The position numbers and the translations under genes are program-made. Of a stretch of DNA of 64,000 nt, positions 1 to 64,000 are shown piece by piece (the stretch's first letter is position 1; each line of letters starts with the position of its first letter). The DNA comes from Sinomonas cyclohexanicum (GTDB lineage Bacteria > Actinomycetota > Actinomycetes > Actinomycetales > Micrococcaceae), in NCBI RefSeq assembly GCF_020886775.1, contig NZ_AP024525.1, positions 4,340,001-4,404,000 on the forward strand, written 5' to 3'. The notes beneath the pieces were generated by a model. It searched no databases, was not told the DNA's origin, and saw only the letters and a list, made by a program, of their open reading frames with translations.

Positions 1-795
1 CCCCTCGTCGAAGGACGCGCTCGTGGCCTCGGTGCTGGGCCAGTAGTCGAGCTCCATGATGTGGGTGTAGTGCTCGAGCCAGTCGCCCATCTTGTCCTTG
101 GGGGTGAACACCGGCCAGTGGTCCGGGAAGGGGAGGTACGGCATGTGGTCGTACCAGACCGGGTCGTGGAGGCAGAGCGAGTGATACCGCGAGCGCCACT
201 GGTCGCCGGGGCGAGGGTGCTTGTCGATCACGAGGGCCGGGACGCCGAGCCTCTTGAGCCGCGCCGCGAGGCCGATCCCGCCCTGACCGCCGCCCACCAC
301 GAGCACGTACGGCTGCTCGTCGATGCCGAACGTCTCTGCGCGGGACCTGCGGCGGTCGAGCCAGTTCTGGGTCGAGACGTTGACGCCGTGCTCCGCGCCA
401 CGCTCCCGGCGGCTGCCCGATGGCTCCGGGAAGGCGTTGAGGCCCTGGGCGCTGGACAGGAAGGTCCACGCCTTGCCGCCGCGCAGGCGCACGAGCCCCT
501 TGCCGTGGAACGCCTTGTTCCGGAAGGTGTACCAGGCCTCGGTCACGCCGTCGTCCTCGCTCGCGCTCGTCACCTCGAGCTCGCGCGGCCAGCTGTCCGG
601 GCCGACGGCGGCGAGCATCGCCTCGATCTCCTGCCGGCCCTCGGCGGTGTGGATGTTCCAGGTGAGGCTGGCCAGGTCGCGCCAGTAGCTCTCGTCGCCG
701 AACAGCGAGGCCGCGGCCCCGACGTCGCCCGCGGCGAACGCCTCCTCGAGGTCCGCAAACCAGACCCTCGCGCCCTGCAGCGCTGCATCACTCAT
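1..795 (-). CDS. NTF2-like/FAD-dependent monooxygenase fusion (3' end outside window)
   Basis: The gene runs off the left edge; 265 codons are visible from an ATG at 795, preceded by AGGAGA at good spacing. The first ~120 residues look like a SnoaL/NTF2-like alpha+beta domain (WYTFRNKAFHGKG). Residues ~173-190 carry a GxGxxG-type dinucleotide fold (VLVVGGGQGGIGLAARL), followed by an ExxxxPGGQW-like segment (IDKHPRPGDQWRSRY) and WYDHMPYLPFP, typical of flavin-containing and Baeyer-Villiger-type monooxygenases. The expected reaction is NADPH-dependent oxygenation of a small organic substrate in the cytoplasm; the substrate cannot be inferred. The gene lies downstream of, and on the same strand as, a GAF-domain regulator, which probably controls it. 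Confidence 0.8.
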   Translation of the reverse strand, partial: MSDAALQGARVWFADLEEAFAAGDVGAAASLFGDESYWRDLASLTWNIHTAEGRQEIEAMLAAVGPDSWPRELEVTSASEDDGVTEAWYTFRNKAFHGKGLVRLRGGKAWTFLSSAQGLNAFPEPSGSRRERGAEHGVNVSTQNWLDRRRSRAETFGIDEQPYVLVVGGGQGGIGLAARLKRLGVPALVIDKHPRPGDQWRSRYHSLCLHDPVWYDHMPYLPFPDHWPVFTPKDKMGDWLEHYTHIMELDYWPSTEATSASFDEG

Positions 796-954
796 CGCAC
801 TTCTCCTTTGAACGCCTGAGCTGATGCACTCGAAGGTATGGCGCGAATCACATTCACGGGAGCGTTGCAGAACGTTGCAGCCGTGGCCAGGGACCCCGCA
901 ACCGACGGGACATGACCCCTCAACGTTGTGGGGTCACTTCTCGCGGTTGAGAGG
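796..954 (-). promoter_or_regulatory. Intergenic region with direct repeat and 21-bp repeat copies
   Basis: This gap separates the GAF regulator from the monooxygenase. At 861-880 there is a tandem direct repeat of a 10-mer (ANCGTTGCAG twice), a plausible activator site because TGCAAC-type half sites are common for GAF/AcoR-like regulators. The part next to the regulator stop codon (about 904-957) consists of three degenerate 21-bp repeat units described separately. No clear -10/-35 pair was seen. Confidence 0.35.
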
Positions 955-957
955 TCA
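904..957. repeat. 21-bp repeat array D (one inverted plus two direct units)
   Basis: A unit reading GGGACATGACCCCTCAAC at 907-924 faces two inverted copies, GTTGTGGGGTCACTTC starting at 925 and GTTGAGAGGTCA starting at 946. The spacing is 21 bp. The last copy contains the stop codon of the GAF regulator (955-957). The same core sequence recurs inside hrpB at 45560-45601. Confidence 0.6.
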
Positions 958-2118
958 GCGCACGACGGCGGCCGGCACCGTCAGTCGGTACGGCCGGCTC
1001 TCGATGAGCCCGCCGAGGCGCTTGCGCAGGCGCGAGAGCTCGGCGCGGACGGTGACCTCGGTCTGGGCGCCATCGAGCCGGGCGAGGACCTCGCGGGCCT
1101 CAAGCCCGCGCGGGTGCGCAGCGAGGAGGGCCAGGAGCTCGAAGTGCCGCGCGGTCAGGGGTATCTCCGTCGCACCCTCGCCGGAGCCGAGGACGGCCGA
1201 CGGCGGCGGGCCGGGCCGCAGCTCGAGCTCGGCGCGCGCGGTGGCCGGGCGCAGGACCCAGCCTCCGTCGAGGCGTTCGACCTGCATCGGGCCCACGCCC
1301 GGGACCCAGTGCTGGCCAGCGGCCAGACCGGCGGGGAGTCGGATGCGCTCGCCCACGCCGAACCCGTCCGCCGAGGCGACCCACCCGGCGTCGTCCACCA
1401 CGAGTCGCCGCCCGAGCACCCCCGAGCCAGCGGCCGCCGCGAGCGCGAGGCGGCGCAGCTCGCCGTCGTGCGCGCGGCCGAGGAGGTCCATCGCCTCGCG
1501 CGCGGTCATGCTCACCAGGGAGAGCGTGTGCGGGTGGGCCGTGCGGTAGGAGCCGGAGAGGGTCACGACGCCGAGCGGCGCGCCGGACTTCGGGCCGAGG
1601 ATCGGCGCGCTCGTGCAGACCCACGTGTGCTGCTCCTCCGCCCCGTGCTCAGGTCCGAAGATCTGCACCGGCCGGCGCTCCTCCATCGCGGTGCCGAGGG
1701 AATTGACGCCGACGTCGCGCTCGCGCCACCGGGCACCCTGGACGAAGCCGAGCTCCTCGCTCTTGCGGCGCACTGCGGCAGGTCCGCTGACCCACAGGAC
1801 ATAGCCCTCGTCGTCGCTCACCACGAGCTCGTTGCCGGCCTCCGCTGCGAGCGGCATGAGGCGGTCCATGAGGAGCGGCAGCACGGAGGCAAGGGCGCCC
1901 GCACGTTCGCGCCGCTCGGCGAGCGCGGCGTCGTCGAGCGGTCCGCGGCGACCCGGCGGGGCTCCCTGCCGCTGCCACGCGCGGGCGACGACGGTCCGCA
2001 CCGGATGCGGGATCTCGCTCGTGGACTGCCACGAGCGGTGGAGGCGTAGCAGCTCGCGCGCCTTGGCTGTCGGGTCGTCGAAGACCGTGAGTGCGGCCTC
2101 GAGGCGCGGCTGCGTCAC
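955..2118 (-). CDS. GAF-domain transcriptional regulator with C-terminal winged helix
   Basis: 387 aa from a GTG at 2118, chosen because GAGGAGG lies six bases upstream; an in-frame start further out (2175) has no such site. An N-terminal helical region (IPHPVRTVVARAWQRQ) is followed by a GAF-type ligand-sensing domain (~85-210, with GVNSLGTAMEERRPVQIFG and APLGVVTLSG), as in AcoR-like activators. The AAA+ sigma54 domain of true AcoR is absent; instead residues ~320-385 resemble a winged-helix DNA-binding domain (LTARHFELLALLAAHPRGL...SRLRKRLGG). The expected role is a sigma70-type activator of the monooxygenase 159 bp downstream; the effector is unknown. Confidence 0.75.
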   Translation of the reverse strand: MTQPRLEAALTVFDDPTAKARELLRLHRSWQSTSEIPHPVRTVVARAWQRQGAPPGRRGPLDDAALAERRERAGALASVLPLLMDRLMPLAAEAGNELVVSDDEGYVLWVSGPAAVRRKSEELGFVQGARWRERDVGVNSLGTAMEERRPVQIFGPEHGAEEQHTWVCTSAPILGPKSGAPLGVVTLSGSYRTAHPHTLSLVSMTAREAMDLLGRAHDGELRRLALAAAAGSGVLGRRLVVDDAGWVASADGFGVGERIRLPAGLAAGQHWVPGVGPMQVERLDGGWVLRPATARAELELRPGPPPSAVLGSGEGATEIPLTARHFELLALLAAHPRGLEAREVLARLDGAQTEVTVRAELSRLRKRLGGLIESRPYRLTVPAAVVR

Positions 2119-2246
2119 GGGCACCTCCTCGGCTTCGCGGCCGTCCCGAGCGGGACGGTCCCACCAGAGTGGCACGGATCACGGGGGTTTGGACAGGGGC
2201 GCGGCGCGGGCGCACGTGTCCAACAGACCCTCAGCCGACGATGGCC

Positions 2247-3635
2247 CTAGAACCCGCCGCCCTCGCCGCCGGAGTCGGCCGCCATGTTGGCGAAGCGCGA
2301 GTAGTGCCCCTGGAAGGCGACGACAATGTCCTTCGTGGGGCCGTTGCGGTGCTTGGCCACGAGGATGTCGGCCTCACCGGCGCGGGGGGACTCCTTGTTG
2401 TACACGTCCTCGCGGTGCAGGAGGATAACCATATCCGCGTCCTGCTCGATCGATCCGCTTTCGCGAAGATCGGAGACCATCGGCCGCTTGTCCTGCCGCT
2501 GCTCAGAACCGCGGTTGAGCTGCGAGAGCGCGATGACGGGAACCTGCAGCTCCTTGGCGAGCAGCTTGAGCGCGCGCGAGAACTCGGAGACCTCCTGCTG
2601 GCGGCTCTCGACCTTCTTGCCCGAGGTCATGAGCTGGAGGTAGTCGAGCACCACGAGCTTGAGGTCGTGCTGCTGCTTGAGACGGCGGCACTTGGCGCGG
2701 ATTTCCATGAGGGACATGTTGGGCGAGTCGTCGATGAACAGCGGCGACTCGTTGAGCGGTCCCAGCACGGAGGCGATCTTGGACCACTGCTCGTCGCGGA
2801 GGGTCCCGCGGCGCAGGTCCTGGAGCTGGATGGACGCCTCGGCGCTCATGAGGCGCATCGCGATCTCGTTGCGCCCCATCTCGAGGGAGAAGAAGACTGT
2901 GGCCATCTTGTGCTTGATCGCGGCGGAGCGCGCGAAGTCCAGCGCGAACGTCGACTTGCCGACGGCGGGGCGCGCGGCGATGACGATCATCTGCCCCGGG
3001 TGCAGGCCGTGGGTGAGCTCGTCGAGCTCGTAGAAGCCGGTGGGGACGCCCGTCATGCCGCCACCGCGGTGCCCGGCCGCCTCGATCTCGTCCATCGCGC
3101 CCTCCATGACCTGGGAGAGCGGGACGTAGTCCTCCGCGGCGCGGCGCTCGGCCACCGAGTACACCTCGGCCTGGGCCTGGTTGACGAGGTCCTCGACCTC
3201 GCCGTCCTGCCCGTACCCGAGCTGGACGATCTTGGTCCCGGCGCTCACGAGGCGACGCAGGACGGCGCGCTCGGCCACGATCTCCGCGTAGTAGCCGGCG
3301 TTGGCCGCGGTGGGGACGGACTGGATGAGCTCATGGAGGTACGCCGGGCCGCCCACGCGGTTGATCTCGCCGCGCTTGGTCAGCTCGTCCGAGACCGTCA
3401 CAGCGTCGGCGGGCTCGCCCTTGCCGTAGAGGTCGATGATCGCCTCGTAGATCGCCTCGTGGGCGGGGCGGTAGAAGTCGACGCCGCGCAGCACCTCGAC
3501 CACGTCCGCGATGGCGTCCTTGGAGAGCATCATGCCTCCGAGGACCGACTGCTCGGCGACGATGTCCTGCGGCGGGGTCCGGCCGGAGTCGGGGTCGCGG
3601 AGGGCCGGCGCTGAATCAATCTGGGACGCGGACAC
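2247..3635 (-). CDS. dnaB: Replicative DNA helicase DnaB
   Basis: 462 aa, full length for bacterial DnaB. It unwinds DNA ahead of the replisome as a hexamer. The N-terminal domain starts with PPQDIVAEQSVLGGMM, and the RecA-like motor domain has Walker A ARPAVGKSTFAL (near residues 220-230), Walker B VVLDYLQL and LSQLNRGSEQR. I chose the GTG at 3635 (MSASQIDS) because GAGG precedes it by eight bases; a GTG at 3644 is also in frame. No intein is seen. The gene is on the same strand as the rpsF-rplI operon, but three other genes separate them. A DnaA-box cluster lies directly upstream. Confidence 0.97.
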   Translation of the reverse strand: MSASQIDSAPALRDPDSGRTPPQDIVAEQSVLGGMMLSKDAIADVVEVLRGVDFYRPAHEAIYEAIIDLYGKGEPADAVTVSDELTKRGEINRVGGPAYLHELIQSVPTAANAGYYAEIVAERAVLRRLVSAGTKIVQLGYGQDGEVEDLVNQAQAEVYSVAERRAAEDYVPLSQVMEGAMDEIEAAGHRGGGMTGVPTGFYELDELTHGLHPGQMIVIAARPAVGKSTFALDFARSAAIKHKMATVFFSLEMGRNEIAMRLMSAEASIQLQDLRRGTLRDEQWSKIASVLGPLNESPLFIDDSPNMSLMEIRAKCRRLKQQHDLKLVVLDYLQLMTSGKKVESRQQEVSEFSRALKLLAKELQVPVIALSQLNRGSEQRQDKRPMVSDLRESGSIEQDADMVILLHREDVYNKESPRAGEADILVAKHRNGPTKDIVVAFQGHYSRFANMAADSGGEGGGF

Positions 3636-4104
3636 GGGCAACACCTCGGAGACCTAGCTATTCATCCAGCAGGAGGCCCGCGCGGGCGCCCTCCGGAGGG
3701 ACGTGCACACCGTATCGGCACGCACTGACACTCGTGAAGCTCGCCGTCCACCGCCCTTGTGGACAACCTGTGGGAAAACCCCCTCAGCGTGTTCACAGTA
3801 CCTGTGGACAACTGTGGATAACTCATCGGATCCCTCATCAAAGGGGCTCTGACCTGCGGAAACTCTGTTGACAGAGTGTGGATCAAGAAATTCTTTCCAC
3901 AGGCCCAATCCACAGCCTCGGCGGGCCCGAGTTCGGCAAGCAGATGTTCTAGCATTCATGGACACCGACAAGATGTGATTCAGGCCACATATATGTCGAA
4001 GATCGGGAAACCCATGCCTCTCGGCACATATTCACCGGACCTCGCCCCACCTGCGCGGCAGGCACTACGCTGGAAGCGCACACTCCGCCACCCGAGAAGC
4101 TCCG
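3636..4104. promoter_or_regulatory. dnaB upstream region with cluster of DnaA-box-like sites
   Basis: A 469-bp non-coding stretch. Sites reading TGTGGACAA (reverse complement TTGTCCACA, the high-GC actinobacterial type) are at 3758-3766 and 3803-3811. A perfect TGTGGATAA is at 3813-3821. TGTGGATCA (one mismatch) is at 3877-3885. Weaker matches are TGTGGGAAA at 3769-3777 and, on the other strand, sites near 3893-3901 and 3906-3914. Four good sites in 130 bp is far above chance in this base composition. They could allow DnaA control of dnaB or titrate DnaA. The right part (~3950-4100) should hold the promoter of the gene at 4105; I could not assign its boxes. Confidence 0.6.
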
Positions 4105-4872
4105 ATGGAAAACCTCCTCCCCCCGCTCCTGATCCTCCTTGCCGTCGCCGTTGTCATCATCCTCGTGATCCGCGCCGGCTCGAGGCGCAGCAAGGCGTCC
4201 CTCGAGGGCGCGCTGGCCGCCGGCCCAGAGGCCGCCGCCGCGGCTGCCGCGCGCCTCACGGAGGCGCAGCACCGCACCGTCTACTCACTGATCGCGCGGG
4301 GCCTGACGGTCCAAGCCATCGCCGCCTACCGTGAGGCCACCGGTGCGGGGCTCGTCGAGGCGCGCAACGCGGTGATCCTCATGGACCGCCATCCCCAGCA
4401 GTTCCGCGGCGGATCCACCCGTACGGCGTCTCCTGAGGAGACGGAGTCGCCGGCGGAGGGCAATGCCGCTCCGTCGCCTGAGGTGACCGCCGCGCCCGAG
4501 CCGCCGCGCGCCGTCGTGCGCCCGCGCCCGGCCCACCACGAGGAAGGGCAGGGCGAGGCGGGGGTCACGAGCGCGCCCGCGGCGGGGACGCAGAGGCAGC
4601 CCGCGCCGTCGCCCGCACAGAACACGCCCAACGTGCCGGCCGACCCCTACCGCGACGAGCCGCGGCCGCAAGTCTTCCCCTACCGGTACCGGGCGATCGT
4701 GAGCAATGGACACGAGACGCTCGAGGTGGCGTCCAACATGCTCAACGACGCGATCTACAACGAGATCAAGGCGCTCGCCCAGATCGGGGACGCCGAGGAC
4801 GCCGCGCAGATGCTGCGCCGCCACTCGGACATCACGATCGAGGACGCGCGGGCGTTCGTCGCGCTGCTGTAG
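4105..4872 (+). CDS. Membrane-anchored protein with two ribosomal L7/L12 C-domain-like modules
   Basis: 255 aa. One N-terminal transmembrane helix (residues ~4-22, LLPPLLILLAVAVVIILVI) is followed by a module at ~50-95 (LTVQAIAAYREATGAGLVEA) resembling the L7/L12 C-terminal domain. A long Pro/Ala/Glu-rich linker (~100-195) then leads to a second, more diverged module at the C-terminus (EIKALAQIGDAEDAAQML). The topology suggests a tether at the inner face of the membrane. The molecular role is unknown; L7/L12-like domains outside the ribosome are common in actinobacteria but poorly characterised. It stands alone between dnaB and a convergent dipeptidase gene. Confidence 0.7.
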   Translation: MENLLPPLLILLAVAVVIILVIRAGSRRSKASLEGALAAGPEAAAAAAARLTEAQHRTVYSLIARGLTVQAIAAYREATGAGLVEARNAVILMDRHPQQFRGGSTRTASPEETESPAEGNAAPSPEVTAAPEPPRAVVRPRPAHHEEGQGEAGVTSAPAAGTQRQPAPSPAQNTPNVPADPYRDEPRPQVFPYRYRAIVSNGHETLEVASNMLNDAIYNEIKALAQIGDAEDAAQMLRRHSDITIEDARAFVALL

Positions 4873-4909
4873 CGGGGCCGCGCCGCTCTGGCGGGTCCGT
4901 GGCGGCCCG

Positions 4910-6049
4910 TCAGCCTGCGGGGACCTCCGCTGCCTCGAGGACACGCAGCGCGTTCCCGAAGCACAGCGCGTCCAGATCCTCACGCGACCAGCCGCGCTCA
5001 GCGAGGGCGGCGAGCAGGGGCGCGTAGCCGGCCACGCCGTCCATCCCGCGCGGCAGGTCCGTCGTGCCGTCGAAGTCCCCGCCGAGCCCGAGGTGCCCCG
5101 GACCCACCACCTCGCGGGCGTGCTCGAGGTGGCGCACGACGTCGTCGATGGTCGCCTCGGGTGCGGGGTTGGCGCTGAACCAGGCCGCGAACTCCGCCGC
5201 GGCCGCCGGCTCCTCCTCGGGCGCAACGTCGTGGAATCCGATCGGCAGGCCGAGCTCCCGGCGTCGGTCCCGGATGGCGAGCGCGTGCTCGCGGCACGCC
5301 TCGGAGACGAACTTCGGCACGAAGGTGACCATGAGGACGCCGCCGTTGGCGGGTAGTCGCTCGAGCACGTGGTCCGGGACGTTCCGAGGGTGGCCGCAGA
5401 CGGCGCGTGCGGACGAATGGGAGAAGATCACGGGACGGTCGGTTGTGTCGAGGGCGTCGAGCATGGTCTGGGGCGAGACGTGCGAGAGGTCCACGAGCAT
5501 GCCGATCCGGTTCATCTCGGCTACCACCTCGCGGCCGAACGCGCTCAGCCCCGGGTCCTCGCCCCGATCCATCGCGGCTCCGGTCGCGGAGGTGGCCCAC
5601 GGGAGGTCGTCATTGTGGGTGAGCGTCATGTAGCGGACGCCGAGCTCGGCGAGCATCCGCAGGACGCCCAGCGATCCGTCGATGCTGTGACCGCCCTCAG
5701 CACCCATCAGCGAGGCGATCTTCCCGCGGCCGACGGCGTCGCGCACCTGGGCGGCGGAGATTGCCAGCTCGAAGGTCCCGGGGTGGGCGGCGACGATGCG
5801 GCGCACGCAGTCGACCTGCTCGAGCGTGGCGACGACCGACTCGGCCGGGCTCAGGGTCGAGGGCACGAAGACCGACCAGAACTGCGCCCCGACTCCCCCG
5901 GCCCGCAGCCGCGGGATGTCCGTGTGGAGGCGGGGCTGGCCCGACTCGAGGGTTGCCGCCGCCACGTCGTACCCGAAGTCTTGGCGCAGTGCCCAAGGGA
6001 GGTCGTTGTGGCCGTCGAAGACCGGGGCGTGCTCAGGTTCGGGCTGCAT
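4910..6049 (-). CDS. Membrane dipeptidase family (peptidase M19)
   Basis: 379 aa, the usual length. M19 enzymes are zinc metallopeptidases that hydrolyse dipeptides, often including D-amino-acid dipeptides. Visible family features are the N-terminal HxD motif ([13 protein letters not shown]), [15 protein letters not shown] with the metal-bridging Glu, [38 protein letters not shown] and GGDFDG. There is no signal peptide, so it should be cytoplasmic like many actinobacterial homologues. The ATG at 6049 opens the reading frame. A 14-bp repeat array starts 32 bp upstream, between this gene and the FMN reductase. Confidence 0.9.
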
Positions 6050-6080
6050 CCGGCCATCGTACGTCCGAGAAACGTCCGGC

Positions 6081-6170
6081 GCTCACCTCCTGAGGCACCC
6101 CAGGAGGTGACCTCCAGAACGTGACCTCCGGAACGTGACACTCAGGAGGTGACACCCAGAAGTTGACTCC
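6081..6170. repeat. 14-bp repeat array A with hairpin head
   Basis: Five tandem 14-bp units fill 6101-6170 (for example CAGAACGTGACCTC and CGGAACGTGACACT). The array ends against the stop codon of the FMN reductase gene (6170-6172). On the far side one inverted unit (6081-6094) pairs with the first direct unit: CACCTCCTG at 6084-6092 and CAGGAGGTG at 6101-6109 form a perfect 9-bp stem. It shares unit sequence and layout with arrays B and C. It may act as a terminator or an RNA-processing signal. Confidence 0.8.
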
Positions 6171-6862
6171 TAGGCGGGGCGGCCGGTGAGGTCCGCGAGG
6201 AGCTCCTCGAAGGACTTGTCCTCCGGCCGGGTCGCCACGGCCGGCAGCTTGACGTCGCCCGCGCCACGCGCCGCGCCGTTGGCCGAGCCGGTGCCACGCT
6301 CGCGGGCCAGCTCCTGGACGAGCTCGGTCGCAGCACGCTCGATCCGGCCGGTGAGACCACCGCTGGCCGAGCTGGCGCCGCCGTCGCCCTGGCCCCAGTC
6401 CGTCGGGGCGGCGAAGACTGCGGTGGGAAGGATCCGGGTGCGGAGGTAGCTGAAGAGCGGGCGCATCGCGAAGTCGAGCATCAGGCTGTGCCGTGCGGAT
6501 CCTCCGGTCGCGCCGAGGAGGACGATCTTCCCCTCGAGCGAGCGGGGATCGAGGACGTCGATGAACGACTTGAACAGGCCGCTGTAGCTCGAGGAGAACA
6601 CCGGTGTGACGGCGATGATCGCATCAGCCCGCTCGACCGCGGCGATGGCCTCGGCGAGATTGGGTCCGGCGTACCCGGTCACGAAGTTGTTCGCGATATC
6701 CACGGCGAGGTCGCGGAGCTCGAACGTCGACACCGACGGCGCGAGCCCGGCGGTGCGGGCCAACCGCTCGGCGGCGACCGCGAGCTGGTCGGCGAGGAGT
6801 CGGCTCGACGACGGGACGCCGAGGCCTGCGGAGATGACGACAATCCTGATGTTCTCGGTCAT
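6170..6862 (-). CDS. NADPH-dependent FMN reductase (CE1759-like, LLM-partner type)
   Basis: 230 aa from an ATG at 6862 (MTENIRIVVISAG); the ribosome binding site GGCAGGG is moderate. The flavodoxin-like fold shows the FMN phosphate loop SAGLGVPSSSR and the segment AVTPVFSSSYSGLFKSFIDV, as in NADPH-dependent FMN reductases that feed FMNH2 to luciferase-like monooxygenases. No monooxygenase is adjacent here; the nearest luciferase-family gene is 17 kb away at 23058-24479. The C-terminal ~40 residues are low-complexity and acidic. It is transcribed away from rplI; a small ATGCA/TGCAT dyad lies 34 bp upstream of the start. Confidence 0.8.
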   Translation of the reverse strand: MTENIRIVVISAGLGVPSSSRLLADQLAVAAERLARTAGLAPSVSTFELRDLAVDIANNFVTGYAGPNLAEAIAAVERADAIIAVTPVFSSSYSGLFKSFIDVLDPRSLEGKIVLLGATGGSARHSLMLDFAMRPLFSYLRTRILPTAVFAAPTDWGQGDGGASSASGGLTGRIERAATELVQELARERGTGSANGAARGAGDVKLPAVATRPEDKSFEELLADLTGRPA

Positions 6863-6895
6863 TGCCCTGCCTTGCTCTCGCTTAGTCTGAATTTC

Positions 6896-6907
6896 ATGCA
6901 TTTGCAT
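6896..6907. promoter_or_regulatory. ATGCA-TT-TGCAT dyad upstream of FMN reductase
   Basis: A perfect 5+2+5 inverted repeat about 34 bp before the FMN reductase start codon, in a local AT-richer patch. Its position suits an operator for a MarR- or TetR-type repressor, but no such regulator is encoded nearby. Confidence 0.3.
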
Positions 6908-6953
6908 CTACTTCTCCAACCACGCCACCTCTCGCCGTATTCCCACCAGACAA

Positions 6954-6989
6954 CGAAGGCCCCCTCCGCCAATGCGGAGGGGGCCTTCG
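6954..6989 (-). terminator. Terminator of the rpsF-ssb-rpsR-rplI operon
   Basis: A perfect 16-bp stem (CGAAGGCCCCCTCCGC and its complement) with a four-base loop (CAAT), 17 bp beyond the rplI stop codon. Read on the minus strand it is followed by a short T-containing stretch. It is the strongest hairpin near this operon. Confidence 0.85.
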
Positions 6990-7006
6990 CGGAAGTCCGG
7001 CGCGAA

Positions 7007-7459
7007 CTACTTCGCGGCGACAACCTCGAGGTTGACCACGGCCGAGACCTCGTCGTGCAGGCGCACGGAGACCTCGTACTTGCCGGTGGACTTGATGTGG
7101 CCGGGGATGACCACGCGGCGCTTGTCGATGGCACCAAGGCCAGCGGCCTCGACAGCACCGGCAACGGCCTCGGCGCGGACGGTGCCGAAGAGGCGACCTT
7201 CCTTGCCGGCCTTCACCTCAAGACGGACCGGCGTGCCAGCGAGGGCAGCGGCCTGGGCCTGAGCGGCCTCGAGCGTCTTGTGGGCGCGCGCCTCGCGGGC
7301 GGCACGGATCTGGGCGACCTGCTTCTCGCCACCCTTGGTCCACGCCACGGCGTAGCCGCGCGGCAACAGGTAGTTGCGGGCGTAGCCGTCCTTGACCTCG
7401 ACGACTTCACCGGCCGAGCCGAGACCCGACACCTCGTTCGTCAGAATGAGCTTTGCCAT
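7007..7459 (-). CDS. rplI: 50S ribosomal protein L9 (bL9)
   Basis: 150 aa, normal length. The N-terminal bL9 signature ([20 protein letters not shown], then [14 protein letters not shown]) is intact, followed by the linker helix ([20 protein letters not shown]) and the C-terminal domain ([17 protein letters not shown]). L9 binds 23S rRNA near the L1 stalk and helps maintain reading frame. It is the last gene of the rpsF-ssb-rpsR-rplI operon, 16 bp after rpsR, with a strong terminator downstream. Confidence 0.97.
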
Positions 7460-7475
7460 GAGATTGCTTCCCTTC

Positions 7476-7715
7476 TCAGCCGCGGCCAGCGCCGGAGTAG
7501 GGGAGCAGGGCAACCTCGCGGGCGTTCTTGATCGCCTGGGCGATCTTGCGCTGCTCCTGCACGGTCACGCCGGTCACCCGACGAGCGCGGATCTTGCCGC
7601 GGTCCGAGATGAACTTGCGCAGCAGTGCGACGTCCTTGTAGTCGATGACAGTGATGTCAGCGGCCTTCAAGGGGTTGGACTTTGGTTTCGGCTTGCGGAT
7701 TTCAGCCTTGGCCAT
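7476..7715 (-). CDS. rpsR: 30S ribosomal protein S18 (bS18)
   Basis: 79 aa with the conserved bS18 core ([18 protein letters not shown], then [20 protein letters not shown] and [11 protein letters not shown]). It binds 16S rRNA in the platform together with bS6, encoded two genes upstream. There is no N-terminal CxxC, so this is the zinc-independent form. Its start codon is 72 bp from the ssb stop codon, preceded by AGGAGCT. Confidence 0.97.
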
Positions 7716-7787
7716 CGTGGAGCTCCTTAGTCTCTGGAGCCCGTGGCGTGAGCCACGGGATGGTTGTTGTTATGGAAAGGAAGTCGA

Positions 7788-8405
7788 TCAGAACGGGGGC
7801 TCGGACTCGTTGCCGTTGCCCCAGCCGCCGGCGTTGCTGACGCCCGGGGTCGCCCACGGGTCGTCCTGCTGCTGCTGGCCGCCACCCCAGGTGCCACCGG
7901 AGTTGCCGCCCTGGCCCTGTGAGCCCTGGCCGCCGCTCCATCCTCCGCCGGCGTTGCCGCCGCCGAAGTTGCCGCCCTGGTTGCCACCGAAGTTGCCGCC
8001 CTGCTGACCGCCAAAGTTGCCGCCGCCCTGACCGCCGGAGCGCTGGGTGCGGTTGACCTTCGCGGACGCATAGCGCAGGCTCGGGCCGATCTCGTCGACC
8101 TCGAGCTCGATGACGGTGCGCTTCTCGCCTTCCTTGGTCTCGTACGAACGGCTCTTCAGGCGGCCGCTGACGATCACGCGCATGCCCTTGGTGAGGGACT
8201 CGGCGACGTTCTCGGCTGCCTCGCGCCAGATGGACGCGCGGAGGAACAGGGTCTCCCCGTCCTTCCACTCGTTGGCCTGGCGGTCGAACGTACGCGGAGT
8301 GGAGGCCACGGTGAAGTTGGCGACCGCCGAACCGGACGGCGTGAACCGCAGTTCGGGGTCGTTCGTCAGATTGCCGATCACCGTGATGGTGGTCTCGCCT
8401 GCCAT
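7788..8405 (-). CDS. ssb: Single-stranded DNA-binding protein
   Basis: 205 aa. The N-terminal ~110 residues form the OB-fold domain ([60 protein letters not shown]). A Gly/Asn/Gln-rich disordered tail follows, with several GGNFGG repeats. The protein ends in an acidic tip, SEPPF, a variant of the DDDIPF partner-binding tail. As tetramers it coats single-stranded DNA during replication and repair. It lies between rpsF and rpsR, the usual place in bacteria. Confidence 0.97.
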
Positions 8406-8471
8406 GCTTCCTCCTGGTTCCGTGTCTGCGTGAAGAGCTTTGTACTGCAGTAGTGAAAGAAGACGCCAGAG

Positions 8472-8777
8472 TTACTTGGCGGAAACCTTCTGATCCTCAG
8501 GGCGGATGATCTTGGTGCGCAGGATCGTCTCGTTGAGGTTGAGCTGACGGTCAAGCTCCTGGGCCGTAGCAGGCTCAGAAGTGAAGTTGACGACGGCGTA
8601 GATGGCCTCGTTCTTCTTCTTGATGTCGTAGGACAGACGGCGACGGCCCCAGATGTCCACCTTGTCGACGGTTCCACCGTCAGTGGTGATCACAGAGAGG
8701 AACTTATCCAGCGACTGCTGGATCGTGCGCTCGTCGACCTCGGGGTCGATGAGGACCATCAGTTCGTAAGGACGCAT
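8472..8777 (-). CDS. rpsF: 30S ribosomal protein S6 (bS6)
   Basis: 101 aa from an ATG at 8777 ([18 protein letters not shown]), preceded by AAAGGAGGTGG. The bS6 fold is clear ([34 protein letters not shown]). It forms a heterodimer with bS18 on the 30S platform. First gene of the operon. An in-frame ATG four codons earlier (8789) would overlap the Shine-Dalgarno sequence and is unlikely to be the start. Confidence 0.97.
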
Positions 8778-9086
8778 GTGTGAACCCACCTCCTTTGGGC
8801 TAAGCGGTTGCGGGCGTTCCGCAACAGGAGGTTCATGTGCGTGACTGCGCGCCGGTCAAGCTGGCACACAGACTGCACAAGTCTACCGGATCCGCACCAC
8901 CGCCGATGACCCGGCCCGAGAACCGCCGTGACGCCCACGCTAGCGGCGGCGGTGCCGCCGTCGTGCGCCCGCGGCACCGTATGTGGACAACTCACGCACT
9001 GATCTACATGCCGCAGCGGATCCATGCATGGCGTCGCGCGACCCCGTAGGCTTGATGCACCGTCAGCAACCGGCAGGAGACAGCAC
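8778..9086. promoter_or_regulatory. Divergent upstream region of rpsF and a small + strand gene
   Basis: 309 bp without a convincing gene. On the minus strand the rpsF leader contains a 7-bp hairpin (GTTGCGG / CCGCAAC, 8807-8825) 30 bp before the start codon. This is the place where S6:S18-responsive leaders occur, but I do not see that motif clearly. On the plus strand CGGCAGGAGA precedes the ATG at 9087. One copy of the GCACGACGGCG 11-mer lies at 8956-8966. Promoter boxes could not be fixed. Confidence 0.35.
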
Positions 9087-9341
9087 ATGGCCCAGAGCCC
9101 AGCAGAGCGCTCCCCCGAGGAGGCAGCCCACGAGGCGGTGATGAACGGCGTCTCGAACGTCCTCCTGAACATCGAGCACGCCGTGACTCTCGCGAAGAAG
9201 ACCCGAACCCAGGCCGCGAAGTCGGACGGGGAACGCAACACAATGCTCGCCCTCGACGATGCAATCGTGGCGCTCCAGGCCACCCGCAAGCGACTCATGC
9301 AGGACGCGTACTACCGGCAGACCGAGCTGCGCCTGCTCTAG
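9087..9341 (+). CDS. Small conserved-looking protein of unknown function
   Basis: 84 aa from an ATG at 9087 with GCAGGAGA upstream. Soluble and helix-rich, with a central stretch (NVLLNIEHAVTLAKKTRTQA) and a charged C-terminal half (ALDDAIVALQATRKRLMQDA). No signal peptide or membrane segment. It lies 69 bp before the MmeI-like gene on the same strand. I do not recognise the family. It could be a partner of the restriction-modification gene or simply a neighbour. Confidence 0.6.
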   Translation: MAQSPAERSPEEAAHEAVMNGVSNVLLNIEHAVTLAKKTRTQAAKSDGERNTMLALDDAIVALQATRKRLMQDAYYRQTELRLL

Positions 9342-9410
9342 CCGAGAATTGTCGGCCCCCACCGTAGGCTGAAACCCGTCAGCACCAGGTTTCAGATTGC
9401 AGGGGGTTCT

Positions 9411-12158
9411 GTGCGCAGCGGCGAAGAGATCCGGGCGGCACTGGTCAAGTTCGCGGCCAAGTGGGGCGACTACGACGGTAGCGAGAAGGCAGAGGCCCAG
9501 ACCTTCCTCAACGAGCTGTTCGCCGCCTACGGCACCGATCGGCTCGGCGCTGGCGCGAGGTTCGAGGACTTCAAGACCTCGGCCGGCTTCATGGACCTCC
9601 ATTGGCCCGGCAATCTCATCGTCGAGATGAAGGCCCCCGGCGTCCCGGTCGCCTCTGCACGCGATCAGGTTGAGCGGTATTGGAGGGAATCCGCGGACGA
9701 CGACGCTGACGTGCCCGCCGCCCGTTGGGTCCTCATCTGCAACTTCGGCAGCTTCGAGCTGTGGGAACCGGGCCGCTTCCCGGCCAAACCGAGGTACTCC
9801 TTCACTCTCAAGGAGCTACCGGATCGCTACGACGCCCTGCTGTTCATGGCTGATTCAGCCGTGGAACCCATATTCATCGAGCACCATCGGCACCTCAGCC
9901 GAGAAGCAGCCAAGCTCGTCGCGGACCTGTACCACTCGCTTCTCGACCGGGCAGCGGCCCCGGTCAATGAAGTCCAGCGCTTCGTCCTGCAGTCGGTATG
10001 GTGCCTGTACGCCGAGGACCTGCTAATGCTGGAGGACTACCCGATGCAGAACCTGGTGGCCCGGTTACGCGCCAACCCCAACCTGAATCCTGCGGCCGAG
10101 TTCCAGTTCTTCTTCACCGTGCTGAACCAGAAGGGAAACCACAACCGGACCGGTCACTACTCGGGAACGCGCTACGTCAACGGAGATCTGTTCAGCTCGG
10201 CCTCAGGCATCGCCCTCAACCAGGTCGAGCTCAAACTCCTCGCATCGGCGGCCGAGTTCGACTGGCGTCAGGTCGACCCGACCATCTTCGGATCCCTCCT
10301 CGAGGGTGTCCTGGGTCCGGAACGCCGCTCGGCACTCGGCGCGCACTACACGCACGAGGCGGACATCATGAAGGTGGTGACGCCGACCATCATTCGACCG
10401 TGGCGCAAGAAGATCGACGCTGTCGGATCGCCTCAGGCCGGCGTCTTCCTCCTCCACGAACTATGCGCCTTCACGATCCTCGATCCCGCCTGCGGGTGTG
10501 GGAACTTCCTCTACGTCGCCTACAGGGAGATGCGGGCCCTCGAGTCCGAGCTCAAGGCAAAGATCAAGGAGGTCTCGCATCAGAAGGGACTTCCAGTCCC
10601 CGCGGGCGACCTTCCCTACTACCCCTTGCGCAATCTCTACGGCCTCGAGATCGAGCCCGTTGCCGTCCTGATCTCGAGGCTCACCTTGTGGATGGGGCAG
10701 CGCCAGATGATCGACCGCTTTGGGCTCGCGGAAGACCCACTGCCACTTGTCGACATGTCCTCGATCAAGCATGCGGACTCGCTTCAGATCCAGTGGCCAG
10801 AGGTTGACGCGATCATTGGAAATCCGCCGTTCCTCGGGTCACAGTTCATCCGAAGCCGTCTTGGGGACGACTACGCCGACTGGCTCGCGAAGCGCTTCAA
10901 GGTCGGGATCAAAGACCTCGTCACGTACTGGTTCAGGATTGCGCAAGACCATCTCAAACCCGGACAGCGGGCGGGGTTGGTTGCCACGAATTCTGTTTCC
11001 CAGAATCGGGCAAGGTCAGCGTCGCTCGACTACATCGTGAGCACTGGCGGGGTCATCACCGATGCCGTCAGCAGCCAGAAATGGCCGGGCGATGCGAAGG
11101 TCCACGTGAGCATCGTGAACTGGATCAAGAAGCCCGCCGATGCGATCACCGAATGCTCCCTTGACGGGAGCGAGGTTCCAGCGATCAGTTCGTCGCTCAC
11201 TTCGCTCGATCCTCACGAGTGGACACCCGCCATCCTCGCGGCGAACAAGGCGCGATGCTTCCAGGGCCCCATACCCGTCGGAGCCGGATTCATCGTCTCC
11301 GATGGTGAAGCACGCCGGATGCTCGAACAGGATCCAAAGAACGAGGATGTCGTGCGGCCGTATCTCAACGGAGAAGACATCGCCGAACGACCCGACCAGA
11401 GCCCGTCACGCTGGATCATCGACTTCGGGCTGCGGACCCTCGAAGAAGCTCGGCACTATGCGGCCCCACTTGACATCGTGCGGAGCAGGGTCCGGCCCGC
11501 CCGCGAATCGAACAATCGAAAGTTGTACCGGGACGTGTGGTGGCTCTTCGGCGAGAACCGCCCGGGAATGCGGCGCGCCCTGAGCGGCCTGGACCAATTC
11601 ATCTCGGGTGCTGCCCAGGGCAAGCGGCTCATCGTCGCATTTCAGGATGCTCGGGTGTGTCCAAGCAATCTTACAAATGTGTTCGCTTTCGACGACGAAT
11701 ACTCAATGGGAGTCCTCCTCTCACGAACTCACGAGATATGGGCCTGGCACCAGTCCTCGACGCTCAAAGGCGATCTCCGCTACACACCAACATCTGTCTT
11801 CGCAACGTTCCCTTGGCCCGACCCGGTGACACCAGCGCAACGCGAGAGGGTGGCGGCACTTAGCCGCGCCGTCGTCGGCCGCCGCCAGGAGATCTGCCTC
11901 CGCGAAGGCTTCGGCCTCACGAAGCTCTACAACCTCGTGGACGACGGCGCCTACGCGGACCTCAAGAAGCTGCACCGCCAGCTGGATGAAGCAGTCGCCG
12001 AGTGCTACGGCTGGCCACGGTCAGCAGCGCAGGATTCAGACGAGATCGCGCGTCGGCTCACGCAGCTCAACAGGGAGATCTCCGAGGGGACACGCACCTA
12101 CGCGCCCTTCTCCCACGACTCCCAGCAACTGCTGGAAGGATCGGCACATGAGTCCTGA
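9411..12158 (+). CDS. MmeI-like (Type IIL) bifunctional restriction-modification enzyme
   Basis: 915 aa from a GTG after CAGGGGG, close to the 919 aa of MmeI. Residues ~55-75 hold the nuclease site as D62-x9-E72-x-K74 (MDLHWPGNLIVEMK), the D-x9-ExK spacing I recall for MmeI. The gamma-class adenine methyltransferase domain has motif I ILDPACGCGNFLY (near 357) and catalytic motif IV IIGNPPFLG (near 470). Residues ~600-820 should form the target recognition domain. One chain would cut DNA at a fixed distance from an asymmetric site and methylate one strand of it. No separate S or R subunit is nearby. Its codons are less GC-extreme than its neighbours, consistent with acquisition by transfer. 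Confidence 0.9.
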   Translation: MRSGEEIRAALVKFAAKWGDYDGSEKAEAQTFLNELFAAYGTDRLGAGARFEDFKTSAGFMDLHWPGNLIVEMKAPGVPVASARDQVERYWRESADDDADVPAARWVLICNFGSFELWEPGRFPAKPRYSFTLKELPDRYDALLFMADSAVEPIFIEHHRHLSREAAKLVADLYHSLLDRAAAPVNEVQRFVLQSVWCLYAEDLLMLEDYPMQNLVARLRANPNLNPAAEFQFFFTVLNQKGNHNRTGHYSGTRYVNGDLFSSASGIALNQVELKLLASAAEFDWRQVDPTIFGSLLEGVLGPERRSALGAHYTHEADIMKVVTPTIIRPWRKKIDAVGSPQAGVFLLHELCAFTILDPACGCGNFLYVAYREMRALESELKAKIKEVSHQKGLPVPAGDLPYYPLRNLYGLEIEPVAVLISRLTLWMGQRQMIDRFGLAEDPLPLVDMSSIKHADSLQIQWPEVDAIIGNPPFLGSQFIRSRLGDDYADWLAKRFKVGIKDLVTYWFRIAQDHLKPGQRAGLVATNSVSQNRARSASLDYIVSTGGVITDAVSSQKWPGDAKVHVSIVNWIKKPADAITECSLDGSEVPAISSSLTSLDPHEWTPAILAANKARCFQGPIPVGAGFIVSDGEARRMLEQDPKNEDVVRPYLNGEDIAERPDQSPSRWIIDFGLRTLEEARHYAAPLDIVRSRVRPARESNNRKLYRDVWWLFGENRPGMRRALSGLDQFISGAAQGKRLIVAFQDARVCPSNLTNVFAFDDEYSMGVLLSRTHEIWAWHQSSTLKGDLRYTPTSVFATFPWPDPVTPAQRERVAALSRAVVGRRQEICLREGFGLTKLYNLVDDGAYADLKKLHRQLDEAVAECYGWPRSAAQDSDEIARRLTQLNREISEGTRTYAPFSHDSQQLLEGSAHES

Positions 12159-12804
12159 CACCGAGCTATCCCGCCGCGCGCGCACCGCCAATCGCCGCTT
12201 CTGGATCATGATCGCCGTCGGCGTCATCGTCCTGATCTCCACGGGCTTCCTCTGGTCGTGGTGGCCCGCACCGGCCGCAGGCTGGGGCGCCGCCGCCCTC
12301 GTGTACGACGTCTGGGTGTGGGCCATCATCGCCCCGAAGGACGCCGAGGGCACCCGGGCCCACGCACGCATGGAGGACCCGCGCCGGAGCACACGCGACT
12401 TCCTCATCCTGTGCGCGAACGCGGCCGCGATCGTCGCGGTGGTGATCGTGATCGCCAACGGCAGCAATGCACCCAAGGGCGAGAAGACGGCGCTGGCCCT
12501 GCTCGCGATCACAGTGGTCGCCGCGTCGTGGCTCATGCTCCACACGCTCTTCACGCTCCGCTACACCGAGCTGTACTACGCGACCCCCGAGGGCGGGATC
12601 GACTTCAACCAGGACGAGCCGCCCCAGTACACCGACATCGCGTACATGGCCTTCAGCCTCGGCATGACCTACCAGGTCTCCGACACGGCCATCAAGAACC
12701 ACTCCATCCGGAACGAGGCCCTCAAGCACAGCCTGCTCGCCTTCGTGTTCGCGACGCTGATCCTCGCCTCGACCATCAACCTCGTGATCGGCCTCGCGAG
12801 CTAG
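12148..12804 (+). CDS. DUF1345 family integral membrane protein
   Basis: 218 aa from an ATG at 12148, which overlaps the last 11 bases of the MmeI-like gene, so translation is probably coupled; GGAAGG precedes it. Five to six transmembrane helices are visible (FWIMIAVGVIVLISTGFLW, LCANAAAIVAVVIVIANG, ALALLAITVVAASWLMLH, LLAFVFATLILASTINLVIG). The DUF1345 hallmark YTDIAYMAFSLGMTYQVSDT lies at ~165-185. Function is unknown. Its stop codon lies in a CTAG that also contains the stop codon of the convergent aminopeptidase gene. Confidence 0.8.
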   Translation: MSPDTELSRRARTANRRFWIMIAVGVIVLISTGFLWSWWPAPAAGWGAAALVYDVWVWAIIAPKDAEGTRAHARMEDPRRSTRDFLILCANAAAIVAVVIVIANGSNAPKGEKTALALLAITVVAASWLMLHTLFTLRYTELYYATPEGGIDFNQDEPPQYTDIAYMAFSLGMTYQVSDTAIKNHSIRNEALKHSLLAFVFATLILASTINLVIGLAS

Positions 12805-14076
12805 CCGAAGAGCCGCTCCGCGGCCTTGGCCAGCCGCCACGGGTCCTGCACCCCGGCAAGCTCCCGCGCGGAGTGCATCGACAGCAGGGGGATCCCCACG
12901 TCCACCGTGCGGATCCCGAGCCGCGTGGCGGTGAGCGGGCCGATCGTGGACCCGCACGGCACGTCGTTGTTGGACACGAACTCCTGGTACGGAACCTCCG
13001 CCTCGCCGCACAGGCGCGCCCACATCGCCGCGCCGGGGGCGTCCGTCGCGTACCGCTGGTTCGCGTTGATCTTCAGCAGCGGCCCGCCGTTGAGCAGCGG
13101 GTGGTTGGCGGGGTCGTGCCGCTCGGCGTAGTTGGGGTGGACGGCGTGGCCGGCGTCCGCGGACACGTGCCACGACGCGGCGAACGCGCGACGGCGCTCG
13201 GTCGCCGTCGCGCCGAGGCCGTCCCCGATGCGGGCCAGGACATCCTCGAGGAACGGGCCCGACGCACCGGAGCGGGACGCCGACCCCACCTCCTCGTGGT
13301 CGAACGCGGCGAGGACGGCGATGGACTCCCCCTCGCCCGCCACGTAGGCCTGGATGAGCGCCGTGAGGCCGGCGTGCACCGAGGAGAGGTTGTCCAGCCT
13401 TCCGGACGCGAAGAACTCCCCGTGAGCGCCGAACACGGCGGGCTCCTGCGTGTCCGCCACGACCACGTCGAAGCCGCCCACCTCCGCCGGATCGACGCCG
13501 GCCGCCTCCGCGAGAAGCCCGATCAGGTCCGCTGCGGCGGGGTCGCCGAGCCCCCACACGGGGTTCATGTGCTGCTGCTTGCCGAGCGTGAGCCCCTCGT
13601 TGACGGCCCGGTCGAGGTGGATCGCCAGCTGCGGGAACCGCAGGAGGGGGCCCCGTCGACGCAAGGTGCTGCGCGCCGTCGTGCGTCACGAGGCGCCCGG
13701 CGAGCCGCAGTTCCCGGTCCAGCCACGAATTCAGCAGCGGACCGCCGTACACCTCCACGCCCGCCTGCAGCCAGCCGAACTTGCCGGTGGTGGGCTTGGG
13801 CTTGAGCTTGAACGACGGCGAATCGGTGTGCGCACCGAGGATGCGGAACGGCGTGGTGGGGCCCGCGCCGTCCGGCACGGCCCACGCGATGAGCGCGCCG
13901 TCGCGGACTACCGCGTAGCCGCCGGGGCCGGTGGGCCACTCCTGAGTCTCGTCCAGGACCGTGAAGCCGGCCTCCGCGAGCCGCCGGGAACCCTCGGCGA
14001 CGGCGTGGAAGCTCGACGGCGAGGCCATCACGAAGCGGCCGAGGTCAAGGGCATGCAGGTGCGCGGCGGTAGGCAT
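12801..14076 (-). pseudogene. M18 family aminopeptidase with a single-base frameshift
   Basis: Two overlapping frames together give one ~425-residue M18 aminopeptidase (PepC/ApeB-like, a zinc enzyme cutting acidic or neutral N-terminal residues). The N-terminal part (ATG at 14076) reads through ILGAHTDSPSFKLKPKPTTG and LLNSWLDRELRLAGR to HDGAQHLASTGP. The remainder, LLRFPQLAIHLDRAVNEG through FGAHGEFFASGRLDNLSSVH and FDHEEVGSASRSGA, is in another frame. The shift falls in a homopolymer run, GGGGGCCCC at 13646-13654; removing one base restores the family sequence. This is either a real inactivating mutation or a base-calling error; all catalytic segments are otherwise intact. Confidence 0.8.
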
Positions 14077-14098
14077 GCTGCGAGTCTAGCCAGCGTGG

Positions 14099-14830
14099 CT
14101 ACCGGGCATAGCGCTGCACGAAGTTGGCCAGGATCTTCTGCGGCTCGCTCACGCGCGTGCCCCGGGCGCGCTCCTTGACCACCTCGGCCTCGTGCGGCGG
14201 GAAGTACCCCGAGTGCCGGTACGCGTCGATGCGACGCTCGAGGCCCGAGAGGTCCAGCTCCGGATGGAACTGGGTCGCGTAGAGGTTGCGGCGGAAGCGG
14301 AACATCTGCACGGGGCACGTGTCCGAGCCGGCCAGGAGCGCGGCATCCGGCGGGAGCCGGCGCACGGCCTCCTTGTGGCCCACGAACGCGTGGAACGACG
14401 GGTCAAGCCCGGCGCACAGCGGGTCGTGGAGCCCGACGGCGCTCAACCGCACCTTCACGGGCCCCACGGCCTCGCCGAAGTGCCGGTCCACGACCGCGCC
14501 CATGCGCATTCCGAGCATGCCGACCCCGTAGCACGCACCGAAGAACGGAAAGTCCGCCTCGACGATCCGTTCCAGGAGCGCACCAATCTCCGCCTCGACG
14601 CGCACCTGCGTCTCGCTCTTGTGCTCGGCCGGGTCCGAGGCGGTGTAGGGGCTGCCGCCGAGGATCACCCCGGAATAGTCCTCGAGCCGGATGCCGGGCA
14701 GCGGGCCGGCCTCGGCGCGCACGCGGTACAGCTCCTCCGGCGCGAGGCCGCTGTACGTGCAGAACGCGCGGTACTCATCATCGGCGACCTCGTCGTGGTC
14801 CCGGGCGGCGAGCAGCAGGAACGGGCGCAT
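14099..14830 (-). CDS. Class I glutamine amidotransferase-like protein
   Basis: 243 aa from an ATG at 14830 (MRPFLLLAARDHDEVADDEY). The fold is that of class I glutamine amidotransferases: the nucleophile elbow FFGACYGVGMLGMRM carries the Cys, and the His-Glu pair sits in YATQFHPELD. It is free-standing, like the GuaA-related proteins annotated as glutamine amidotransferase or putative GMP synthase domain. The true substrate is unknown. It is on the same strand as the M18 gene, 22 bp upstream of it, and may be co-transcribed. Confidence 0.85.
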   Translation of the reverse strand: MRPFLLLAARDHDEVADDEYRAFCTYSGLAPEELYRVRAEAGPLPGIRLEDYSGVILGGSPYTASDPAEHKSETQVRVEAEIGALLERIVEADFPFFGACYGVGMLGMRMGAVVDRHFGEAVGPVKVRLSAVGLHDPLCAGLDPSFHAFVGHKEAVRRLPPDAALLAGSDTCPVQMFRFRRNLYATQFHPELDLSGLERRIDAYRHSGYFPPHEAEVVKERARGTRVSEPQKILANFVQRYAR

Positions 14831-14924
14831 GCTCACATTGTGCGCGATCGCGATCGAAAGCGGCACAGCACGCCGGAACGCCGGACCGGGCCGGGGCGCC
14901 TCCCGGGAAGCGGGGCGGCCCTGG

Positions 14925-15503
14925 TCAGTCCTCGGCGGCGCGCCGGATGGACCGGCGCACGAAGAACGCGAGCGCCGCGATCAGCACCACGGCCCCGGCG
15001 CCGATCGCAATCCAGAGCGGCACCGCCGGGGAGGACGCGGACGACGGCGCGGCGGTCGCCGTGGCGGGGGCGGTCGCCGTGGCGGCGGGCTGCTGCGTGG
15101 TCGCGGCGGCCGAGCCTCCGCCCGCGGCTCTCGCCGTGAACGTGAACGTGCCCTCGATGGGATGCGAATCCGAGGAGACGACCCGCCAGACCACGGTGTA
15201 CGCGCCGGCCGGCGCCCCCGGCTTGATGGGCTGGGTGACGTTGTTGTCCACGATGTTCGCAGGGCCGTCGGACTGGTTGATGCCGGTGGCGTCCTTGACC
15301 TGGATCTCGGTGCCGACGCCGATCGGCGTGTGGTCGAACGTCAGCACGACGGACGCGGGTACCGCCTCGAGAGCCGCACCGTTGGCGGGGTTGGTCGACT
15401 CGAGGGCGTCGTGGGCCTGGGCCGCCGCGGCCGGGGCGAGCATCGCGGCGCCGAGCAGGACGACGGCGAGCAGGCGGCCGAGGCCCCTCACGAGCGCCCT
15501 CAC
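14925..15503 (-). CDS. CopC-domain copper-binding exported protein
   Basis: 192 aa. A Sec signal peptide (MRALVRGLGRLLAVVLLGAA...AQA) leaves His as the first mature residue (HDALESTNPANGA), the N-terminal copper ligand typical of CopC. The CopC beta-barrel covers ~30-125 (VVWRVVSSDSHPIEGTFTFT). A Thr/Ala/Pro-rich linker leads to a C-terminal transmembrane helix (~160-182) and an Arg-rich cytoplasmic end, so the domain is tethered on the cell surface. Its start overlaps the end of the YcnI gene by four bases (ATGA), so the two are co-translated. Confidence 0.9.
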   Translation of the reverse strand: MRALVRGLGRLLAVVLLGAAMLAPAAAAQAHDALESTNPANGAALEAVPASVVLTFDHTPIGVGTEIQVKDATGINQSDGPANIVDNNVTQPIKPGAPAGAYTVVWRVVSSDSHPIEGTFTFTARAAGGGSAAATTQQPAATATAPATATAAPSSASSPAVPLWIAIGAGAVVLIAALAFFVRRSIRRAAED

Positions 15504-16231
15504 TTGGCGGCCGCCTTGCGGCGACCCGCGAGGACCACGCCGAGCGCGATGGCCCCGAGGACGGCGCCGAGCGCACCGAGGACGAGGCCCCAGACGCCGG
15601 CGGCGTCGCTGGTCTGGGCTGTGTTCTGCGCTGTGTCCTGCACAGCCGCGCCCGCGCTGGGGCTGGGTGCGGCGTCGTCGGCAGCCGTGGTGGTGAAGGA
15701 CGGCGCGGGGTGCTCCGGCTCGGCTTGGCCGTCCTGCGCCTTCTGGTCCCAGTTCACCACTGTGCCGTCCGTGTACGTCTGGACCGTGGGGAGGACCACC
15801 GTGGTCCCGGCCGCGGGAAGGATGCCGACGGAGATCGAGAAGGACTGGTACTGGTCCCGGCCGATCTCGTGCGCGGCATCATTGGCCGTCCAGACGACCT
15901 CGGTGGGCGCCTTGGTGACGGTCGCACCGGCCACCGTCACGGGCTTGGGGAGGTCGGTGGTGATGACGTGCGCGGTCCAGCCCTCGACCGGCTTGACGGA
16001 GACCGACGTGAGCGGCGTGTCGGTGGGGAGCTTCACCTCCAGCTTGTTCGTCGCGGCCGTGGCCGACTCGTTGGGGATGTTGAACGTCAGGTGGGTGGAC
16101 CCGTTGGCCCCGGTGTCATCGGGGCTCACGGTGACGTGGGCGTTGGCGGCGGACGCGCCAACCGCCAGGAGCGCTGCCGTCGCGGCGGCAGCCCCGGCGG
16201 TCGTGAGGGTACGGCGGAGGGAGGTCATCAT
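15500..16231 (-). CDS. YcnI-like DUF1775 copper-associated exported protein
   Basis: 243 aa. After the signal peptide (MMTSLRRTLTTAGAAAATAA...ANA) the mature protein begins HVTVSPDDTGANGSTHL, placing the copper-coordinating His at the N-terminus as known for YcnI/DUF1775. The domain extends to ~175 (EVVWTANDAAHEIGRDQYQS). A Ser/Thr/Ala linker and a C-terminal transmembrane helix (~212-234) end in RRKAAAK. In Bacillus the ycnK-ycnJ-ycnI genes serve copper uptake. Here the partner is a CopC protein, and no CopD-type channel is adjacent. Confidence 0.9.
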   Translation of the reverse strand: MMTSLRRTLTTAGAAAATAALLAVGASAANAHVTVSPDDTGANGSTHLTFNIPNESATAATNKLEVKLPTDTPLTSVSVKPVEGWTAHVITTDLPKPVTVAGATVTKAPTEVVWTANDAAHEIGRDQYQSFSISVGILPAAGTTVVLPTVQTYTDGTVVNWDQKAQDGQAEPEHPAPSFTTTAADDAAPSPSAGAAVQDTAQNTAQTSDAAGVWGLVLGALGAVLGAIALGVVLAGRRKAAAK

Positions 16232-16328
16232 GGTGTGCCTTCATGTCTGTGGCCCGCCGGGCGCGCACTCGCGCCCGGCAGGGGAGAAAACAGGGGAGTC
16301 CCGCGGCGTGCGGGGATCGGTGGCCGGC

Positions 16329-16916
16329 TCAGGCGGCGCACGACGCCGGCGGCCCCCGCAGCGCAGGCAGTCGCCACACGCTCTGGGAGCCCGGGAGGGT
16401 CTCCTCGGTGAAGGCCGGCGCGGTGGGCGCCGGGACGATGGCGGGGAGGGCGAGCACACGCACGAGTGGGCGTAGCCAGTCCTCGAGGGCCCAGAGGGCG
16501 GCTTCGCCCCTCGCGAGGAGGAGGGCCGTGGCGAGGGTCGCGAGTGCGTGCGCAAGGAGCATGCCGGCGCCCTCGGAATGCCCGGCGGCTCCGACGGCGT
16601 GGCCGGCTATCGGCCCGAGGACGTGGACGTGCCCCGCGGTCGGCGCGAGCGCGGGCGCCGTGGCCGAGGATTGCGAGAGCACGCCGAACGCCTCGTGCAG
16701 CACGAGCTGCCCGGCGCCGAGGACCGCGATCATCGCGGCGGGCGAGACCTTCCTGCCGCACAGCCACACGGCGGGCAGGGCGGCGATCGCGAGCAGCCCC
16801 GCGACGATGAGCGGGTCGGGAAGCGAGCCGCCGGCCATCGCGTGGGCGCCAGCGGCGAGGAACACGGTGGCTCCGGAGACAACCGCGGCGCGCGACAGCC
16901 TGAACAGAGCACGCAT
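16329..16916 (-). CDS. Membrane protein with His-containing loop, copper-cluster neighbour
   Basis: 195 aa. Four transmembrane segments are visible (AAVVSGATVFLAAGAHAM, DPLIVAGLLAIAALPAVWLC, PAAMIAVLGAGQLVLHEAFG, LLAHALATLATALLLARG). Between the third and fourth lies a His-rich external stretch (TAGHVHVLGPIAGHAVGAAG, then HSEGAG) that could bind Cu or another soft metal. It is encoded 97 bp upstream of the YcnI gene on the same strand, suggesting a three-gene copper operon. I cannot assign it to a named family with certainty. Confidence 0.65.
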   Translation of the reverse strand: MRALFRLSRAAVVSGATVFLAAGAHAMAGGSLPDPLIVAGLLAIAALPAVWLCGRKVSPAAMIAVLGAGQLVLHEAFGVLSQSSATAPALAPTAGHVHVLGPIAGHAVGAAGHSEGAGMLLAHALATLATALLLARGEAALWALEDWLRPLVRVLALPAIVPAPTAPAFTEETLPGSQSVWRLPALRGPPASCAA

Positions 16917-16993
16917 GCCGGACCGCCTTCCGTCGGGGAACCCCTCCCACTGTACGAAACTCGCGACGGCCCCGGGACGTGAAGGTCCTGCGC

Positions 16994-17908
16994 CTACTCG
17001 GTCGCGGAGATGTACTGCCGTTTGAGCCAGAGTCCGTAGGTGTCCTGGGCGTAGGGCACGCCGATGTTGTGGTCGTAGCCGGCGAAGTTGGTGAATGCGG
17101 CAGTCTTCGCGTCCAGATCGTCCCCGGACACGTTCTCGTCCCAGTCGCCGATGATGTAGGCGTAGTAGCCGGTCAGGGACTGTCCGGCGGCGTAGGCGTG
17201 GCTGGCCTCGCGGGCGAAGTTGGCGGTGGCCCAGTGGTCGCTGTGGTCCCCGGTGTCCGTGTAGGCCCCGGGCCAGGTCTGGGTCAGGATCTGCGTGGGC
17301 GCGAAGTCGACCATGAGCGCGGTCAGGAGAGAGATGAGGTCGTCCCGGCCGTAGTAGTCACTGCCGTCGACCAGGCCCACCGTGTCGATCCGACCGTCCC
17401 AGAGCTTGATGATGCTGTCGTAGCCGTACGTGGCGGTGCCGGTGCCGTCCGTGCGACCGTCTGGAATGTGAAGGAACGCGACCTCGATGCCCGTGCCGTC
17501 GAGCCCCTGGCGGGAGAAGGAGCGGCCCGGCACACCGTTCGGGAGGTCGGACCAGGAGTTGTCCGTCCCGGCGATCTGCGCATACGTCGACCGGATCCCT
17601 TCTTCCAGGGACTGCCAGTAGTCACTGCCCTCCCCGGCTTCCCCGGCGGTCGTGTACACCAGCAGAAGCGGCTGGTTCGCCTGGACCACGTGCAGGATGT
17701 CCGGACTGAGGAACAGCAGGTCATCATCCGTGTGGGCTACCACCACCATGACGGGCCCATCCGCCGCCCGAGCCGCCGGGGCCGCTGCGTGGAGGACCGC
17801 ACCGCCCACGGCCGCGGCCCCGACCAGTCTGACGAACGTGCGCCGCGTCACCCCTGGCCCACCGGCAGCGGATGCCCACCCCTGCGATTCCGTACGAGGA
17901 CAAGACAT
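16994..17908 (-). CDS. Tat-exported PIG-L family deacetylase
   Basis: 304 aa from an ATG at 17908 (MSCPRTESQ), with AGGGGGG as ribosome binding site; an ATG at 17926 lies upstream of that site. A twin-arginine signal (TRRTFVRLVGAAAVGG) is followed by the catalytic domain. The PIG-L metal motif appears as AHTDDDLLFLSPD (canonical AHPDDE), with a second metal site at DHSDHWATANFAREA. The family removes N-acetyl groups from GlcNAc-type sugars. The exported location points to cell-wall or external glycans rather than mycothiol synthesis. It is transcribed alone. Confidence 0.85.
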   Translation of the reverse strand: MSCPRTESQGWASAAGGPGVTRRTFVRLVGAAAVGGAVLHAAAPAARAADGPVMVVVAHTDDDLLFLSPDILHVVQANQPLLLVYTTAGEAGEGSDYWQSLEEGIRSTYAQIAGTDNSWSDLPNGVPGRSFSRQGLDGTGIEVAFLHIPDGRTDGTGTATYGYDSIIKLWDGRIDTVGLVDGSDYYGRDDLISLLTALMVDFAPTQILTQTWPGAYTDTGDHSDHWATANFAREASHAYAAGQSLTGYYAYIIGDWDENVSGDDLDAKTAAFTNFAGYDHNIGVPYAQDTYGLWLKRQYISATE

Positions 17909-18068
17909 GACGACCCCCCTCTCCATCGCCCGCTGGCCGCACGCGGCTCGCGCGTGGGCGTGCGCACGGCGCCGATGGTGCGGATGCTAACCCCGTCGGC
18001 TCGGGATCAGAAGCCACCACGCCCTGAATGGGCTTCCGAGGTCCGGTGTGTATCATGTCCTCGCAAGG
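17909..18068 (+). promoter_or_regulatory. Divergent promoter region before the M-box
   Basis: This segment between the PIG-L start codon and the M-box should hold promoters in both directions. TGTGTATCAT at 18047-18056 is AT-richer than its surroundings and lies just upstream of the first M-box pairing region, so it may include the -10 element of the magnesium operon. I could not identify a -35 element. Confidence 0.35.
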
Positions 18069-18239
18069 TGCCGTTCGTTAGCTGAGGCTCCTTCGCGGAA
18101 ACAAGCCAGCGACCCCAAACGTCGAGAGACGCCCCCGGTCAGGACAGGCTGCCCCGGACTAAGGGGCAACCCCGATTGGCTCCTTGAGGAACACGCCCCA
18201 AGGTCACGACGCGGAGTGCCAAAGGTCTTACGAGGAAGG
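18069..18239 (+). ncRNA. M-box (ykoK leader) Mg2+ riboswitch
   Basis: Conserved M-box blocks appear in order: GTTCGTTAGCTGAGGCTCCT (18073-18092), AAACGTCGAGAGACGCC (18117-18133), and the closing block AGTGCCAAAGGTCTTACGA (18215-18233). These correspond to the B. subtilis ykoK leader blocks around GUUAGGUGAGGCUCCU, GUCCAAAGACGCC and GUGCUAAAGCUCUACGA. M-boxes bind several Mg2+ ions and reduce expression of Mg2+ transporters when Mg2+ is plentiful. The element lies 260 bp upstream of an NRAMP-related transporter, with two hairpins and a small leader ORF in between. Confidence 0.92.
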
Positions 18240-18265
18240 GCCCCCCGGCAGATCTGGCCGGGGCC
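18239..18265 (+). terminator. GC-rich hairpin just after the M-box
   Basis: GGCCCC-CCGGC pairs with GCCGGGGCC across an AGATCTG loop, directly after the M-box closing helix. There is no T-run. It is the natural candidate for the expression-platform hairpin (intrinsic or Rho-linked termination). Confidence 0.5.
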
Positions 18266-18307
18266 TCCGGAAGGCGCGTGAGAACCGTTTCGAGGAGGTG
18301 GCTGACC

Positions 18308-18349
18308 GTGTCCAGCGGCGATAGTAGTCCCTCCCCGCATACCTCCTGA
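18308..18349 (+). CDS. 13-codon leader ORF between M-box and transporter
   Basis: GTG at 18308 is preceded by a strong Shine-Dalgarno sequence (GAGGAGGTG) at seven bases. It encodes MSSGDSSPSPHTS and stops at 18347-18349. The peptide contains two Pro, five Ser and one Asp. The stop codon lies at the base of a hairpin (18348-18375), so ribosome position on this ORF could decide whether that hairpin forms. Short Pro-containing leader peptides combined with Mg2+-sensing leaders are known from Salmonella mgtA (mgtL). That this ORF is translated is inference from its ribosome binding site and position. Confidence 0.5.
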   Translation: MSSGDSSPSPHTS

Positions 18350-18375
18350 GCCCAGGGCACCCGGCCCTCCGGCTC
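18348..18375 (+). terminator. Hairpin overlapping the leader-ORF stop codon
   Basis: GAGCC-C-AGGGC pairs with GCCCT-CC-GGCTC around an ACCCG loop. It starts on the second base of the leader stop codon and is followed by ATCCTTCCCT. It is a candidate attenuator controlled by translation of the 13-codon ORF. Confidence 0.5.
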
Positions 18376-18498
18376 ATCCTTCCCTGACGTCGCACGCCCC
18401 GCGCGCCCACTCCTGCCGTGTTCATTCCCTGACAGGTCTGGGCCCTTGGCGTGCCCGCTTCACGAGCCCCGGCCACCGCCGGGAGGAAGCAGGTTCCC

Positions 18499-20268
18499 GT
18501 GATCAAGACCCCCCTGCCCCCTGTCGACAAGCACCTTGCTGTGCCCGCCGCGGAAGCCGGCCACGCGCCGTCGTCCGCCGTGCTTGATTCCGCCCACATC
18601 GGTGACATCCAGGGCGCGTTCGGCACGGTCCGCCTCAACGAGGCGGGCTCCACGACGCGGTCCAGCTGGAAGACGCGCATCAAGACCCTCCTGGCCATCA
18701 TCGGCCCGGGCCTGATCGTCATGGTCGGCGACAACGACGCCGGCGCGTTCGGCACGTACACGCAGGCCGGACAGAACTACGGCACGGGCCTGCTCTGGAC
18801 GCTCCTGCTCCTCGTGCCTGTCCTCTTCCTCTACGTCAACCAGGAGATGGTGCTGCGCCTCGGTGTGGTGACCGGCGTGGGGCACGCGCGGCTCATCCTC
18901 GAGCGCTTCGGCAAGTTCTGGGGCGCCTTCAGCGCGATCGACCTGTTCATCCTCAACGCCCTGACGATCGTCACGGAGTTCATCGGCATCAGCATCGGCC
19001 TGGACTACCTCGGCGTGCCCAAGATCCCGGGCGTGATCGTGGCGGCGCTCGTGGTGGTCGGCGCGGCCAGCACAGGGTCCTTCAAGACGTTCGAGCGCGT
19101 GTGCCTGACCCTCGTGGCCGGCTCGCTCCTGCTCGTGCCGGTGTTCTTCATGAGCAGCCCCGACTACGGCCAGATGGCGCACGACTTCGTGGTCCCCGGC
19201 TTCCCCGCCGGATCCGACGTCGCGGACGTGACGCTGCTCATCATCGCGATCGTCGGCACGACGATCGCTCCGTGGCAGCTGTTCTTCCAGCAGTCCTACG
19301 TGATCGACAAGCGCATCACGCCCCGCTACATGAAGTACGAGCGGGTCGACCTGTGGATCGGGATCGCGATCGTGATCCTCGGGGCCGCTGCGATCATCTC
19401 CTTCACGGCGTTCACGTTCGCGGGCCGGCCCGAGTTCGGGCAGTTCACCGACGCGGGCGGCGTCGCGGAGGGCCTCGGGAAGTACGTGGGACACCTCGCG
19501 GGCATCCTGTTCGCGCTCGCTCTGATCGACGCGTCGATCATCGGTGCCGCCGCGGTGGGCCTCTCGACGTCCTACGCGTTCGGCGACGTCCTGGGGCTCA
19601 AGCACTCGCTCCACCGCAAGGTCCGCGACGCGAAGGGCTTCTACGCGGCCTTCGCGGCGGTGATCCTCGTCGCGGCCGTCATCGTGATCATCCCGGGGAG
19701 CCCGCTCGGCCTCCTCACCGTGGGCGTCCAGGTCCTCGCGGGCGTGCTCCTGCCCTCCGCCACCGTATTCCTCCTCCTGCTGTGCAACGACAAGCAGGTC
19801 ATGGGACCGTGGGTCAACGGGCGAGCGATGAACCTCTTCACGTCCGCGGTCATCGCGGTCCTCGTGATCCTCTCGGTCGTGCTCACCGCGGCCGTGCTGT
19901 TCCCGGACATCGACGCTGCCACCATCCTGGCGATCCTCGGCGTGGGCGCGGGCCTCACGGTCCTCACCGGCGTGGGGCTCGCCGTGGCCCACCTCGTGCG
20001 CCGGGCCGCGCCCTCCGGTGCCGGTACCGCGGCGACGCACGACGGCGAGGCCGCACCCGCTGTCGTGCGCTCGGCTGCCGAGAGCGAGGGCGGGCGCGCC
20101 GCCACGCGCGCGCAGCGGCTCACGTGGCGCATGCCGCCGCTCGCGCTGCTCGAGCGGCCGCAGCTCTCGGCGACCCGCCGAATCGGCCTGAGCGTCCTGC
20201 GCCTCTACCTCCTCGTGGCGATGATCCTGGTCGTCGTGAGGGTCGTGCAGCTCGCCCTCGGCGGCTGA
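18499..20268 (+). CDS. NRAMP-related divalent metal (probably Mg2+) transporter
   Basis: 589 aa from a GTG at 18499 behind GGGAGGA; a GTG at 18451 is a possible earlier start. About eleven to twelve transmembrane helices with the NRAMP/SLC11 pattern (NQEMVLRLGVVTGVGHARLI, VTEFIGISIGLDYLG). The transition-metal site is altered: helix 1 has GDNDAG (residues 77-82) where Mn/Fe transporters have DPGN, and helix 6 has TTIAPW (254-259) instead of a Met-Pro-His type motif. Loss of the Met ligand is the hallmark of NRAMP-related Mg2+ transporters (NRMT). Together with the M-box upstream this argues for Mg2+ uptake rather than MntH function. The CBS protein downstream is probably its regulator. Confidence 0.85.
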   Translation: MIKTPLPPVDKHLAVPAAEAGHAPSSAVLDSAHIGDIQGAFGTVRLNEAGSTTRSSWKTRIKTLLAIIGPGLIVMVGDNDAGAFGTYTQAGQNYGTGLLWTLLLLVPVLFLYVNQEMVLRLGVVTGVGHARLILERFGKFWGAFSAIDLFILNALTIVTEFIGISIGLDYLGVPKIPGVIVAALVVVGAASTGSFKTFERVCLTLVAGSLLLVPVFFMSSPDYGQMAHDFVVPGFPAGSDVADVTLLIIAIVGTTIAPWQLFFQQSYVIDKRITPRYMKYERVDLWIGIAIVILGAAAIISFTAFTFAGRPEFGQFTDAGGVAEGLGKYVGHLAGILFALALIDASIIGAAAVGLSTSYAFGDVLGLKHSLHRKVRDAKGFYAAFAAVILVAAVIVIIPGSPLGLLTVGVQVLAGVLLPSATVFLLLLCNDKQVMGPWVNGRAMNLFTSAVIAVLVILSVVLTAAVLFPDIDAATILAILGVGAGLTVLTGVGLAVAHLVRRAAPSGAGTAATHDGEAAPAVVRSAAESEGGRAATRAQRLTWRMPPLALLERPQLSATRRIGLSVLRLYLLVAMILVVVRVVQLALGG

Positions 20269-20363
20269 CCCCTACCCCCGCCCCCCGCGTCCCCCGATTC
20301 CAGACCGATCCGACCTGACGTACAGTCAGCTCGAGCGTCCGACGTGCTCCCGAAAGGCCACCG

Positions 20364-21623
20364 ATGACCGTCGCACCCCAGAACCTCTCACTGTCTGCCG
20401 TGCTCCGCCACCCCGTCACCGACTCCGATGGCCACAGGATGGGCGCCCTCGCGGACGTGATCGTGCGCCTCCGCGACAGCGACTACCCACTCGTGACCGG
20501 GCTCGTCATGGCCGTGGGCGCGACGCGGACCTTCGTCTCGAGCGCAGACCTCGCGTCGCTCACGCCCGAGCGGGTCGAGGTCTCCCGCAGCACGGTCGAC
20601 GTGCGGGAGTTCGCGCGCCGCGAGGGCGAGGTACTCCTGTCCGAGGACGTCCTCGGACACCGGCTCATCGACCTCTCCCGGATCGCGTTCGTCAAGGCCT
20701 ACGACGTCCAGCTCAGCGAGGTCCTCGACGGCTGGGCCGCGACGGGCCTCGACGTGCACCGGCGGCGCTGGCTCGGCCTGGGCCCCCGGCATGCCGCCCA
20801 CCCTGCACGGGACTGGCTTGAGTTCGAGCCCCTCATCGGCCACCGGGGCTCCGCGCGAGTCCGCCAGGCGAGCGGTCGGATCCACGGCCTCAAGCCTGCG
20901 CAGATCGCGGACATCATCGAGGACGCCAACGGGCACGAGCAGGCCGAGCTGCTCGACCAGGTCCACCGGGACCCCGAGCTCGAGGCCGACGTCTTCGAGG
21001 AGCTTGACCAGGACCGGCAGTCGGAGCTGTTCAGGGAACGCACGGACGGCGAGGTCGCAGAGCTGCTCGGGCGCATGCAGACTGATGACGCCGCCGACGC
21101 CCTCATGGACCTCCCACAGGAACGACGGCTGACCGTGCTCAACGCCATGCCGGAGCCGCAGCGGACCGCCGTCCACCGCCTCCTCGGCTATCACGACCTC
21201 ACGGCCGGCGGCCTCATGGGCACCGACCTCGTCGCCCTGCCAGCCACGGCGACCGCCGCCGACGCCCTCGCGGCGGTCCGCGTGGCGTCGTACGTCCAGC
21301 CGCAGGCGCTCGTGGCGGTCTTCACGCTGCGCGAGGACGAGACGCTCGACGGCGTCGTCAGCCTCGTCGCCGCGGTCCAGGCCGACCCCGCGCGGCCCCT
21401 GTCCGAGATCGCGGACCAGGACGTGGTGGTCGCGGCCCCCACGGACGACGTCGTGGACGTCACCCGGCGCATGGCGGACTTCAACCTCCTCGCGCTGCCG
21501 GTGGTCGACGACGGGCGGCGCCTGATCGGCGTCATCACGGTCGATGACGCCCTCGAGGCGGCCATCCCGGAAGACTGGTCGCGCCGCGAGTCGGGCCATC
21601 GGGAGACGGGCTCCGAGTCATAG
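20364..21623 (+). CDS. Soluble MgtE N-domain/CBS protein (Mg2+ sensor without channel)
   Basis: 419 aa, with no transmembrane helices. Residues ~1-90 and ~95-160 look like PRC-barrel-type modules (GALADVIVRLRDSDYPLVTG, GHRLIDLSRIAFVKAYDVQL). Residues ~170-285 match the MgtE N superhelical domain (LKPAQIADIIEDANGHEQAE, RMQTDDAADALMDLPQERRL). Residues ~290-405 form a CBS pair (DDVVDVTRRMADFNLLALPV, GRRLIGVITVDDALEA). In MgtE these domains sense cytosolic Mg2+ and gate the attached channel. Here the channel is missing and the preceding gene, 95 bp away, is an NRAMP-related transporter, so it may gate that protein in trans. Confidence 0.85.
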   Translation: MTVAPQNLSLSAVLRHPVTDSDGHRMGALADVIVRLRDSDYPLVTGLVMAVGATRTFVSSADLASLTPERVEVSRSTVDVREFARREGEVLLSEDVLGHRLIDLSRIAFVKAYDVQLSEVLDGWAATGLDVHRRRWLGLGPRHAAHPARDWLEFEPLIGHRGSARVRQASGRIHGLKPAQIADIIEDANGHEQAELLDQVHRDPELEADVFEELDQDRQSELFRERTDGEVAELLGRMQTDDAADALMDLPQERRLTVLNAMPEPQRTAVHRLLGYHDLTAGGLMGTDLVALPATATAADALAAVRVASYVQPQALVAVFTLREDETLDGVVSLVAAVQADPARPLSEIADQDVVVAAPTDDVVDVTRRMADFNLLALPVVDDGRRLIGVITVDDALEAAIPEDWSRRESGHRETGSES

Positions 21624-21779
21624 CTGGGAATTTGCTGACAATCTGTCTGTAAATCTTGTCGTTCCCGCGGGGGGCTGCAACGCTCTGTCCAGCCGGCTTA
21701 ACGGTATCTGTTATGCATCGTGAATTTTCCGTCATCCGGCGCATCATGTCAGAGCGTTTCTCCCACCCCTGGAGGGCAC
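21624..21779 (+). promoter_or_regulatory. AT-richer promoter region of the sedolisin gene
   Basis: 156 bp of clearly lower GC than its surroundings (for example AATTTGCTGACAATCTGTCT and GTTATGCATCGTGAATTTTC). A weak dyad GACAA...TTGTC spans about 21637-21660. The region should contain the promoter of the secreted protease; exact boxes were not assigned. Confidence 0.4.
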
Positions 21780-22979
21780 TTGAGGAAGATCCTCACCGCA
21801 GCGGCCGCCGGCCTGCTGCTCGCCGGCGTCGCCACCACCGCCCCAGCGTTGGCCGCGCCCGGACCGAATCCGCAGTCGGACCACTCGATCCAGGTCTGCG
21901 CCGCGCCCCGCGCCGGCGAGGCCGCCTGCCACGCGCGGCAGGCCGTGGACCCCAACGGCAAGCCGATCGCCAACGCCGCCACGCCGCCGTCGACCGGCCT
22001 CACCCCGGCCCAGCTCCGCGACGCCTACAAGCTCACGGGGGCGTCCTCGGGCGGACGGACCGTCGCGATCGTCGACGCCTACGGCTACCCGAACCTCGAG
22101 CGCGACCTCGGCGTCTACCGGTCCCAGTTCGGCCTCCCGGCCTGCACCACGGCCAACGGCTGCCTGACCATCATGAACGAGACGGGCGGCTCGAAGCTCC
22201 CCCGCTTCAACCTCGGCTGGGCGCAGGAGCAGTCGCTCGACGTCGACGCCGTCTCCGCCGCCTGCCCGGACTGCAAGATCGTGGTGGTTCAGGCCAACTC
22301 GGCCTCCTTCGCGGACCTCGGCACCGCGGTGCAGACGGCGGCGAGGGTCCCCGGCGTCGTGGCGATCTCGAACTCCTACGGCGGCTCCGACGCGTCCGAC
22401 GCGACGTATGGGAAGTACTACAGCTTCCCGGGCATCGCCGTGACGGCGAGCGCCGGCGACAACGGCTATCAGGGCGCGTCCTACCCCGCGTCGTCGAGCT
22501 ACGTGGTCGCCGTGGGCGGGACCTCGCTCGCAAAGGCCGGCAACACGCGCGGCTGGAGCGAGTCAGTGTGGAGCGGGACCGGCTCGGGCTGTTCGAGCCT
22601 CAACGCGGCACTGGCCGCGGCGGCCTCCTCGAACACCGGCTGCGCGGGCCGCGCCATGAATGACGTCGCCGCCGCCTCCGACCCAAGCAACGGCGGCCTC
22701 GCCGTGTACTACCCGACCTCGAGCAGCGCCTCGACGTGGGGACAGTTCGGCGGCACGAGCGAGGCCTCGCCGATCATCGCGTCCGTCTACGCCATGAGCG
22801 GCAACACCGGCTCGGCGTCCACGTACGCGAACTCGATCCCCTACGCCCACACGGGCAGCCTCTTCGACGTGACCTCGGGGAACAACGGGACGTGCCCCAC
22901 GGCCCAGTGGTGCACGGCCGGGGCCGGCTGGGACGGCCCGACCGGGATCGGCACGCCGAACGGGGTGAACGGCTTCTAG
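21780..22979 (+). CDS. Secreted sedolisin-type serine-carboxyl peptidase (S53-like)
   Basis: 399 aa from a TTG at 21780 (MRKILTAAAAGLLLAGVATT), chosen because it gives a standard signal peptide behind GGAGGG; a GTG at 21720 would add a non-signal-like extension. The sedolisin catalytic set is visible: Glu150 and Asp154 (QEQSLDVDAVSA), oxyanion Asp227 (TASAGDNGY) and Ser327 (GGTSEASP). The C-terminal calcium-site region reads FDVTSGNNGTCPTAQWCTAG. Classical sedolisins carry a ~200-residue propeptide; here only ~55 residues separate the signal peptide from the catalytic domain. It should be an extracellular protease active at low pH. Confidence 0.85.
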   Translation: MRKILTAAAAGLLLAGVATTAPALAAPGPNPQSDHSIQVCAAPRAGEAACHARQAVDPNGKPIANAATPPSTGLTPAQLRDAYKLTGASSGGRTVAIVDAYGYPNLERDLGVYRSQFGLPACTTANGCLTIMNETGGSKLPRFNLGWAQEQSLDVDAVSAACPDCKIVVVQANSASFADLGTAVQTAARVPGVVAISNSYGGSDASDATYGKYYSFPGIAVTASAGDNGYQGASYPASSSYVVAVGGTSLAKAGNTRGWSESVWSGTGSGCSSLNAALAAAASSNTGCAGRAMNDVAAASDPSNGGLAVYYPTSSSASTWGQFGGTSEASPIIASVYAMSGNTGSASTYANSIPYAHTGSLFDVTSGNNGTCPTAQWCTAGAGWDGPTGIGTPNGVNGF

Positions 22980-23057
22980 GGGTCACCTTCTGGGGGTCAG
23001 CACCCACGGGAGCTGACCCCCGGAACCTGACCCTCAGGAGGTGGCCTTCAGACGTAC
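22979..23057. repeat. 14-bp repeat array B between convergent genes
   Basis: Two inverted units (GGGGTCACCTTCTG at 22979-22992 and GGGGTCAGCACCCA at 22993-23006) are followed by three direct units (CGGGAGCTGACCCC, CGGAACCTGACCCT, CAGGAGGTGGCCTT at 23007-23048) and a partial unit that runs into the stop codon of the flavin monooxygenase gene (23058-23060). The centre forms a 9-bp stem GGGGTCAGC/GCTGACCCC. It fills the whole gap between two convergent genes and may serve as a bidirectional terminator. Confidence 0.85.
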
Positions 23058-24479
23058 TCAGGCCGCCGGGGAGGGGACGGCGGGCGTCGGCACCGCCTCG
23101 CGCACGACGGCGGCGGCTCGCCTTCCCGGGTGGTCGTCGGCGAGGCGGGGGCCGGCGCCGAGGACGGTCTCCCGGAACGTCGCTGCGGCGCCCGAGGCGG
23201 TCTGAGTCTCGGCGAGGAGCCCGCGGCGCCGCAGCTCGGGGCTGACGAGCCTCGCGAACTCGAGCAGGTCCGCGGGCCGCACGGCCGAGGTCAGGTTGAA
23301 ACCGTCCACGCCGCCCTCCTCGGCGAACTGCTCGAGCTGGTCCGCAACGGTCGTCGGGGACCCCACGATCACCGGGCCGCGCCCGCCGATCGAGACGAAC
23401 TTCGCTACCTCGCGCAGCGTCCACGTGCGGTCCGGATCGAGGGTCGTGAACTGGGCGAGGGCGGACTGGTTGGCCTCGCTCCTGATGTACTCGAGCGGGG
23501 CGTCCTGGTCGAGCCCGGACAGGTCCACGCCCGTCCACCCGGCGAACAGGGCCAGCGCGGCGTCGGTGTCCACGTACCGCTCGTAGTCGGCGAGCTTCGC
23601 TGCCGCGGTCTCGTCGGTCTCCGCCACGATCACGGTCGCGAGGTTGAACACGGCCACGGAGTCCGCCGCGCGTCCCGCCGCGGCGAGCTCGGCTCGCAGC
23701 CCATCCGTGTACTTGCGGGCCTGCGCGGGCGTGGAGCTCGCGAAGAACACGGCCTCGGCGTGCTTCCCGGCGAACGCCCGCCCTCGGGCCGAGGCGCCGG
23801 CCTGGAACAGCAGCGGGGTCCGCTGCGGGGAGGGCCCCACCAAGGTGGGGCCGGGCACCCGGTAGGCCGCGCCGTCGTGCGCGATCCCGCGAACCTGCGC
23901 GGGATCCAGGAAGGTGTTCGAGGCAGCGTCGGCGACCACGGCGCCGTCGTCCACCGATCCCTCCCACAGCTTGTAGACCACGTCCATGAACTCCTCGGCG
24001 CGGTCGTAGCGCTCGTCGTGCGGGATCTGCGTGTCGAGGCCAAGGTTCCGGGCCGCCGACTCCTGGTAGGACGTGACGATGTTCCATGCCACCCGGCCGC
24101 CGGTGAGGTGGTCGAGGGTGCCGAACCTGCGCGCGAGCAGGTAAGGGTGGTCGTAGGTGACGGACGCCGTGACGCCGAAGCCGAGCCGCTCCGTGGCCGC
24201 GGCGAGCGCCGAGACGATCAGGAGCGGGTCCAGGGCCGGGTACTGGACTCCGCCGCGGACGGCCTCGTCGGCGCTGTCGCCGTAGACGTCGTACTGGCCG
24301 AGCACGTCGGCGAAGAAGATCCCGTGGAATCCGCCGTCCTCGAGTGCCCGCGCGAGCTCGGTCCAGTAGCCGAGCTGGGCGAACCGGCCTGCCTGCGAGT
24401 CGGGGTGCCGCCACAGGCCCGGCGACTGGTGGACCGGAACGAGCATCTCGAACGCGTTGAGGAGCAGGGGCTTGGTCAT
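23058..24479 (-). CDS. LLM-class flavin-dependent monooxygenase (NtaA/SnaA/DszA type)
   Basis: 473 aa, typical for the NtaA/SnaA/DszA group of FMNH2-dependent two-component monooxygenases. Family signatures are QLGYWTELARALEDGGFHGI, FADVLGQYDVYG, ARRFGTLDHLTGGRVAWNIV, PLLFQAGASARGRAFAGKHA and GSPTTVADQLEQFAEEGGVD. Such enzymes oxidise sulfonates, sulfones or aminopolycarboxylates using FMNH2 from a separate reductase. It is the second gene behind an MHS-type transporter on the same strand, and the pair sits under a SAM-IV-like riboswitch. This points to scavenging an organosulfur compound; the exact substrate is unknown. Confidence 0.87.
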   Translation of the reverse strand: MTKPLLLNAFEMLVPVHQSPGLWRHPDSQAGRFAQLGYWTELARALEDGGFHGIFFADVLGQYDVYGDSADEAVRGGVQYPALDPLLIVSALAAATERLGFGVTASVTYDHPYLLARRFGTLDHLTGGRVAWNIVTSYQESAARNLGLDTQIPHDERYDRAEEFMDVVYKLWEGSVDDGAVVADAASNTFLDPAQVRGIAHDGAAYRVPGPTLVGPSPQRTPLLFQAGASARGRAFAGKHAEAVFFASSTPAQARKYTDGLRAELAAAGRAADSVAVFNLATVIVAETDETAAAKLADYERYVDTDAALALFAGWTGVDLSGLDQDAPLEYIRSEANQSALAQFTTLDPDRTWTLREVAKFVSIGGRGPVIVGSPTTVADQLEQFAEEGGVDGFNLTSAVRPADLLEFARLVSPELRRRGLLAETQTASGAAATFRETVLGAGPRLADDHPGRRAAAVVREAVPTPAVPSPAA

Positions 24480-24566
24480 TTCGGGGTCCTTTCGGAGGTG
24501 CGGCGGTGTGGGACGCGTGGCCGCGGGGCGGCGCGGGTGCGACGGCGCACGACGGCGCGCGGCGTC

Positions 24567-25934
24567 TCAGGCGGGCTGCTCACCGGAGTCCGTGGCCGAG
24601 TCCGTGGCGGTGCGAGCGGCCCCGAACCGTGCCTCAGCAGCGGCCGGGTCCTTCGCGGCGAGCGCTGCCGCGGTCGTGAGGATGCCGAGGAACGCGAACC
24701 AGCCGCACACGAGCCACGGCTGGCCGCCGCCGACCTCGAGCAGTGCGGCCGCGACGAGCGGGGTGATGGCCGCGGAGAGGACGGTGCCGACCTGGTAGCC
24801 GAACGACACGCCGGAGTAGCGCAGCTCCGTGGGGAACTGCTCGGCGAACCACGCGGCCTGGGGGCCGTAGATCGCGTCGTGGAGGATGTTCATGCCCACG
24901 AGCAGTACGAGCGGCAGGTAGGTGAGGCTGCCATGGTCGAGGAACCAGAAGAAGGGCCAGATGAGCGCGATCACGCCCACAGATGCGGCCACGGCGATGC
25001 GACGGCGGCCGATCCGGTCCGAGAGCCAGCCCCAGAACGGGCCGGAGAGCAGGCCGATCGCGGAGACGATGAGGATCGCGGCGAGGCCCGACGTGGTGTC
25101 GTGGCGGCGGTCCTTGAGGTAGCCGAGGATGTACACGGTCATGAGCGTGTAGATGGCCGGCTGGACGAGGCGCATGCCGATGGTCACGAGGATGCCGCGG
25201 GGATGTTCCCTGAGCACGCGCACCACGGGCCGCTTGACGATGCGGGCCTCCTCCTTGATGGCGGTGAACTCGTCCGCATCCGTCACGCCGAGGCGGATCC
25301 ACAGGCCCACCACCACGAGGACACCGGAGAGCAGGAACGGGATGCGCCAGCCGAACGCCTGGAACTGGTCCGCGGTGAGGAACGCCTGCGTGAGAGCGTA
25401 GGCGGCGGTCGCGAGCAGCATGCCGGCCGCGGAACCGACCTGCGTGAACGAGCCGAAGAGGCCGCGGCTGCCGGGCGGGGCGTGCTCGACCGAGAGGAGC
25501 GCGGAGCCTCCCCACTCGGCGCCCGCGGAGAGTCCCTGGATGAGCCGGAGACCCACGAGCCCGATGACGGCGAGGATGCCGATAGCGGCATAGTTCGGCA
25601 GGATGCCGATGAGGGTCGATGCGATGCCCATGGTCAGCAGGGAGGCGATCAGGAGGGCCTTGCGGCCGATCCGGTCCCCGAGGTGGCCAGAGATCACGCC
25701 GCCGAGTGGGCGTGCTATGAATCCGACGGCATATGTAGCGAACGAGGCGAGCACGGCCACGAGCGGGCTCGCATCGGGGAAGAACTGCTTGCCGAACACG
25801 AGCGCCGAGGCCGTGCCGTAGAGGTAGAAGTCGTACCACTCGATCGTGGTCCCGACGAATGCCGAGGCAAGGATGCGCCGCTTGGCGCGCAGGGCGGCGC
25901 CGAGCCCACGCTCGGCGGTGACGAGGGTGGCCAT
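24567..25934 (-). CDS. MHS-family MFS transporter
   Basis: 455 aa, twelve transmembrane helices. It has the metabolite:H+ symporter signatures TTIEWYDFYLYGTASALVFG, FIARPLGGVISGHLGDRIGR, LRLIQGLSAGAEWGGSALL and RYSGVSFGYQVGTVLSAAIT. The start ATG at 25934 follows GGAGG at six bases. It should import an organic acid-like or sulfonate-like substrate. It leads the operon with the flavin monooxygenase (87-bp gap) and is preceded by a SAM-IV-like riboswitch, linking uptake to sulfur or methionine status. Confidence 0.88.
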   Translation of the reverse strand: MATLVTAERGLGAALRAKRRILASAFVGTTIEWYDFYLYGTASALVFGKQFFPDASPLVAVLASFATYAVGFIARPLGGVISGHLGDRIGRKALLIASLLTMGIASTLIGILPNYAAIGILAVIGLVGLRLIQGLSAGAEWGGSALLSVEHAPPGSRGLFGSFTQVGSAAGMLLATAAYALTQAFLTADQFQAFGWRIPFLLSGVLVVVGLWIRLGVTDADEFTAIKEEARIVKRPVVRVLREHPRGILVTIGMRLVQPAIYTLMTVYILGYLKDRRHDTTSGLAAILIVSAIGLLSGPFWGWLSDRIGRRRIAVAASVGVIALIWPFFWFLDHGSLTYLPLVLLVGMNILHDAIYGPQAAWFAEQFPTELRYSGVSFGYQVGTVLSAAITPLVAAALLEVGGGQPWLVCGWFAFLGILTTAAALAAKDPAAAEARFGAARTATDSATDSGEQPA

Positions 25935-26003
25935 GTGGTTCCTCCGGATCGCGGCGCGAGGCTCGCTCAGGCGCCATACTTACGACGCCGGGGTCCCGGG
26001 CGC
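25935..26003 (-). promoter_or_regulatory. Expression platform of the SAM-IV-like riboswitch
   Basis: Between the aptamer and the MFS start codon lie a GC-rich stem (CGACG...CGTCG around CCGGG/CCCCGG) and a GGCGC...GCGCC stem ending close to the Shine-Dalgarno sequence GGAGGAAC. This layout suits ligand-controlled translation initiation or termination. There is no T-run. Confidence 0.45.
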
Positions 26004-26092
26004 CGTCGAATCCTCACCTGGGGCACCCCACTACAGCTGGAGGGTTGCCGTCCGGCTAGCCAGGGCTTCTCACCGGAACTCTTGATTCTTCA
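26004..26092 (-). ncRNA. SAM-IV-like S-adenosylmethionine riboswitch
   Basis: Read on the minus strand, the order is AAGAGTTCCGGTGAGAAGCC, CTGGCTAGCCGGACGGCAAC, CCTCC, then GTGGGGTGCCCCAGGTGAGG. This matches my recollection of the actinobacterial SAM-IV family (core GGCUUGCUGGCCGGCAACCCUCC ... GGUGGGGUGCCCCGGGUGA), with the GGCAACC / GGUGCC core shared by SAM-I. Ligand binding should shut off the sulfur-scavenging operon below (MFS transporter and flavin monooxygenase). The nearby SAM-I/IV variant family cannot be excluded by eye. Confidence 0.85.
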
Positions 26093-26179
26093 AGCAGTCT
26101 TGCGCGCCCGGGCCGCGCGGGCGAAACCGGGGTGTCACGGACCTTCACACTCCCATGCCCGTCTGGAGGGCAGATCCTG

Positions 26180-26302
26180 AAGGTCATCTCCCGTGGGTCA
26201 ACCCGCAGGAGATGACCCCCAGGAGGTGACTCCCAGAAGCTGACCTCCCGGACGTGACTCCCAGAAGCTGACCCCCGGGACGTGACTCCCAGACGTGACT
26301 CC
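26180..26302. repeat. 14-bp repeat array C (longest)
   Basis: Two inverted units at 26180-26205 (AAGGTCATCTCCCG and a 12-bp unit) are followed by seven direct units at 26206-26302: CAGGAGATGACCCC, CAGGAGGTGACTCC, CAGAAGCTGACCTC, CCGGACGTGACTCC, CAGAAGCTGACCCC, CGGGACGTGACTCC and a 13-bp CAGACGTGACTCC. Direct units face the stop codon of the response-regulator gene at 26319, 16 bp away. The layout is the same as in arrays A and B. Confidence 0.88.
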
Positions 26303-26318
26303 CAGACGGGGGCGGGGC

Positions 26319-27080
26319 TCAGTAGTCCGGGTTGCTCGGGATGATGAGGCCCGTCTCGTACCCGTAAACGACCGCCTGGACGCGGTCCCGCAGGTGCAGC
26401 TTGGTCAGGATCCGCCGCACGTGGCTCTTCACGGTCGCCTCGGAGAGGAAGAACCGGTGCGCGATCTCGGCGTTGCTCAGGCCCTCGCAGATGGCGCGCA
26501 GCACCTCGAGTTCGCGCGGCGTGAGGTCCTTCAGCAGCGGATCGGATGCCGGCTCGGCCGGCGACGCCGCACCGCCCGCTGCCCCGTCCGACGCTGCGGC
26601 GCCGACCCCCGACTGGCCGTTGCGCACGTACGTCTCGAGCAGCCGCTGGGTCACCCGTGGACTCACGACGGCGTCGCCGCTCGCCACGAGCCGGACGGCC
26701 TGGATGAGCTCCGCGGGCGCCACGTCCTTGAGGAGGAACGCGGAGGCGCCGGCCTGGAGCCCCGCGAACGCGTACTCGTCGAGGTCGAAGGTCGTGAGGA
26801 TGATGACCCGCGCCGCGGAGTGCTCGGCGGCGATGCGCCGCGTGGCCTCGATCCCATCCATGACGGGCATCCTCACGTCCATGAGGACCACGTCGGGGGC
26901 CAGGGAGCGCGCGAGCCGCACGGCCTCCTCGCCGTCGCCGGCCTCCCCGACCACCTCGATGCCCTCCTCGGACTCGAGCACGAGCCGGAATCCCATCCGC
27001 AGCAGCGGCTGGTCGTCCACGAGGAGGAGGCGCAGCGGGCCCTCCCGATGCTCCCCCGGCGCTGCGTGGTCGCCCTCCAT
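26319..27080 (-). CDS. NarL/FixJ-type response regulator
   Basis: 253 aa from an ATG at 27080 behind GGAGGGGG. Receiver domain at ~15-135 with the acidic pair VDDQ, phosphoacceptor Asp68 (VVLMDVRMPVMDGIEATRR), switch residue in ILTTFDLDE and Lys in FLLKDVAP. A Gly/Ala-rich linker of ~30 residues leads to the LuxR-type helix-turn-helix at ~185-250 (LTPRELEVLRAICEGLSNAE, LSEATVKSHVRRILTKL). It starts 14 bp after the kinase gene ends and completes a four-gene unit with the ABC exporter genes. Expected to control that exporter. Confidence 0.93.
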   Translation of the reverse strand: MEGDHAAPGEHREGPLRLLLVDDQPLLRMGFRLVLESEEGIEVVGEAGDGEEAVRLARSLAPDVVLMDVRMPVMDGIEATRRIAAEHSAARVIILTTFDLDEYAFAGLQAGASAFLLKDVAPAELIQAVRLVASGDAVVSPRVTQRLLETYVRNGQSGVGAAASDGAAGGAASPAEPASDPLLKDLTPRELEVLRAICEGLSNAEIAHRFFLSEATVKSHVRRILTKLHLRDRVQAVVYGYETGLIIPSNPDY

Positions 27081-27094
27081 CGATGCCCCCTCCG

Positions 27095-28312
27095 TCACGG
27101 ACCGCCTTCTGCCCAGTGCAGCTCGGTCTCCACGATCCATCCTCCACCGTTCCGCGGACCGGCGTGCAGCGTGCCCCCGTACAGCGCCGCACGCTCGCGC
27201 ATCCCGGCGATGCCGCCGCCCGTCCCGAGGTGGGGCGCGGCGCCGTCGTACGCGCCGCCGTCGTTCTCGACCCGGACCCGCACCACGCCGTCCTGCCGCG
27301 CCACGAGCACGTCCGCGCGGCTCATCCCCCGCCCGTACCGCAGCGCATTGGTGAGCGACTCCTGCACGATCCGGTAGACGGCGAGCTGGAACGCGGCGTC
27401 CGACGGCGGCGGTGCGCCCTCGAGGATCAGCGTCGCCGGGAGCCCGGCGGCACGGAAGCCCGCCACGAGCGAGTGGAGGCTTTCGGTCCCGGGCGACGGC
27501 GCGAGGCTGGCTCCCGCGGTCTCGCGCAGCACGCCGAGGACCCGCCGCATGTCCGCGAGCGCGGTGCGGCCGGTCCGGGACAGCTCGCCGAGGACCTGCT
27601 GGGCGCGGTCCGGGTCCTTGGGGGCGACCTTCGCGGCGCCGTCGCTGAGGGCCACCATGACCGTGAGCGAGTGCGCCACGACGTCGTGCATCTCGCGGGC
27701 GATCCGGTTGCGCTCCTGTACGGAGGCCAGCTCGGCGCGGCGCATGGCCCACGCGCGGATCTCGGCCTGGTGCTCGCGGGTGCCGCGGACCCATGCCCCG
27801 AGGCCGGCGGCGAGGAGGTTCATGAGCAGGAGGGAGACGGCCGCGACCAGTCCCACGTAGCGGGCGTTCTCGGGGACCTCGATCCCGTGGGGGGTGGTGT
27901 ACACGAACGCGAAGTACACCGACGCGGGGACCGAGGCGAGCACGGCCGCGCCGAACGCGACGAGGGCCGGGGCCGCGGTCGCCACGGCATAGAGCGCGAA
28001 GAAGACCACGGCGCTCGTCGTGGAGCTGCTCGGAGACTGGTACAGCAGGGCCGCGTCGATCGCGACGGTGACGACGAGCACCGCCCAGGGCGAGCGGCGT
28101 CGTGCGAGGAGGGCGGCCTGCTCGAGGCCCAGGAGCACGAACTGCCACCACTGGTGGTGGAGCGCGAACTCGACGAACAACGGCACCGCGAGGAACGTCG
28201 CGGCGACGACCACGATCCAGTCCATCGCGACCGGGTGGTCGGCCAGGTACGCGCGGACGCGGCCCCGCCGAGGCGGGACCGCGAGCGCGAACGGGGTGCC
28301 GGGGGCCTGCAC
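27095..28312 (-). CDS. HisKA_3 sensor histidine kinase
   Basis: 405 aa. Five or so transmembrane helices occupy residues ~30-175 with very short outer loops, as in intramembrane-sensing kinases. The dimerisation/phosphoacceptor domain has His209 (RNRIAREMHDVVAHSLTVMV), followed by a GHKL ATPase domain with QESLTNALRYGRG (N box) and GTGGGIAGMRERAALYGGTL. It pairs with the response regulator encoded directly downstream. The ABC permease gene lies 7 bp upstream of its start, so kinase, regulator and exporter are one operon. This is typical of systems sensing membrane-active compounds through their own transporter. Confidence 0.93.
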   Translation of the reverse strand: MQAPGTPFALAVPPRRGRVRAYLADHPVAMDWIVVVAATFLAVPLFVEFALHHQWWQFVLLGLEQAALLARRRSPWAVLVVTVAIDAALLYQSPSSSTTSAVVFFALYAVATAAPALVAFGAAVLASVPASVYFAFVYTTPHGIEVPENARYVGLVAAVSLLLMNLLAAGLGAWVRGTREHQAEIRAWAMRRAELASVQERNRIAREMHDVVAHSLTVMVALSDGAAKVAPKDPDRAQQVLGELSRTGRTALADMRRVLGVLRETAGASLAPSPGTESLHSLVAGFRAAGLPATLILEGAPPPSDAAFQLAVYRIVQESLTNALRYGRGMSRADVLVARQDGVVRVRVENDGGAYDGAAPHLGTGGGIAGMRERAALYGGTLHAGPRNGGGWIVETELHWAEGGP

Positions 28313-28319
28313 GGGGCTC

Positions 28320-30230
<1,911 letters not shown>

Positions 30231-30425
30231 TCACGAGCGCTGCCTTTCGCATGCCTCCACGCTAGGCCTGCGCGGAATCCGGACGCGACGGCCGTGGGGA
30301 TGATCTCTGACCGCCGCGACGCGCCCGTCTCGTCCGGAAGGATGACGCACGACGGCGGGTGGTCGCCCCCGCAGGGCCGCCCCCTCACGCTGGCTGGTGA
30401 CTCAGGCTACGGGCCGGGGATCGGG

Positions 30426-32108
30426 CTATGGGGCGAGAGGCGCCACCCAGCAGACACGGGTGCCACGTCCGAGGACACTGTCGACCCGGCTCCACCCACC
30501 TACGGATGCGGCGCGGCGTTCCATGTTGGCCAGGCCGCTGGCCCGCGGAGGGTTGGCGAACCCGCGCCCGTCGTCCTCGACCACGAGCTCCACGGCGTCC
30601 TCCTCCGCGGTGAGGGTCACCGTGACGCTCGATGCGCCCGAGTGGCGGACGGCGTTGCTGACGGCTTCCCGCGCAACGGCGAGCAGGTGCCCGGCAAGAA
30701 CCGGGGGCACCTCGTCAATGCGGCCGGCCACGCTGATCCGGGGCCTGATGCGGCTGTTCTGCACACTCTCGTGGACCGCCTCGGGCAGCCTCTGGGAGAG
30801 GTGCTCCTCACGCGTCGGGACCGCACGCAGGGAGTAGATCGTGCCCCTGAGGTCCCGGATGCTCTCATCGATCTCCTCCGTGAGCCTTCCGATCCGGGCG
30901 TGGGCGTCCGCATCCGCCGTGAACCGCCGGAGGCTCTGGATACTCAGCCCCGCCGCGAAAAGGCGCTGGATCACGAGGTCGTGCAGGTCCTGGGCTATCC
31001 GGTCCCGGTCCCCTGAGAGCAGGTCCTGCTCGCGCTCACGGTGGGCCAGAGTCAGATCCAGCGCCGTTCCCACGTGGGAGCCGAAGGACTCGCCGGACTC
31101 CACATCCGACTCGGAGAATGGGCCCGCGCCAGCCTGCCGGGCGAGCAGGAGCAGCCGGTTTCCCCACGTGTGCCCGGACCCGGGGCTGCGCTGCCCCACG
31201 GTGAGCACCAGGACCTGGCCAAGCTTCTCGCCCGCCTCGGGCCCGAAGACCTCCACCGGGTCCGCGAGCACCACCGCGCGGCGTTCCTGCACGGGCCGCT
31301 GGAGGGCCGCGGGGCAGCGGAGGTCCTCCCCCGCGGCAAGGGCGAGGGCACCCACGGCCGTGCGCACCCGCAGGACGTCGCCCTCTGGTCGTGCGACGAC
31401 GGCGAGTGCCGCATCGGAGGCGGCCAGGGCGTGCTCGGCGACGAGGTCCAGGTCCCCCTCGTGCGAGGGTGGATTCTCCGCCAGCAGCGCGCTGGCAGCC
31501 CTCATGCCGGCCTCGAGCCAGCGCTGCCGTCCGCGGCTCTGCTCGTACAGGCGCGCGTTCTGGATCGCGACCCCGGCCGCGGCCGCCAAGGCGGTGGCGA
31601 GTTCCTCGTCTTCGTCGGTGAAGTCCGCCCCGCCCTCCTTCTCCGTGAGGTAGAGGTTGCCCAACACCGCGCCGCGGACCCGGATCGCGACCCCGAGGAA
31701 GGTCTTCATCGGCGGGTGCTCGTCGGGGAATCCGATCGCGGCGGGATGCTCCCGGAGGTTGTGGAGTCGCAGCGGACGCGGGTCGGTGATCAGCTCCCCC
31801 AGCACCCCGTGGCCGGTGGGCACATCGCCGATGAGCCGGATCTGCTCGTCCTCGACACCGACCGTGATGAAATGCCCGAGTGTGTGGTCCTCGCCGAGGA
31901 TGCCGATGGCGGCGTAGCGGGCCCCGAGCAGCTCTGACGCGGACTGGGCGACCCGCTCGAGCACCGACTGCAGGCTCAAGTCCTCGGCTATTGAGACGAC
32001 CGCGCGCATGAGGCTGTCCATGCGGCCTTGGATCCGCACCAGCTCCCGGGCCCCGTCGGTCGACTCGTGTGGCAGCTCATCGGTCCTGCGGGGTCTGCGG
32101 TCAACCAT
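30426..32108 (-). CDS. GAF-domain sensor histidine kinase (DevS/DosS-like, orphan)
   Basis: 560 aa, no transmembrane helices. GAF domain 1 at ~40-180 (LQSVLERVAQSASELLGARY, FLGVAIRVRGAVLGNLYLTE) and a second, less conserved GAF at ~200-345. The HisKA_3 phosphoacceptor lies in DRIAQDLHDLVIQRLFAAGL (His near 366), and the ATPase domain ends with NMERRAASVGGWSRVDSVLG. The architecture is that of mycobacterial DevS/DosT, which sense O2/NO/CO through heme in the first GAF; whether heme is bound here cannot be read by eye. No response regulator gene is adjacent. It is divergent from the MEDS gene. Confidence 0.88.
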   Translation of the reverse strand: MVDRRPRRTDELPHESTDGARELVRIQGRMDSLMRAVVSIAEDLSLQSVLERVAQSASELLGARYAAIGILGEDHTLGHFITVGVEDEQIRLIGDVPTGHGVLGELITDPRPLRLHNLREHPAAIGFPDEHPPMKTFLGVAIRVRGAVLGNLYLTEKEGGADFTDEDEELATALAAAAGVAIQNARLYEQSRGRQRWLEAGMRAASALLAENPPSHEGDLDLVAEHALAASDAALAVVARPEGDVLRVRTAVGALALAAGEDLRCPAALQRPVQERRAVVLADPVEVFGPEAGEKLGQVLVLTVGQRSPGSGHTWGNRLLLLARQAGAGPFSESDVESGESFGSHVGTALDLTLAHREREQDLLSGDRDRIAQDLHDLVIQRLFAAGLSIQSLRRFTADADAHARIGRLTEEIDESIRDLRGTIYSLRAVPTREEHLSQRLPEAVHESVQNSRIRPRISVAGRIDEVPPVLAGHLLAVAREAVSNAVRHSGASSVTVTLTAEEDAVELVVEDDGRGFANPPRASGLANMERRAASVGGWSRVDSVLGRGTRVCWVAPLAP

Positions 32109-32370
32109 GGTGGGACTCCCGAAAGTGGTGCGGCGCGTCAGGACTGAGCCCCTGGGGATCAGAACGCCACAAAGAACAACAGTTGTTTACCTCGATTGTG
32201 GTCCCCGGCACGTGCTCGGATCAAAGGCCTGTCCGCAATGTGCCCGCAAGTGTGCCCGCACCGGGCGCCCGGCGGGGTGCGCAGGGCCGACCGCGGAATA
32301 GGCCTTTGGGCCCCGGACTGCCGCGCCTACCGGACGGTAAACTTGCAGGACCGCTCGAGAAGAGGCATCA
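32109..32370. promoter_or_regulatory. Divergent region between GAF kinase and MEDS gene, with dyad
   Basis: 262 bp. A perfect dyad AACAAC-A-GTTGTT at 32175-32187 lies 67 bp before the kinase start codon (read on the minus strand). Near 32338-32345 the sequence GGTAAACT may be the -10 region of the MEDS gene, ~30 bp before its start. Downstream of the dyad is a GC-rich segment with no visible gene. Confidence 0.4.
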
Positions 32371-32928
32371 GTGCACGAGCACAGCACCCGGGCCCGGTCA
32401 GCGGCCCGTTGGCCGACCGGCCACATCGGATGGGTGTACCGCGGTATGCCGGAGTTCGAGGGACGGGTCGCGTCATTCCTGGCCGAGGGACACACCCGCC
32501 GAGAACGCCAGGTCTTCATCGCCGACGACCCGAGGGCCAGTCTCTGGCCGAAGTACCTCATGGCGCGAGGCAGCCTCATCGTCCTGAGCACCGCCGAGGT
32601 CTACGGCCCGGAACGGATTGCCGACGCCACCGCACAGCGGACCGCCTTCGAATCCTTCCTCGTGGAGGCGAGGGCCCTCGGGTACACCGGCCTTCGCGTG
32701 GCCGCGGACAACACCAGCCTCACCTCGGGCCCCGACCGACTGGGAGCATGGCTGCGCTGGGAACACGAGGCCGACCTCCTGATGCAGGCACACCCCATGA
32801 CAGGGCTCTGCGCCTTCGACCAGACCAGAAGCGACCCCCTGACGCTGGAGGCGGTGTTGAGCGTGCATCGGACCCAGCACGCGACCGGCCCCCAGCCCGT
32901 GCAGGGTCCCCCCACAGCCCCCGCATAG
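32371..32928 (+). CDS. Stand-alone MEDS-domain sensory protein
   Basis: 185 aa from a GTG at 32371 behind GAGAAGAGG. The MEDS (DcmR-type sensory) domain covers most of the protein: HIGWVYRGMPEFEGRVASFL, QVFIADDPRASLWPKYLMAR, ALGYTGLRVAADNTSLTSGP and LLMQAHPMTGLCAFDQTRSD. The family was described as a sensor of small organic compounds in methylotrophs and often occurs next to anti-sigma or kinase genes. There is no DNA-binding or kinase domain here, so it must act through a partner; the divergent GAF kinase is the obvious candidate. Confidence 0.8.
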   Translation: MHEHSTRARSAARWPTGHIGWVYRGMPEFEGRVASFLAEGHTRRERQVFIADDPRASLWPKYLMARGSLIVLSTAEVYGPERIADATAQRTAFESFLVEARALGYTGLRVAADNTSLTSGPDRLGAWLRWEHEADLLMQAHPMTGLCAFDQTRSDPLTLEAVLSVHRTQHATGPQPVQGPPTAPA

Positions 32929-32950
32929 CCTGACCACGTAGGTTTCTGGC

Positions 32951-34513
32951 GTGAACCGCCGAACCATCGTGATCAACAGCGCCCTCGGGGCCGCTGCCCT
33001 CCTGCTGAGCGGGGGGATCTGGGCGACGGTCGCCGCGACCGCCCGCCCCGCCAGTACCGTGAGCAGCCGCACGGTCGCCGTCTCGCGCACATCCCTCGAG
33101 GAGACGGCGACGGCGTCCGGGAACGTCTCCTCTGCCACGACCACGAGCGTGGGGGCCGGGAACTGCACCGGGGCCGTGACCGCGATCAAGGTGACGGTGG
33201 GGCAGGCCGTCAAGGCCGGGACCGAGCTCGTGGACCTCGACCCGACCAACGCCCAGAACGCCGTGGACGCCGCGCAGGCTCAGCTCGACTCGGCCAACGC
33301 GCAGGCCGGCCAGCAGGCCGCGAGCTCCGCGAACTCGGTGGCCCAGGCCCAGCAGCAGCTCACGAATGCCCAGCAGACGGCGTCCCTCGATGCCCAGCAG
33401 CAGGCCGCGACGGTGTCCGCGGCGCAGAAGCAGGTCGACGCCGACCAGGCCGCCCTCACCCAGGACCAGTCGGCAGCCGCGGCGGCTCCCTCGAGCACAC
33501 AGGCCGCCTCGGCGGTCACGGCGGCGCAGTCACAGCTGGCCAAGGACCAGCAGGCCCTCGCGCAGGCGCAGAACCAGCAGGCCTCCTCGGCGCTGAAGGA
33601 CCAGCAGCAGGTGTCCTCGGCGACCGTATCGCTCAACTCCGCCCAGAATTCCCAGGCCAACGCGGCCCCGAGCAACACGACGAGCGCGCAGATCGCGCTG
33701 CAGACGGCGCAGAAGAACCTCGCCGACTGCGTGGTCAAGGCCCCTGCGGACGGGACTGTCACCGCGGTGGGCGCCGTGGTGGGCGCCGGTGCGACGGGGG
33801 GCGGATCCTCGGCGTCGTCCGGATCCACCGGCGCCTCCGGCGGCAGCGGAGGATCCGGCGGGAGCGGCGCGGCGGCGTCGTCCGGCTCTGGCTCCTCGAG
33901 CTCGTCCGGCCTCGTGACGCTCACCGACACGGGCCACCTCCAGGTGGTCGCCGCGTTCTCGGAGTCCGACGTCGCGGCGATGAAGGCCGGCCAGGCGGCG
34001 ACCCTCACCTTCCCCGCCATCAAGGCCGACGCCGGCGCCGCACCCGTGACGGGCACCGTCGCCTCGATCGCGGCGACCTCGACGACGACCAACGGCGTGG
34101 TCACCTACGCCGTGACGGTCTCGATCGCCAACCCGCCCGCCGCGGTGCGCCTCGGCGAGAGCGCCAACGTCTCGGTCACGACGGCGTCCGCAGACAACGC
34201 GCTCGTCGTGCCGACGCTCGCCATCACCACCGCGGGGACCCGGCAGACCGTGACCGTTCAGCGCAACGGCGCCGACGCGCCGGTGGCGATCACCACCGGC
34301 ATCACCGCGAACGGGCGCACTCAGGTGCTCACGGGGCTGAACGCCGGGGACGAGATCGTCCTGCCGAGCGTCACCGGCAGCACGGACACGTCGACGCAGT
34401 CCACACGCGGCGGGTTCGGAGGAATCGGCGGCGGCAACGGCGGGTTCGGCGGGGGCACCGGCGGCACGCGAGGGGGCACGGGTGGCGGCAGCAACTCCGG
34501 CACCGGCAGGTAG
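32951..34513 (+). CDS. MacA/HlyD-like efflux adaptor protein
   Basis: 520 aa from a GTG at 32951. The N-terminal membrane anchor (INSALGAAALLLSGGIWATV) is followed by a lipoyl half (GAVTAIKVTVGQAVKAGTEL) and a long Ala/Gln-rich coiled-coil hairpin (~100-255). The second lipoyl half (VVKAPADGTVTAVGAVVGAG) is interrupted by a ~40-residue Gly/Ser linker before the beta-barrel (VTLTDTGHLQVVAAFSESDV) and membrane-proximal domain. The C-terminus is Gly-rich. It is the first gene of a macAB-like operon and couples the exporter to the cell-wall space. The embedded Gly/Ser linker is unusual. Confidence 0.88.
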   Translation: MNRRTIVINSALGAAALLLSGGIWATVAATARPASTVSSRTVAVSRTSLEETATASGNVSSATTTSVGAGNCTGAVTAIKVTVGQAVKAGTELVDLDPTNAQNAVDAAQAQLDSANAQAGQQAASSANSVAQAQQQLTNAQQTASLDAQQQAATVSAAQKQVDADQAALTQDQSAAAAAPSSTQAASAVTAAQSQLAKDQQALAQAQNQQASSALKDQQQVSSATVSLNSAQNSQANAAPSNTTSAQIALQTAQKNLADCVVKAPADGTVTAVGAVVGAGATGGGSSASSGSTGASGGSGGSGGSGAAASSGSGSSSSSGLVTLTDTGHLQVVAAFSESDVAAMKAGQAATLTFPAIKADAGAAPVTGTVASIAATSTTTNGVVTYAVTVSIANPPAAVRLGESANVSVTTASADNALVVPTLAITTAGTRQTVTVQRNGADAPVAITTGITANGRTQVLTGLNAGDEIVLPSVTGSTDTSTQSTRGGFGGIGGGNGGFGGGTGGTRGGTGGGSNSGTGR

Positions 34514-34517
34514 TCCC

Positions 34518-35249
34518 GTGGGTTTCGGCTCAGTCCAACCCCCGGCGTTCGCGCAGCCCTCGCGGCGCAGGCCCGTGATCGGGCTGCACGGCGTACGCAA
34601 GGTCTACGGCCAGGGCGAGGCGGAGGTGCGCGCCCTCGACGGCGTGAGCCTGTCCATCCAGCCCGGCGAGTTCGTGGCGATCGTGGGCGCGTCCGGCTCG
34701 GGCAAGTCCACGATGATGAACATCATCGGCTGTCTCGATGCCCCCACATCGGGCACGTACCTCATGGACGGGATCGCCACCGGCGAGCTCGACGAGTTCC
34801 AGCTCGCCCAGATACGCAACCGCAAGATCGGGTTCGTGTTCCAGAGCTTCAACCTCATCCCCCGCACGCGCGCCGTGGACAACGTGGCCATGCCGCTCGC
34901 GTACCGCAAGGTGCACCGCCGCGAACGGCACGGCCTCGCGCTCGAGGCGCTCGACGCCGTCGGCCTCACCTCCCGTGCCGGGCACCTGCCGTCGCAGCTC
35001 TCCGGCGGGCAGCAGCAGCGTGTGGCAATCGCGCGGGCCCTCGTCGGCGAGCCCGTCCTCCTCCTCGCGGACGAGCCGACCGGCGCCCTCGACACGCGCT
35101 CCTCGCACGAGATCCTCGACCTGTTCGAGGCCCTCCACGCGCGCGGCCGGACCATCGTCATGATCACCCACGAGCCCGAGGTGGCCGCCCGCGCCCGGCG
35201 CGTGGTGCGGATGCAGGACGGGCGCATCATCGAGGACGGTGCCGCATGA
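34518..35249 (+). CDS. MacB/LolD-type ABC transporter ATPase
   Basis: 243 aa from a GTG at 34518, four bases after the adaptor stop codon; a GTG at 34482 inside the adaptor gene is also in frame. Walker [11 protein letters not shown] (57-66), Q-loop [20 protein letters not shown], signature [20 protein letters not shown], Walker [17 protein letters not shown] and H-loop MITHEPEV. It powers the MacB-like permease encoded next, with which it overlaps by four bases (ATGA). A peptide, macrolide or lipid substrate is plausible; none is evident from sequence. Confidence 0.93.
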
Positions 35250-36475
35250 TCCTCGAGGCCGTCCGGTTCGCCCTGACCGGCATCTGGGCGAACAAGATGC
35301 GCTCCGTCCTCACGACCCTCGGAATCGTGATCGGCATCAGCGCCGTGATCACGCTCCTGGCCGTCGGCGCGGGCACGTCGAACATGATCAAGGACCAGAT
35401 CGGCAAGCTCGGCACCAACGTGCTCACCGTGAACCGCTCGGTCGCCACCGGCGGGCGCACCACCGGGGGAAGCGCGACGGCGACCCGCACCCGCTCCACG
35501 TTCCTCACCGCGGCGGACCAGCAGTCATTGGACGATCCCGTGCTCGCGCCCGACGTGTCCACGAGCGCCCCGGTGGTGCAGGCGCAGTCCGTGACGGCGA
35601 CGCTGGGCACCTCGACCCACTCGATCTCCTCGACCCTGGGCACGACGCCGCCGTACTTCGGCATCACGGCGTTCACCGCCGCCGCCGGCCGGGTGCTGGA
35701 CGGCTCGGACGCGGGACAGCGCGTCGTCGTGCTCGGAAACAGCGTCGCCGCCGACCTCGCGCAGAACGTGTCCACCCTCGTGGGACAGACCGTGTCCCTG
35801 AACAGCCAGAACTTCACCGTGGTGGGCGTCCTCGCGCCCAAGGGAACGAGCGGTCTCAACGACCCGGACGACGTGGCGATGGTCCCCATCGACACCGCCG
35901 AGGGCACGTTCACCGGGTACACGCAGAGCCTGTCCTCGATCGCGGTGCAGGCCAAGAGCGCGGACGTCATGACCGAGGCGCAGAACGAGATCCAGCAGAT
36001 CCTCGACGCCCGCCACCAGGTCACCGCGGACACGCGCGACTACCAGGTCCGCAACCAGGCCCAGGTCCTCTCGACGGCCACATCCACTACCCAGACGCTG
36101 ACCATCCTGCTCAGCGCCGTGGCGGGGATCAGCCTCCTCGTGGGCGGGATCGGCGTCATGAACATCATGCTCGTGACCGTCACCGAGCGGACCCGCGAGA
36201 TCGGCATCCGCAAGGCCATCGGGGCGAGCCGCGGGAACATCGTCCTGCAGTTCCTCGTCGAGTCCCTCATCATCTCGATCCTCGGCGGGGTCGCGGGCAT
36301 CCTGATCGGGTTCGGCGCCTCGAGCTTCCAGCTCTTCGGCATCCAGCCCGAGGTGCAGTGGTGGACCGTGTGGCTGTCCGTGGCCGTGTCCGCCGGGATC
36401 GGCCTCGTGTTCGGCATCTACCCCGCCAACAAGGCCGCCAAGCTCCGCCCCATCGACGCCCTCCGCTACGAATAG
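35246..36475 (+). CDS. MacB-like ABC permease
   Basis: 409 aa. MacB_PCD topology: one N-terminal helix ([20 protein letters not shown]), a ~200-residue extracytoplasmic domain ([10 protein letters not shown]... to TRDYQVRNQ), then three helices of the FtsX core ([60 protein letters not shown]). The extracytoplasmic domain should contact the adaptor. The start overlaps the ATPase gene by ATGA. Confidence 0.93.
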
Positions 36476-36483
36476 AGCCACCC

Positions 36484-37065
36484 ATGCGTGAGAACATCCC
36501 AGAATCCACCGCACCCACCGAGCGCGTCAGCGTGGCCCAGGCGACGGAGCCACTCGGGCAGGCGGAGCCGCTCGGGCAGGCCGGGCCGGCCGCAGTCCCC
36601 GCGGCGTCCGTGCCGTGGGGAAGCCCCGCGCCCTCCGCCCGGCCGCGGGCCTCGGGCGGGGCCTCGGGCCCGGCGCATGGACCGGCGGCGACCCAGACGC
36701 TGCCGCCCGTGCAGTCCGGCGAGTACCCAGATCGCGCGGGAGCGCATGCGCCCGAGGACTACGGCACGTACGCTCCCGGCGAGGAGCCGTTCGTCCCGGC
36801 CCCGCGCTGGAAGGCCGGGCGGCTCACCAAGGTGCTCGTGTGCGCGTGCCTTGTCCTCGCCGGGGGGCTCGGAGGCGCCGCGCTGCAGAAGGCCGTCGAC
36901 TCCAGCTCCGTCTCCGGCCGCACCGGGCAGTTCCAGGTCGGGACGCAGAACGGCACCGGCACAGGCACTGGCGGTCAGACCGGCGGGTTCGGCGGACGCA
37001 ACCGGGCCTCTCAGGCACCGAGCAGCGCGCCCACCACGGCGCCGTCGGCCGCACCCGCACCGTAG
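36484..37065 (+). CDS. Single-pass membrane protein, last gene of the macAB-like operon
   Basis: 193 aa. A Pro/Ala-rich cytoplasmic half (1-110), one transmembrane helix (~120-138, KVLVCACLVLAGGLGGAALQ), and a Gly/Thr/Gln-rich outer tail (QFQVGTQNGTGTGTGGQTGG). It starts eight bases after the permease stop codon, so it belongs to the operon. The Gly-rich tail resembles the C-terminus of the adaptor encoded first (GGFGGIGGGNGGFGGG), which may mean both contact the same partner. Family not recognised. Confidence 0.65.
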   Translation: MRENIPESTAPTERVSVAQATEPLGQAEPLGQAGPAAVPAASVPWGSPAPSARPRASGGASGPAHGPAATQTLPPVQSGEYPDRAGAHAPEDYGTYAPGEEPFVPAPRWKAGRLTKVLVCACLVLAGGLGGAALQKAVDSSSVSGRTGQFQVGTQNGTGTGTGGQTGGFGGRNRASQAPSSAPTTAPSAAPAP

Positions 37066-37101
37066 CGGCTCCGCAGCGGACGCCGCGGCGGGCTCGCCCC
37101 G

Positions 37102-38637
37102 CTACAGCCCGCCCGAGGGCGAGTAGACCGTGAGCGCGCCCGGTGCAACGCGCAGCTCCGCGCGCACGACGCCGGTGATCACCTCCCCGTCGACGGCCAG
37201 CACGAGCGGCTCGTCACAGGCCTCGAATGCGATCGAGCGGGCGACCCATTCCTGGGTCACCGGGCTGCGCTCCACCGTCCCGGTCGCGAGAGCGGCCAGG
37301 AGCCTGAGACGGGCGAAGCGCGGCCGGGCGCTGACGGCGCGGAGGTCGAGGGCGCCGTCGTCCACCACCGGCCGCTCGAGCGGGGCGAGGTCCCGCGGCC
37401 AGTAGCGGCCACGCCCGATGAACAGGGTCCAGACGTGGCGCCGTGTGCCGTCGATCGCGACGGTTGTGGGGCTCGCCAGCGCGAAGGTGCGCAGCGCGGC
37501 GAGGGCCCCCGCGCCGCGCTTGGGCAGCCATGGGAGCCGCCGCATGATGTGGTCCCGCCGGCGGACGAGGTTCGGATAGATGCCCACACTCGCGGTGTTG
37601 AGCATGACGGCCTCGGCCTCCTCGGGCGACTCGCGGCTGCCGCGCATCACCGCGACCCGGCCCAAGTCGCACCGGATGGCGTGTCCGGACGCGATGGCCT
37701 CGGCGACGGGCTCGGCGTCGAGCGCGTCAACGTCCCGGGCGAAGTGGTTGAAGGTGCCGCCCGCCAGGACCGCGAGCGGCAGGCCCTCGGCGGCGCACAC
37801 CCCGGCCACGGCGCCGACCGTGCCGTCCCCGCCCCACACCCCGAGCGCACGGACGCCCTCGGTCGCCGCGAGGATGCGGGCGAGGTCGCCGACGTCGTCG
37901 CCCTCCGCGATCTCATGGATGGTGGCGCGAGAGAGCAGCGCCGCGACCTCCTGCGTGGGCTCGACCGAGTCCGGACCGCTCGCGGGATTCACGACGACGG
38001 CGAGGCCCTCGCCCTCGGGGAGGGGCGGCGCAGAGACGGGCGTGGCGCGGTGCGGCGGCGCCTCCTCGGCGCGGGTCCACCACGAACGCGTCGCGAGGGC
38101 GGCGCCCACCCCGCAGGCCGAGCCGAACACCACGTCGCTCGGCCAGTGCGCGCCGGTGTGGACCCGGGAGTACGCCACCGCGGCGGCGACGGGCGCGAGG
38201 GCGGCGCCGAGGGCCGGGCTCACGAGGCCCACCCCCGTGGCGAACGCCGCGGCCGAGGCGGAGTGGCCGCTCGGGAGCGAGGAGCTCGTGGGCTGGGGGT
38301 TGCGGAAGCGGTGGATCGGCAGGCTCTCGGGGAGGGGCCGGGCGCGCGGGAGGAGCCGCTTGGCGAGGAGGTTGACTCCAGCCGAGGCGAGCCCCACCGC
38401 GATGAGCCCGTGGGCGGCCGCCCGCCGCGGATTGCCCTTCTTCAGGGCTAGGACCATGGCGATCCCGATCCACAGCTTGGAGTGCGTCGCGGCCTGGGTG
38501 AGCCAGGAGAGACCGGGGTCCCATGGTCCGTGCGGCAGCCTCGCCACACGGGCGACGAGGGCCGTATCCATGCGCTGGACGGCATGGAATGGGAGGCCGG
38601 GTGGCCTAAGGCGGCGGATCCGCTGCGAGCTCGCCAT
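37102..38637 (-). CDS. PAP2 phosphatase/diacylglycerol kinase-type fusion protein
   Basis: 511 aa from an ATG at 38637 (GTG at 38646 possible). The N-terminal PAP2 domain (~20-180) has all three motifs: KRLLPRARP, PSGHSASA and SRVHTGAHWPSD, on several membrane helices. The C-terminal half (~205-505) is a lipid-kinase (DAGK/LCB5) domain with the nucleotide loop GVWGGDGTVGAVAGVCAAEG and the segment GGTFNHFARDVDALD. One polypeptide would thus combine a lipid phosphatase and a lipid kinase, likely acting in phospholipid or undecaprenyl-lipid turnover. It is transcribed away from the convergent macAB-like operon. Confidence 0.9.
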   Translation of the reverse strand: MASSQRIRRLRPPGLPFHAVQRMDTALVARVARLPHGPWDPGLSWLTQAATHSKLWIGIAMVLALKKGNPRRAAAHGLIAVGLASAGVNLLAKRLLPRARPLPESLPIHRFRNPQPTSSSLPSGHSASAAAFATGVGLVSPALGAALAPVAAAVAYSRVHTGAHWPSDVVFGSACGVGAALATRSWWTRAEEAPPHRATPVSAPPLPEGEGLAVVVNPASGPDSVEPTQEVAALLSRATIHEIAEGDDVGDLARILAATEGVRALGVWGGDGTVGAVAGVCAAEGLPLAVLAGGTFNHFARDVDALDAEPVAEAIASGHAIRCDLGRVAVMRGSRESPEEAEAVMLNTASVGIYPNLVRRRDHIMRRLPWLPKRGAGALAALRTFALASPTTVAIDGTRRHVWTLFIGRGRYWPRDLAPLERPVVDDGALDLRAVSARPRFARLRLLAALATGTVERSPVTQEWVARSIAFEACDEPLVLAVDGEVITGVVRAELRVAPGALTVYSPSGGL

Positions 38638-38647
38638 GCGCCCCACG

Positions 38648-39922
38648 CTAGTCCCCCGCCCGGGCCGGCGCAGCCTCTTTGCGGGTCACGCCCGCCAGGG
38701 CGAGGGCCACGAGGATGGGCACGAGGATCACGAGGAGGGCGTGGCGCAGGCCAAGGTGGTCGCCGAGGAAGCCCAAGAACGGCGGCCCGGCGAGGAACGC
38801 GATGTATCCGATGGTGGAGACGACCGAGACGCGGGCGGCGGCCTTGCGCGGATCATCAGCGGCGGCGGACATGCCCATGGGGAACGCGAGCGCGGCCCCG
38901 AGCCCCCAGAACACGGCACCCACGGCCGAGAGCCAATAGGTGCCTGCCAGGGAATATGCCGTGAGGCCTATGGCTGCGGAGACCATGCTGATCCGCAGGG
39001 CAACCACGCGGCCCACCCTGTCGATCACCCGGCCGCCGAACCAGCGGGCCAAGGTCATGGCGCCGACGAACACCGCGAAGAGCCCGGCGCCGGCGGCCTC
39101 GCTCGAGCCGAGCCCGTCCACCACGCCCTTGGAGATCCAGTCGTTCCCCGCGCCCTCGGTCAAGGTGGCGCCGAGGACCACGACACCGATGAGCACCGTG
39201 CGCGGGTGGCGCCAGGCCTCGAGGGCGCCGGCCTTCGGCTCGGCCGCTGTGGCGGGCACCGCATCCTGCGGCGAACCTGCGCTCTGCGACCACGCCGCGT
39301 CCGGCGAGGGCTCGGCGTCCGGCGAGTGCGCGGCGTCGTGCGCGAGGAAGTAGCGCGGCACCACCACCATGATCGCCAGGACCACCACGATGATGCCGAA
39401 GAGGTGCAGCGGAAGGTCCACGCCCGCGGCGCTCAGCCCCGCGCCGACGAGGGCCCCGAGCACTGCGCCGCCGCTGAACGCGGCGTGGAACTGGGGCATG
39501 ATCGTGCGGCCGAGGCGATGCTCGACGTCGGCCCCGCCGATGTTCTGTGCAACGTCCCACAGGGCGACTCCGGCGCCGAACACCACCATCCCCGCGGCGA
39601 CCACCCACACCGAGTGAGCCAGGAGGCCCAGCGCAATGATCGCGCCCGCCGTCACCGCGAACGCGCCCCCCAAGCGCACCGCGGCCTTGAGGCCGATCCG
39701 GTCCACGACCGTACCCGTGAGAGGGAGCGCGATGAGCGAGCCGATGGCCCCCACGAGGAGCACACCGCCCATCTCACCTGTGGAGAGCCCAAGCGTCTGC
39801 GTCACGGCAGGGATGCGCGCGGCCCACGAGGCGAAGATGAAGCCGTTCGTGGCGAAGATGGCGAAGATCGCAAGCGCGGCGGTGCGGACCGAGCTGCTGG
39901 TGCCGGCGATGCGCGTGGTCAT
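38648..39922 (-). CDS. MFS transporter (YbjJ-like)
   Basis: 424 aa from an ATG at 39922 preceded by AGTAGGGGG. Twelve transmembrane helices in two halves joined by a ~45-residue polar loop (AHSPDAEPSPDAAWSQSAGS). Features shared with E. coli YbjJ-type proteins include FATNGFIFASWAARIPAVTQ near the N-terminus, GVALWDVAQNIGGADVEHRL and MPQFHAAFSGGAVLGALVGA. Substrate unknown. It lies 10 bp before the PAP2-DAGK gene on the same strand and is probably co-transcribed. A very strong palindrome precedes it. Confidence 0.85.
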   Translation of the reverse strand: MTTRIAGTSSSVRTAALAIFAIFATNGFIFASWAARIPAVTQTLGLSTGEMGGVLLVGAIGSLIALPLTGTVVDRIGLKAAVRLGGAFAVTAGAIIALGLLAHSVWVVAAGMVVFGAGVALWDVAQNIGGADVEHRLGRTIMPQFHAAFSGGAVLGALVGAGLSAAGVDLPLHLFGIIVVVLAIMVVVPRYFLAHDAAHSPDAEPSPDAAWSQSAGSPQDAVPATAAEPKAGALEAWRHPRTVLIGVVVLGATLTEGAGNDWISKGVVDGLGSSEAAGAGLFAVFVGAMTLARWFGGRVIDRVGRVVALRISMVSAAIGLTAYSLAGTYWLSAVGAVFWGLGAALAFPMGMSAAADDPRKAAARVSVVSTIGYIAFLAGPPFLGFLGDHLGLRHALLVILVPILVALALAGVTRKEAAPARAGD

Positions 39923-40049
39923 CCCCCTACTCAATCACGCATTCGGATCGCCCGTGAGAGCACACCGCCAATCGATGGACAAAGTCGCCTTGACGCGCCC
40001 GGGGTCCTGGCTGGGGTGCACCCACGCACCCCGCGCGCGGCGGCCTCGG

Positions 40050-40104
40050 AAATGGTGGGTTGGGCAGGGTGCGGAGGCCCCGCACCCTGCCCAACCCACC
40101 ATTT
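40050..40104. repeat. Perfect 25-bp palindrome with 5-base loop
   Basis: Arms at 40050-40074 and 40080-40104 are perfectly complementary. The outer ends read AAATGGTGGGTTGGG and CCCAACCCACCATTT. It lies 39 bp after the stop codon of the PBP gene and ~130 bp before the MFS start, so it may end PBP transcription. However, the length and perfection exceed those of the other terminators here and suggest a mobile palindromic unit or recent origin. Confidence 0.85.
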
Positions 40105-40142
40105 GACGGCGGGCGGGCGGGCGCAGGCGGAGGCGCGGGTCC

Positions 40143-42119
40143 TCAGCCCGCCGCCTTCACGAGGAAGTTCTTCAGCAGCGGGCCCGAGACGGTCGCCCCG
40201 AGGCCGCCCTCGTCGAGGAAGACCGCCACGGCGAGGTCGCCGTGCGTGCCGATGATCCACGCATGGGTCTTGGGCGGGTTGTCCGAGCCGAACTCGGCCG
40301 TCCCCGTCTTCGCGCCGACCGGTGCGCCCGGAACGTCCGCGAGGAAGCCCGCGTGCCCGCTCGTCACGACGGCACGCATCATGTCCTGCAACACGGTTGC
40401 CTCGGCGGCGCTGAGCGGCGCACCGGGCTGGGCGCTGGAGCTCCCGGACGCGGACGGCGACGCGGCCGCCGAGGGCGAGCCGGCCGGCGTCGTGCTTTGA
40501 GCCGGCCCGTTGAGCACGAGCTGCGCCGAGACGGGCGAGCCCTTCGCAACCGAGCCCGCCATGACCGCCGCCGCGAGCGGCGAGAAGAGGACCTTGCCCT
40601 GGCCGATCATCGAGGCGGCGTGCTCGGTGCCCGTGGCGTCGCCGGGGACGGAGCCGAGGAAGGCGGGGGCACCGAGGCGGGGGGCGTCGACGGCCACGCC
40701 GAGGGACGTCGCCGCGGACTCGAGCTGGGACTGCGAGAGCTTGTCCCGCAGCGAGATGAACGCCGTGTTGCAGGAGTGCGCGTACGCGTCGCGGAGGGTG
40801 ATGTCCCCGAGCGAGGACGACGGGTACCCGTCCGCATTCTTGAACGTGCGCCCGTCCACGGTGAGCGTCTCGGTGCACTGCACGTGCGTGTCCGCGGTGC
40901 CGCCCTGGCGCAGGAGCGCGAGCGAGTCGACGGTCTTGAAGATCGAGCCGGGCGCGTACTGGCCCAGCATCGCGGTGTTGTACCCGTTGCCGCCGGCCCC
41001 CGACGCGGCGGCCAGCACCGCGCCGTCGGACGGGCGGATCGCCACGATCGCCGAGGCCGGCTTGATGTCCGCAAGCTCGTCCTCGGCGAGCTGCTGGAGG
41101 CGCGAGTCGATGGTGGTCTGGAGCGGCGTGCCGGGAGAGGGCACCTTCTCGAAGAGCGTGCGGCGCGCGCCGGGGTCGGTCTTGAGCTTCTCCGCCGTGA
41201 GGTCCGCCGGCTGCGCGTAGACCGTGACGCCGTCCTGGCCGCGGAGCTGCGAGTCGTACTGGGCCTGGAGACCGCTCGCCCCGGTCGTGTCCCCCGCCTG
41301 GATCGCGCCCCCGGAGTTCTGGACCTGCTCCGCGGTGGCCTGCCCGACCACGCCCAGCACCGGCCGGGCGAACGTGCGCGTCGGAGCGAGCGGCATCGTG
41401 TCCTTGACGGTGATCGCGCCGGGGATGGCGGCGATCTGGTCATCGGTGGGGGTGCGGCCGGGCTCGTCGCGCAGCGTGATCGCCTCGACGAACGCCTTGT
41501 CCCCCGCCGCCGCGACCTGCTTCGCGTACTCCGCGGGGTCCGCCTGCACGAGCGCGGCGAGCTTCGCGGCCGAGTCCGCTTGCAGGTCCTTCACCACGAT
41601 CGTCTTGTCGATCCCCACGTGAAGCACGGGCCGCGCCGTGACGAGCTTGGCGTCCCCGGCGCCGAGGATGTCCGCGCGAGGCGGGGCCTGGGTCGCCACC
41701 GTGAGGACCTCCGACTCGGCCAGCCGCGGCGCGAGCATCTCCGGCCGCCACTGCGTGAGCCAGCGGTCGCCGTCCCGGGCGAGCTGCGCCGTCGTCGTGT
41801 AGGTCCAGTCCTGCCCGGCGAGCTTCCAGTGGTAGCTGAGCACGACGGCGGCCCTGTCGCCGTCGACCTTCGGCTCACCGGCGGTGACGGCGGGCTTCAC
41901 GTCGCCGAGGCCCTTGAGGGCGGCCTCGAGCTGGGTCTGGGCCGCGGCGGGCTCGTTGCCCTGCATCGGCACCCCGCCGACGTCGCGCGCGGCGAGGGCC
42001 AAGGCGAGCTGGCCGGCGGCCTGCTTCGCGGCGGCCTGGCGTCCGTCGTCGCAGGAGGTGAGCCCGGCGCCCATGAGGGCGGCAGCAAGGAGGAGGGAGA
42101 CCACGCGGAGTGTTGCCAC
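40143..42119 (-). CDS. Lipoprotein class B penicillin-binding protein (PBP-lipo/MecA-N type)
   Basis: 658 aa from a GTG at 42119. The lipobox GLTSC anchors Cys23. Residues ~25-140 form the NTF2-like MecA_N domain (LSYHWKLAGQDWTYTTTAQL), then a dimerisation domain, then the transpeptidase. Active-site motifs: SxxK in APGSIFKTV (Ser near 392), SxN in AHSCNTAF (near 449) and KTG in GAKTGTAEFG (near 603). It crosslinks peptidoglycan at the outer membrane face; the domain order is that of staphylococcal PBP2a and mycobacterial PBP-lipo, which tend to have low beta-lactam affinity. A Ser/Pro/Ala-rich insert interrupts the transpeptidase before the KTG motif. Confidence 0.92.
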   Translation of the reverse strand: MATLRVVSLLLAAALMGAGLTSCDDGRQAAAKQAAGQLALALAARDVGGVPMQGNEPAAAQTQLEAALKGLGDVKPAVTAGEPKVDGDRAAVVLSYHWKLAGQDWTYTTTAQLARDGDRWLTQWRPEMLAPRLAESEVLTVATQAPPRADILGAGDAKLVTARPVLHVGIDKTIVVKDLQADSAAKLAALVQADPAEYAKQVAAAGDKAFVEAITLRDEPGRTPTDDQIAAIPGAITVKDTMPLAPTRTFARPVLGVVGQATAEQVQNSGGAIQAGDTTGASGLQAQYDSQLRGQDGVTVYAQPADLTAEKLKTDPGARRTLFEKVPSPGTPLQTTIDSRLQQLAEDELADIKPASAIVAIRPSDGAVLAAASGAGGNGYNTAMLGQYAPGSIFKTVDSLALLRQGGTADTHVQCTETLTVDGRTFKNADGYPSSSLGDITLRDAYAHSCNTAFISLRDKLSQSQLESAATSLGVAVDAPRLGAPAFLGSVPGDATGTEHAASMIGQGKVLFSPLAAAVMAGSVAKGSPVSAQLVLNGPAQSTTPAGSPSAAASPSASGSSSAQPGAPLSAAEATVLQDMMRAVVTSGHAGFLADVPGAPVGAKTGTAEFGSDNPPKTHAWIIGTHGDLAVAVFLDEGGLGATVSGPLLKNFLVKAAG

Positions 42120-42156
42120 CCGACCAGCCTATGCGGCGGTTGCTCGGGGCTCCTTG

Positions 42157-42229
42157 TCACAGACTGCGCAACTCAGGGCCGTTTGGGGGCCACAGGGCTC
42201 CCCTGCGCGCCCGAGTTGTGCAGTTGTGA
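42157..42229. repeat. Imperfect inverted repeat downstream of GNAT gene
   Basis: Left arm TCACAGACTGCGCAACTCAG and right arm CGAGTTGTGCAGTTGTGA pair over ~18 positions with few mismatches around a ~30-base GC-rich loop. It follows the GNAT stop codon (42245, minus strand) by 16 bp and may be its terminator. Confidence 0.45.
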
Positions 42230-42244
42230 GCCCATTCCACGGCG

Positions 42245-42787
42245 TCACAGCCTGAGTTCGAGCAGCACGGTGTCCCGCCATGACCCCGCGAGCGGCCCGT
42301 GGCCCATGAGCGCGATCCGCTCGCGCCGGCCCACCTCGCGGAAGCCGAACTTGCGGTGCAGTGCCAGACTCGGGACGTTCTCGGGGAACACCGTGGCCTG
42401 GACCGTCCACATCCCGCGGGCACGGCACTCGTCGAGGAGGGCCCGCATGAGAAGGCTCCCGACGCCGCGGCCGCCCGCCGCCGGGTCCACGTAGAGCGAG
42501 TGCTCGACGACGCCGCGGTACACCTCCCGCGCAGACACGCGGCCCGCACCGGCCCAGCCGACGACGCGCGCTGCCTCGGCGGAGGTGTTCTCGCGTCCTT
42601 CCTCGGCCACGAGCACGAACTCCTTGCGCGCGGAGAACTCCTCCCAAGTGGCCGGAGGCGCCGACTCGAACGTCGCGTCGCCGGGCTCGATCCCGGCCGC
42701 GTAGATGTCGCGGATGCGAGGCCAGTCTGCGGCGGTGGCAGGGCGCGTGGTCAGGGCCGGCCTGACCTCAGCCGCTTGGGGATCCAT
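42245..42787 (-). CDS. GNAT N-acetyltransferase (phosphinothricin acetyltransferase-like)
   Basis: 180 aa from an ATG at 42787. The GNAT fold is clear, with RPATAADWPRIRDIYAAGIE at the start, the acetyl-CoA loop DPAAGGRGVGSLLMRALLDE (Q/R-x-x-G-x-G/A type) and a C-terminal strand LALHRKFGFREVGRRERIAL. The sequence ATFESAPPATWEEFSARK is typical of the PAT/bar/YncA subgroup, which acetylates phosphinothricin, methionine sulfoximine or related amino-acid analogues. Cytoplasmic. It stands between an ABC-F gene and the PBP gene, both on the same strand. Confidence 0.85.
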   Translation of the reverse strand: MDPQAAEVRPALTTRPATAADWPRIRDIYAAGIEPGDATFESAPPATWEEFSARKEFVLVAEEGRENTSAEAARVVGWAGAGRVSAREVYRGVVEHSLYVDPAAGGRGVGSLLMRALLDECRARGMWTVQATVFPENVPSLALHRKFGFREVGRRERIALMGHGPLAGSWRDTVLLELRL

Positions 42788-42840
42788 GCGCCGATGCTAC
42801 GCGCCCCACCCGCATGCCGCAGTCCTGTCCGGGACTCCGC

Positions 42841-44523
42841 CTACCGCGCGCGGTCCACGCGCCCCTCGTCCCACACGGGCTCGGACGCCTCTCGGACCGT
42901 GCCGTCGGAGCCGAACACGAGGAACCGGTCGAAGGACTTGGCGAACCACCGGTCGTGGGTCACTGCGAGGACGGTCCCCTCGAAGGCGTCGATCGCCCGC
43001 TCGAGCGCCTCGCCCGAGTGCAGGTCGAGGTTGTCCGTCGGCTCGTCGAGGAGAAGGAGCGTGGCGCCGGAGAGCTGGAGCAGGAGGATCTGGAAGCGGG
43101 CCTGCTGGCCACCCGAGAGGGACTCGTACTTCTGCTCCGACTGCCCCGCGAGCCCGTACCCGTCCAGCGCGCCGGCCGCCGCCTCGCGGGCCAGACCGGA
43201 GCGGTGCTCGTCGCCGCGGTGCAGGATCTCAAGGAGCGTCCGACCGGCGAGGTCCGCCCGGGAGTGGGTCTGGGCGAAATACCCTGGCCGGATCCTGGCA
43301 CCGAGCTTGACAGTCCCCTCGTGCGGGACCGGCGCGATCACGACGTCGGAGACTGGCAGGTGCTCGCGCTCCGGGTCGGTGCCGCCGAGCGCGAGGAGCC
43401 GGAGGAAGTGGCTCTTCCCCGATCCGTTGGACCCGAGGACGGCGACGCGGTCGCCAAACCAGATCTCGGCGTCGAACGGCTTCATGAGCCCCGTGAGCTC
43501 GAGCCTCTCGGCCACGACGGCGCGCTTGCCCGTCCGCCCTCCCCGCAGCCGCATCTTGACGTTCTGCTCGACAGGGAGCGCCTCGGGCGGCCCGGCGACG
43601 AGGAACTTCTCGAGCCGGGTTTGGGCGGCGTGGTACCGGTTCGCCATGTCGGACCGGAACGCGGCCTTCGTCTTGTACATGGTCACGAGTTCCTTGAGCT
43701 TCGCGTGCTCCTCGTCCCAGCGCTTGCGCAGCTCCTCGAACCGCGCGTTGCGCTCGGCCCGCGCTTCGACGTAGGAGGCGAATCCGCCGCCATGGACCCA
43801 CGCTCCCGCGCCGTTGATGCCGGGCTCGAGCGTGACGATGCGCTCGGCGGCGTTGTTGAGGAGCTCGCGGTCGTGGCTGATGAAGAACACCGTCTTGCGG
43901 GAGGCGTTGAGGGTGTCCTCAAGCCAGCGCTTGCCCGGCACGTCGAGGTAGTTGTCCGGCTCGTCGAGAAGCAGGAGGTCGTCGGGGCCGGCGAACAGCG
44001 CCTCGAGCACCAGGCGCTTCTGCTCGCCGCCCGAGAGGGACGACGCCGCCCGGTGCTGTGCGCGCTCGAACGGCACCCCGAGCGCGGCCATCGTGACCTC
44101 GTCCCACACTGTCTCCCACTCGTACCCGCCGGCGTCGCCCCACTCGGCGATGGCGTGGGCGTAGGCCATCTGGGTGGCCTCGCCGTCGTCCTCCATCATG
44201 GCCAGCTCGGCGGCGTCGAGCGCGCGGCCGGCGGCAGCGACATCACGCGGCGCGGCACCCAAGAGGAGGTCCCGCACCGTCGACTCGTCCCGGACATGGC
44301 CGATGAACTGCCGCATCACGCCCATCGAACCAGAGCGGCCGACAACGCCCTCATCCGGGGTGAGGTCGCCGGCGATGATCTTGAACAGCGTCGTCTTGCC
44401 GGTGCCGTTGGGGCCGATGAGGGCCGTCTTGGAACCCTCGGGGACCTTGAACGTGACGCCGTTCAGGAGCGGGGTGCCGTCGGAGAGGACGTAGTCGATG
44501 CCGGAGAGGTCGAGGTGGGCCAC
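42841..44523 (-). CDS. ABC-F family ATPase
   Basis: 560 aa from a GTG at 44523. Two ABC cassettes with no membrane domain: Walker A GPNGTGKTTL (38-47), signature SLSGGEQKRLVLEALFAGPD and Walker B LLLLDEPDNYLDV; then GSNGSGKSHFLRLL, SLSGGQQARFQILLLQLSGA and LLLLDEPTDNLDL. The charged helical linker (EARAERNARFEELRKRWDEE) is the P-site tRNA interaction motif region of ABC-F proteins. Members act on the ribosome as translation factors or antibiotic-protection proteins. Which subgroup applies cannot be told by eye. Confidence 0.9.
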   Translation of the reverse strand: MAHLDLSGIDYVLSDGTPLLNGVTFKVPEGSKTALIGPNGTGKTTLFKIIAGDLTPDEGVVGRSGSMGVMRQFIGHVRDESTVRDLLLGAAPRDVAAAGRALDAAELAMMEDDGEATQMAYAHAIAEWGDAGGYEWETVWDEVTMAALGVPFERAQHRAASSLSGGEQKRLVLEALFAGPDDLLLLDEPDNYLDVPGKRWLEDTLNASRKTVFFISHDRELLNNAAERIVTLEPGINGAGAWVHGGGFASYVEARAERNARFEELRKRWDEEHAKLKELVTMYKTKAAFRSDMANRYHAAQTRLEKFLVAGPPEALPVEQNVKMRLRGGRTGKRAVVAERLELTGLMKPFDAEIWFGDRVAVLGSNGSGKSHFLRLLALGGTDPEREHLPVSDVVIAPVPHEGTVKLGARIRPGYFAQTHSRADLAGRTLLEILHRGDEHRSGLAREAAAGALDGYGLAGQSEQKYESLSGGQQARFQILLLQLSGATLLLLDEPTDNLDLHSGEALERAIDAFEGTVLAVTHDRWFAKSFDRFLVFGSDGTVREASEPVWDEGRVDRAR

Positions 44524-44568
44524 TCATCAAGGGTAGTGGCTGCCCCGGCGGCCACCCGTGTGCGCACG

Positions 44569-47238
44569 CTACATCCGCCGCTTCGTCTTCGCCGTCGCCA
44601 CCGCGGTCCACGGGTCCTCGGGCCACGGGTGCTTGGGGTAGCGCCCGCGCATTTCGGCCCGCACCTGCGCGTACGGCCCCGACCAGAACGATGCGAGGTC
44701 GTCCGTCACCGCCAGTGGCCGCCCCGCCGGTGAGAGCAGGTGGAACAGCACCGGCACACGCCCGTCCACGAGCCGCGGCGTCTCGGCCCAGCCGAAGCAC
44801 TCCTGGAGCTTGACCGCCACAACCGGCCGCTCGTGCGCCCCGTGCGAAGCGGCCGGGTACTCGATCCGCACCCGCGACCCGCTCGGCACCTCGAGCCGCT
44901 CGGGGGCGAGCTCGTCGAACCGCGACGCCTCGGGCCACGGCAGCAGCCGGCGCAGCGGCTCTGCGAGGTCGACGCCGCGCACCGAAGCACCCCCGGCGAG
45001 TGCGTCGACCTCCGGCGCGAGCCAGTCGTCGAGCCGCGCCAGCAGCACGGACTCCGACACGTCGGGCCACGGATCGCCGATCTCCCGACGCACCAAGGCA
45101 AGCCGCCGCCGCAGCCCGTCCGCCGCCTCGGACCATCCGATGACTCCGAGCCCCTCCGCGTTGAGCGCGCGCACGACGGAGGGGTGCCCCTCCTCGCGCG
45201 TCGGCCGCACGGGCGTCGATTCGAGCAGGATCGCGCCGAGCCGCCGCTCGCGCCGCGCGGCGACACGGCCGCCCTCGAACCGTGCCTCGACCCGGTCGGC
45301 GAGCAGGTGCCCCGCGGCGAGCTCCGCGACCTCCTGGCTGATCGGGGCGGCCGCGCGCACGACAGCGCCCGTCCCCGCCGCGTCCCTGCCCGCGGCCCGC
45401 GCGGCGTCGGCGATCGCGAGCCATTCGTGCCCCGCGAGGGTGCTGCCGGCAGGGAGGCCGGCGCGGGTGCCGGAGGCCAGCAGGTACTGCTCGCGGTCGC
45501 CGGGGACGCGGCGGGCCACGAAGCGCGGGAACGCAAGCGCGACGACGGCCCCCACTCCCGCTGAGGGGTCATGTCCCAGCGTTGACGGGTCATGTCCCCG
45601 CGAGGACCCGGTCGGAGCGTCTCTGGCGATCCGCTCGAACCGCCGGACGTCCTCGGCCCACGCCCGCGCCTGCGGATCCCGACCGGAACGGAGAGTCCCG
45701 AGGAGCCGGCTCAAATCCGCCCCCGCGGGGCGCAGGTCCCGCGCCACCATCGCCACGGCCTCAGCGGCCGCCCTCGGCCCCACGAGCCCAGACCCCTCAA
45801 GCAGTGCACGGCCGAGCCGCGGATCGGCCGGGATGCGCGCGAGGGTGCGTCCGAGCGGAGTCGCGTGGCCGGCGTCGTCCACGGCACCGATCGCCGAGAG
45901 CACCGCCACCGCATCGGCGAGCGCGGCAGCGGGCGGCGCGTCCGGCAGCGCGAGCCCGGCCCCGCCGGGCGCACCCCAGCACGCGAGCACGAGGGCTGCC
46001 TCGGCCAAGTCCGCAGAGGCGATCTCGGGTGTCGAGTGCGCGGGCGCGGCGGCGAAGGCGCGCTCGTCGTAGCACCGCACCACGCGGCCCGGTCCCTGCC
46101 GGGCGGCGCGCCCTGCCCGCTGCTCCGCCGATGCCCGCGAGCACGAGACCGTCACGAGCCCCGACATCCCCCGAGACGCGTCCCGCCGCGGCTCCCGCGC
46201 GAGCCCCGAGTCGACCACGAGCCGCACCCCCGGCACCGTGAGGGAGGACTCGGCCAGCGCCGTCGAGACCACGATTCGCGGCCCGTCCCCGGCCCCGCGC
46301 CCAGACACGGCACGGTCCTGCTCGGCCGCTGGCGCCTGCCCGTGCAGCTCGAGGACGTCGATCCGGTCCCGGCCGCCCCCAGCCCGCGACCGCAGCCGTT
46401 CGGCCACGTGCCGCACCTCCCGGACCCCGGGCACGAACACGAGCGCGTCCACGTCCCGCCCCGCAGCGTGCTCGCCGACGAACTCGGCTGTGTACTCGGC
46501 CAGGGCCACGTCCGCGACATAATCGAGGAACCCGCGGGTCACCCCGCGCTCGTCGAGCCTCGGAGCGGACGACGGCGCCCACCGCACCGCGAGCGGGTGG
46601 AGCGCGGACGGGCAGTCGACCACTGGCACAGGGCCGTCGTCGCCGCCGAGCAATGCGGCGAACCGCGGGGCGTCCAGCGTGGCGGACATGGCCACGAGCG
46701 TGAGGTCGCCACGGAGCTGCCGGACCTCCGCGAGCATGCCGATGAGCAGGTCGGTCTCGAGTCCGCGCTCGTGGACCTCGTCAAGGACCACGGCGGAGAC
46801 ACCATCCAGGCCCGGAGCGGCGAGGAGCCGGCGCACGAGGATCCCGGGAGTCACGAACTCGACCACCAAGGCTGCACCGGCTTGCCGCTCGCCGCGGACC
46901 GTGTAGCCGACCCGGTTGCCCAACGCGGTCCTGTCCAGCGCGGCGAGCCTCTTGGCGCCGGCCCGGACCGCGACCCGCCGCGGCTGGGTGACGACGACCC
47001 GCGGCGGGGCGGCGCCGTCGTGCGCACTCCGCCCACTCGGCTCCACCGAGGAAAGGGCGAGGTTCGCCACGAGCGGCGGCACGAGCGTCGTCTTGCCTGT
47101 CCCGGGTGGCGCCTGCACCACCGCTGCGGCGCCGGGATCAGCCAAGGCCGCCGAGAGCTCCCCGAGCGACCCAGCGAACGGCAACCCAGCCCCGATGCGG
47201 TCGAGGTCGAAGGGCTGCACGGCCGGACGGAGTCTCAC
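44569..47238 (-). CDS. hrpB: ATP-dependent helicase HrpB
   Basis: 889 aa from a GTG at 47238. DEAH-box helicase with Walker A QAPPGTGKTTLVPPL (42-56), DEVH box VVLDEVHERGLETDLL, SAT motif AMSATLDAPRF and QRAGRAARQGPGRVVRCYDE. The HrpB-specific C-terminal region ends with PAGRPLAVTDDLASFW and RYPKHPWPEDPW, matching the family. The biological role of HrpB is unclear; RNA processing is assumed. Oddity: near residues 545-560 an in-frame insert encodes GHDPSTLGHDPSAG, produced by two copies of a 21-bp repeat that also occurs in the intergenic region at 904-957. Confidence 0.92.
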   Translation of the reverse strand: MRLRPAVQPFDLDRIGAGLPFAGSLGELSAALADPGAAAVVQAPPGTGKTTLVPPLVANLALSSVEPSGRSAHDGAAPPRVVVTQPRRVAVRAGAKRLAALDRTALGNRVGYTVRGERQAGAALVVEFVTPGILVRRLLAAPGLDGVSAVVLDEVHERGLETDLLIGMLAEVRQLRGDLTLVAMSATLDAPRFAALLGGDDGPVPVVDCPSALHPLAVRWAPSSAPRLDERGVTRGFLDYVADVALAEYTAEFVGEHAAGRDVDALVFVPGVREVRHVAERLRSRAGGGRDRIDVLELHGQAPAAEQDRAVSGRGAGDGPRIVVSTALAESSLTVPGVRLVVDSGLAREPRRDASRGMSGLVTVSCSRASAEQRAGRAARQGPGRVVRCYDERAFAAAPAHSTPEIASADLAEAALVLACWGAPGGAGLALPDAPPAAALADAVAVLSAIGAVDDAGHATPLGRTLARIPADPRLGRALLEGSGLVGPRAAAEAVAMVARDLRPAGADLSRLLGTLRSGRDPQARAWAEDVRRFERIARDAPTGSSRGHDPSTLGHDPSAGVGAVVALAFPRFVARRVPGDREQYLLASGTRAGLPAGSTLAGHEWLAIADAARAAGRDAAGTGAVVRAAAPISQEVAELAAGHLLADRVEARFEGGRVAARRERRLGAILLESTPVRPTREEGHPSVVRALNAEGLGVIGWSEAADGLRRRLALVRREIGDPWPDVSESVLLARLDDWLAPEVDALAGGASVRGVDLAEPLRRLLPWPEASRFDELAPERLEVPSGSRVRIEYPAASHGAHERPVVAVKLQECFGWAETPRLVDGRVPVLFHLLSPAGRPLAVTDDLASFWSGPYAQVRAEMRGRYPKHPWPEDPWTAVATAKTKRRM
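45560..45601. repeat. Two in-frame 21-bp repeat units inside hrpB
   Basis: Units at 45560-45580 and 45581-45601 share the core TGASGGGTCATGTCCC on the plus strand. Being 21 bp they keep the hrpB frame and add GHDPSTL/GHDPSAG to the protein. The same unit is found outside genes at 904-957. Confidence 0.75.
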
Positions 47239-47444
47239 CGGTCCATTCTGCCGCGCCCCGGCGTACCGTTATGCTCAAGTACACCGTCGGAATGCGCTTA
47301 CCGGCTGAGTGAAGCCCCGTTTGCCAGTCCAGTCTGAGCAGAATCGCCCTCGACCCGCGCCGGGCACGCCACAGATCAGGCACACACACCGCAAGAGCCG
47401 AGAAGCGCCGGTGATCGTGGTCATTGCCGCAGTGCGGCGCCCCC

Positions 47445-48074
47445 CTACTCCCGGATGATGCGCCGCCGCCGGGCCTCGGCGATCGCGGCCGTTCTGTTGT
47501 CCACGCCGAGCTTGGCGTAGATGTGCACGAGGTGCGTCTTGACGGTGGCCTCCGAGATGAACAGCGTCCTGGCGAGCTGCCGGTTCGTCGCCCCGCCGGC
47601 GAGCAGCTCAAGCAGCTCGAGCTCGCGGTCTGAGAGTGCGTCCTCGCCGCGCGTCCGCTCGATCCGCGCCTCCACCCCGGGCGCGAGCACCCGAGACCCG
47701 GCTGCCGCGCCGAGCACGGCCCGCCGGATGTCCTCGGGCGGCGCGTCCTTGAGCATGTACCCGGCGGCGCCCGCGTCGAGGGCGGCGCGGATGTCCGCGT
47801 CCGTGTCGTAGGTGGTGAGGATGAGGACGGGCGGGGCACCATCCAGCGCGCGGATGCGACAGGTCGCGGTGACGCCGTCCATGCCGGCCATCTGGAGGTC
47901 CATGAGCACCACGTCGATGGCCTCGCCGAGCGTGCGGGCCTTCTCGAGCTCGGCGAGGGCGGCTGTGCCGTCGGACGCCTCGGCAGCGACCTCGACGCCC
48001 TCGAAGTCCGTGAGCATGGCGCGCAGTCCCGCGCGCACCACGGGGTGGTCGTCCACGAGCAGTACGCGGATCAT
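47445..48074 (-). CDS. NarL/FixJ-type response regulator
   Basis: 209 aa from an ATG at 48074 that overlaps the kinase stop codon (ATGA), so translation is coupled. Receiver domain with VDDHPVVRAGLRAML, phosphoacceptor Asp59 (DVVLMDLQMAGMDGVTATCR) and Lys in GYMLKDAPPEDI. The LuxR-type DNA-binding domain is at ~145-205 (LSDRELELLELLAGGATNRQ, ISEATVKTHLVHIYAKLGVD). Third gene of the GT87-kinase-regulator operon. Targets unknown; the operon's own glycosyltransferase is one possibility. Confidence 0.93.
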   Translation of the reverse strand: MIRVLLVDDHPVVRAGLRAMLTDFEGVEVAAEASDGTAALAELEKARTLGEAIDVVLMDLQMAGMDGVTATCRIRALDGAPPVLILTTYDTDADIRAALDAGAAGYMLKDAPPEDIRRAVLGAAAGSRVLAPGVEARIERTRGEDALSDRELELLELLAGGATNRQLARTLFISEATVKTHLVHIYAKLGVDNRTAAIAEARRRRIIRE

Positions 48075-49468
48075 GGCGTTCCTCCTGCAGCCAGCCTGAC
48101 AGCCACGACGGTGCCCTCCCCGGGCGCCGACTCGACCGCGAGCGTCCCGCCGATCCCCTCGACGCGCTCCCGCAGCCCGCGCAGCCCGAACCCGGTCCCG
48201 TCCGCGCGCTGCTCCTCGGGCACCGCGGCCGGATCGAATCCGGTGCCGTCGTCGAACACGTCGAGGGTCACCTCGCCGTCGAGGTACGCCAGACTCACGA
48301 CGGCGGTACTCGCCTTCGCGTGCGCCCACACGTTCGCAAGGGCCACCTGGGCGGCGCGCAGGAGCGTCTCCTCCGCGGCGGCCGCGACGAGGCGTGGCTC
48401 GCCGTCGAGCTCGAAGCGGCACGCGAGGCCGGCGCCTCGGGCCGTGGACTCTGCGGCGGTCCGCTCGCACAGGGCGCGAAGGGCGTCGGGGAGGCGCTCG
48501 CGCCGTGCGGTGCGGGCGCTGGGAGGAGTCGACGCCTGCGCCTCCGCCTCGCTGTGCTCGCCCACGGCCCCGAGCGCCGGCGAGGACAGTCCCCGCACGA
48601 AGGCCCGCGCCTCCGCGAGCGAGTCCGCGGCCGTCGTCTGGACGATCCCGAGCCGCTCACGCGCGGCGGGCGCGTCACCGTCGTCGAGCGCCTTGGCCAC
48701 GGAGCGGCCCACGAGCACGATCGACGAGAACCCCTGCGCGAGCGTGTCATGGATCTCGCGGGCCAGACGCTCACGCTCCGCGAGTACGCCGGCCCGGTGC
48801 TGGGTCTCGGCGAGCTCGGCGCGGGTGCGGCGCAGCTCGTCGGCGGCGGCGCGCTGGGTCTCCGCCTCGCCGTAGAGGGCGCGGTACGCGGCGGCGGTCA
48901 CCACCGCGAACGCGGCCCCGAACAGCGGCCCGAGCAGCATGGCCGGTGCGAGGGGCCCGCCCCCGCTGTGCCGCCAGAGGGCGAGGACCACGATCGCGGC
49001 CGTGACCACCACCGCCCCGACGCCCCACCACCGCGGCAGCAGGTGCATCTGGAGGAAGAACAGCGCGAACGCGACCCACGCGAACTCCCCGCTGAGTGCC
49101 ACGAGCGCGAGCCACAGCCCGCACACCACCCCGAGCCACGGCAGCGCGTACCGGGCGGGGTCGGGCGCCGCCGATCCCTGCGCGTGGCGCTTTTCGAGCA
49201 CGGTCCCCGTCAGGTACACCGCGGCCAGGACCGTCGCGAGGACAAGCACGACGCCGGCCTGGGCGCCGGCACTCCGGCCCCCCTCCGGCGTCGTCCCCGG
49301 CACAGTCAGGGAGGTCACGAGCGCGCGGACGGTCCCGACGAGCAGGAGCGCGGCGAACCCGACGTGGAGGGCCACACGAAGCCAGCGCAGGATCTGCTCG
49401 GTGCTCGTCGCCGCCCCTCCGTCCGCCGCCGTCGGTTCGGCTGCTGGGCCTGTGTGGGGACTCATCAT
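48071..49468 (-). CDS. HisKA_3 sensor histidine kinase
   Basis: 465 aa from an ATG at 49468, overlapping the stop codon of the GT87 gene (ATGA). About five to six N-terminal transmembrane helices (~28-185; LRVALHVGFAALLLVGTVRA, AGVVLVLATVLAAVYLTGTV, WWGVGAVVVTAAIVVLALW), then a coiled-coil linker (AADELRRTRAELAETQHRAG). The phosphoacceptor is in ERLAREIHDTLAQGFSSIVL, and the ATPase domain has AAQVALANVWAHAKAS and GTGFGLRGLRERVEGIGGTL. Cognate regulator is encoded immediately downstream. The signal is probably sensed within the membrane. Confidence 0.93.
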   Translation of the reverse strand: MMSPHTGPAAEPTAADGGAATSTEQILRWLRVALHVGFAALLLVGTVRALVTSLTVPGTTPEGGRSAGAQAGVVLVLATVLAAVYLTGTVLEKRHAQGSAAPDPARYALPWLGVVCGLWLALVALSGEFAWVAFALFFLQMHLLPRWWGVGAVVVTAAIVVLALWRHSGGGPLAPAMLLGPLFGAAFAVVTAAAYRALYGEAETQRAAADELRRTRAELAETQHRAGVLAERERLAREIHDTLAQGFSSIVLVGRSVAKALDDGDAPAARERLGIVQTTAADSLAEARAFVRGLSSPALGAVGEHSEAEAQASTPPSARTARRERLPDALRALCERTAAESTARGAGLACRFELDGEPRLVAAAAEETLLRAAQVALANVWAHAKASTAVVSLAYLDGEVTLDVFDDGTGFDPAAVPEEQRADGTGFGLRGLRERVEGIGGTLAVESAPGEGTVVAVRLAAGGTP

Positions 49469-50949
49469 GTTGGATGCTCGGCAGTCGACGAGGAGCCGCG
49501 AGGAGAGAACCGCGCCCCCAGCCGAGCCCGCAGCGTGCCCCACGTGAGGGCGTCGGGCGCGCCGTCGAAGGCACCGCCCTGGGGGTCGTCCTGCCGGCTG
49601 CGGCGGATCGGGTCGCCCGAGGGTTCGTAGATGTCCACGATGATCCGCACGCACAGGTACACGACCGCCCCCATGTGGGCCAGGACGGCACCGACGTAAT
49701 AGGGCGAGTCGATGTTGTTCGTCGCGGGTCCGCCGCTGGTCGAGGCCCCGAGGTACATCCACACGGCCCACCAGTGCAGAGCCTCGACGGCCATCCAGAT
49801 GAGGAAGTCCCGCCACCGCGGCCGAGCAAGGGCCAGCAGCGGGATGAGCCACACGACGTACTGCGGCGAGTAGACCTTGTTGGTGAGGATGAGCGCGGCG
49901 ACCGCGAGGAACGCGAGTTGGGCGAGACGCGGGCGGCGGGGCGCGTGCAGGGCCACGAAGGCGATCCCGAGGCACGCGACCACGAACGCGACAGCCGCGA
50001 TCGCGTTGACCTCGGGAGTTTCGAGGGCCGGCAGCCTCAGGCGCCCGGCGATGAGGTTCCACGCATAGTAGACGGAGGAGAACCCGGCTGCGCGGTCCCG
50101 GGTGAACTCGAGGAAGTATGCCCAGCCGCGCGGGTCGAGCAGCATGAACGGCAAGTTCACGGCGAACCACGTGACGGCGGCGCCGCCCGCGGTGAGCCAC
50201 AGCGGCCGGTACCGGCCCGTGCGGACCGCAAGGAGCAGGATCGCCCCGAGCACGAGGATCGGGTACAGCTTGGTGGCCACGCCGAGCCCGATCAGCACGC
50301 CCGCCCACACAGGCTTGTTCCGTGCGAACAGCCAGATCCCCACGGCGAGGAGGGCCACGGTCCACAGGTCCCAGTTGATGAACCCGGCCAGGATCGCGCC
50401 GGGTGCGATCGCGAGCATCGCGGCGTCCCAGGGGCGGCGCCGGTTGGACCGCGCCGTCGCGATGACCGCGACGAGCCACATGACCGCCAGCAGCACGGCG
50501 TTGAGGTCGAAGTACCCGAGGATCCGGGCTGGCCCGGCCCCGGTGCCGGGCACGAACAGGGCGGTGATCCCCGCGATCAGGCTCGTGAGCACCGGATACT
50601 CGAACGGGTGGCCCTGACTGAGGAAGGGCATGATCCCGTCGGCGAGGCCGCGCTCTGAGAACAGGCTCGGGAAATCGGAGTAGCAGGTCGAGTAGAACTG
50701 CTGGGGAGTGCTCCAGCCGTACGTGCGGCAGTAGCCCTTGAGCGCCACGCCGGCCACGGCCGCAAGGGCCGTGAGGACGATGAGGACGCGCTCGGGTGTC
50801 CAGAACCCGCTGCGCACGAGGCCCGGCGCGGCGTGGTCGCCGAGCGGCCCGCCGATCGACTCGGAGAGGGTGTGCAGGAGGGGGTCGTTGCGGGTGGGCG
50901 AGATGACCGCCTGCCGTGCTTCCGGCTTCTCGTCGTGGCGCAGCACCAT
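49465..50949 (-). CDS. GT87-family membrane glycosyltransferase (Rv0051-like)
   Basis: 494 aa, about ten transmembrane helices. Family-like segments: CRTYGWSTPQQFYSTCYSDF, GHPFEYPVLTSLIAGITALF, LATKLYPILVLGA-type helix (VATKLYPILVLGAILLLAVR), and AYFLEFTRDRAAGFSSVYYA. GT87 enzymes transfer mannose or arabinose units from polyprenyl-phosphate donors on the outer membrane face. In M. tuberculosis the similar gene Rv0051 sits just upstream of rpsF. Here it is 40 kb away from rpsF and heads an operon with a two-component system, linked by ATGA overlaps. Confidence 0.82.
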   Translation of the reverse strand: MVLRHDEKPEARQAVISPTRNDPLLHTLSESIGGPLGDHAAPGLVRSGFWTPERVLIVLTALAAVAGVALKGYCRTYGWSTPQQFYSTCYSDFPSLFSERGLADGIMPFLSQGHPFEYPVLTSLIAGITALFVPGTGAGPARILGYFDLNAVLLAVMWLVAVIATARSNRRRPWDAAMLAIAPGAILAGFINWDLWTVALLAVGIWLFARNKPVWAGVLIGLGVATKLYPILVLGAILLLAVRTGRYRPLWLTAGGAAVTWFAVNLPFMLLDPRGWAYFLEFTRDRAAGFSSVYYAWNLIAGRLRLPALETPEVNAIAAVAFVVACLGIAFVALHAPRRPRLAQLAFLAVAALILTNKVYSPQYVVWLIPLLALARPRWRDFLIWMAVEALHWWAVWMYLGASTSGGPATNNIDSPYYVGAVLAHMGAVVYLCVRIIVDIYEPSGDPIRRSRQDDPQGGAFDGAPDALTWGTLRARLGARFSPRGSSSTAEHPT

Positions 50950-51020
50950 GCCCCGAGCCTACCGGCTTGGCGCCTGCCCGCCCGGGCGGACGGGCAGGCG
51001 CTCAGTTCCGCGGCCGGCGA

Positions 51021-51875
51021 TCAGGACGTGACGCCGAAGCCGGCCAGGAAGTCCTGCGACGCGGCGATGTCGACGCGCTGGTAGCCGCCCACACCCCGGC
51101 AGACCTCGGTCATGCCGTAGCTCGTGACGCCCACGATCACGCCGTCGAGGAACACCGGGCCGCCCGAATCGCCGAAGCACGTGGCGCCCGTTCCCTGGGG
51201 CGTGTTGACGTTGCCGTGTGTCTGGAACACCTGCGTGTCCAGCTTCTGGAAGCGCATGTCGACGCTACGGCGAATGAGCGGGTAGCTCATGGGCGTGGGC
51301 TTCTGCGCGCCCACGTCAGCCTTGCGTACCTCGGTCCCGTAGCCCACGGCGGTCACCGTCAACTTGGCCAGATCGCCGGGACGGACCGTGTCAAGCAGTC
51401 CGGCGCCGGCGATGGGGTACACAGGCAGCACGGTCACCGGCTCGTCGAGGACCACGACGCCGAGGTCATTCCAGTTCTTCAGGTCCGTGAAGTTGGAGTA
51501 GTCGGGGTGGGTGTGGGCGGTGCCGGACGTGAAGCCCGCAGCGGCCAGCTCGTCCCCGGTGTAGCCCGCGCTGGGATTGCCGGCGACAGGCAGCGGGGAC
51601 GGCCCCTTCTCGGCGATCACGGAATCGAAGTCCACGAGCACCTTGCCAAGCACTCCATCGGTGCAGTGTGCGGCGGTGAGGAGCACGGTAGGCGAGACGA
51701 GAGCCGCCGAGCAGCGGTACCTGCCCGTCGCATCGTAGAACGCGATCATCGCGACCCCCGGGTGGGCGTCGCCGTCGGGGGTACCGCCGGTGCTCGCCTG
51801 TGCGGGGGCCGCGATGAAGGCCAGGCTGAAGACTGTTGCGAAGGCCGCCAGGAGGGCGGCGAGTTTCCTGCGCAT
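51021..51875 (-). CDS. Secreted trypsin-like serine protease (S1)
   Basis: 284 aa from an ATG at 51875 (MRRKLAALLAAFATVFSLAF) behind GGAGA. Signal peptide to about Ala27 (APAQA), then the S1 protease domain. Catalytic His70 (LLTAAHCTDG), Asp137 (NWNDLGVVVLDEP) and Ser237 (CFGDSGGPVFLDG). Cysteines C55-C71 and C233-C-terminal TEVCRGVG could form the usual disulfides. There is no long propeptide. It is preceded on the same strand by two very small genes with strong ribosome binding sites. Confidence 0.9.
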   Translation of the reverse strand: MRRKLAALLAAFATVFSLAFIAAPAQASTGGTPDGDAHPGVAMIAFYDATGRYRCSAALVSPTVLLTAAHCTDGVLGKVLVDFDSVIAEKGPSPLPVAGNPSAGYTGDELAAAGFTSGTAHTHPDYSNFTDLKNWNDLGVVVLDEPVTVLPVYPIAGAGLLDTVRPGDLAKLTVTAVGYGTEVRKADVGAQKPTPMSYPLIRRSVDMRFQKLDTQVFQTHGNVNTPQGTGATCFGDSGGPVFLDGVIVGVTSYGMTEVCRGVGGYQRVDIAASQDFLAGFGVTS

Positions 51876-51997
51876 GGATTCTCCTTCCCGTACACGGGTG
51901 CAGTGCACGTGAAGGAGATTCTTCACGAATCACACCTCGCTGAGAAGAGGCTGCACAGAATCTGCAAGCCAACCGAAAGTTTCCAGCGGGCCGGCTG

Positions 51998-52120
51998 TCA
52001 CAGGATCGGCCGGGACAGGCCGAGTTCGCGCTGCACGGCGTCGCGATGGGCGTCGATGCGAGCCCCGTCGATGCTGAACCCGATCGTGCTGCGCAGGATG
52101 CGGCGGATGCGCTGGGCCAT
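51998..52120 (-). CDS. 40-aa small protein with strong ribosome binding site
   Basis: ATG at 52120 preceded by AAGGAGGTGA with seven-base spacing, the strongest ribosome binding site in this stretch. The peptide is basic and amphipathic at the N-terminus (MAQRIRRILRSTIGFSIDGA) and ends REL-GLSRPIL. A GTG at 52246 behind CAGGAGA is in frame and would give an 82-aa protein with a Ser/Thr/Pro-rich N-terminal part. No family recognised. It lies 122 bp upstream of the protease gene on the same strand. Confidence 0.5.
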   Translation of the reverse strand: MAQRIRRILRSTIGFSIDGARIDAHRDAVQRELGLSRPIL

Positions 52121-52649
52121 GGTGGTCACCTCCTTGCGGGATGTCGGGGTCGCGGTGGTGGAGTGAGCGGACGACGGCGGACTGGTCGCCTCGGTCGCCG
52201 CGCTCGGGGTGGGCTGGGGTTGGATCAGGGTCTGGCGCGAGGACACGGGAGTCTCCTGGTCAGCGGGCAGCGCGGCGTGGCGCGGCCGATAGGCGTATGG
52301 TCGGTCGACCGAGGAAGGGCATGCGTCATTGCCGAAAGGGATCCGGCAATCGAAATGCGCCGCAACAGACAACAAAGACGGCGCAATGACAATGTGCAGC
52401 GACAGGGAAATGCGCGCACATGATGACGCAGAATTGACCAGGGAATAACTTGCCTAGGAAAGGCAAGGATTCCGCAGGACGTGCCGCCGGCGCGAGGGGA
52501 CGCTCAAAGGGCGCTGGCCCCAGGCGGGCGGGGTGGCATACGGGCGGTTCAACGGGTCAACGTCGCAACGATCGGCCAGACGGCTCCAGGACATGGAGTC
52601 CTGAGACCGTGCGGGCGCGGGTCGTCGCGGAGACTTCCTTCCGAGGAAC
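52121..52649. other. Gene-poor interval between two small genes
   Basis: 529 bp. The only coding candidate is the GTG-initiated extension of the 40-aa gene (52246-52121). The part around 52320-52460 is visibly AT-richer (GGCAATCGAAATGCGCCGCA, GAGGAATAACTTGCC-like stretches) and may contain a promoter for the small gene. I see no RNA gene and no strong terminator. Confidence 0.4.
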
Positions 52650-52745
52650 TCAGGCGCCCATGGCGCCAAAGACCGGCAGGAGGCCCCGGTGACCGCCCAT
52701 CAGAAACGCGGTCCAACCACGGTTGAGAACCTTGGTGATCGTCAT
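52650..52745 (-). CDS. 31-aa hydrophobic small protein
   Basis: ATG at 52745 preceded by GAAGGAGG at seven bases. The 31-residue product begins MTITKVLNRGWTAFLMGG and continues with a Gly-rich hydrophobic half (HRGLLPVFGAMGA), so it could insert into or associate with the membrane. Its GC3 is mixed. An operator-like dyad lies 65 bp upstream. Family not recognised; candidates are a small membrane protein, a toxin-like peptide or a signal peptide precursor. Confidence 0.45.
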   Translation of the reverse strand: MTITKVLNRGWTAFLMGGHRGLLPVFGAMGA

Positions 52746-52809
52746 CGGTCCAGCCTCCTTCTGTCATCCGGTCTGGTGATCTGCCCCCTGAGGGGCCGAT
52801 CGGTGAGCT

Positions 52810-52835
52810 TTCATAAGTCCTCAAGGACTCATGAA
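52810..52835. promoter_or_regulatory. 26-bp operator-like dyad
   Basis: TTCATAAGTCCT and AGGACTCATGAA are inverted copies (one mismatch) separated by CA. The dyad lies 65-90 bp upstream of the 31-aa gene in an AT-rich patch. On the minus strand TTGCGG (about 52860) followed 17 bases later by CTACCT or TACCTT could be a promoter, placing the dyad near or after the transcription start, as for a repressor site. Confidence 0.5.
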
Positions 52836-52921
52836 TAAAGGTAGCCCAACGTCCTGATAAACCGCAAGCGTAAGATCAGCATTCTTTGAAGGAATCTTCA
52901 GGGAATTGTTGAAGCGGGCAG

Positions 52922-53521
52922 TCAGAGCCCCCACGCCTCGATCGCGGGCGTCTTCTTGTCCCATCCGAGTCGGCACACCTCGGCGGTCCCGAGCACAAAA
53001 TGGCGTCCCATGTCCGCGGGGAGGCCCATCCAGCGGGCAGCCAGGATGCGGCAGAAGTGGCCGTGGGCCACGACCAGAGCGTTCTCCACGCCGGCCGTGC
53101 GCACCCGCTCGACGATCCGGTCGGCACGCTCCCCCACGTGGTCGAGCGCCTCGCCGTTCGGCACTCCGTCCTTCCAGATGAGGTAGTCCGGGTTCTCCCG
53201 GCGGACGTCGGCGGACCGGACGCCCTCGTAGTCGCCGTAGTCCCACTCGACGGCATTGGGCTCCGGCTGCGCCTCGGGGTATCCCGCGAGCTCGGCGGTC
53301 CGGCGGGCCCGCTGCAGCGGCGAGGTCAGCACGAGGCCGAAGTCGACGCCGTAGAGCGTCTTGCCGGCCGTCCTAGCCTGCTCCTCGCCGACAGGAGTCA
53401 GGGGAAGGTCCGTCAGGCCGGTGTACTGGCCGCTCTTCGACCACTCCGTCTCGCCGTGCCGCAGGAGCCAGAGCCGCGTGAGCCCGAAGTCCTCCATGCC
53501 GGGAAGGCCCATGCCGTTCAT
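52922..53521 (-). CDS. Histidine phosphatase superfamily protein
   Basis: 199 aa from an ATG at 53521. The phosphoglycerate-mutase-like signature is LLRHGETEW with the nucleophile His22, then LTSPLQRARRTAELAG, the acid/base region EWDYGDYEG and the second His in VVAHGHFCRILAARWMGLP. Members of this type in actinobacteria include acid phosphatases and phosphoserine or phosphoglycerate phosphatases; the substrate is not evident. It abuts the cca gene, whose stop codon lies directly before its start, so the two are co-transcribed. Confidence 0.88.
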   Translation of the reverse strand: MNGMGLPGMEDFGLTRLWLLRHGETEWSKSGQYTGLTDLPLTPVGEEQARTAGKTLYGVDFGLVLTSPLQRARRTAELAGYPEAQPEPNAVEWDYGDYEGVRSADVRRENPDYLIWKDGVPNGEALDHVGERADRIVERVRTAGVENALVVAHGHFCRILAARWMGLPADMGRHFVLGTAEVCRLGWDKKTPAIEAWGL

Positions 53522-54994
53522 CTAGTGCCCCTCGCTCTCGACGGCGCCGCTCTCGGGCGTGCTGCCCTCCGGCTGCTCCGCCCACCATTGAAGCAGTCGC
53601 TCGCGCGCCGTGTCGTGGGGCAGCGGGCCGTTCTCCATCCGCTCATTGAGCAGGAACTGGTAGGCCCGCCCCACGAGCGGCCCCGGCCGGATGCCCAGGA
53701 TGTCCATGATCTGGGCGCCGTCCAGGTCTGGACGGATCGCGGCCAGCTCCTCACGCTCGGCGAGCTCGGCGATGCGTTGTTCGAGGTCGTCGTAGGCGAA
53801 GGAGAGGCGGTCCGCCTTGCGCTGGTTGCGGGTCGTGACGTCCGAGCGCGTGAGCCGGTGCAGCCTTTCCAGGAGGGGCCCGGCATCCGTCACGTAGCGG
53901 CGAACGGCAGAGTCGGTCCAGCCCGCGTCTCCGTACCCATAGAACCGCATGTGCAGCTCGACGAGCCGCGCCACCGCCTTGATCGTGTCGTTGTCGAAGC
54001 GCAGCGCCTTCATGCGTTTCTTGACGATCTTCGCGCCGACCACGTCATGGTGGCGAAAGGAGACCCCGCCGCCAGGTTCGAACCGGCGCGTTGCCGGCTT
54101 GCCGGCGTCGTGCATCAGCGCCGCGAACCGCAGCACGAAATCGGGGCCGGGCACCGGCCCGTCCGGGCCCGTCTCGAGGCCGATGGCCTGCTCGAGGACC
54201 GTGAGCGAGTGCTGGTAGACGTCCTTGTGGCGGTGGTGCTCGTCCGCCTCGAGGCGGAGCGCGGGGATCTCGGGGATCACCCGCTCGGCGAGGCCCGTCT
54301 CGACGAGCAGGTCGATCCCTGCCCGCGGCGCCGCACCGTTGACGAGCTTCACGAGCTCGTCCCGCACGCGCTCGGCGGAGATGATCTCAATCCGATCGGC
54401 CATGTCCGTCATGGCCTTCTTGACCTCCGGCGCCACGCCGACTCCGAGCTGGGACGCGAACCGCGCCGCCCGCATCATCCGCAGCGGGTCGTCCGAGAAG
54501 GACAGCTCGGGGGCGCCCGGGGTGCGCAGGAGGCGGGCATGGAGGTCGGTGAGGCCGCCGAATGGATCCACGAGTTCGAGATCGGGCAGGCGCAGTGCCA
54601 TGGCATTCATGCTGAAGTCCCGGCGCTCGAGATCCGCCACGAGATCCGTGCCGAACGCGACCGCGGGCTTGCGGGAGTCGGGGTCGTACGCCTCGGCGCG
54701 GTATGTCGTGACCTCGATCTGGTGGCCGCCCTTGCGCAGGCCGATCGTGCCGTACTCCCGCCCGATGTCCCAGTGTGCGTCCGCCCAGCCCTTGATCACC
54801 GAGATGGTCTCGTCGGGGCTCGCGTCCGTGGTGAAGTCCAGATCCGGCGAGGTGCGGCCCAGGAAGAGGTCGCGCACCGGCCCGCCGACGAGGGAGAGCT
54901 CGAAGCCCGCGCCGGCAAACCGCCGTCCGAGTTCGAGGACCACGGGGTCCACCGCGAATCGCGCTTCCTGCACTGCCGTCTTGTCTGCTCCCAT
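53522..54994 (-). CDS. cca: CCA-adding tRNA nucleotidyltransferase
   Basis: 490 aa from an ATG at 54994 (MGADKTAVQEARF), with AAGGA just upstream. Longer in-frame starts would overlap the divergent NUDIX gene. Class II nucleotidyltransferase head: LVGGPVRDLFLGR, then DLD (51-53) of DxD, and ERRDFSMNAMAL. An HD domain (ALMHDAGKP, near 285) and the C-terminal RNA-binding part follow. It adds or repairs the CCA end of tRNAs. The position next to a NUDIX gene and murJ matches the pcnA-mutT4-mviN locus of M. tuberculosis. Confidence 0.95.
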   Translation of the reverse strand: MGADKTAVQEARFAVDPVVLELGRRFAGAGFELSLVGGPVRDLFLGRTSPDLDFTTDASPDETISVIKGWADAHWDIGREYGTIGLRKGGHQIEVTTYRAEAYDPDSRKPAVAFGTDLVADLERRDFSMNAMALRLPDLELVDPFGGLTDLHARLLRTPGAPELSFSDDPLRMMRAARFASQLGVGVAPEVKKAMTDMADRIEIISAERVRDELVKLVNGAAPRAGIDLLVETGLAERVIPEIPALRLEADEHHRHKDVYQHSLTVLEQAIGLETGPDGPVPGPDFVLRFAALMHDAGKPATRRFEPGGGVSFRHHDVVGAKIVKKRMKALRFDNDTIKAVARLVELHMRFYGYGDAGWTDSAVRRYVTDAGPLLERLHRLTRSDVTTRNQRKADRLSFAYDDLEQRIAELAEREELAAIRPDLDGAQIMDILGIRPGPLVGRAYQFLLNERMENGPLPHDTARERLLQWWAEQPEGSTPESGAVESEGH

Positions 54995-55085
54995 AGTCCT
55001 TAAAGCTTGGCAGATCCCGGCGCGGGCCCGTTCCACCCCCAGAGGTGCCGTCCGGGGCGGGGGCTCTTTCGTTAGAGTGGTCTGC

Positions 55086-55640
55086 ATGGTCATCCCGTTG
55101 CCGAGCGATCCTCAGAAGAGGAGGAGTGCGCCCCTGCCGTCGGCCGTCGGGCCGCACATCGCCCCGGCCGGTCATGCCTACCCCTCGTCGCTGCCCACCG
55201 TGGAGGAGGTCTCGGCCGGCGGCGTCGTCGTCGACACCTCGGATCTGAACCTGCCGGTGGCGATCATCGCGCGCCTCAACCGCGGGGGACGCCTCGAGTG
55301 GTGCCTGCCCAAGGGCCACCCGGAGGGCCGCGAATCGAACGAGCGCGCCGCCGTGCGGGAGATCAACGAGGAGACGGGCATCATGGGCGAGATCCTCGCC
55401 CCGCTCGGCAGCATCGACTACTGGTTCACGGTCACGGGCCATCGGGTCCACAAGACGGTGCACCATTACCTCCTGCGCGCCACGGGCGGGCACCTGACCA
55501 TCGAGAACGACCCGGACCACGAGGCGATCGACGTCGCGTGGGTCCCCATCTCCGAGCTCGCCCGTCGCCTCTCCTTCCCGAACGAGCGCCGCATCGCGGA
55601 CCTGGCCCGCGAGGTGCTGCCCGAGCACCTGCTCGCGTGA
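55086..55640 (+). CDS. NUDIX hydrolase (MutT4-like)
   Basis: 184 aa from an ATG at 55086. The NUDIX box reads GHPEGRESNERAAVREINEE followed by TGI (near residues 80-102), with the preceding GGRLEWCLPKG strand. The N-terminal ~35 residues are basic and Pro-rich. By synteny it corresponds to mycobacterial MutT4 (Rv3908), a nucleotide-pool or diphosphate hydrolase. It is divergent from cca, and its stop codon lies seven bases before murJ. Confidence 0.92.
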   Translation: MVIPLPSDPQKRRSAPLPSAVGPHIAPAGHAYPSSLPTVEEVSAGGVVVDTSDLNLPVAIIARLNRGGRLEWCLPKGHPEGRESNERAAVREINEETGIMGEILAPLGSIDYWFTVTGHRVHKTVHHYLLRATGGHLTIENDPDHEAIDVAWVPISELARRLSFPNERRIADLAREVLPEHLLA

Positions 55641-55647
55641 GGTAGCC

Positions 55648-57600
55648 GTGGCCACGCCCAAGTCCGCACCGGTCTCCGAGGCCCGCTCGAGCGCGATCAT
55701 GGCGGCAGGCACCCTCGTCTCGAGGGCGCTCGGCTTCATCCGCTCCTGGATGCTGATCCTCGCCCTGGGCCTGGGCTCGACCGTCGCGGACACGTTCGTC
55801 AACGCGAACAACCTGCCGAACCTGATCTTCCTGCTCGTGGCCGGCGGCGTGTTCAACTCGGTCCTCGTCCCGCAGATCATCAAGGCGAGCAAGGCCGCGG
55901 ACGGGGGCGCCGACTACATCAGCCGCCTCCTGACCCTCGGCGTGCTCGTGATGCTTGTGCTGACGGCCGCCGTGACCGTGGCCGCGCCATGGGTCATGAG
56001 ACTGACCACCTCCGGATACAGCCCCCCGCAGCTCGAACTCGCCACGGTGTTCGCGTACTGGTGCCTGCCCCAGATCTTCTTCTACGGCCTCTACGCGCTC
56101 CTGACGCAGGTGCTCAATGCGCACGGGGCATTCGGTCCGGCCATGTGGGCTCCAATCGTGAACAACATCGTGGCGATCGCCGGCCTGGGCATGTTCGTGT
56201 GGATCTTCGGGGCGAACCGGGCCAACCCGCACAGCCTCGACAACTGGACCGGCGCCCACACGTTCTTCATCGCCGCGATGTCCACGATCGGCGTCGTGAT
56301 CCAGACGGCGCTCCTCTTCATCCCCGTCATGCGGCTGCGGCTCGGACTGGCGCCGCGATTCGGCTGGCGCGGGGTGGGACTCGGTGCGGCCGCGCGGCTG
56401 GGCATCTGGACGCTCGCGACCACCGCCGTGGGGCAGCTGACGTTCCTCTATGTCATGAAGATCGCGTCCCAGCCGGGCGCCGAGCGCGAGCGGCTCCAAG
56501 AGGCCGGCAACCCGCTGTGGCAGCAGGTTCCCGGCAATACCGTGCTCGAGATCGCCTCGCAGCTCTACCTGCTGCCGCACTCGATCATCGCGCTCTCCCT
56601 CGCCACGGTCCTCTTCAACCGGATGACCGAGGCCTCCCAGGCCGGGGACCGCTCCGGCGTCCGAGAGGCGCTTTCGCACGGCCTCCGGACGATGGCCGTC
56701 GCGACGGTCTTCGCCGCGCTCGCGCTGTTCGCGCTGGCCGCGCCGCTGGGCATGTTCTTTTCCGGAGGGCGCGCCTCGGACGGCGTCATGCTCGCCCAGA
56801 CCCTGAGCATCCTCGCGCTCAGCACGCCCTTCATGAGCGCGAACTTCATGATGGCCCGCGTCTTCTACGCCAACGAGGACGCCCGCACCCCGTTCAAGAT
56901 CCAGCTGTGGCTCGCGATCCTCAACGTGGTCGGCGCGTTCGCGATCCAGTTCCTGGCGGCGCGCTACATCATCTTCGCGATCGCCGGCCTGTACACGGTG
57001 GGCAACATCCTCTCGGTCTTCCTCAGCAGCCACTACCTCCGCCGCCTGCTAGGTCACCTCGACGGTGCGCACGTGGCCCGCTCGTACATCCGCATGGGGT
57101 ACGCAGCGACGGGCTCCGCCGTGGTGGGGGCCGCCGCCGTCGGGCTCCTCGGCGGGTACAGCCCGAGCGGGTTCATCTGGAGCTCCAACTTCGCGGCCCT
57201 CGGCGCGATCATGATCATCGCCGTGCCCATGCTGATCGTGTACTTCGTGCTTCTGCGCGTCTTCCGCGTCACCGAGCTGCGCGATCTCCTCGCGCCGATC
57301 CTGGGGCGCCTCGGCGGGCGGCTCGGCGGAGGCGCGGCCGCGCCGTCGTCCGCGGGCGCCTCCACCGCCCCCACGCACGACGGCGCCGGTGCCGCCGCCT
57401 CCCGTTCGGAGCCCGCCGAGGCCCCCATCACCGCCGCGATCACGATCTCCGACGACACGGGCATCATCCCCCGCATCTCGGGCCAGTTCGACCCGGTCAT
57501 GTACCGCGCGCGCCCCTCGGCCCCGCCCGCCGAACGGCTCCCGGGACGGCGGTCCTTCCAGGGCCCTCCGGGCCAGAATCCGCATTTCCCCGAAGACTGA
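55648..57600 (+). CDS. murJ: Lipid II flippase MurJ (MviN)
   Basis: 650 aa from a GTG at 55648. About fourteen transmembrane helices. MOP-superfamily MurJ features include SRALGFIRSWMLILALGLGS, VADTFVNANNLPNLIFLLVA, NIVAIAGLGMFVWIFGANRA, YLLPHSIIALSLATVLFNRM and SANFMMARVFYANEDARTPF. It flips lipid II to the outer face for peptidoglycan synthesis. The C-terminal ~90 residues are a polar cytoplasmic tail. In mycobacteria MviN is fused to a pseudokinase and an extracellular domain; here those are encoded by the separate next gene. The DUF6049-type gene (Rv3909 position) is absent between the NUDIX gene and murJ. Confidence 0.94.
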   Translation: MATPKSAPVSEARSSAIMAAGTLVSRALGFIRSWMLILALGLGSTVADTFVNANNLPNLIFLLVAGGVFNSVLVPQIIKASKAADGGADYISRLLTLGVLVMLVLTAAVTVAAPWVMRLTTSGYSPPQLELATVFAYWCLPQIFFYGLYALLTQVLNAHGAFGPAMWAPIVNNIVAIAGLGMFVWIFGANRANPHSLDNWTGAHTFFIAAMSTIGVVIQTALLFIPVMRLRLGLAPRFGWRGVGLGAAARLGIWTLATTAVGQLTFLYVMKIASQPGAERERLQEAGNPLWQQVPGNTVLEIASQLYLLPHSIIALSLATVLFNRMTEASQAGDRSGVREALSHGLRTMAVATVFAALALFALAAPLGMFFSGGRASDGVMLAQTLSILALSTPFMSANFMMARVFYANEDARTPFKIQLWLAILNVVGAFAIQFLAARYIIFAIAGLYTVGNILSVFLSSHYLRRLLGHLDGAHVARSYIRMGYAATGSAVVGAAAVGLLGGYSPSGFIWSSNFAALGAIMIIAVPMLIVYFVLLRVFRVTELRDLLAPILGRLGGRLGGGAAAPSSAGASTAPTHDGAGAAASRSEPAEAPITAAITISDDTGIIPRISGQFDPVMYRARPSAPPAERLPGRRSFQGPPGQNPHFPED

Positions 57601-57703
57601 GAACGGGCATGCCCCGCGACTTGACAGCCCCGTCCGCTAGGATCACTACCAGCACAAGGCGCGGCCATGGGTCGTGCCCGCGCGAACGACCAGGAGGTTT
57701 TCC

Positions 57704-59320
57704 GTGTCCCAGTCCATCGACGTCGGCACCGTGATCGGGGGACGGTACAAGGTCACGTCCTCGATCGTGACGTCCCAGGGGGGCGATCTCGTCCTCGACG
57801 GCGTGGACCAGGTCCTGAATCGGCCCGTGAGCATCCTCGTTGCCGGGCGAGCCAACGCCGACCAGCTCGCGCAGAGCGCCCGAGAAGTCGCCATGGGCGA
57901 GCGGCACGGCTCAGTCCAGGTCTTGGACCTCGGCATCAGCCATGGATCGACGTACCTCATCACGAACCACACCTCTCCCGCCGATCTGTTGGACCTGATC
58001 GTGCCGCAGGAAAGCCCCTACGTGGAGCCGTTCTTCACCGACACCCTCGGCAGCGAACTGTTCGGCGAGTCTCGCTCACACGAGCCGGAAACCTACGACG
58101 GCACTGTCGACCCCGGCCGCCCGGGCGAGTACATCCGGTACGACGAACACGAGGAACCCTCACCCCGTGAGCCGGTTCAGGGTGGCCCGACCCAAGGATT
58201 CCCCCAAGCCCGCCCCGCCCAGGCCGGGCCAACCCAAGCGGCTCCGACCCAAGCCCGGCCTGCGCAGAACGCACCTGGCCGTGTCACGGGCACAGCGGCC
58301 GGGGCGGCCGCAGCCGGGGCCGCCGCGATTCCGCCACCGCCCGCCGCGCCGCCGCGTTCGTCCCCGGGTTCGGCCGGCCCAGGTGCCGCTGGCCCTGGTC
58401 AGGTGGGGCCGGCGGCAACGGGTCCCGCCTCTGCAGGTGCTGGGGCAGCCCGAGTCACGCCGTGGCCCGCCTCACAGACCAGCCAGGCCGCGGGCCCGGC
58501 GCCCACCGCGGCTTCCCCCGTCCAGCAGAGTCAGCCCGCGGCGTCTTCACGCGAACACTGGCCGTCGCATCGCCCTGCAGCAGTCATGCCCGAGGCGGCG
58601 CGGCCCAAGCCGTCGTCGTCATCCGGGTACACCGACTACGAAGACGAGGAGTCGACGCGCCCGCGGTCCATGCCGTGGTTGGTCGGTGGGGTACTCGCGG
58701 TGGTCCTGATCGCCGCGCTCATCTTCGCCTTCACCACCCTCGGGGGGCTGTTCCAGCCCCAGCAGACGGGCACAGCGAACGGAACGCACCAGCCAACCGG
58801 GCAGTCACAGACATCGCCGAGCTCTGAAGCGAGCAACGCGCAGACCACTCCGCCGCCGGCTCCCACCGCACCGCCCGTCATCGACTCGGTGACCCGTCTG
58901 AACCCTGACGAGCTCACCTTCGCCAATTCCTTCGACAGCAAATTGCCGCTCACATTTGATGGCAATCCCGCCACGTTCTGGTCGGGAATGGAGTTCGCAC
59001 GGGAGGATTGGGGCGGATTCACCAAGAGCGTCGTCCTCGCCGTCAAGCTCAAAGACCCTGCACAGGTCAAGCAGGTGACCCTCATCCAGTCGGGCGGCTC
59101 AGGCGGCAACTTCAGCATCTACACGAACAACCAGCCGAGCCTGACTGGCGCGGCGCTTGCGGGCACCTCGTCGTTCACAGGTCCTCAGGTGATGGTTCCG
59201 GTCAGCGCATCACCGACCGCCCAGTATGTGCTGATCCAGATCAACTCGCTTCCCCGGCTCTCAGCGCCGCAGACGCAGTATCCGTTCGGACTGCGGCTCG
59301 CGGAGATCAAGGTGGAATAG
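57704..59320 (+). CDS. Membrane protein with truncated pseudokinase and extracytoplasmic beta domain
   Basis: 538 aa from a GTG at 57704 behind CAGGAGG. Residues ~1-100 resemble the N-lobe of a kinase-like fold ([29 protein letters not shown]) but lack catalytic motifs. A long Pro/Ala/Gln-rich linker (~140-320) leads to one transmembrane helix (~325-347, [20 protein letters not shown]). The outer ~130 residues ([14 protein letters not shown]... to [11 protein letters not shown]) look like the discoidin/F5-8C-type domain found at the end of mycobacterial MviN. By position and parts it is the detached second half of MviN, likely a regulator of MurJ. Confidence 0.8.
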
Positions 59321-59336
59321 GCGCCGGTGCCTTGGG

Positions 59337-59368
59337 GAGGGGCCACGGACGAGAGTCCGTGGCCCCTC
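59337..59368 (+). terminator. Terminator after the pseudokinase gene
   Basis: Perfect 14-bp stem (GAGGGGCCACGGAC and complement) with a GAGA tetraloop, 17 bases after the stop codon. No T-run follows, as is common in high-GC actinobacteria. It separates the murJ unit from trxB. Confidence 0.75.
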
Positions 59369-59520
59369 CTGCGTCGTCCCTCACGTCGTCGCCTTCGGGG
59401 CGCCGTGCATCCCTTCGGTACCCTTGGATGAGACGGCGGCACGGAATATCGAACCTCATCGATATGTTGTGGCTGCTGACACCACCTGTTGTGACCGCCC
59501 AAGGAAGAGGTACGCATCCC

Positions 59521-60495
59521 GTGAGCACCGTTGAGACCGCCGCCGACGTCCGCGACGTCATCATCGTCGGTTCTGGACCGGCGGGGTACACCGCAGCCAT
59601 CTACACCGCCCGAGCCAACCTTAACCCGTTGATTTTCGCCGGTTCGGTCACCGCAGGTGGCGAGCTCATGAACACGACCGAGGTAGAGAACTTCCCGGGC
59701 TTCCCGGAGGGCGTCCAGGGTCCCGAGCTGATGGACAAGCTGGAGCAGCAGGCCTCGAAGTTCGGCGCGCAGATCGAATACGAGGACGTCGAGTCGGTCG
59801 AGTTGGAAGGCGAGACCAAGACCGTCACCCTGACGAACGGCGAGTCCTACAAGGCCCGTTCCGTGATCATCGCTACCGGGTCGGCCTACCGCGAACTCGG
59901 CCTTCCCAATGAGAAGCGACTCTCTGGACACGGCGTGAGCTGGTGCGCTACGTGTGACGGGTTCTTCTTCAAGGACCAGGACATCGCGGTGATCGGTGGC
60001 GGTGACTCGGCCATGGAGGAGGCACTCTTCTTGACCAAGTTCGCCCGGTCCGTCACCGTGGTCCACCGTCGTGACAGCCTTCGTGCCTCGAAGATCATGG
60101 CCGACCGTGCACTTGCCCACGAGAAGATCTCCTTTGCCTGGAACTCCGAGGTCGCGGACGTCGTCGGCGGCGAGAAGGTCAGTGCGCTCCGCCTGCGCAG
60201 CACCGTCGACGGCACCGAGTCGGAGATCCCCGTGACTGGCATCTTCGTCGCGATCGGCAACGATCCCCGCACGCAGCTCGTCAAGGACGTCCTCGACCTC
60301 ACCGCCGAGGGAACCATCGCCGTCGAGAGACGCTCCTCGAGAACCAGCCTTCCCGGGGTCTTCGCGGCGGGCGACGTCGTTGACCCCACCTATCGCCAGG
60401 CCATTACGGCAGCCGGTTCGGGTTGTGTTGCCGCACTCGACGTCGAGCATTACCTGGCCGACGTCGAGGCGCGCGCATTGGCTGCCAAGGCATAA
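59521..60495 (+). CDS. trxB: Thioredoxin reductase
   Basis: 324 aa from a GTG at 59521 ([20 protein letters not shown]); GGAAGAGG lies ten bases upstream. FAD-binding [18 protein letters not shown] (17-34), redox-active Cys pair CATC (142-145), NADPH-binding [18 protein letters not shown] and the closing FAD motif [20 protein letters not shown]. It reduces thioredoxin with NADPH; trxA follows 28 bp downstream. Codon usage here is slightly less GC-extreme than in the left part of the window. Confidence 0.97.
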
Positions 60496-60523
60496 TCCAA
60501 CTCAAGAGATCGGATCGCATCAG

Positions 60524-60853
60524 ATGAGCAACGCCAAGAACGTCACCGACGCCGAGTTCACCGACAAGGTGATCATGTCCGAGAAGCCCGTCATCGTCGA
60601 TTTCTGGGCTGAATGGTGCGGCCCCTGCCGCAAGCTCGGACCGATCCTCGACGACATCTCAGTCGAGTACGCCGACAAGGTCGACGTGGTCAAGGTCGAC
60701 GTCGACAACAATCCCAACATCGCTGCCGAATACGGCATCACCTCGATCCCTGCGGTCTACCTGTTTGAGAAGGGCAAGGTCACCGGCACAGTGATCGGCG
60801 CACGGCCCAAGCAGTACTTCGAGAAAGAGTGGAACGAGGTACTCGCCAAGTAG
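60524..60853 (+). CDS. trxA: Thioredoxin
   Basis: 109 aa from an ATG at 60524. The active site FWAEWCGPCRKLGPIL has Cys32 and Cys35, and the cis-Pro region reads GITSIPAVYLFEKGKV. It is the main cytosolic disulfide reductant, recycled by TrxB encoded just before. A strong intrinsic terminator follows 25 bp after the stop codon. In M. tuberculosis trxB2-trxC is followed by cwlM and the parB-parA genes; here an insertion sequence and a parS region follow. Confidence 0.97.
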   Translation: MSNAKNVTDAEFTDKVIMSEKPVIVDFWAEWCGPCRKLGPILDDISVEYADKVDVVKVDVDNNPNIAAEYGITSIPAVYLFEKGKVTGTVIGARPKQYFEKEWNEVLAK

Positions 60854-60877
60854 GCGTTGACCAGAGGTTCTCCCGAG

Positions 60878-60914
60878 GGGAGGGCGCGGCAGATGCCACG
60901 CCCTCCCTTTTCTC
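60878..60914 (+). terminator. trxA terminator (left copy)
   Basis: Stem GGGAGGGCG / CGCCCTCCC with an inner GGC-AGAT-GCC stem, followed by TTTTCTCTT, a classic intrinsic terminator 25 bp after trxA. An identical copy lies at 62769-62805 beyond the IS. Confidence 0.9.
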
Positions 60915-60968
60915 TTGAGCACTAGGTCCGCCGCCCTCATCGCCACACTCTCCTGTCAGGATCTCCCG

Positions 60969-60982
60969 GTTACACGTGAAAC
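60969..60982. other. parS-like site, one mismatch (left copy)
   Basis: GTTACACGTGAAAC differs from the parS core GTTTCACGTGAAAC at one position. It is part of the target duplication, and a second copy lies at 62860-62873. ParB may bind it weakly. Confidence 0.6.
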
Positions 60983-60998
60983 GATGCCGCTCTATAAC

Positions 60999-62765
60999 CT
61001 GAGTTTGGTCATTTGCTTAGTGCCTGAGATTTCCCGGTGGTGAGGGCGTCGATGATGGCCTGCCGGTCGGGGTCGATGTGGGGCGCGATGGTCTGGGTGG
61101 TGCCGTTGGAGGCGACGGTGGCTGAGCGCAGGGGCCTGAGCTGGCGGACGATGTTGCGGATCGCGAGGCCGGTGCGGGTCTGGGCCTCGCGGGAGACTGC
61201 GAGGGCGGTGAAGACGATGGTCAGGTGGGCCTCGATCGCGTCGCGGGTGCGGACGAACATGGGTCGCGCGGCGAGGTCGGTCTTGGACATCCGGAAGGAC
61301 TGCTCGACATGCCAGAGCTCGTGGTACGAGGCGATGACCTCGCCGGCGGGCATGAGGTGCGCGGGGATGTTGGTCACGTAGCCCTTGAGCCCGACCAGGC
61401 GGCGGGCGCGGGCCAGGGCGGCTTCGTCCAGGGTGTGCCCGTCGCCGCTGGTCTTGACGAACCGCGGGGCGCGGGCGGCCTTCTCGCCGGCGATGACCGC
61501 CCGGGCGCGGTCCTCCTGCAGTGTCAGGGTCTTGCCGTCCCGCACGGCCCGCTTGGCCGAGTAGGCCCACACGGCCCGCCAGGAGCCGGGGTGCGTCTCG
61601 GGGTCCCAGACGGGTTCGGCGCGCAGGAGCTCGTTGTTCTCGCTGCGCCGGCCGGTCCTGGGCGTGATGGTGTCGATGACCTGCGCGTCGGTGAACGCGT
61701 CGCCGTGCCAGCGGAAGTGGGAGGCCAGGTCCAGCGGGGCCTTGACGGCGCGGGAGCCGACGATGAAGCGCAGGCCCGCCTCCTCGAGCGCGGTGAGGTT
61801 GGCCGCGGAGAGCATGCCGGCGTCGGCGACCACGACCATGTCCCCGATGCCATGCCTGTCCTGGAACTGCTTCACGATCGGGATGATCGTGGTCTGCTCG
61901 GCCCTGTTGCCCTCGTAGCAGCCGATCTCCAGCGGGAACCCTTCCCGGTCCACGAGCAGGCCGACGACGATCTGCGGGTCGACCCGGCGTTCCTTGGAGT
62001 AGCCGACCTTCCGCAGCCCGTCTTCCTTCTCGGCCTCGAAGTACAGGGTCGTCACGTCGTACAGGCACAGCGAGACATCGCCGCTGGCCGCGGCGTGCTC
62101 GAAGCACGCCCTGGCGATCTGGTCCCGGTAGCTGCCCCTGTGCGCGCGGGACAGGGTGCGCCGCATCGTCTTCTCGCTCGCCGGGCGCACGCCCAGGTCG
62201 CCCAGCACGCGGGCGGTGTCCAGGATGGAGGTCGGCTCCACGATCCGGGCGACCACCAGGTCCCGGAACACCTCGTCGGCGAGGGCGTCGAAGCCGAGGT
62301 CGTCGAACACCGCCGCGAGCGTGTCGAAGAGGACCCGTGAGGCGGTGGCGACCACCCGTGGCGGGGCAACCGCCGATCGCCCTGGCACCGGTGTCCCCGG
62401 GTTCTCGAAGAGCGCCGGCTCCCCGGGCGGGCCGATCAGTGCAGTCCTGGGCGCAGCAGGGGCCAGGCCCAAGTCGAGCTCGCCCTGGCCGGGGTCGTCC
62501 AGCAGCTCCCGCGCCCGCTCGACCAGGAGCCCGAGCTCAGCCTCGGTATGGGCCGAGCCGACGTGGGCCACGATCCGCCGCCGCCCGTCGACGGACTCGG
62601 CGATCTGCACGGCCGTCGCCCCGGAGGCCGTCCGAACCCGCCGAATCCATGCCACAGCCACCACAGTAGAGCACCAATTAGTGCCTCAGAACCGCTCCCG
62701 CGACAGCGTTACCGCAGGTCAGCAGGCAGTCCTCTCGAAACCGACCGCAAAGTGACCAAACTCAG
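60999..62765 (-). mobile_element. IS1634-family insertion sequence (1767 bp)
   Basis: Ends are 13-bp perfect inverted repeats, CTGAGTTTGGTCA at 60999-61011 and its complement at 62753-62765. A single transposase gene fills the element, and its stop codon (61009-61011) lies inside the left inverted repeat. It is flanked by a 124-bp direct duplication. IS1634 and IS1549 are known for long, variable target duplications, which supports the family call. Intact ends, an intact gene and identical duplications indicate a recent insertion. Confidence 0.95.
61009..62664 (-). CDS. IS1634-family (IS4 superfamily) DDE transposase
   Basis: 551 aa, full length. DDE catalytic residues fit: Asp in SLCLYDVTTLYFEAEKEDG, Asp in DMVVVADAGMLSAANLTALE, and Glu in the YREK-like block YHELWHVEQSFRMSKTDLA. 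Also typical are KVGYSKERRVDPQIVVGLLV and GFPLEIGCYEGNRAEQTTII. It carries out cut-and-paste movement of the element. No frameshift is seen, so it should be active. Confidence 0.96.
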   Translation of the reverse strand: MVAVAWIRRVRTASGATAVQIAESVDGRRRIVAHVGSAHTEAELGLLVERARELLDDPGQGELDLGLAPAAPRTALIGPPGEPALFENPGTPVPGRSAVAPPRVVATASRVLFDTLAAVFDDLGFDALADEVFRDLVVARIVEPTSILDTARVLGDLGVRPASEKTMRRTLSRAHRGSYRDQIARACFEHAAASGDVSLCLYDVTTLYFEAEKEDGLRKVGYSKERRVDPQIVVGLLVDREGFPLEIGCYEGNRAEQTTIIPIVKQFQDRHGIGDMVVVADAGMLSAANLTALEEAGLRFIVGSRAVKAPLDLASHFRWHGDAFTDAQVIDTITPRTGRRSENNELLRAEPVWDPETHPGSWRAVWAYSAKRAVRDGKTLTLQEDRARAVIAGEKAARAPRFVKTSGDGHTLDEAALARARRLVGLKGYVTNIPAHLMPAGEVIASYHELWHVEQSFRMSKTDLAARPMFVRTRDAIEAHLTIVFTALAVSREAQTRTGLAIRNIVRQLRPLRSATVASNGTTQTIAPHIDPDRQAIIDALTTGKSQALSK

Positions 62766-62889
62766 GAGGGGAGGGCGCGGCAGATGCCACGCCCTCCCTT
62801 TTCTCTTGAGCACTAGGTCCGCCGCCCTCATCGCCACACTCTCCTGTCAGGATCTCCCGGTTACACGTGAAACGATGCCGCTCTATAAC
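62766..62889. repeat. Right copy of 124-bp target-site duplication
   Basis: Perfect copy of 60875-60998. It carries a second trxA terminator (62769-62805) now separated from any gene, and a second near-parS site at 62860-62873. Joining the sequence after 60998 to 62890 restores the original locus. Confidence 0.93.
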
Positions 62890-62976
62890 GCCGGCACGAA
62901 ACGTGCAGGCCTGGCACTCCCGATTGCTGGATTCCTCTCTGCTTTCTGACGTTCGCCTGTGGTGCCGTCGCTCGCG

Positions 62977-62990
62977 GTTTCACGTGAAAC
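62977..62990. other. parS site 1
   Basis: GTTTCACGTGAAAC, a perfect parS core, within a longer 22-bp palindrome (62973-62994). ParB loads at such sites near the replication origin to drive chromosome segregation. Location after trxA fits the usual actinobacterial origin region. Confidence 0.95.
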
Positions 62991-63176
62991 CGCGCCGCCT
63001 TCAGACCGGCGCCCGCAGTACGCGGTCCACAGCAGAGATAACCCTTCGGCTGCTACATTCGGGGGCCGCACGGTGTCCGCACGCGTGGAACTGGCGTGCC
63101 GTGCAGCCGCGAACGGTCCTGGACGCCGCGGATTATCATCCGAGCCTTCCCGGAACGTGTAGGAAGGCCATTCGTA

Positions 63177-63389
63177 GTGAGCACAACTCGAGCAGTGTCT
63201 GACGCATTCTCAGAAGTGTGGCACGAGTACACAACCGCGAATCGAATCCTGCTCACTACCACCGGACTTCCGGAAGGGAATTCGCTGTGCCCAAGAGATC
63301 ATGTTTCACGTGAAACTAAGGCAGCGTTGCGCGGGTTCTACGCATCACTACCAAGTGAGGAACAGAGCGATGGTGGACACCAACCCTAG
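63177..63389 (+). CDS. Possible 70-aa protein overlapping a parS site
   Basis: GTG at 63177 with AGGAAGG nine bases upstream. The product begins MSTTRAVSDAFSEVWHEYTT and includes RDHVSRETKAALRGFYASL, where HVSRET is encoded by parS site 2. Codons are far less GC-biased at third positions than in real genes nearby, so it may be non-coding or a decayed or imported gene. No family recognised. Confidence 0.25.
   Translation: MSTTRAVSDAFSEVWHEYTTANRILLTTTGLPEGNSLCPRDHVSRETKAALRGFYASLPSEEQSDGGHQP
63303..63316. other. parS site 2
   Basis: GTTTCACGTGAAAC, perfect core, flanked by T on each side (63302-63317). It lies 326 bp from site 1. With the two near-matches in the IS-flanking duplications, four ParB-box-like sequences occur within 2.4 kb. 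Confidence 0.95.
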
Positions 63390-64000
63390 CTCAACGGGGA
63401 TCTTAGCTTCCAGAACGTTGACTGACGGCTCACCAGTGTGCCCCACAAAGAACTACTTGAACACCCAGAGAATCCCTCATCCTCGCGACTCGTGGCATGG
63501 CGGTATCGAGTGATAGATCACATTCCACGATCACATAAGCGGGACTGCACTTGCCTCTCGAGCCGGGCCCGCCGACAGCGTTGTGGACACACTAAGAGTA
63601 GGCACCGCGAATACTCCGCGCGCAGTCCCACCACGCGGAACCAGCGACAGACTGACAGTACAGCGGACCAACCGGTCCCATGACACTATGTCCGCCGATC
63701 GACGCCCATGCTGATCCTGCTGAGAGGAGGCGCCGCCGAATCTCTATCCTGTCCTCTTGGGGGCTGCAGGGCAGCCCTGGGAGGAGTAGAGCAAGGCATA
63801 ACTACGACCACCACCCGGCGCGCCGAACCACCGCCGAACCGCGGGCCCACGATGGTCTCCCCTGTCCGCCGAATAGCATGACAGATGTCCGCAGACGCAT
63901 GACCCTGTCCGTTCACTATCGATCTGTACCTATCGCCAGAGATGCTGGCCACTCAGTGCGTGACCGCCGAGGGAGGTGAAGCAGCTCGACGCACTCGCCC
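63390..64000. other. Gene-poor, lower-GC stretch at the right edge
   Basis: Over 600 bp with no convincing gene on either strand. Open frames are short, lack ribosome binding sites and do not show the GC-rich third codon positions of real genes here. The GC content of ~63200-63680 is clearly below the window average. A GGGAGGTGA motif at 63971-63979 could be the ribosome binding site of a gene whose start lies beyond the window. parB/parA are expected further right. Confidence 0.5.

Follow-up and report, generated by a model that had tools for sequence, protein, structure and literature searches.

A magnesium riboswitch, an NRAMP-family transporter gene and a gene for a soluble MgtE-like protein lie in that order on one strand of the window, the whole 64-kb stretch of DNA analysed here from the actinobacterium Sinomonas cyclohexanicum. 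In our judgement there is about an even chance that they form a Mg2+ uptake operon, in which the M-box controls expression and the MgtE-like accessory protein exerts feedback on the transporter. Both ORFs had been picked out in an earlier, sequence-only reading of this DNA, and both are present, at the following positions.

18067 to 18244, + strand: M-box Mg2+ riboswitch aptamer (RF00380; 106.5 bits, gathering threshold 44, E = 9.8e-23)
18308 to 18349, + strand: putative leader ORF of 13 codons (VSSGDSSPSPHTS), with a Shine-Dalgarno sequence, GAGGAGG, at 18292-18298
18499 to 20268, + strand: NRMT-like NRAMP-family transporter gene (589 aa, GTG start)
19906 to 20265, + strand: C-terminal extension of the transporter (hydrophobic segments and WRMPPLALL linker)
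20364 to 21623, + strand: accessory gene (419 aa; soluble product, from Pfam and hydropathy)
20382 to 20753, + strand: PRC-barrel-type N-terminal region of the accessory protein, about residues 7-130 (from Pfam in relatives and the model)
20889 to 21197, + strand: MgtE_N domain of the accessory protein, residues 176-278 (PF03448, E = 4.2e-21)
21201 to 21575, + strand: CBS pair of the accessory protein, about residues 280-404 (from Pfam and structure alignment)

No terminator-like site was found between the transporter and accessory genes.

The idea of such a transporter working with an MgtE-like fragment is already in print. Shin et al. 2014 (PMC4072509) found that NrmT genes have an MgtE-like gene next to them, and suggested that feedback control is at work. 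The operons described there combine an NRAMP-related transporter gene, an adjacent gene homologous to the cytoplasmic part of MgtE and, often, an upstream M-box, and all three are found in the window. The main text of that paper has no mention of 'PRC', 'CBS', 'MgtC' or 'actinobacteria'. Within the open-licence literature, and as far as that main text goes, the PRC-barrel domain, the split from a paralogue, the switch in gene order and the site residues described below go beyond it.

The pairing of the two genes is recurrent. Among 111 transporter rows we found 46 pairs, all 46 on the same strand, with a median gap of 27 bp (between alignment ends); 24 had the accessory gene first and 22 the transporter gene first, and no fused form was seen among them. 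Pairs occurred in both the window-type and an EleNRMT-like transporter clade, and extended to at least one proteobacterium (Bradyrhizobium BTAi1). At the 80 best transporter loci, the accessory gene was present in the fetched flanks of 18, two of which had it beside a second transporter gene; its absence from most of these loci, like the lack of a fused form, counts against a feedback operon. The sequence-only reading had suggested that the two genes are one functional unit and called for a survey of how often they are neighbours; with the recurrent same-strand neighbourhood added, a single functional unit is well supported.

The accessory protein also has a widespread relative. Accessory-type matches were found in 277 of the 296 genomes of the class, a few weak ones perhaps being MgtE, and in the tree the 42 rows adjacent to an NRMT-like gene were separated from 24 rows of an NRMT-less paralogue by one branch with support of 100/100. 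None of 500 label shuffles scored as low as the observed tree. An NRMT-like gene adjoined all 42 rows of the accessory clade and, within the flanks fetched, none of the 24 paralogue rows. Fourteen of the 42 came from transporter searches; for the 28 that came from accessory searches adjacency was not built in, though L137 and L138 among them were chosen for a nearby M-box. As judged from the tree, the accessory clade is distinct from the widespread actinobacterial paralogue. Repeated recruitment of the accessory protein from this paralogue is unsupported, as a single branch separates the two, though long branches meet in the tree and the separation is therefore no proof.

A general cytosolic sensor of Mg2+ or nucleotides, one that shares the regulation of the operon and acts elsewhere, would fit both the paralogue, beside which no transporter was seen, and the wide distribution of accessory-type matches. 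We consider this distinctly improbable for the accessory protein itself, as the operon form makes up a clade of its own that adjoins an NRMT-like gene in every row, in either order, and the pairing is also kept at loci where no M-box was found (L129-L133 and L139).

The accessory protein has the domains that the sequence-only reading had assigned to it: MgtE_N (75.8 bits) and CBS (48.3 bits), with no MgtE membrane family found by Pfam. Its highest mean hydropathy over 19 residues was 1.44, and the maximum among 43 linked relatives was 1.71. Pfam called only the second CBS motif (347-399), and CBS-pair structures aligned over about residues 280-404. An AlphaFold2 model built from an alignment of 17 rows had a mean pLDDT of 82.4 and a pTM of 0.57; a single-sequence model (pLDDT 42) was discarded. 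The top structural matches of the model were the cytosolic parts of MgtE (Foldseek E = 4e-18), with Z of 17-20 and an rmsd of 10-13 Å over 226-253 residues, a comparison that hardly covered the PRC part. Thus the domains match those of MgtE, while their placement differs.

A PRC-barrel-type N-terminal domain is an addition to the sequence-only reading. Pfam called it (PF05239, E up to 0.01) in 11 of the 17 linked proteins and in 11 of the 12 paralogues but not in the window accessory protein, whose N-terminal region is β-rich in the AlphaFold2 model. Pfam found no PRC-barrel in any of the five MgtE channels scanned. A genome search found one CorA and no MgtE membrane domain (PF01769), which is also absent from the accessory protein, so that the sensor has no MgtE channel in this genome to serve. 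A truncated or decayed MgtE is not favoured, given this absence, the PRC-barrel in the relatives and the paralogue, and the conservation of the ORF family. The accessory protein resembles not a cut-down MgtE but the proteins of a stand-alone PRC-MgtE_N-CBS family. The suggestion in the sequence-only reading that an MgtE gating module was transferred to an unrelated permease therefore needs rewording: the module seems to come from a PRC-MgtE_N-CBS family that also includes a widespread paralogue, for which no neighbouring transporter was seen.

Compared with the cytosolic domain of the MgtE channel (TtMgtE; 2yvy, 5x9g), the accessory protein shares MgtE_N and the CBS pair, lacks the membrane channel and has the added PRC-barrel-type domain. 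Most acidic residues of the Mg2+ sites are also retained. At the positions of TtMgtE E59, D91, D95, D226, D247 and D250 the window protein has D, D, D, N, D and E, five of the six being acidic. Among 43 linked rows, an acidic residue was present at E59 in 42, D91 in 43, D95 in 42, D247 in 43 and D250 in 42. D226, of the Mg5 site, was N or R in 42 of the 43, and was not D in three of the five MgtE channels compared. The ATP-site residues Y170, R187, D188 and F227 of TtMgtE are not kept in the window protein, and these positions vary in the five channels too. The paralogue is acidic at E59, D91, D95, D247 and D250 in 24 of 24 rows; hence acids at the MgtE sites are not specific to control of a transporter.

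Does the accessory protein gate the transporter at all? It might instead help the transporter to assemble or to remain stable, or hand over metal, in which case it would be no Mg2+ gate and its CBS and PRC domains would sense another signal. The extra PRC-barrel domain and the loss of D226 and of the ATP-site residues would suit such a role. So would the co-expression of the Acidobacterium capsulatum pair reported in PMC4072509, where the partial MgtE gave no better rescue of a Mg2+ defect; the same paper reports that the Clostridium acetobutylicum transporters worked without their fragment. However, better rescue is not what a feedback inhibitor should bring about, and the published result is therefore compatible with gating; the near-complete conservation of the other acidic site residues also speaks against a role of this kind. 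We regard a role without gating as unlikely, if still deserving of attention.

The transporter belongs to the Nramp family (PF01566, 275 bits, E = 1.2e-81) and carries GDNDAG (residues 77-82) and TTIAPW (residues 254-259), in agreement with the sequence-only reading. Its best relative of known structure was the Mg2+ transporter EleNRMT (7qia; 185 bits, E = 1.6e-53), followed by 10ky (82 bits), with MntH-named entries scoring 57 bits at most. As a control, the separate NRAMP encoded in the same genome showed the reverse, with 299 bits against MntH and 35 against EleNRMT. The transporter is thus nearer EleNRMT than MntH, and this similarity, the MntH-like control and TTIAPW, which lacks the Met of the MntH helix 6 motif, rule out an ordinary MntH. 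As described for EleNRMT (Ramanadane et al. 2022, PMC8806188), helix 6 has TxxA without Met (T254-T-I-A257), in keeping with the NRMT pattern TxxA/T, and all 99 rows of the window transporter clade have this T and A. For the helix 1 part of the ion site, PMC8806188 gives DxxG as the NRMT signature, whereas the window transporter has D80-A-G-A83. In the window transporter clade, position 83 was A in 23 of the 34 rows linked to an accessory gene and in 64 of the 65 unlinked ones. It was G in all 12 rows grouped separately as EleNRMT-like, two of which were checked against 7qia. By these motifs, the transporter is an NRMT-like variant rather than a strict DxxG member.

It also differs from EleNRMT in its C-terminal extension, which is absent from an EleNRMT-like relative (L044). 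Two hydrophobic segments in this extension (about residues 476-494 and 562-580), with WRMPPLALL in the linker between them, are an observation beyond the sequence-only reading. Residues 549-550 of the tail showed the largest difference between linked and unlinked rows. A docking motif here is possible, but the residues typical of linked rows persist in unlinked rows that nest within their clade, so that descent explains the difference equally well. At the other end, GGGAGGAAG ends 9 nt 5' of the GTG at 18499, and an alternative in-frame GTG upstream, at 18451, would give a protein of 605 aa.

The M-box upstream of the pair, noted in the sequence-only reading, was the only one found in a genome-wide search, and M-boxes also lay upstream of 12 other transporter/accessory pairs. 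The putative leader ORF downstream of it belongs to a group of M-box leader ORFs that recurs in streptomycetes and Micrococcales and in which an AGT codon is almost invariant. In 26 streptomycete-type ORFs the synonymous share was 0.33 in the reading frame, compared with 0.21 and 0.13 in the other two frames, and in 17 g16 ORFs it was 0.21, compared with 0.18 and 0.22; coding is therefore supported in the streptomycete-type set only. A specific switch structure in the leader is unsupported, since pairing was close to shuffled values: the mean longest run was 6.70 between the leader motif and upstream RNA (6.71 when shuffled) and 6.33 between the Shine-Dalgarno sequence and the linker (6.24 when shuffled). 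No intrinsic terminator was seen in the window leader, which makes a translational or Rho-type platform likely. D'Halluin et al. 2026 (PMC12810186) describe a translated uORF and Rho-dependent termination for an M-box of Mycobacterium tuberculosis, which likewise has a short, Shine-Dalgarno-led ORF 3' of the aptamer. The window leader differs in preceding a transporter gene, and that paper calls its peptide mycobacteria-specific, whereas similar leader ORFs are seen here outside mycobacteria.

Mg2+ is the likely cargo, as predicted from the M-box, the similarity to EleNRMT and the MgtC genes found within 4 kb of 24 of the 111 transporter rows. An improbable alternative is that the transporter carries mainly Mn2+ or another divalent ion, to which the accessory protein also answers. 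In PMC4072509 the A. capsulatum transporter, whose pair lacks an M-box, seemed to import Mn2+; according to PMC8806188, EleNRMT transports both Mn2+ and Mg2+; the ion site has DxxA in place of DxxG; and ArsR-type regulators lie near some relatives. The M-boxes, the MgtC neighbours and the presence of a separate MntH-like NRAMP in the genome all argue against it.

For a Mg2+ uptake operon under feedback, we propose that the M-box leader, as in its family, would permit expression at low Mg2+, and that the transporter, by analogy with EleNRMT, would import Mg2+ as a largely hydrated ion. The accessory protein, a soluble and probably dimeric Mg2+ sensor, may bind the cytosolic face of the transporter and slow it as cytosolic Mg2+ rises, possibly through the acidic N-domain/CBS interface that closes MgtE. 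More tentatively, and at somewhat less than an even chance, the stand-alone PRC-MgtE_N-CBS protein could be a dedicated brake acting in trans on a LeuT-fold, NRAMP-type transporter, which would put a carrier of unrelated fold under the gating module of a channel. Such an association would have survived switches in gene order, extended over two NRMT clades and into at least one proteobacterium, and partly paralleled the M-box with its AGT-codon leader ORF.

Sinomonas and Arthrobacter genomes contain transporter genes both with and without an adjacent accessory gene, a genetic handle by which linked and unlinked transporters can be compared within one cell. If the accessory protein gates the transporter, the question raised in 2014 by the MgtE-like fragment would be answered, and a single sensor module would, in nature, control transporters of two unrelated folds, a channel and a carrier.

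An M-box riboswitch, a short open reading frame (ORF) and the transporter–accessory gene pair follow one another in the window, the two genes being 95 bp apart:

18067-18244, plus strand: M-box riboswitch
18308-18349, after the M-box: Shine-Dalgarno-led leader ORF, 13 codons
18499-20268, plus strand: NRAMP-family transporter, 589 aa (Pfam Nramp)
20364-21623, plus strand: accessory, soluble, 419 aa (Pfam MgtE_N and CBS)

This M-box is the only one found in the genome, a single contig of 4.41 Mb, in which we also found one CorA gene, no MgtE membrane domain and two NRAMP genes. The second NRAMP, with 299 bits against solved MntH entries and 35 bits against EleNRMT, is MntH-like by sequence. Elsewhere in the window, a SAM-IV riboswitch (25971-26087, minus strand, 88.7 bits) precedes a 455-aa ORF (24567-25934) that by eye resembles a major-facilitator transporter.

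The GDNDAG and TTIAPW motifs that the sequence-only reading had picked out are both present in the window transporter. Its best match among solved structures was EleNRMT, an NRAMP-related Mg2+ transporter (7qia; 185 bits), followed by 10ky (82 bits) and MntH-named entries (57 bits or less), and its helix 6 ion-site motif is TxxA, as in NRMTs. It differs from the published NRMT ion-site signature, DxxG (PMC8806188, as excerpted), in having D-A-G-A. Position 83 is Ala in 23/34 linked rows (those with an adjoining accessory gene) and 64/65 unlinked rows of its 99-row clade, and Gly in all 12 rows set apart as EleNRMT-like. Because D-A-G-A replaces DxxG, and Ala is common at this position in the clade, the protein is classed from its sequence as an NRMT-like variant. 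The Ala (residue 83, window 18745-18747) occurs in 87/99 clade rows, proteobacterial ones included. Linked and unlinked members of the clade also have in common a C-terminal extension, with two extra hydrophobic segments flanking a linker that carries a WRMPPL motif.

How often the two genes are neighbours, a question raised by the same reading, was addressed with a sample gathered by searching with the proteins of the window and with relatives of these, so that the counts are not population frequencies. Among named genomes, at least 579 transporter stretches were confirmed; we fetched the best 80, and 18 of these 80 loci had an accessory gene within the fetched flanks (some contigs end early). 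At two loci (L065 and L101) the accessory adjoins a second transporter gene. After a search of 50 genomes of fetched loci for accessory genes elsewhere, we fetched 13 further places, all adjoining a transporter gene (2 of the 13 were chosen for a nearby M-box), and seven paralogue-type places, none of which did so. Overall, 46 of 111 tabulated transporter rows were paired, all 46 on the same strand and in both orders (24 accessory-first, 22 transporter-first), with a median gap of 27 bp by alignment ends. Sinomonas and Arthrobacter genomes hold transporter copies both with and without the accessory, and the complete proteobacterial genome of Bradyrhizobium BTAi1 has one pair (L130). In the BP9 sample, L055, from a bin filed as Proteobacteria, is nearly identical in locus to L056, filed as Actinomycetes, which probably reflects a mis-binned contig.

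In a transporter tree built by a fast method, pairing occurred in the EleNRMT-like clade (12/12 rows, all reached via the accessory; two of its rows score 293 and 304 bits against EleNRMT), and also in the window transporter's clade, where gene order switched between subclades. Neither a 43-row clade filed under Pseudomonadota nor a group of 12 rows of streptomycete type showed any pairing; another four copies from streptomycetes were paired.

A tree of 66 accessories showed one branch, with support of 100/100, parting 42 transporter-adjacent proteins from 24 others, and 0/500 label shuffles gave a value as low as the observed split. Of the adjacent rows, 14 were reached via the transporter, a route that builds in their adjacency, and 28 (window included) via the accessory; non-adjacency of the 24 was judged within flanks of about 1.5 kb for most. 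The second clade represents a paralogue that is widespread in actinobacteria; 277/296 class genomes contain a match of some kind to the window accessory, a few weak matches being perhaps MgtE. The window's own genome has a paralogue-type PRC-MgtE_N-CBS protein (G000:C1:2852450-2853682; L035:9442-10716), adjoining DUF1003 and ParA/Mrp-type genes.

Pfam placed a PRC-barrel at the N terminus of 11/17 linked proteins, 11/12 paralogues and 0/5 MgtE channels, with no such call in the window's own accessory. A structure model of the latter, built from a 17-row alignment (mean pLDDT 82.4), has a beta-rich N-terminal region, then MgtE_N helices and a CBS pair. Its top structural matches were MgtE cytosolic parts (Foldseek E 4e-18), with Z of 17-20 yet rmsd of 10-13 Å over 226-253 residues, a comparison in which the PRC part was hardly included. 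In the model, therefore, the domains agree with the MgtE cytosolic parts and their placement differs. Since the PRC-barrel occurs in both accessory clades and not in MgtE channels, the module most likely existed as a free-standing protein by the time of its association with the transporter, or earlier.

Using site residues of T. thermophilus MgtE as reference (PMC5882242, in part), we found the acid kept in most or all of 43 linked rows (E59 42, D91 43, D95 42, D247 43, D250 42). The D226 position was Asn or Arg in 42/43, and was not Asp in 3/5 MgtE channels compared. The ATP contacts Y170, R187, D188 and F227 (PMC5529423, in part) are replaced by A, V, A and L, respectively, in the window accessory, and these positions also vary among the compared channels. 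The paralogue retains the same site acids, which are thus no specific mark of transporter control.

In 19/78 named loci with searched genomes, a transporter gene is immediately preceded by an M-box, all 19 reconfirmed by cmscan; none was found in one set of 29 genomes, all filed as Pseudomonadota. Among named loci with an accessory, 6/18 have an M-box before the paired transporter. An M-box is also present at 6/12 further loci, and at two of these six it is followed first by the accessory and then by the transporter. Genes of the MgtC family occur no more than 4 kb from 24/111 transporter rows, 20 of them without an accessory, although two rows can share one gene (L062, L077, L086, L092, L093, L096, L103, L104, L110, L122 and others); Pfam confirmed the family at the three loci checked (L062, L077, L093). 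Other neighbours include ArsR-type regulator genes (without M-box, L049, L054, L070, L080; with M-box, L046, L128; also L132), with HTH_5 in the two checked (L070, L080), and a porin-like gene at 11 loci (L061, L067, L071, L088, L099, L105, L112, L113, L115, L116, L117), with Pfam confirming OprB only at L117.

No terminator-like site was found between M-box and transporter in the window. Shine-Dalgarno-led leader ORFs with a common N-terminal motif, around (D/H/S)-S-P, occurred in 64/79 actinobacterial M-box leaders (L045-L206 set, L179 dropped), preceding NRMT-like and other genes; the motif was defined after inspecting the peptides, and many of the rows nearly duplicate one another. By context they numbered 20/24 before an NRMT-like gene, 2/2 before an accessory-transporter pair, 16/24 at further M-boxes in these genomes and 26/29 in one genus (g16), compared with 0.4% in first-order shuffles and 0/79 on the antisense strand. 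The motif serine codon was AGT in 63/64; codon evidence for coding was mixed, and no pairing partner for the motif was found. D'Halluin et al. 2026 (PMC12810186, in the portions available) used reporter fusions to show expression of an M-box leader ORF in a mycobacterium; they also described Rho-dependent termination and termed the peptide mycobacteria-specific. In contrast, similar forms occur here in streptomycetes and Micrococcales, which suggests, at sequence level, a family wider than mycobacteria. Some streptomycete genomes are M-box-rich (eight in that of L072, G323, and seven in that of L121, G343, with the motif ORF after 5/8 and 7/7), and L065 has three M-boxes inside 3 kb.

What do these data say about function? 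The sequence-only reading proposed a two-part Mg2+ transporter; its genes, domains and M-box were confirmed, and its interpretation is reasonable and partly supported, with the outline already in print. In the accessible text of Shin et al. (PMC4072509), restraint of the transporter by an MgtE-like partner is proposed, together with findings that speak against it: the transporters functioned without the MgtE-like fragment, co-expressing it gave no better rescue, and one transporter-fragment pair resembled a Mn2+ system. The rescue test does not decide on a brake, because a brake is not expected to improve rescue. Relative to the parts of the literature searched, this analysis adds the domain composition of the accessory (PRC, MgtE_N and CBS), its separation from the paralogue, the retention of the pair while gene order changed, the tally of site residues, the DxxA ion site and the wider distribution of the leader ORF. 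The best-supported reading is that the locus most likely encodes a putative Mg2+ importer together with a candidate soluble Mg2+-sensing partner that would restrain it.
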